A DNA stretch of 17,236 bases from Enteropsectra breve (lineage: Eukaryota > Microsporidia): NCBI GenBank assembly GCA_024243835.1, contig JALPMN010000546.1, positions 1 to 17,236 of the forward strand, written 5' to 3'. The position numbers and the translations under genes are program-made. The notes beneath the pieces were generated by a model, which did no database searches, had not been told where the DNA came from, and worked only from the letters and a program-made list of their open reading frames with translations. Positions 1-17,236 of this stretch are shown here, one piece after another; within the stretch, counting starts at the first letter, position 1; each line of letters begins with the position of its first letter.

Positions 1-2320
1 CCATATTACGTCGCAAAAAATAATCTTTAATCTTTGTCTCAAAAAACTCAGTAGACAAATGATGAGGGTTGGCATGTATTTTAAAGCGAATAATTAGCTT
101 TTTATCATTAAGATTTTTGACCCATTCATATTTGGGATTAAAGAAATAGTTATAATACATCCAATATAATGCCATCTTAGCGTAAAAGCAAAAGTCATAT
201 GATATTACCTCCTTTTCATTCTCTTCAACAATAAAGCTGTCAGTATTAACGTTTACAACCAAAGTATTTCCTTTATATAGTCGAAAGAGGAGCTGCAATG
301 AAGCACTTTCTGCCATATTTCTTTCAAATTTTGAAAGTGTTATTTCAAGACACTCATTATAAGAAGCAACAGATCTAATAGCATTCAATGCGCTAGTTTC
401 GGGTTTATATGCTATCCGATGTGATATGATGAGCTTTGAAACGTTATAAGCCGCACTTTTCGACCTATTCTTGTCATCCCATAGACATATTGTAGATGGC
501 TCATTATAAATCTTTGTCCTTATTTTGAGAGAATTCTCACGCGCATCCATGAAATACGGCTCTGGAAGTACAGTTAAAGAATTCAGCAGCAAAGGCTTTT
601 GTCTTGGAACTAAAGTCTTAGTATACTTCAAAAGTCTCTCGCGAGTTTCTTTTTCAGCTTTATAAGTATCAAAGTTGCTGTTGTGTCTGGTCAAATAAAT
701 TGTAGCATCAGTTAGATCTTCTAGAAGGCGGCTCTCTGCCACAAAAGTAACAATATCCTCAGTTCCCACAAAATGAATGACTGAGTTCCTCAAATTGTTG
801 TATTCATTAAACTCAGGAAGCGAATTATATCCTACGTTTGCTTCTTTGCTTATTTTATGTTTGTCATCATAAATTGAGTTTCCGGTTTCGTTAGCAAAAA
901 GATTGAAAAGAAAACTCTGATCTGGCCTGCAAAAGATCCCCCGCATGCCGAATTTTGCAAACTTTTGCCGCTTCAAAAGCATTCTAGTTTTCAAATCAGG
1001 GCTGTTGTAACCATAAAGTATAAAGCCAGTCAATCTGCCACAGATTTCTTCGTTTTCAGAAAGAAAAGTGTGTATGAACGTATCAAAAAGCGTGCACTGT
1101 TCGTTAAGGTTCATGCAGTTATATTCGGTTTGTTGTATATTCAGAAGGGATATTTCCTTGATCTGAGGAAGAAGCTCTAAAATTGCACAAAATATCTTGT
1201 CGAGATTTTCAGTTATCATTTTGGGTATTACAGCCTCTAAGTGAAATATGCTCTTGGTATTACGATTTTCTTCATTAAACAGCGTGAAGAAGAACTCTGA
1301 GTCAAGTTTTTCCTCTGAATTCGTGCGGAGGGAAATATTGCCTTCGCCCGCATCTTCAAACCTAATTCCATCGAGCGCTTTAACAAATTCTATTGAAAAT
1401 CTACCTTTACTTGATTTTCTTACTTTCATTATAAGAAACAGCTGTTTTATAACAGGTATGTTGTTAAACAGAGATGGTATTGTTTTAAGGTCAACTACTG
1501 GTGCACCTTTCTTCTTTGCCTTAGGGTCAATACATTTTCTCTTAAGTTCGGTCAGGGCAGTTGTAAAGAGGGTTTCCTTATATATTTTGTGCAATTTTTG
1601 TTTTTTGAGAAACCAATACAAATTAAGCCCGAAAATGATGTCACTTTTGATTCTAAAGTGCAAGTCTTTTCCTTCGGCATTTTTAATAAAAATATCGCTT
1701 ACTGAATCTTCAGCAAATTTTAACTCCTCATAATAATTGCATATCATTTGTGCAAGTTCAGGAGTTGCTTTTAATTTGGATTTGGGGAAAAGCTGGTGTC
1801 GCATATCAAATATAAGCCTTAATACATCACAATCATAGCCTTTAAGATACAAGCTTGATAGCAGTTTCTCTTTTGGCTTATCATTTTGTTCTTTACTGAG
1901 GCCAAGTGATTCTCTGATTCGTCCAGAATAATTCAGCGTACTTTCAGAATATTTGTAACTGATATTTTTTATAGCTTGAGTATATTGCTGTTCAAGCGAA
2001 TGCATATGGCACATTCTGTGGGCACTTTCCTTAGTTTTGAAATCCTCAGGTTTTGACTTGAAGCATTTGGCTAGGGGTATGTACCCCTTTTTATATCTGA
2101 CTTCAAGAATATCACAGAGTGTGTTGGACAACATAATTTCGGATAGTAAAAATTCTTCAGAGTCGAATCTAAAAGCATCCCTAGAGGACATTGCAACTGC
2201 ATTGTCCGAATCTTCCATGCGGATTATCTGCACCGATAAATCATTTTCGAGTGGATTCGTGAATACATTAGCAGTGAAGCTTGCTGTAACGATGCGCATT
2301 GTTATACAAAAGAGTTTCAT
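1..2320 (-). CDS. Large hypothetical protein, 3' end beyond window (773 codons present)
   Basis: I followed one uninterrupted minus-strand reading frame from an ATG at 2318-2320 to the window edge. It gives 773 complete codons and no stop, so the C-terminus is missing. The start is supported by CCC directly before the ATG and an AAAAATTTA run just upstream. The N-terminus (MKLFCITMRIVTASFTANVF) is mildly hydrophobic but interrupted by Arg9, so it is only a weak signal-peptide candidate. The rest is a soluble-looking, Lys/Glu/Leu/Phe-rich protein. A stretch around residues 330-400 has regularly spaced Leu/Ile (for example LELLPQIKEISLLNIQ), which is faintly reminiscent of leucine-rich repeats. 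No catalytic motif is apparent. Codon choice is more AT-rich than in the housekeeping genes to the right, as is common for lineage-specific microsporidian proteins. I do not recognise the family; the reading frame itself is convincing. Confidence 0.85.
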   Translation of the reverse strand, partial: MKLFCITMRIVTASFTANVFTNPLENDLSVQIIRMEDSDNAVAMSSRDAFRFDSEEFLLSEIMLSNTLCDILEVRYKKGYIPLAKCFKSKPEDFKTKESAHRMCHMHSLEQQYTQAIKNISYKYSESTLNYSGRIRESLGLSKEQNDKPKEKLLSSLYLKGYDCDVLRLIFDMRHQLFPKSKLKATPELAQMICNYYEELKFAEDSVSDIFIKNAEGKDLHFRIKSDIIFGLNLYWFLKKQKLHKIYKETLFTTALTELKRKCIDPKAKKKGAPVVDLKTIPSLFNNIPVIKQLFLIMKVRKSSKGRFSIEFVKALDGIRFEDAGEGNISLRTNSEEKLDSEFFFTLFNEENRNTKSIFHLEAVIPKMITENLDKIFCAILELLPQIKEISLLNIQQTEYNCMNLNEQCTLFDTFIHTFLSENEEICGRLTGFILYGYNSPDLKTRMLLKRQKFAKFGMRGIFCRPDQSFLFNLFANETGNSIYDDKHKISKEANVGYNSLPEFNEYNNLRNSVIHFVGTEDIVTFVAESRLLEDLTDATIYLTRHNSNFDTYKAEKETRERLLKYTKTLVPRQKPLLLNSLTVLPEPYFMDARENSLKIRTKIYNEPSTICLWDDKNRSKSAAYNVSKLIISHRIAYKPETSALNAIRSVASYNECLEITLSKFERNMAESASLQLLFRLYKGNTLVVNVNTDSFIVEENEKEVISYDFCFYAKMALYWMYYNYFFNPKYEWVKNLNDKKLIIRFKIHANPHHLSTEFFETKIKDYFLRRNM

Positions 2321-2333
2321 GGGATAAATTTTT
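2321..2333 (-). promoter_or_regulatory. CCC + AAATTT start-associated signal of the large hypothetical gene
   Basis: On the minus strand this reads CAAAAATTTATCCC and abuts the ATG at 2320. It has the same architecture as the stretches before the starts at 6368 and 9955. Confidence 0.6.
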
Positions 2334-2612
2334 GTTGAAAATTTTAATTTGATTATCAATGCCGTTAATTATCAAAAAATGAGCAATATTCTAAAATGTT
2401 ACAGTGCATCATAAACTTTAGATAATTCTTATTCAACTGGCTTTACATTTTTATAGTTTCGTTAATTATCTCGTATGACCAATGGGACCTTGTGCAGCAG
2501 TAAAGGGGAATTTCACTCTTTATGATATGTGATAATTGATAATTATAAGGGGCTTTATAATCGATTCACTATTAGTGTTTATTAATTAAATTACAAAGAT
2601 AGTTTAAATAAA

Positions 2613-2980
2613 TTATGGTTTTGAATTAAAAAAATTAAGTTTAATAATTTCCAAGAAAGCTTCTTCGGCACTAGGATTTTTCTCTTATTAACCTCTTGGG
2701 GCCTACCTCCATGGCTTGCATGATGTGCATTGCCCAACAACAGCTCTTTATTTGAGTGGGTTGCTTAACCCCTCTGAAATAGTTTTGGATAATTGTCTGT
2801 ATAATAACCATCAGCGAGAAAGCAGGAGACCCGACGTTTCCAAGAAATGTTTAAGCAAGCAGGTAGTGATCTAACATCCAATTCTATATAGATGATGCAC
2901 TTTAATTCTGAAGGGCCTTTTAAATCATGTTTATCTCTTGAATTGAAACTAAAGTTTAAGAAATTTATAAAATATTCGTA
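2613..2980 (-). pseudogene. Possible decayed gene in three frames, unidentified
   Basis: This patch is visibly richer in G and C than the AT-rich spacer on either side. On the minus strand it holds open runs in successive frames: 71 codons stop-free (2980 to 2768), 59 codons in another frame (2850 to 2674), then 23 codons (ending before a TAA at 2613-2615). The runs overlap where they hand over, near PKLFQRG to VKQPTQ and RLIRE to KNPSAEEAF. Their amino-acid composition looks coding-like and is not the Lys/Asn/Phe/Ile noise of the neighbouring spacers. This is what a frameshifted relic would look like. No family is recognised and no start-associated signal stands before it. A structured non-coding RNA is the main alternative: a GGGTT/AACCC hairpin with a GCTT loop sits at 2758-2771. 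Confidence 0.3.
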
Positions 2981-3031
2981 TCAGAAAACTTAAATTCCGT
3001 TACTTGAAGCATATAGTTAGTAATGTTTAAT

Positions 3032-3835
3032 TTAAATGGTAAATTCATCCACTGCTAAAGAATCGTAGCCCATGCTATCCAGTAATTCTCTTGTTATCTT
3101 ATTAATTTCTTCACAGTTATGTGTCCCTTTTAATACCTCGTGATCAGCCGAAAGCATGTTTTCGCTATAGACCCATCTTTGGGTTGCTGGCCATACGAAC
3201 TTTTCAAATCTCGCATGAGACTCATCCTCGCAGTCAGACCGCCCGTTTTTTGAGGCTCTCTCTGTTCTTATTTTTCTAATCTCGCCTTTGTCCATCACAA
3301 AGAGGACCTTTTTGATCGTAAAATTATTCCATCTATTTGGATTTTCAATATACTCGTTTTCTATTTCTTGATGGCTGTTGAGCACGTTGTATTCTTCCAG
3401 GTTAAACTTTTGCTTATTCAGCATATTGAAGGCATATATCCCCTCCAAAATGATTACATTCGGGAAAGAATTTTCTGTTTCTGATTCCTTGCATGCTTTG
3501 GTGTCTTTGGAATATTCTGAAATACGCACAACTTTCTTCTTGGAATGAAGATCGTTAAGCGTCTTGAGAATACTGTCCCAGTTGAAGGCTGCTGGGTTGT
3601 CAAAGTCGTAGTCTTCAAGGCATTTCACAGATTTGCCAGGGCTGAGATAGTAGTTATCAAGATTAACTTCCTGGCATCTAATGTTGTTTTTTGTAAACTG
3701 CTCATTGAGATACTTGGCATAGGTACTTTTCCCTGAGCATGAGCTTCCCTGTATAGCAATGAGATAGCAGCGTTTACCTGAAGCACTCATTAGTCCAAGT
3801 GAAAACACCAACAGCTTCTTTATTGTATCGAGCAT
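3032..3835 (-). CDS. Uridine-kinase-family P-loop kinase
   Basis: A 267-aa protein of the uridine kinase/phosphoribulokinase superfamily. Family members phosphorylate uridine or cytidine with ATP (pyrimidine salvage). The Walker A loop is GSSCSGKST at residues 30-38. A DNYY motif at 60-63 matches the family's nucleoside-site D-x-F/Y-Y, and FDNPAAF at 78-84 matches FDHPDAF. ILEGIYAF at about 129-136 is the Walker-B-like E-G strand. The lid is RTERASKNGR, and RFEKFVWPATQRW corresponds to the usual YxKFVKPxxxxF. There are two oddities. The protein starts with a short hydrophobic stretch (LLVFSLGL, residues 8-15). About 35 extra residues lie between the E-G strand and the next beta strand (VLFVMD). 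The start at 3835 is chosen over Met16 because CCC directly precedes it. An ATTAAA sits next to the TAA. Exact substrate is inferred; nicotinamide riboside or other nucleosides are possible. Confidence 0.85.
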   Translation of the reverse strand: MLDTIKKLLVFSLGLMSASGKRCYLIAIQGSSCSGKSTYAKYLNEQFTKNNIRCQEVNLDNYYLSPGKSVKCLEDYDFDNPAAFNWDSILKTLNDLHSKKKVVRISEYSKDTKACKESETENSFPNVIILEGIYAFNMLNKQKFNLEEYNVLNSHQEIENEYIENPNRWNNFTIKKVLFVMDKGEIRKIRTERASKNGRSDCEDESHARFEKFVWPATQRWVYSENMLSADHEVLKGTHNCEEINKITRELLDSMGYDSLAVDEFTI

Positions 3836-4587
3836 GGGCTCATAATTGATGAAACTAGAGTAGCAGAATAAAATTTTCGATCAAGATAAAACATCCACCA
3901 GACTGGAGCAGCAACTCAAGGGCACTAAAATGCCATTATTTATGATACTTTTACAGTTGGTGATGAGTATAAAATGTATAAATAGGTTATATGCATTAGA
4001 ACGTACAGCTGTCTTTTTCAAATAAAATTTTTAATCTTACGCTGTAAAGCAAATTTTAATTAAATCAAGGCATATAACTTTTTTTGACGAGAATTTAAGC
4101 TGTCTCCCGCCCATTAAAGATCGATATTTAAAAAATGGCTTATTAGTCTTAAATTTTCCTTTTTTCTCATTGCAGCCCCTCCATAGGGTCTTAAAATCAC
4201 ATGCTTTATTACTGATCCAAAAAGTAATAGATCCACTGATAATAATCAAAAGAATAAAGTACTAAGGTCTATAAAATGATATTGACAAAAAATGACTTTT
4301 CTGTTATTAAACTTTATATCGTGCTTTTTAAATGAAAGAAAAAATTATTTGAATAGCAGCTACATTTGTCTTTTAAAGCAAAAAATGAAATCATTCTAAA
4401 ATGGCTGTTGAAGTACTTCTTTAATTAAAATATTGCTCTGTCTTCATACACTTTTAGAATAATAAAGCAAATAAGAATGTAATGTGTATTTTACAGCAAT
4501 AAAGATCCTTAATTAATCTTAAAAAACGCAAGCGAATATTTATGATAACTTCAATAAATCAACCTTTATTAAATATTATTGCTTTCT
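3836..4587. other. AT-rich spacer with no convincing gene
   Basis: This is the 3' flank of eIF2 gamma and the 5' flank of the kinase gene. A GAAAATTTTATT run lies about 45 nt upstream of the kinase ATG on the minus strand. A 70-codon minus-strand frame (4037-4249) opens with TTG and has no useful ATG, so I do not call it. A plus-strand 35-aa ORF at 4292-4399 starts MTFLLLNFISCFLN and looks hydrophobic, but AT-rich DNA gives such peptides by chance. A 20-aa plus-strand ORF at 3963-4025 ends in an AATAAA. No RNA gene was seen. Confidence 0.5.
4565..4570 (-). terminator. AATAAA after eIF2 gamma stop
   Basis: TTTATT on the plus strand, i.e. AATAAA on the coding strand, begins 17 nt after the TGA at 4588-4590. 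It is the likely poly(A) signal and implies a very short 3' UTR. Confidence 0.5.
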
Positions 4588-5841
4588 TCAATATTCTATT
4601 TCGGTCTCAAGCCCGTCTTTTATCACAGCGTATCCAATAAGTCTCCAGTTGTTTTTTACTTTTCTGCTGATAGCAATTCTTTCTCCAGCCTCACAGCAGC
4701 ATGGCTTGTTAAGATCAAACACGGCAGTATCAGCTTTTATCTCGCTTGCTATGCAGCCGACTGTTCTGCTTCCCACGTTCAGCAGAAGATTTTCATTTTC
4801 TTTCAGATCTTCCTTGGACTGCGCGACTGTCTTCTCAAACAGCGTAAATTCTACCGTTATTCTGTAGTAAATAGGGGGGAGTGATCCCTTCAGTCCCATC
4901 ACCATTCCAACGAGCCAGTTCGACTTGCAGTAGCTTGGATCCATCTCGGTTCCAACTCCAATAAGCCCACCTGGCACCACTTCATCGAGCGCACATTTCT
5001 CCGCCTTTAAGCTTGTGATCGTTGTGACAAATGGCTGACAAATAAACTTTCCATTTTCTTTTCTCACAATCCCTGGCTTGACTTCAATTTCATCGCCAAC
5101 TCTTAGCACACCCGCAACAAGCGATCCACCAATGACACCTCCATTGAGGTCTTCGACCTTTGTTCCCGGCTTGTTTATGTCAAAGGACCTGATAATTACC
5201 ATTTTCGGCTTGGCCTCCAAGTCTCTTTCAGGTACTGGAATTGAATTAACGATAAAATCTAAAATCGCGTCTATATTGACATTGAACTGTCCAGATGCCG
5301 GGACAATTGGCCCGTCTACATTTGAGGTCTTCAGAAAGTCTTTTATCTGGTCGTACTGTTCAAGCGCCTGCTCTTTCTTCACAGTGTCAATCTTGTTCTG
5401 AATAATCACAATATTCTTAAGATCCATTATTTCCAGAGCAAACACGTGCTCGGTGGTCTGCGGCTGAGGGCAAGGCTCGTTTGCAGCAATCAGAAGAATA
5501 GCGGCATCCATAATGGCGGTTCCACTCAGCATTGTTGCCATCAGCACATCGTGTCCTGGGCAGTCCACGAAACTCACGTGCCGTATTAGCCGCGGCTGTA
5601 CACTGCAGCTTGCACACTTCTTTTCAGATATTCCGTACTTTTGTGGCCTTGGGCAGTCGCACTCGTAGATCTTCGCATTCGCATATCCCAAATTGATCGT
5701 AATGTTCCTCTCGAGTTCAGCCTTGTACTTGATTGTGCTTGTTCCACTGATGCAGCGGACAATGGTTGTTTTGCCATGGGCTACATGCCCGATTGTTCCG
5801 ATATTTATGGTGGCCTGTTTACTTAAATAATATTTGTCCAT
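4588..5841 (-). CDS. GCD11: Translation initiation factor eIF2 subunit gamma
   Basis: A 417-aa GTPase, the core of eIF2, which carries Met-tRNAi to the 40S subunit as a ternary complex. The G1 loop is GHVAHGKTT (residues 18-26), the family's AHGKST/T form. A zinc-knuckle insertion with Cys61, Cys63, Cys76 and Cys79 surrounds the PRPQKYG segment, typical of eIF2 gamma and not of EF-Tu. G3 is DCPGHD (93-98) and G4 is NKID (149-152). Domains II and III follow (KPGTKVEDLNGGVIGGSL; VGDEIEVKPG; GGLIGVGT). The protein is shorter than the yeast (527 aa) and human (472 aa) proteins because the N-terminal extension is missing, as expected for a microsporidian. The frame is open up to a TTG at 5880, but the first ATG at 5841 has CC before it and AAAAATTTTTG further upstream, so it is taken as the start. 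Confidence 0.97.
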   Translation of the reverse strand: MDKYYLSKQATINIGTIGHVAHGKTTIVRCISGTSTIKYKAELERNITINLGYANAKIYECDCPRPQKYGISEKKCASCSVQPRLIRHVSFVDCPGHDVLMATMLSGTAIMDAAILLIAANEPCPQPQTTEHVFALEIMDLKNIVIIQNKIDTVKKEQALEQYDQIKDFLKTSNVDGPIVPASGQFNVNIDAILDFIVNSIPVPERDLEAKPKMVIIRSFDINKPGTKVEDLNGGVIGGSLVAGVLRVGDEIEVKPGIVRKENGKFICQPFVTTITSLKAEKCALDEVVPGGLIGVGTEMDPSYCKSNWLVGMVMGLKGSLPPIYYRITVEFTLFEKTVAQSKEDLKENENLLLNVGSRTVGCIASEIKADTAVFDLNKPCCCEAGERIAISRKVKNNWRLIGYAVIKDGLETEIEY

Positions 5842-5867
5842 GGACTTATTTTTACAAAAATTTTTAA
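5842..5867 (-). promoter_or_regulatory. Start-associated signal of eIF2 gamma
   Basis: On the minus strand this is a TTAAAAATTTTT run followed by GTAAAAATAAGTCC ending at the ATG. The C-run is reduced to CC. Confidence 0.5.
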
Positions 5868-6355
5868 CATTCGGTTTCAATCTACAAAATTTTTAGAGCG
5901 CAAAAAGTTAGTTATGTAGTGATTCATTGTTATACAGGTGTTTTAGTTTGAAAGAAATGAATATGATAACTTTGTGTATTTTTAGCTTTATTTTCTCGGG
6001 TGCTTTTAATGCCATGCAATTAGAATTTTATAGGCACTATCAAAGAAATGATTATGTTGTTTAAAAACTGAAATAATGGCATTTCTAAGAGGCTAGGCAT
6101 TGCTTAAAGGTGAAATGCTTTGAAACAACTATAATAGATAATAGCCAGTTATCATTTTATTTAGTCTATACCTGAAGTTATTACTTTAAAAGATAGTTAG
6201 ATATATTTTTTTTGATAAATACCCATGTTTACCTCAAACTCTTACTTAGATTAATAAGGTAACTCATTTATTTTATCTAATAATGTCCTAAATAGCTTTG
6301 CTCTTAGTAGTTTATATTTTACAACAGTCACTAAATCCCGGCTAAAGCACTTTAC
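5868..6355. other. Divergent AT-rich intergenic region (eIF2 gamma / TrxR-like)
   Basis: Shared upstream region of two divergent genes. It is AT-rich and contains one notable short ORF (listed separately at 5957-6064). No tRNA-like A/B boxes, repeats or other coding signal were seen. Confidence 0.5.
5957..6064 (+). CDS. Candidate 35-aa ORF with signal-peptide-like start
   Basis: The ORF runs from ATG at 5957 to TAA at 6062-6064. Its first 19 residues (MNMITLCIFSFIFSGAFNA) have the layout of a secretory signal: a short N region, an uninterrupted hydrophobic core, then a small-residue F-N-A end suitable for signal peptidase. Only 16 polar and aromatic residues follow. It lacks the C-run before the ATG that the convincing genes have. 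It could be a secreted micropeptide, the 5' stump of a lost secreted protein, or chance, since AT-rich DNA often encodes Phe/Ile/Leu runs. Confidence 0.2.
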   Translation: MNMITLCIFSFIFSGAFNAMQLEFYRHYQRNDYVV

Positions 6356-6367
6356 AAATTTTTACCC
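6356..6367 (+). promoter_or_regulatory. AAATTTTT + CCC start signal of the TrxR-like gene
   Basis: AAATTTTTACCC ends exactly at the ATG at 6368. It is the clearest example of the motif in the window and supports expression of this odd gene. Confidence 0.6.
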
Positions 6368-6805
6368 ATGCCCTCCAGCAGAACACTCATCATCGGTGAC
6401 ACGCCAGGAACATACATCTGTGCCATATACATATTCACGGCCAATCTTCCAGTCAAGATTATCAAAAAACCCACCGTGCTGAGCTACAAGTGCACATTCG
6501 TTCCAGGCTGCCCAGGCACCACTAAAGAGAAGTTTAATAATGATACTTTCCTCCAGGCCAAGAACATGGGCATAGAAATAGAAGAGAATGAGAAGCCCAC
6601 AGTTGAATATAAAAACGGAAAATACATTGTGAACAACGAGGAATATGAATATCTGGTGCTGGATACTGAAGATGCTGCCATAGAAAAATCTAAAAATCTA
6701 TTTTTTATTGAGAAAGAGCTTATTTATGACGAGGCGATAGAAGTGGCTGGTGCTGGCTGCAAAGTAGCGTTCCACATAAAAGAGGCCATTTCTAATTCTG
6801 AATAA
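6368..6805 (+). CDS. Thioredoxin-reductase-like FAD-domain remnant lacking the NADPH domain and CxxC
   Basis: A 145-aa protein whose two ends resemble the two halves of the FAD domain of low-Mr thioredoxin reductase. Residues 5-32 (LIIGDTPGTYICAIYIFTAN) match the first beta strand, glycine loop and helix (compare VTIIGSGPAAHTAAIYLAR). Residues 44-52 (FVPGCPGTT) match the ENFPGFP turn. AKNMGIEIEE (64-73) matches QSTKFGTEII, and the 78-98 region matches the following beta hairpin ending in DAIILAT. Residues 119-141 (IYDEAIEVAGAGCKVAFHIKEA) match the last helix ([23 protein letters not shown]). Between them the whole NADPH-binding domain and its redox CxxC are absent. The second loop glycine and the GD motif that contacts FAD are also changed. 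Such an enzyme could not reduce thioredoxin in the normal way. The frame is intact, has a strong start signal and an AATAAA at the stop, so it is probably an expressed pseudoenzyme or flavin-binding scaffold. The homology is my reading by eye. Confidence 0.7.
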   Translation: MPSSRTLIIGDTPGTYICAIYIFTANLPVKIIKKPTVLSYKCTFVPGCPGTTKEKFNNDTFLQAKNMGIEIEENEKPTVEYKNGKYIVNNEEYEYLVLDTEDAAIEKSKNLFFIEKELIYDEAIEVAGAGCKVAFHIKEAISNSE

Positions 6806-6806
6806 A
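6801..6806 (+). terminator. AATAAA overlapping the stop codon
   Basis: The TAA stop of the TrxR-like gene (6803-6805) lies inside AATAAA. Confidence 0.5.
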
Positions 6807-7059
6807 AGGCTTCTGATTAAATTCTCCTTTTTAAATAAAACTATGAGGGTTATTTTTAAATTATCAGGAACTCTTTTATTTCTATTCATTAAATCAGTCG
6901 CAATATTTTCCAACCCTTCTATATATGGTTTACATTACTGATACAAATAAAACGCTTTTGGCGGAGATAATATTAAACAAAGAGAGCTAGTAAAATACTA
7001 AAATCCCTCGATCTTTTTTTCAAAATAATAGGTCATAATAATTTAGCAAACATTTTAAT

Positions 7060-8538
7060 CTATAGCTTGGCAAGCATTTTTGATACCTCATTTTCGTATT
7101 TTTCTCCTCCTATGATAACTCGTTTATTCTCATCTTTGTAGTAAACTTGGTTTTTGCTTTCTAGGAATCTCAGCACCAGAAGATAGTCCTTCAGATGCAT
7201 GAAGTCTGAATACAAAATTCCATTTGTCATTTTAATCCGCTGCTGCTTGTTCTCCCATATGGCAATCTGGCTGGCGATGGCCCCGGGAACCTCCACAGCC
7301 TTCTCTTCCAGGTACTGGATGATCTGTGATGCCGAGATGCCTCTGCTGAATGCCTTACACACGGACTCCTCCGTCAGGTCCGCCTTTATCATGTTGGGCA
7401 GCGAATACACACACTCTGTGAAAAGACCCAGTATGGATATTTCATAGGCCTCGTTCGTGTAGGCGTATATTTTATAGTTTGTTTCAATATAAATAAATTT
7501 GTCGGAATTGGAATTATCTCCAAAGAGCAGACTGCTATTTACAACGGCATACAGATAAGAGCTATTAGCTTCCGCCTCCTCATACAGCTCTGCGCTATTT
7601 AAGTTTGTTCCACCATTTATTTCAGCGCCGTGTGCCTCATCCAGGCTCTTAACAATCATGCCGTTTTCCTCCAAATAAAGCCTGTTGTAGGCAACATTTC
7701 TCTCTATCTCTTCTATGTCATTTGTGTTTAACAGGCAAATAACGCCTATTGTATCCAGAAAAGAGTAAATAGGACTCCATGATGCTATTTTAAAGATGCC
7801 ATTTGAAGACTTGAGGGATATCTCCATGAGAGCGGCCAAAATACCGTCCAGGCTGCAATTTTCATCGCCTTTCGCTTGTTCTCTCGTTATTTTAATCTTC
7901 CTATTTTGCACTAATAGCTCTATACCCCCGATAATAAGATCCCACAGCTGTTCAGAGGCTCCTTTCAAAAGAAACTCAAAGCCCTTGTTCGTTATTTCTC
8001 CGAAAATATCAATGTAATTTTTAAAAGTCTGAATTTCTCGCGAAAGGAAAAGACTGCTGATATTTTTGTCGATTATAGCCTTTTTAAAGAGACTAAGCTT
8101 ATTTTCAGCCAGCCTCAGATGAATGCTGTTGTTTCTTGTATTTTTATTGCGGCTTGTCTGCATTTTCATATCCATCTTGTTGAAATCTAAATTAATTTCG
8201 AGAAAATTCTCCACACACTGCTGCTCAATGAATATTCTGTCTATCGATGGAAGGCAAAAGCCTGAGATAAGCGATTCTCTGAAATCAGCCGATAAAGAAA
8301 GCATGCTGTTGCTGATAGAAACGAGGCGTGCCTCCATGAGATACGCAAGAGACTCTTTGATGTTGGCGATCTCCCTGTAGTTCGATACGTGAATATCCCT
8401 CAAAATGAGATCAAAGATGATTCTTGTCGCAATGGCATCAAGGAACTTTAGGAGACCGAGGGCAAAATACTCGTTCTTGAATAAAGCACCAGTATTTTCT
8501 GGGGTGATGAATTTAAGAAGGCCAATAGAAGCGGGCAT
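7060..8538 (-). CDS. TFB2: TFIIH subunit 4 (Tfb2/p52)
   Basis: A 492-aa homologue of the core TFIIH subunit Tfb2 (human p52). In model systems it anchors and stimulates the XPB/Ssl2 translocase and binds Tfb5, and it acts in RNAPII initiation and nucleotide excision repair. The diagnostic middle block GFEFLLKGASEQLWDLI (about residues 186-202) matches p52's GFQFLLLDT..QLWYFM. The C-terminal block FIYIETNYKIYAYT (348-361) matches the FIVVETNYRVYAYT-type signature. GISASQIIQYL (400-410) and AIWENKQQRI (426-435) follow. The far C-terminus is the region that pairs with Tfb5 in other eukaryotes. Length is close to the human protein, with little reduction. The frame extends to a GTG at 8550, but the first ATG (8538) has CCCC 7-10 nt upstream, so I start there. 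TAG is followed at once by ATTAAA. Confidence 0.93.
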   Translation of the reverse strand: MPASIGLLKFITPENTGALFKNEYFALGLLKFLDAIATRIIFDLILRDIHVSNYREIANIKESLAYLMEARLVSISNSMLSLSADFRESLISGFCLPSIDRIFIEQQCVENFLEINLDFNKMDMKMQTSRNKNTRNNSIHLRLAENKLSLFKKAIIDKNISSLFLSREIQTFKNYIDIFGEITNKGFEFLLKGASEQLWDLIIGGIELLVQNRKIKITREQAKGDENCSLDGILAALMEISLKSSNGIFKIASWSPIYSFLDTIGVICLLNTNDIEEIERNVAYNRLYLEENGMIVKSLDEAHGAEINGGTNLNSAELYEEAEANSSYLYAVVNSSLLFGDNSNSDKFIYIETNYKIYAYTNEAYEISILGLFTECVYSLPNMIKADLTEESVCKAFSRGISASQIIQYLEEKAVEVPGAIASQIAIWENKQQRIKMTNGILYSDFMHLKDYLLVLRFLESKNQVYYKDENKRVIIGGEKYENEVSKMLAKL

Positions 8539-8562
8539 CTGTCGGGGCACAAAATTTTTAAA
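8539..8562 (-). promoter_or_regulatory. Start-associated signal of TFB2
   Basis: On the minus strand TTTAAAAATTTT is followed by GTGCCCCGACAG and then the ATG. The CCCC is 6-9 nt from the start. The GTG within it is the first codon of the longer open frame and is not needed. Confidence 0.5.
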
Positions 8563-8887
8563 TGGGAAAAAATGGAACAGTCATATCAGTCATATCATTC
8601 GAACAAGCTATGGCAGAGTTTCTTTTCAAAACATCTGTTTAAAGATCGAATTTTTAATCCCCGATTTTATACACGAATATAAATAATTAAATGAAGGTTG
8701 ACTATTTCTCTTTTGCTCCGCATAACTCTGTAAACACGAATATAAATATTTTATTGAAGATTAAAATGTTAAAGAAATTATGTCTCTTTGATTCATTAAG
8801 TAAAAACTCTATTTGCCATGGTAGTAAAAATTAATTCGAAAAATACGGTATTTTAGATATTTAAGTCTATAACAATGGATAATGCCT
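8563..8887. other. Spacer between TFB2 and the Arf-like gene
   Basis: No gene is supported. A 14-bp direct repeat (ACACGAATATAAAT) occurs at 8671-8684 and 8734-8747. The flanks remain partly alike for about 15 nt further, which suggests a small old duplication. Confidence 0.4.
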
Positions 8888-8892
8888 TTATT
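8887..8892 (-). terminator. AATAAA containing the stop of the Arf-like gene
   Basis: On the coding strand AAAAAATAAAGG spans the TAA stop (8888-8890), so stop and putative poly(A) signal coincide. Confidence 0.45.
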
Positions 8893-9304
8893 TTTTAACA
8901 TTTTTCTTTATAAACTGCTTGAAGGCCGCCAGAATCTGCGCCCTGTTGGTCCCGTCATAGGAAACCACCGTGGTGTTCTCATCACTCTGCTGTTTGGACT
9001 GTTTGTTCATCAGGACAAAGAAGATCGGCTTGTCTGAATCAACAGCCTCATCGACATCGGAAATGCAAATCATTCCATGGGATAGTTGGGCATGGAGAGC
9101 AGCTATTTCCGAGAGCCCGTCCGTGAGATCGCAGTCCTGGAACAGAAGGGTCTCTCCGGCCTGGTTCACTGAGTACTCATTGTATTTCTTCTCACTCGTC
9201 TCAATTTGGAATACATCCTGAAATATCCTGTTCTTGTCCTCTGTTTTTCCTGTTGCAAATAAAACTATGGGTTTCCTTTCGCCAAAGCAGCAGCAGTTCA
9301 TCAT
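8888..9304 (-). CDS. Small protein resembling a degenerate Arf/Arl- or SR-beta-type GTPase
   Basis: A 138-aa protein. The order and spacing of its strands suggest a reduced Arf-family GTPase. KPIVLFAT (11-18) is a beta strand leading to GKT (19-21). ETLLFQDCDLTDGLSEIAALHAQ (about 51-73) sits where Arf has the WDxGGQxxxRxxW strand and switch II. SHGMICISDVDEA (75-87) resembles the TDxLIYVIDSADR strand. KPIFFVLMNKQSKQ (92-105) resembles PxLIFANKQDL. The C-terminal VVSYDGTNRAQILAAFKQFI corresponds to the last strand and helix. However, the first P-loop glycine, the switch II GG pair and the Asp of NKxD are all missing, so canonical GTP binding is doubtful. The N-terminus MMNCCCFG offers three adjacent Cys that could be palmitoylated; there is no Gly2 for myristoylation. 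The frame opens at a TTG (9340), but CCCTTA stands before the ATG at 9304. The gene is sound; the family is tentative. Confidence 0.6.
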   Translation of the reverse strand: MMNCCCFGERKPIVLFATGKTEDKNRIFQDVFQIETSEKKYNEYSVNQAGETLLFQDCDLTDGLSEIAALHAQLSHGMICISDVDEAVDSDKPIFFVLMNKQSKQQSDENTTVVSYDGTNRAQILAAFKQFIKKNVKK

Positions 9305-9330
9305 TAAGGGAGCAAAAATGATTAAATTTA
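9305..9330 (-). promoter_or_regulatory. Start-associated signal of the Arf-like gene
   Basis: On the minus strand TAAATTTAATCATTTTTG is followed by CTCCCTTA and the ATG at 9304. This decides the start in favour of the tandem ATGATG over the upstream TTG. Confidence 0.5.
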
Positions 9331-9375
9331 TCAGGGACAAGAGAAGTGGGTAATATAAGCAAAAATCAGGCCAAG

Positions 9376-9427
9376 ATCAAAGCTAGTAATCAAAACTATT
9401 TATCAAAGCTAGTAATCAAAACTATTT
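9376..9427. repeat. Perfect 26-bp tandem duplication
   Basis: Two identical head-to-tail 26-bp copies (9376-9401 and 9402-9427), each containing GCTAGTAATCAAAACTA, lie in the divergent spacer upstream of the Arf-like gene. Identity of the copies suggests a recent event. Confidence 0.95.
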
Positions 9428-9941
9428 TATAGAGCATATTAAAAATAGTATTTTATTCATAATACTGTCAAATATCGAAAAAGAAGATGCTTGAGGGACA
9501 CAATTTATCATACATCTTATTTTTATCCTTTATACATGTTGATTTTATGTTATTAAAGCTTTTAAAGGTAAATGCTATAGCTCAACTGAATTATCATTTC
9601 AAATATTATTCACATTATTGAGGGTCTGAGGGCATTACTTCATTTCTTAATAAGATTTCTGTTTAATGCAAGAAAATCTATTTTAACATCTAAGAGTGTT
9701 AGAAGTATGTATTTAGCGTAATGTTCTCTAAATAAAAAGGGAAAAAACTATATATTCATGGTTTAGTGTCGTTGAATATTCTTTCAATCAAAAAATCTTC
9801 ATTGCGTTATTATGCCATAAAAGCTGCTGCATGTCTTAATTTTGAAATATCATCTGTACATAACAAACTTCATTTATTTCCTGTAAATCTTTTAAATTCT
9901 GTTTGCCCAGTAGCTTTCTTCAACACATTTTATTTTTCCGG
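9428..9941. other. AT-rich divergent spacer (Arf-like / AC40)
   Basis: It holds a 44-aa plus-strand ORF (9487-9621) with a hydrophobic segment (YILFLSFIHV) but a charged break and no C-run before its ATG; it is not called as a gene. The AC40 frame is open from 9766 but contains no ATG before 9955. No RNA gene was seen. Confidence 0.45.
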
Positions 9942-9954
9942 TAAAAATTTATCC
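9942..9954 (+). promoter_or_regulatory. AAAAATTT + CC start signal of AC40
   Basis: TAAAAATTTATCC abuts the ATG at 9955. It nearly matches the signal before the start at 2320 and marks this ATG as the real start within a longer open frame. Confidence 0.6.
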
Positions 9955-10854
9955 ATGTATCTGGTAGAAGAGCAGGGCATTTCAAAGACCGTTGAAAGCA
10001 CCGACATTTGCATCGAGGAATACATTAAAAGCATGCATTTCAAGCTGGTTTCACGTGAGGAGCCAGGAGTTTTGGAGATTGATCTCATCAACTGCCATGC
10101 ATCGATAGCAAACGCACTGCGCAGAATTCTTATTGCCGAGATCCCCTCGGTGGCATTTCACAATGTAACTGTGTATGAAAATAACACCGTTTTTCCCGAC
10201 GAGTATATTGCACACCGCATAGGGCTGATTCCTCTTACATTCCACCATCCCTCAAATCCGTACTTTTTGGATGAGAATGAGCAGCTGAAGGTAGAAGATT
10301 TTATTCTGCAGGTCAAGAACGAGAGCAAAGAGCGGATGAATGTGTATTCGGAGCACATCAAATACGAAGGGGAAGTCAATGAGTTCAGCATTTCCATCAA
10401 GCCTGGTGTTTTGATATGCAAACTGGCGCCAGGGCATATGATTGAAATGAAACTGAGTGTTACCCGTGGCACTGGGAAGGAGCATGCGAAGTGGAGCCCT
10501 GTTTCTCTCTGCAGCTACCGGCTGATGCCCAAAATAGTGCTGGAGAAGAATTTTATAGGGGAAGATGCAGAAGAACTGCAAAAATGCTTCTCGCCAGGAG
10601 TAATTGACATTTCAAAGGGATATGCAGAAGTGGTGTGCCCCAGGCTTGACAGCATGAGCAGAAATGTCTTTAGGAACCCAAAGTTCAAGGACTGTGTTAA
10701 AATAATGAGAGAGACCAGCTGGTTCTGCTTTACGATTGAAAGCATCGCAGAAGACCCGCTTTCTCTGCTGCGAAGAGCTGTAAGGAAATTTAAAGCGAAC
10801 TGTGAGAAGCTGAGGCTGGAGCTGGCAGAAGCTGCAAGCAAAATAAGCGAATAA
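9955..10854 (+). CDS. RPC40: DNA-directed RNA polymerases I and III subunit AC40
   Basis: A 299-aa alpha-like subunit that pairs with AC19 to form the assembly platform shared by RNA polymerases I and III. The alpha motif is HASIANALRRILIAEIPSVA (residues 48-67), followed by VYENNTVFPDEYIAHRIGLIPL (73-94), which fits AC40 better than Rpb3. The insertion domain ends in HAKWSPVSLCSYRLMPKI, equivalent to HAKFSPVATASYRLLP of AC40. The C-terminal dimerisation part FCFTIESIAEDPLSLLRRAV is the typical F.FxIES.G....LL..A. Length is somewhat below the yeast protein (335 aa). Another 63 codons are open upstream to a GTG at 9766, but they are AT-rich noise (SIKKSSLRYYAIK...) and lie before the start signal. 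The TAA stop sits inside AATAAA. Confidence 0.95.
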   Translation: MYLVEEQGISKTVESTDICIEEYIKSMHFKLVSREEPGVLEIDLINCHASIANALRRILIAEIPSVAFHNVTVYENNTVFPDEYIAHRIGLIPLTFHHPSNPYFLDENEQLKVEDFILQVKNESKERMNVYSEHIKYEGEVNEFSISIKPGVLICKLAPGHMIEMKLSVTRGTGKEHAKWSPVSLCSYRLMPKIVLEKNFIGEDAEELQKCFSPGVIDISKGYAEVVCPRLDSMSRNVFRNPKFKDCVKIMRETSWFCFTIESIAEDPLSLLRRAVRKFKANCEKLRLELAEAASKISE

Positions 10855-10855
10855 A
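10850..10855 (+). terminator. AATAAA overlapping the AC40 stop
   Basis: GCGAATAAAC contains both the TAA at 10852-10854 and AATAAA. A second AATAAA follows at 10861-10866. Confidence 0.5.
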
Positions 10856-10888
10856 CTAGAAATAAAAATTGAAAAAAATATTAAAGGT

Positions 10889-10982
10889 AGTCAATTAAAA
10901 ATTCAATATTCGGCTATATTTTCATCTAAATGGCGAGTCAATTAAAAATTCAATATTCGACTATATTTTTGTCTAAATGGCG
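10889..10982. repeat. 47-bp tandem duplication, 3 mismatches
   Basis: Two adjacent 47-bp copies (10889-10935 and 10936-10982) differ at three positions, all transitions. Each begins AGTCAATTAAAAATTCAATA and ends CTAAATGGCG. They lie in the 340-bp spacer after AC40, which otherwise holds only AT-rich sequence and a 16-codon ORF at 11120 that ends before the next gene. Confidence 0.95.
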
Positions 10983-11194
10983 TACAATACGTTCTATTGA
11001 ATTTTGTTTTTAAAAAATATAGCACTTCTGTCATAAGAAATGGTTGCATGGCTATTAAGATAGCATTATAGACATGATTCATCCTCGATTGCCTTAAATT
11101 ATCCCTAGTTTTTTATCTAATGACCATAAATGATGCATTTAAACTGTTATTTAAAAAGAAAATTCTTTGATTTTTTAAAGCAGAACGCCCAGAT

Positions 11195-11812
11195 ATGAAG
11201 AAATACTTTTTAAATTCGTCAACAGATCTCCTCAAAAGACTGGCATTTATACAAAAGTATTCGAGCACCGTGCAGATTGGCCATAATTTCCTATACTGTC
11301 CGCTCATTCAGATAAACATGGAGGCATTTTGTGACTTCAGTGGCACGATGCCCACTGCAGAATTTGCAGAGCTAGTAAAAAATACAGATTTTTTCTATTC
11401 CGATGGGAAGACGGTCAAGTACGAGTACTATAGAGAGACCGGGAAGAACAAGCTGCTAATACAGCGGGACATTTCCCTAGTAAACGCAGAGTACAACATT
11501 GAACTCTCCTCAGCGATCGCAAATATAAAAATACCAGATCTAAATGTAATCACAAAAGATGAAATTGAGTTTACAGCGCATCCAAACAAGATTGTAATGA
11601 GGAGCCATGGATACATTAAAACGCAGTGCGTACTTCCCGCACAGGGCATAGATATGAAGGAGCGCATAGTGCGTAGAGTCCGGCCAAAGGATCTGAAGAT
11701 CATCGAAGATCTTGCTGGCGAAAAGGTTTTGAGTTTTTTTAGAGACTTTATGGTGTGCTACAAATTTGAAGATGCAGCAACCACCGCTGTTATAATTAAA
11801 AACTTGGAATAA
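11195..11812 (+). CDS. Hypothetical protein, 205 aa
   Basis: The ORF starts at an ATG preceded by CGCCCAGAT, with a TTTTTTAAA run further up, and ends in TAA with ATTAAA 10 nt later. The first 40 residues are basic and aromatic. From MEAFCDFSGTMPTAEFAELV (about residue 42) the protein looks like a compact alpha/beta domain: GKTVKYEYYRETGKNKLLIQ, IANIKIPDLNVITKDEIEFT, KIVMRSHGYIKTQCVLP, and a conserved-looking basic block RRVRPKDLKIIEDLAGEKVL near residues 160-179. Codon use becomes visibly more GC-rich after Met42, so an internal start there is possible, but that ATG lacks a C-run. The PTAEFAELV stretch faintly recalls sliding-clamp strands, though not enough to name it. No catalytic motif, signal peptide or membrane segment is seen. 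Confidence 0.75.
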   Translation: MKKYFLNSSTDLLKRLAFIQKYSSTVQIGHNFLYCPLIQINMEAFCDFSGTMPTAEFAELVKNTDFFYSDGKTVKYEYYRETGKNKLLIQRDISLVNAEYNIELSSAIANIKIPDLNVITKDEIEFTAHPNKIVMRSHGYIKTQCVLPAQGIDMKERIVRRVRPKDLKIIEDLAGEKVLSFFRDFMVCYKFEDAATTAVIIKNLE

Positions 11813-12380
11813 TGCACCTATATTAAAATGTAATTAAATTGTGCAATGCCAAATATTTTAGTTTTAGCTGAATAGCAAAGCAGATTGCATAACTAATGCA
11901 TAACACGTGCATTACTAGTATTAAAAGAGTCTTTAAAAAAATTATTTATAAAAGGGGTATTTACTGTCCTTTGTAGATTTCTTGTATTAGAGTTGGAATA
12001 TACATTATAAAACATAAAAGAAAGGTGTTTAATTAATTAATATTGTTTTTATAGATATTTTACAACTATTAGTGCAAAGAGTCTGAAAATATAGTATTAA
12101 AGCACTTATACAGTTGAAAGAAACTGTACTTAAAAGCAAAATGATATAACTACAGTAGGATTGAAGCAAATATTATAATAATAACAATGACATTCAAGCC
12201 AATACTGTGATAGAGCTAAACATTTTATATTTCATCAGTTCATTATAGTTAATACATGCGAAAATAGTATTTTCTTTTACTCTACACAAACCAAGATATT
12301 AAAGTATAATAACCACATATTCCTATTTTTTACTTGTAATACAATCCATTTCTCCCAATAAAATTTTATTATTCCTCCTT
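11813..12380. other. AT-rich spacer, nothing recognised
   Basis: Only AT-rich sequence with scattered 3-10 codon ORFs. No RNA gene or repeat was seen. It is the longest featureless stretch in the window. Confidence 0.5.
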
Positions 12381-12416
12381 AAAAATTTTATAAAAATTTT
12401 TAAACAAAGAGGGGCT
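12381..12416 (+). promoter_or_regulatory. AAATTT-type runs + GGGG start signal
   Basis: Two near-palindromic A/T runs (AAAAATTTTATAAAAATTTTT) are followed by AAACAAAGAGGGGCT and the ATG. This is the G-run variant of the signal; the doubled AAATTT element, a feature linked to highly expressed microsporidian genes, is unique in this window. Confidence 0.5.
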
Positions 12417-13829
12417 ATGAAGACATTTGATCTAATTGTTAGATTTGCCAAGATTCTGTTTCTCATGCTTGCAGCCGTGGGACTGGCAAAAGTAGCACTG
12501 GTCGCTGTCTATGGCTGGTGGAAGATGGACCTCAACTACGCTCCTTCCTACATCTACAACTGGCGTCTTTCATACATTGACAATGATCTTCCAAAGAAGA
12601 CTTTTGCAAGAATCAAGCTTGACTCTCAGGCAAAAAATGAAACTTTGTCAAAATATGTGAAGGATGTCCAAGAAGGAAACACTGATTCTAAGTCAGGTGC
12701 TATCAATCTACCCCAAACCAATGGCAATACTTTGGCATATCCCCACTACACGTATGGATTCCCCGATACATTTGTTCTCGGCCCTGCTTTTACATGGACC
12801 CTTTTAGATGGAGAAGAGAATCTTTACAAGGCAGATATGAAATTCTTGAGCCTAAGAAATGACTACATTCAGAATTTCTATTGGAACAGACTTCCAGAAT
12901 TAGATCTTGAATTAACTGATGCGGAAAAGAAAAAGGAAGAAGAGAAGTATAAGGCTCTATCAGCAAAAGACAAAGCAGACGCAGACGCCAAAGAAGTTTC
13001 TCTAAAAGCAGCAGATATATTAGAAAAGCCAGAAGGATTTAATCGTCAAATTCTTGCAAAATCTAAGAGAACAGAGAAGCCAATCTTCCCTCCACGTTAT
13101 GCTCATTTTGCATATCTTAAGAATCAAAACGAGGTGACTGAATGGGCAATGAAGCATACTGAAGTTAATTACTTAAGCTTTATGGAGCTGTGCCAGTACT
13201 TAACACAAAATACGGAAAAACTTGTAACCCGTGAAGGTGAACAGTATAAAATGGTAGAAGGTTTATCAGCGTTAGTTATGGATTTTATAGGACGTTCATC
13301 AATATTTAATGGTTTGAATATCACTACAGATAGTGTAAACGCATGGCTCTCAAGAATCGCAACACTGAAATTTTCTTCTGCTGATGTCCAGATTTTGAAC
13401 AGAATTTATTTCTATTTCCTCTACACTCACAACTCAATGAAACTTTCAACTGCTGCTTCAGAAGATCTACCAGAAGACTTAAAAGCCACTCTTAAACTTG
13501 CTGAAGCAAGCGAAACAGAGCATGATGAAGCAATAGATGGATCTAGCGAGGAAGAGAAAAAAACAAGAAAGGATAATGAGAGGAGAAAGGCCACTAACAA
13601 GATTATCAAGGCACACCAGGCCAGAACTGAACAAATGTTCAACCAGTTCAGTTTAATGTTCGCAAGGGCTTTCATCACTGATGAAAAGTCACAGATCAAC
13701 CAGTCTGCATTCTCCAAGTTCTACAACTACAAGTCATACGGAGTACCACAGGTCTACAAGAAGGATCCAAAGGATTACTTTGCAAACGAGCGTAATGCTT
13801 TATACAATTCTGTTATAGGAACTGCATAA
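12417..13829 (+). CDS. Hypothetical N-terminally membrane-anchored protein, 470 aa
   Basis: The protein begins with a basic N region and a hydrophobic helix (about residues 7-33: IVRFAKILFLMLAAVGLAKVALVAVYGWW is one continuous segment). This predicts a signal anchor or uncleaved signal with the bulk of the chain on one side of the membrane. The remainder is polar and aromatic with only one Cys (259). It has two strongly charged stretches, 166-204 (Asp/Glu/Lys/Ala, coiled-coil-like) and 364-400 (ETEHDEAIDGSSEEEKK and following basic residues). Aromatic repeats of YAPSYIYNW and YPHYTYGF type lie near residues 41-49 and 109-115. Codon use at both ends favours AAG, CTC, TTC and GTC, suggesting good expression. 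I do not recognise the family. A microsporidian endomembrane, spore-surface or ADP/ATP-independent structural protein is possible but not shown. AATAAA follows the stop by 6 nt. Confidence 0.88.
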   Translation: MKTFDLIVRFAKILFLMLAAVGLAKVALVAVYGWWKMDLNYAPSYIYNWRLSYIDNDLPKKTFARIKLDSQAKNETLSKYVKDVQEGNTDSKSGAINLPQTNGNTLAYPHYTYGFPDTFVLGPAFTWTLLDGEENLYKADMKFLSLRNDYIQNFYWNRLPELDLELTDAEKKKEEEKYKALSAKDKADADAKEVSLKAADILEKPEGFNRQILAKSKRTEKPIFPPRYAHFAYLKNQNEVTEWAMKHTEVNYLSFMELCQYLTQNTEKLVTREGEQYKMVEGLSALVMDFIGRSSIFNGLNITTDSVNAWLSRIATLKFSSADVQILNRIYFYFLYTHNSMKLSTAASEDLPEDLKATLKLAEASETEHDEAIDGSSEEEKKTRKDNERRKATNKIIKAHQARTEQMFNQFSLMFARAFITDEKSQINQSAFSKFYNYKSYGVPQVYKKDPKDYFANERNALYNSVIGTA

Positions 13830-13835
13830 TCTCTC

Positions 13836-13841
13836 AATAAA
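13836..13841 (+). terminator. AATAAA after the 470-aa protein gene
   Basis: AATAAA begins 7 nt past the TAA at 13827-13829. Confidence 0.5.
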
Positions 13842-14039
13842 GATTAAATTAATTCTTTAACTGATTCTGACAAATAATTGTACTGTTTATTGTTTTAATT
13901 ATAACTTGTTAAGCATCTTTTTGTGGTAAAATGGATTTAAGTATTTTTAAAATATGTCTATCATGATATTGAGCATATAATGCTTAGATCAGAGCATACA
14001 TCAATGCTTAAATGATAACTTGAAGAGGGTATGAACTGT

Positions 14040-14079
14040 CTTGTCATATCTTGTAATGTCTTGTAAAATCTTTCAACAT
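14040..14079. repeat. Imperfect 10-bp tandem repeat, four units
   Basis: Four head-to-tail decamers read CTTGTCATAT, CTTGTAATGT, CTTGTAAAAT and CTTTCAACAT. They sit in the 500-bp spacer 13830-14329, which is otherwise AT-rich. A partial ATGCTTA direct repeat lies near 13979 and 14004. Confidence 0.6.
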
Positions 14080-14120
14080 AAATATTCAAAGAAATATTGT
14101 TTGAAGCTATTATTATAAAA

Positions 14121-14213
14121 ATGCGTGGGTATCATTTGCTGTATGAAGGAATAAGTAGCAATGTTTACTATATCCCTGTATTTTTACTTATTATTTTGTC
14201 AATAATAAAATAA
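14121..14213 (+). CDS. Candidate 30-aa single-membrane-span micro-ORF
   Basis: ATG at 14121 to TAA at 14211-14213. Residues 1-14 are polar (MRGYHLLYEGISSN). Residues 15-29 (VYYIPVFLLIILSII) could form a short membrane helix ending in Lys. An AATAAA (14204-14209) lies against the stop, like those of the convincing genes. There is no C/G-run before the ATG, so chance cannot be excluded. Confidence 0.2.
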   Translation: MRGYHLLYEGISSNVYYIPVFLLIILSIIK

Positions 14214-14300
14214 CGGTTGAATTCTCAAACTTCGTGTTTTAGACTCATAACCTTATTTTAATCTAAAACAGAAGTTTTAGTAATCATAATAAAAAGGAGA

Positions 14301-14333
14301 ATGGATTATGCAGATCAGCGGAGGTTAAGATGA
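14301..14333 (+). promoter_or_regulatory. Overlapping upstream mini-ORFs before the 117-aa protein
   Basis: Two ATGs precede the main start. One (14301) encodes 10 residues and ends in TGA at 14331-14333, overlapping the main ATG at 14330 as ATGA. The second (14308) encodes 6 residues and ends in TAA at 14326-14328. A scanning ribosome would meet both first. A GGAGG lies at 14320-14324. Confidence 0.45.
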
Positions 14334-14683
14334 AAAAGAATAAGGTAAAAGAAGAGGCTGGTGCTCAGCAGAAGGACAAGCAACTCACGAAGAAAGATAT
14401 TGCTCTGATCGATGGTGCGTTTAAAGAAACTGATATGGACAAGAAGGCCCTGAAAAAGTTCTGTACAGAAAACCAAATTCCACACGCCGCGGCTCTTGAC
14501 TATTATGATTTGAATAAGCTTGATGGGGAAAGTGCATATGAGAAACTTAAGATGATTAATATCAGGCTTAAAAAGATCGGTGAAGAATACGAGAGGGGGA
14601 GGGAAGAGTGGCGAACGGAAATGCAGGCCCTGCTGGATGAAATATCTAAGGATAGTGAGAACAGCAAGAACCAGTGGAGCTGA
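14330..14683 (+). CDS. Hypothetical small charged protein, 117 aa
   Basis: A highly charged protein with no membrane segment. The N-terminus is Lys-rich (MKKNKVKEEAG). A helical middle follows (KKDIALIDGAFKETDMDKKALKKFCTEN in two parts, residues about 22-48). Residues 67-108 (SAYEKLKMINIRLKKIGEEYERGREEW and onward) are predicted by eye to be a long amphipathic or coiled-coil helix. One Cys only. Start: the longest frame in phase, with GGAGG 6-10 nt upstream as the G-run element. The unusual upstream mini-ORFs leave the start less certain than elsewhere. No family is recognised; a small chromatin, ribosome-biogenesis or complex-bridging protein would fit the composition, but that is only a guess. 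Confidence 0.7.
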   Translation: MKKNKVKEEAGAQQKDKQLTKKDIALIDGAFKETDMDKKALKKFCTENQIPHAAALDYYDLNKLDGESAYEKLKMINIRLKKIGEEYERGREEWRTEMQALLDEISKDSENSKNQWS

Positions 14684-15049
14684 AAAACCTTTTAATGCAG
14701 TTATTGAATTATCACAATTAAATATTCTTTAACTTAAATACATTATTTCGACAAAATTGTTTTAAAGCCATGTTTTAAAAGAAAAACTTATAAGCTGATG
14801 TAAAACTGTTCTTTTAAGCTGCCCTTATAAAAAAGATGGAGAGTGTTTTTCAGTGCTGCTTTCTCGTTTGTTGAAACCCAGAAGTTTCATAACACTATAC
14901 AACCAGATATTTTTTTCCTTACTTGATAAATCTTAAATCCCTACTTAATAATCTCATGTTCTTGATATGAGAAGTTGAAAAAAGACTAACCTAAGAATGC
15001 AATAGACCTTATTTATATAATAAGAATATAAGACTTGTTATAAGTAATT
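14684..15049. other. Convergent AT-rich spacer
   Basis: 3' flanks of two convergent genes. The longest ORF seen is 12 codons (14837). No RNA gene or repeat was recognised. Confidence 0.5.
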
Positions 15050-15055
15050 TTTATT
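15050..15055 (-). terminator. AATAAA overlapping the stop of the CID gene
   Basis: The coding strand reads ATATGAATAAAA: the last A of the TGA stop is the first A of AATAAA. Confidence 0.5.
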
Positions 15056-15564
15056 CATATTTGTTCCTTGTTTCTGTAGTATTCGCTTATTTCGTTTATG
15101 TACACAACCAGCTCATCTTTATTGTTGAAGAGTGCTGATATCCTGCAGAGCACTTCCTCCTCGCTGTATTTGTCATAAAAATCTATAAATCCGTGCTTTT
15201 TCCATATTTCCTGGAGTTCCTCATACTTGCAAAACAGCTCTGGGTTGAGTGCTGCATCGGTTTTGTCCTTTGAAAAATATGTTCTCAAAAACTTTAATAT
15301 ATGCAGGTTAAACAGTATGCTGCTGTGCTCACTGGCAGACTCGTGGTATTTTCTTCTGTTTATCTTGAGTATCTCGTTGGCCAGGTAGTAGAGCCGCAGC
15401 CTCTGCTGCAGTGTTGCTTTTTCATGGCTGTACCTAAACACGTCCATAATCATCTCTTTATCGTCTCTGAAGATACTGATGTACACGGCTGCAGAGAGAA
15501 TTTCCTCTGCCGAGTCCTCGCTATTTGCCATAATTTCCAGCAGAACAATTTTGGAGCATTCCAT
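15055..15564 (-). CDS. CID-domain protein (RNAPII CTD-interacting domain, Rtt103/Pcf11/RPRD-like)
   Basis: A 169-aa, probably all-helical protein. The block RLRLYYLANEILKINRRK (residues 55-72) resembles the CID hallmark KLxxLYLANDVIQxxKRK. Further on, LFCKYEELQEIWKKHGFID (about 109-127) matches the last CID helices (L..LL.IWxxRxIF). An N-terminal half of short helices (SAEEILSAAVYISIFRDDKEMIMDVFR) fits CID helices 1-3. CID proteins read phosphorylated Ser2/Ser5 heptads of the RNAPII C-terminal domain in 3'-end processing and termination. Here essentially nothing lies beyond the domain, so it would be CID-only. Start: the ATG at 15564 has CCCCC 7-11 nt upstream. It is transcribed divergently from the polo-like kinase with a 299-bp spacer. 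The assignment is by motif pattern; other HEAT/ENTH-VHS-type helical folds are possible. Confidence 0.65.
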   Translation of the reverse strand: MECSKIVLLEIMANSEDSAEEILSAAVYISIFRDDKEMIMDVFRYSHEKATLQQRLRLYYLANEILKINRRKYHESASEHSSILFNLHILKFLRTYFSKDKTDAALNPELFCKYEELQEIWKKHGFIDFYDKYSEEEVLCRISALFNNKDELVVYINEISEYYRNKEQI

Positions 15565-15575
15565 AGAAATGGGGG
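15565..15575 (-). promoter_or_regulatory. C5 start signal of the CID gene
   Basis: CCCCCATTTCT stands immediately before the ATG on the minus strand. It is the longest C-run at a start in the window. Confidence 0.5.
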
Positions 15576-15840
15576 CAATCGGAAATCAACTTCTTAAGTA
15601 ATTTTATCAAAAAGAAAATACATTCTAAATAGCATAGTAGCAACTAGAAAAGAATGTATTTCTAGAAGTATGATGTTAATAACTCATTGTCATAAATATC
15701 ATCATAGCTAAATTTAATTGAATAAATGTATATTATTGCCTTATATAACTAAGCATTTGAACTAAAGTGCTTAAATACAACTTCTGCCATTTATTCATAA
15801 AAATACCAAGTCCTTTCCACTTATCCTTCTCGTGTTTATT

Positions 15841-15863
15841 TAAAATTTTTATTTTTAGATGCC
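15841..15863 (+). promoter_or_regulatory. Start region of the polo-like kinase
   Basis: TAAAATTTTTATTTTTAGATGCC precedes the ATG at 15864. An earlier ATG at 15859 is followed in frame by CCA TGA, so it makes only a two-codon upstream ORF whose TGA overlaps the real start. Confidence 0.5.
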
Positions 15864-17236
15864 ATGAGCACCAAAGGTGAGCTGTATTTTCCGATTAACA
15901 CCGAAATTACAAATTCTGCGGAGAACAAGACGTATGTTCTGAAAAAAATCATCGGGAGGGGCGCATACGCACAGTGCTTTCTTGCGATGGTTGGGCAGCA
16001 GCCGTATGCCCTGAAAATAATAAAGCTGGCCGATGTGAAGACGGAGCGGGTGCGTGAGAAGCTGCAGACAGAAATAGCAATTCACAAAACACTCACACAT
16101 CCGAACATCGTGAAAATGCACACGTCTTTCCAGAATTCTGAGTGGGTGTTTATTGTTCTTGAGCTGTGTGAGCGCGGGGCACTCGATGATCTTTTGAAGC
16201 GCAACAAGCGGATCAAAGAGCGCTACGTTTCCAAATTTACATCGCAGCTTGTGAATGGCCTCAGTTACCTCCATGACAAAATGTCTGTTGTTCACCGGGA
16301 TCTTAAGCTTGGGAATATTTTTCTCGATGATATGCTTAATATTAAAATTGGAGATTTTGGGCTGTCTGCGATAATAAACGGCGATGAGAAGAGAAAGACT
16401 GTGTGTGGCACCCCCAACTACATTGCACCTGAGATACTCTTTGGGAAGGCCAGTGGCCACTCCTTCGAAGCGGATGTGTGGTCTCTGGGCGTTATTATTT
16501 ATACGCTGCTTGTGGGCACCCCGCCCTTCCAGCAGAAAAAGGTCGAGGATATTTACAGGCTGATTGAGCGGAACCAGTACATATTCCCTGCGGACTGTGT
16601 GCTCAGCTCTGAGGCCATAGATCTGATAACACGGCTGCTGACAACAAATCCGAATGAGCGCCCAACGCTGCAGGAAATAGCGGCTCACCGCTTTCTAACG
16701 CACAGAGAAAACCTGGCGTTCCGGGTGTACAAAAACCTAATAAATAAAACATACAGAATAGAGAAGATCATGCAGGACCATGTCATTTTTTCGACTCCGA
16801 TAAATGCGATAAGAGGAATCGGATATTCCCTGAGCAGCGGAGTGAGTGGAATATTCTACTATGATCTGACAAATGTCTATTTCAAGACGGCATCGATGGT
16901 CTGCACCAAGATCAAGTTAGAGGGCGATAAAAAGATATTTGTAACGGAAGAGCATCTGATAGAGCGGATACCGAGTGTCTTGAACCACCACAGAGAGCAT
17001 ATTTTGTACTACAGAAACAGCTACTGCCAGCATATCAGCAGTGTATTTTTAGAGGGAAAAGAGAATCTTACAAATACCGCTGGAAATATTAATTTTATTA
17101 CAAATACCGCTGGAAATATTAATTTTACACAGGCGCAGGAAGGAGCATTTGTTGCAAAGGTAAAGAAAATAAAGGACGGCCTTCTGTTCATCATGGCCAA
17201 CAACGTGTTTGTCTTTGACTTTAATTTCGGCACGCG
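15864..17236 (+). CDS. CDC5: Polo-like kinase, 3' end beyond window (457 codons present)
   Basis: I translated an open plus-strand frame from the ATG at 15864 to the edge with no stop. The kinase domain has the glycine loop GRGAYAQC (31-38; Ala and Cys at these places are polo-like), ATP-binding Lys51, Glu70, HRDLKLGN (144-151), DFG (164-166) and activation segment KTVCGTPNYIAPE with Thr179 as the T-loop residue. The domain ends near HRFL (275-278). Polo box 1 starts near GIGYSLSSGVSGIFYYDLTN (318-337), comparable to YGLGYQLxDxSVGVLFNDxT. Polo-like kinases drive mitotic entry, spindle-pole and cytokinesis events. There are three peculiarities. Only about 30-40 residues separate kinase and polo box (over 100 in human PLK1). 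The Trp that contacts phosphopeptide at the start of polo box 1 is not where expected. A 10-residue tandem duplication follows polo box 1. A minus-strand 277-codon frame opposite is a shadow. Confidence 0.95.
   Translation, partial: MSTKGELYFPINTEITNSAENKTYVLKKIIGRGAYAQCFLAMVGQQPYALKIIKLADVKTERVREKLQTEIAIHKTLTHPNIVKMHTSFQNSEWVFIVLELCERGALDDLLKRNKRIKERYVSKFTSQLVNGLSYLHDKMSVVHRDLKLGNIFLDDMLNIKIGDFGLSAIINGDEKRKTVCGTPNYIAPEILFGKASGHSFEADVWSLGVIIYTLLVGTPPFQQKKVEDIYRLIERNQYIFPADCVLSSEAIDLITRLLTTNPNERPTLQEIAAHRFLTHRENLAFRVYKNLINKTYRIEKIMQDHVIFSTPINAIRGIGYSLSSGVSGIFYYDLTNVYFKTASMVCTKIKLEGDKKIFVTEEHLIERIPSVLNHHREHILYYRNSYCQHISSVFLEGKENLTNTAGNINFITNTAGNINFTQAQEGAFVAKVKKIKDGLLFIMANNVFVFDFNFGT
17068..17127. 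repeat. Perfect 30-bp in-frame tandem duplication inside the polo-like kinase
   Basis: Copies 17068-17097 and 17098-17127 are identical. In frame they repeat TNTAGNINFI once, in the region after polo box 1. As 30 is a multiple of three, the reading frame is kept. Confidence 0.95.

Follow-up and report, generated by a model that had tools for sequence, protein, structure and literature searches.

A 145-aa open reading frame (ORF) of the microsporidian Enteropsectra breve appears to be a selected, probably expressed gene for a pseudoenzyme derived from thioredoxin reductase (TrxR), which would be catalytically dead, fold as an apo-Rossmann domain, and act by contact with another protein. We hold this reading with somewhat better than even confidence. 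The ORF lies at 6368..6805 on the + strand (stop included) of the 17,236-nucleotide stretch of DNA analysed here (the window), which is contig C55 of a 155-contig, 3.96 Mb assembly of E. breve, a nematode-infecting member of the Enterocytozoonida (PMC10393165). It runs intact from ATG to TAA, as the first-pass annotation of the letters had read it, and has the eIF2gamma gene (4588-5841, counted from its first ATG) on one side and the Tfb2 gene (7060-8550) on the other, both on the - strand. Five of the nine further window ORFs scanned had no Pfam match at E 0.001 (2-2359, -, 786 aa and open; 8888-9340, -, 150 aa; 11195-11812, +, 205 aa; 12417-13829, +, 470 aa; and 14330-14683, +, 117 aa) and are likely to be microsporidian orphans or fast-evolving proteins.

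Profile matches trace the 145-aa ORF to a low-Mr TrxR, specifically to its FAD half. A FAD-half profile, made from 116 TrxRs after 4 of 120 were removed by length, gave the ORF 14.0 bits with hmmsearch, a score that was equalled by none of 20,000 shuffled sequences (18,420 of which were scored). When 411 ORFs were scored against this profile, drawn from 30 sequences that overlap in part and total 247 kb, the true TrxR alone outscored it. With hhalign, the same profile was matched at a probability of 92% (E 6.5e-7; 0/150 shuffles) over 130 columns that extend to the final residue, which bears out the TrxR relationship first proposed by eye. As we set the limits of the FAD-half profile with the ORF already in view, the hhalign values for the full-length TrxR profile are the conservative ones (probability 50.5%, E 1.6e-4; 0/150 shuffles). 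The first strand and helix, the PGxP turn, and the terminal helix are collinear with TrxR; the right order of strand, turn, and helix had been recognized in the first-pass annotation, and the similarity exceeds chance by the 20,000 shuffles above. A profile of the C-tail alone was weak, with 71/20,000 shuffles equalling or beating the ORF. Absence of the NADPH domain and of the CxxC was also read correctly: the NADPH-domain profile had no hhalign match to the ORF (probability 0.1%; 121/150 shuffles equal or better), and no CxxC occurs in the translation, whose cysteines are residues 18, 42, 48, and 131.

Searches with single sequences and public models gave a fainter and more mixed picture. 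Phmmer against the PDB returned 22 matches, comprising 12 thioredoxin reductases (best E 0.012), two proteins of the lipoamide-dehydrogenase type (best E 0.01), and eight unrelated proteins (six urokinase receptor entries, one TPR protein, and one poxvirus RNA polymerase subunit); four of the five alignments shown were to TrxRs, with two collinear stretches at the start and the terminal helix. The TrxR of Pancytospora philotis, used as a tblastn query, matched 6368-6703 (E 9e-4). The genome's own TrxR gave no tblastn match to the ORF at E 10, and BLASTP between the two proteins found nothing significant. PF07992 (Pyr_redox_2) was matched over residues 5-91 with 12.2 bits (E 0.12), below its gathering score of 26.1, and the best NCBIfam match, a TrxR model, reached 12.5 bits, far under its cut-off. 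The ORF also fell below the curated cut-off of TIGR01292 (343.45 bits), for which a search of the genome listed C99 (340.9 bits) and C107 but no ORF of the window. As the intact TrxR at C99 is itself just under that value, the cut-off alone makes a harsh test. The top Pfam match was PF12410 (rpo30_N; 19.4 bits, E 0.001, residues 52-97; gathering score 25 not reached), and PHROGs gave two matches of unknown function (E 0.17 and 0.31).

The surviving parts of the protein are 18-28% identical to the 53 TrxRs, out of 120, included in our MAFFT alignment (A1). Because hmmalign misplaced the N-terminus (8/50 conserved columns kept, a count reached by 2/1,000 shuffles), column counts were taken from A1, which is itself shifted in the ATG region. 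In A1, the 50 FAD-half columns that are near-invariant (at least 90% of the 53 TrxRs) divide into 12 kept, 28 changed, and 10 deleted, and of 45 hydrophobic columns, 24 are still hydrophobic and 9 are deleted. The low identity of the surviving parts, together with motif losses that lie outside the missing block, makes an assembly deletion unlikely as the whole explanation. When TrxRs were divided by origin, the ORF scored 12.3 bits against the profile of presumed microsporidian sequences (n = 52) and 15.2 bits against that of the others (n = 56), with 8 of the 116 TrxRs in neither set and unnamed entries allotted by rank only. A two-residue gap that follows the first helix in the presumed microsporidian rows shown (half of 54) is absent from the ORF. 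These scores and the missing gap hint at an old duplicate or a transfer and are too weak to use.

Relative to the E. breve TrxR, roughly residues 119-273 are missing. In barley NTR2, the hinge involves Val125 and His255/Glu256 (PMC2733882). With these residues placed by hand on the sequence, the deletion begins near the hinge but runs some 30 residues into the second FAD segment. It therefore does not coincide exactly with the natural domain boundary, where the first-pass annotation had put it; about 13 further residues are lost around GGQL. What had been called a glycine loop is degenerate, GDTPGT (residues 10-15; 6395..6412, +) standing in A1 where microsporidian TrxR has GSGPAA. The PGCPG turn (residues 46-50; 6503..6517, +) aligns in A1 with PGFPxG of TrxR, and it is the GGQL loop region just upstream that is shortened. 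The strand YLVL followed by DTED (residues 95-102; 6650..6673, +) occupies the VIIATGA position, as read from the model strand at 95-98 and the FAD-half hhalign alignment; in A1 these residues are displaced by a few positions. By eye and by the model strand at 111-113, NLFFIEKE (residues 110-117; 6695..6718, +) replaces GLFACGDV, with loss of the GD motif, and A1 has empty GLFACGDV columns there. The terminal helix, YDEAIEVAGAG..., spans residues 120-144 in A1 (6725..6799, +; model helix 123-144) and corresponds to YKQAVTAAGTG in the genome's own TrxR, the YKQA/YRQA of the family having become YDEA.

None of the motifs GxGxxG/A, GGQL, ATG, GD, and RQA survives unaltered: each is changed or deleted, with single residues such as G10, P13, and A123 kept. 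The FAD of barley NTR2 is hydrogen-bonded by Ser18, Ala21, Ile27, Gln52, Asn61, Val94, Asp293, and Ala302 (PMC2733882); by hand placement, two of these eight (Ile27 and Ala302) are kept. With its cofactor motifs changed or lost, the 145-aa protein is unlikely to bind flavin canonically or to transfer electrons, and the flavin-binding half-enzyme once suggested for this ORF is not supported. By the features that define the family, the 145-aa protein is outside TrxR, though its sequence marks it as descended from TrxR. Cys42 and Cys48 lie near the PGCP turn, where the TrxR rows shown in A1 have no cysteine, and could pair or bind metal.

A single-sequence AlphaFold2 model of the protein was unusable (pLDDT 31.9). 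The model we used was built from the TrxR alignment, which it therefore follows; in it the fold core is predicted intact, and its best Foldseek match is 2cvj (E 8.4e-7, 173 columns, target of 180 residues; model residues 3-145). The fold proposed at first sight may thus be present, as seen in a model that was guided by TrxRs. This match also makes doubtful the first-pass statement that no protein of such a layout had been described. The solved 2cvj is TTHA0370 of Thermus thermophilus, a 'thioredoxin reductase-related protein' of 180 residues, 35 longer than the 145-aa protein, from another lineage and 17-20% identical to it, whose lack of an NADPH domain we infer from its length. A relative of TrxR with a size near that of one domain is thus probably already known. 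The only paper found that mentions TTHA0370 does so in the context of halogenases. Other structural matches of the model have the TrxR fold, namely FFTR (6gnd), GliT/HlmI/DepH (4ntc, 4ntd, 4jn9), and AclR (7br0). These, which we take to be TrxR-fold enzymes with changed chemistry and other tasks, are of full TrxR size by chain length (278-318 residues), in contrast to 145 aa.

Several signs suggest that the ORF is a gene under selection, short of proof. Its codon log-odds of 0.274 per codon exceed the median of reference genes (0.189; n = 86 ORFs of at least 200 aa) and the maximum of shadow ORFs (0.269; n = 194). Intergenic 435-nt segments (n = 545) had a median of -0.16, a 95th percentile of 0.052, and a maximum of 0.435. 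Loci L001-L007 were excluded from these statistics as overlapping. GC content is 41.6% in the ORF vs 31.7% in intergenic DNA. The probability that 145 codons stay free of stops in unselected DNA is about 1e-5 to 9e-5. Upstream, AAATTTTT (6356..6363, +) and a CCC motif abutting the start codon (6365..6367, +) make up a AAATTTTT...CCC-ATG start signal, and AAATTTTTACCC sits immediately 5' of the ATG. For ribosomal-protein genes of microsporidia, an AAATTT-like motif with a CCC-like one downstream has been published as a start signal (PMC2803860). Defined as AAATTTT or AAAATTT no more than 40 nt, and CCC no more than 12 nt, before the ATG, the AAATTT-type + CCC signal was present in 17/83 genes (3/86 without 40 nt upstream were dropped) vs 9/2,714 intergenic ATGs. 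An AATAAA overlaps the stop codon (6801..6806, +), with a second copy at 6834-6839. Because AATAAA is over-represented across the window (60 copies vs a mean of 39 in 200 shuffles), the copy at the stop is weak evidence by itself; the excess fits the AAUAAA polyadenylation signal published for E. cuniculi (PMC2803860). By its codon use, start signal, and open frame, the ORF looks like a working and probably expressed microsporidian gene, as had been supposed of it.

Orthologues with the same deletion, which the first-pass annotation had suggested seeking in related genomes, did not appear when 5.8 billion proteins were searched by a word-based method (E up to 10); the 19 candidates yielded only the 145-aa ORF itself. 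By our estimate, the word filter may overlook orthologues whose identity is about 40% or lower, so the absence of one is not established. A positive control in the same database gave, among the best 120 of 7,999 listed, 44 TrxRs at 55-66% identity (P0003-P0046), and the three of these 44 with microsporidian names were from Glugoides intestinalis, Pancytospora epiphaga, and P. philotis. The sole match of the 145-aa protein in a genome search (E up to 10) was itself. As no orthologue was found, the word 'functional' rests on codon use, start signal, and open frame.

Of 7,997 proteins scored in a profile search (A2), 7,973 were recovered with E no higher than 10. Among the best 120 listed, a motif filter for both ends without CxxC or GGGD was passed by 15 of the 119 other entries. 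Five of the proteins recovered (P0134, P0147, P0182, P0209, and P0236; 178-202 aa) keep GxGxxG/A, GGQL, GD, and RQA, with ATG in two of the five. Four of the five, entries in metagenome protein sets (P0134, P0147, P0182, and P0236; 178-186 aa), resemble the 145-aa protein in passing from an N-half to a C-tail but differ in that GxGxxG, GGQL, GD, and RQA are intact (ATG in P0134 and P0182 only). They are sporadic, occur on 630-696-base contigs or with no contig listed, and may be assembly products. VICG_00568 of Vittaforma corneae, a microsporidian of the same group (P0122, 135 aa), seemed at first to share the layout but was rejected as an orthologue: it matches residues 1-134 of the E. breve TrxR with 60% identity, lacks the C-tail, and ends at residue 134 before the CxxC. 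It probably reflects a gene model that is broken or a TrxR that is truncated. Among the literature matches listed for TrxR pseudoenzymes, or for TrxRs lacking the NADPH domain, none was relevant.

The genome also encodes a complete TrxR at C99 (310 aa, CAVC motif), the separate full-length enzyme that had been expected alongside the ORF. It is 100% identical to P0002, named thioredoxin reductase of Enteropsectra breve by NCBI. Thioredoxin-domain genes are present at C66 and C67, and with this set in place the 145-aa protein would not be needed for thioredoxin reduction. C107 (L003:1480-2418) encodes a 312-aa FAD/NAD(P) oxidoreductase with PF07992 and PF00070 and weak TrxR-family scores, which by eye we take to be of the adrenodoxin-reductase (Arh1) type. 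Like the low-Mr TrxRs (NTR/TrxB; TIGR01292; own copy C99/P0002), the 145-aa protein has, in order, the first strand, first helix, PGxP turn, meander, last strand, and terminal helix, and matches the FAD-half profile. Unlike them, it has no NADPH domain and no CxxC (145 aa vs 310), has lost the GGQL loop and about 30 post-hinge residues, and carries altered FAD motifs.

We propose that the protein would fold as a small apo-Rossmann alpha/beta domain in which the ancestral core of first strand, helix, second strand, middle helix and meander, last strand, and long C-terminal helix is kept. It would neither bind FAD canonically nor transfer electrons, and would contact another protein while the complete C99 TrxR does the redox work; we infer this partner and function. 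The more specific proposal, to which we give a little less than even credence, is a lineage-specific TrxR pseudoenzyme that has lost NADPH and FAD chemistry and that a genome-reduced parasite has kept as a Rossmann binding module free of cofactor, with the AAATTT/CCC start signal known from ribosomal-protein genes driving its gene.

The main rival is that the ORF is a recently dead gene, a decayed TrxR paralogue whose frame is open by chance and which has no function. The word-based protein search and the genome search place the ORF in one genome only, most catalytic and cofactor residues are gone, and divergence has been fast, all as decay would have it; a very recent loss of function would, moreover, still pass the frame, codon, and start-signal tests. 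Yet a strongly diverged frame of 145 codons without a stop is improbable in unselected DNA, the codon score exceeds the gene median, and the start signal is intact, so we consider this rival unlikely. A resemblance to TrxR by chance in an unrelated microsporidian orphan is very improbable. It would account for the insignificant BLASTP comparison with the genome's TrxR, for the sub-threshold PF12410 match at the head of the Pfam results (E 0.001), and for the 8 unrelated PDB rows of 22, but not for collinear profile evidence at both ends that no shuffle reproduced (0/20,000 and 0/150), nor for a PDB search aimed at no family that gave TrxRs in 12/22 rows.

Two further readings were considered. 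It could be a small flavoprotein with altered binding of FAD or another nucleotide, perhaps like TTHA0370, given that 2cvj is the best match of the model (E 8.4e-7) and that the AlphaFold2 fold core is predicted intact; with all five motifs (GxGxxA, GGQL, ATG, GD, and RQA) altered or deleted and two of the eight NTR2 FAD contacts kept, we think this quite unlikely. Slightly less likely again is a regulatory partner that pairs with the full-length TrxR via the FAD-domain interface to give an inactive or altered heterodimer. The full TrxR is encoded in the same genome, and in E. coli TrxR contacts between the two FAD domains make up two thirds of the dimer interface, which makes a direct role as a TrxR partner possible. 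Against it, in an archaeal TrxR without FAD, residues 36-68 are disordered and the dimer interface is disrupted (PMC6262447), and by position, though not residue by residue, these residues probably overlap the part that is shortened here.

We therefore return to a cofactor-free pseudoenzyme that acts by protein contact as the preferred reading. Its reach is modest, as it concerns one orphan gene. Genome-reduced parasites tend to drop genes, and if a stripped redox enzyme has been kept beside a working one in E. breve, it would show that a flavoenzyme fold can be reused without its cofactor.
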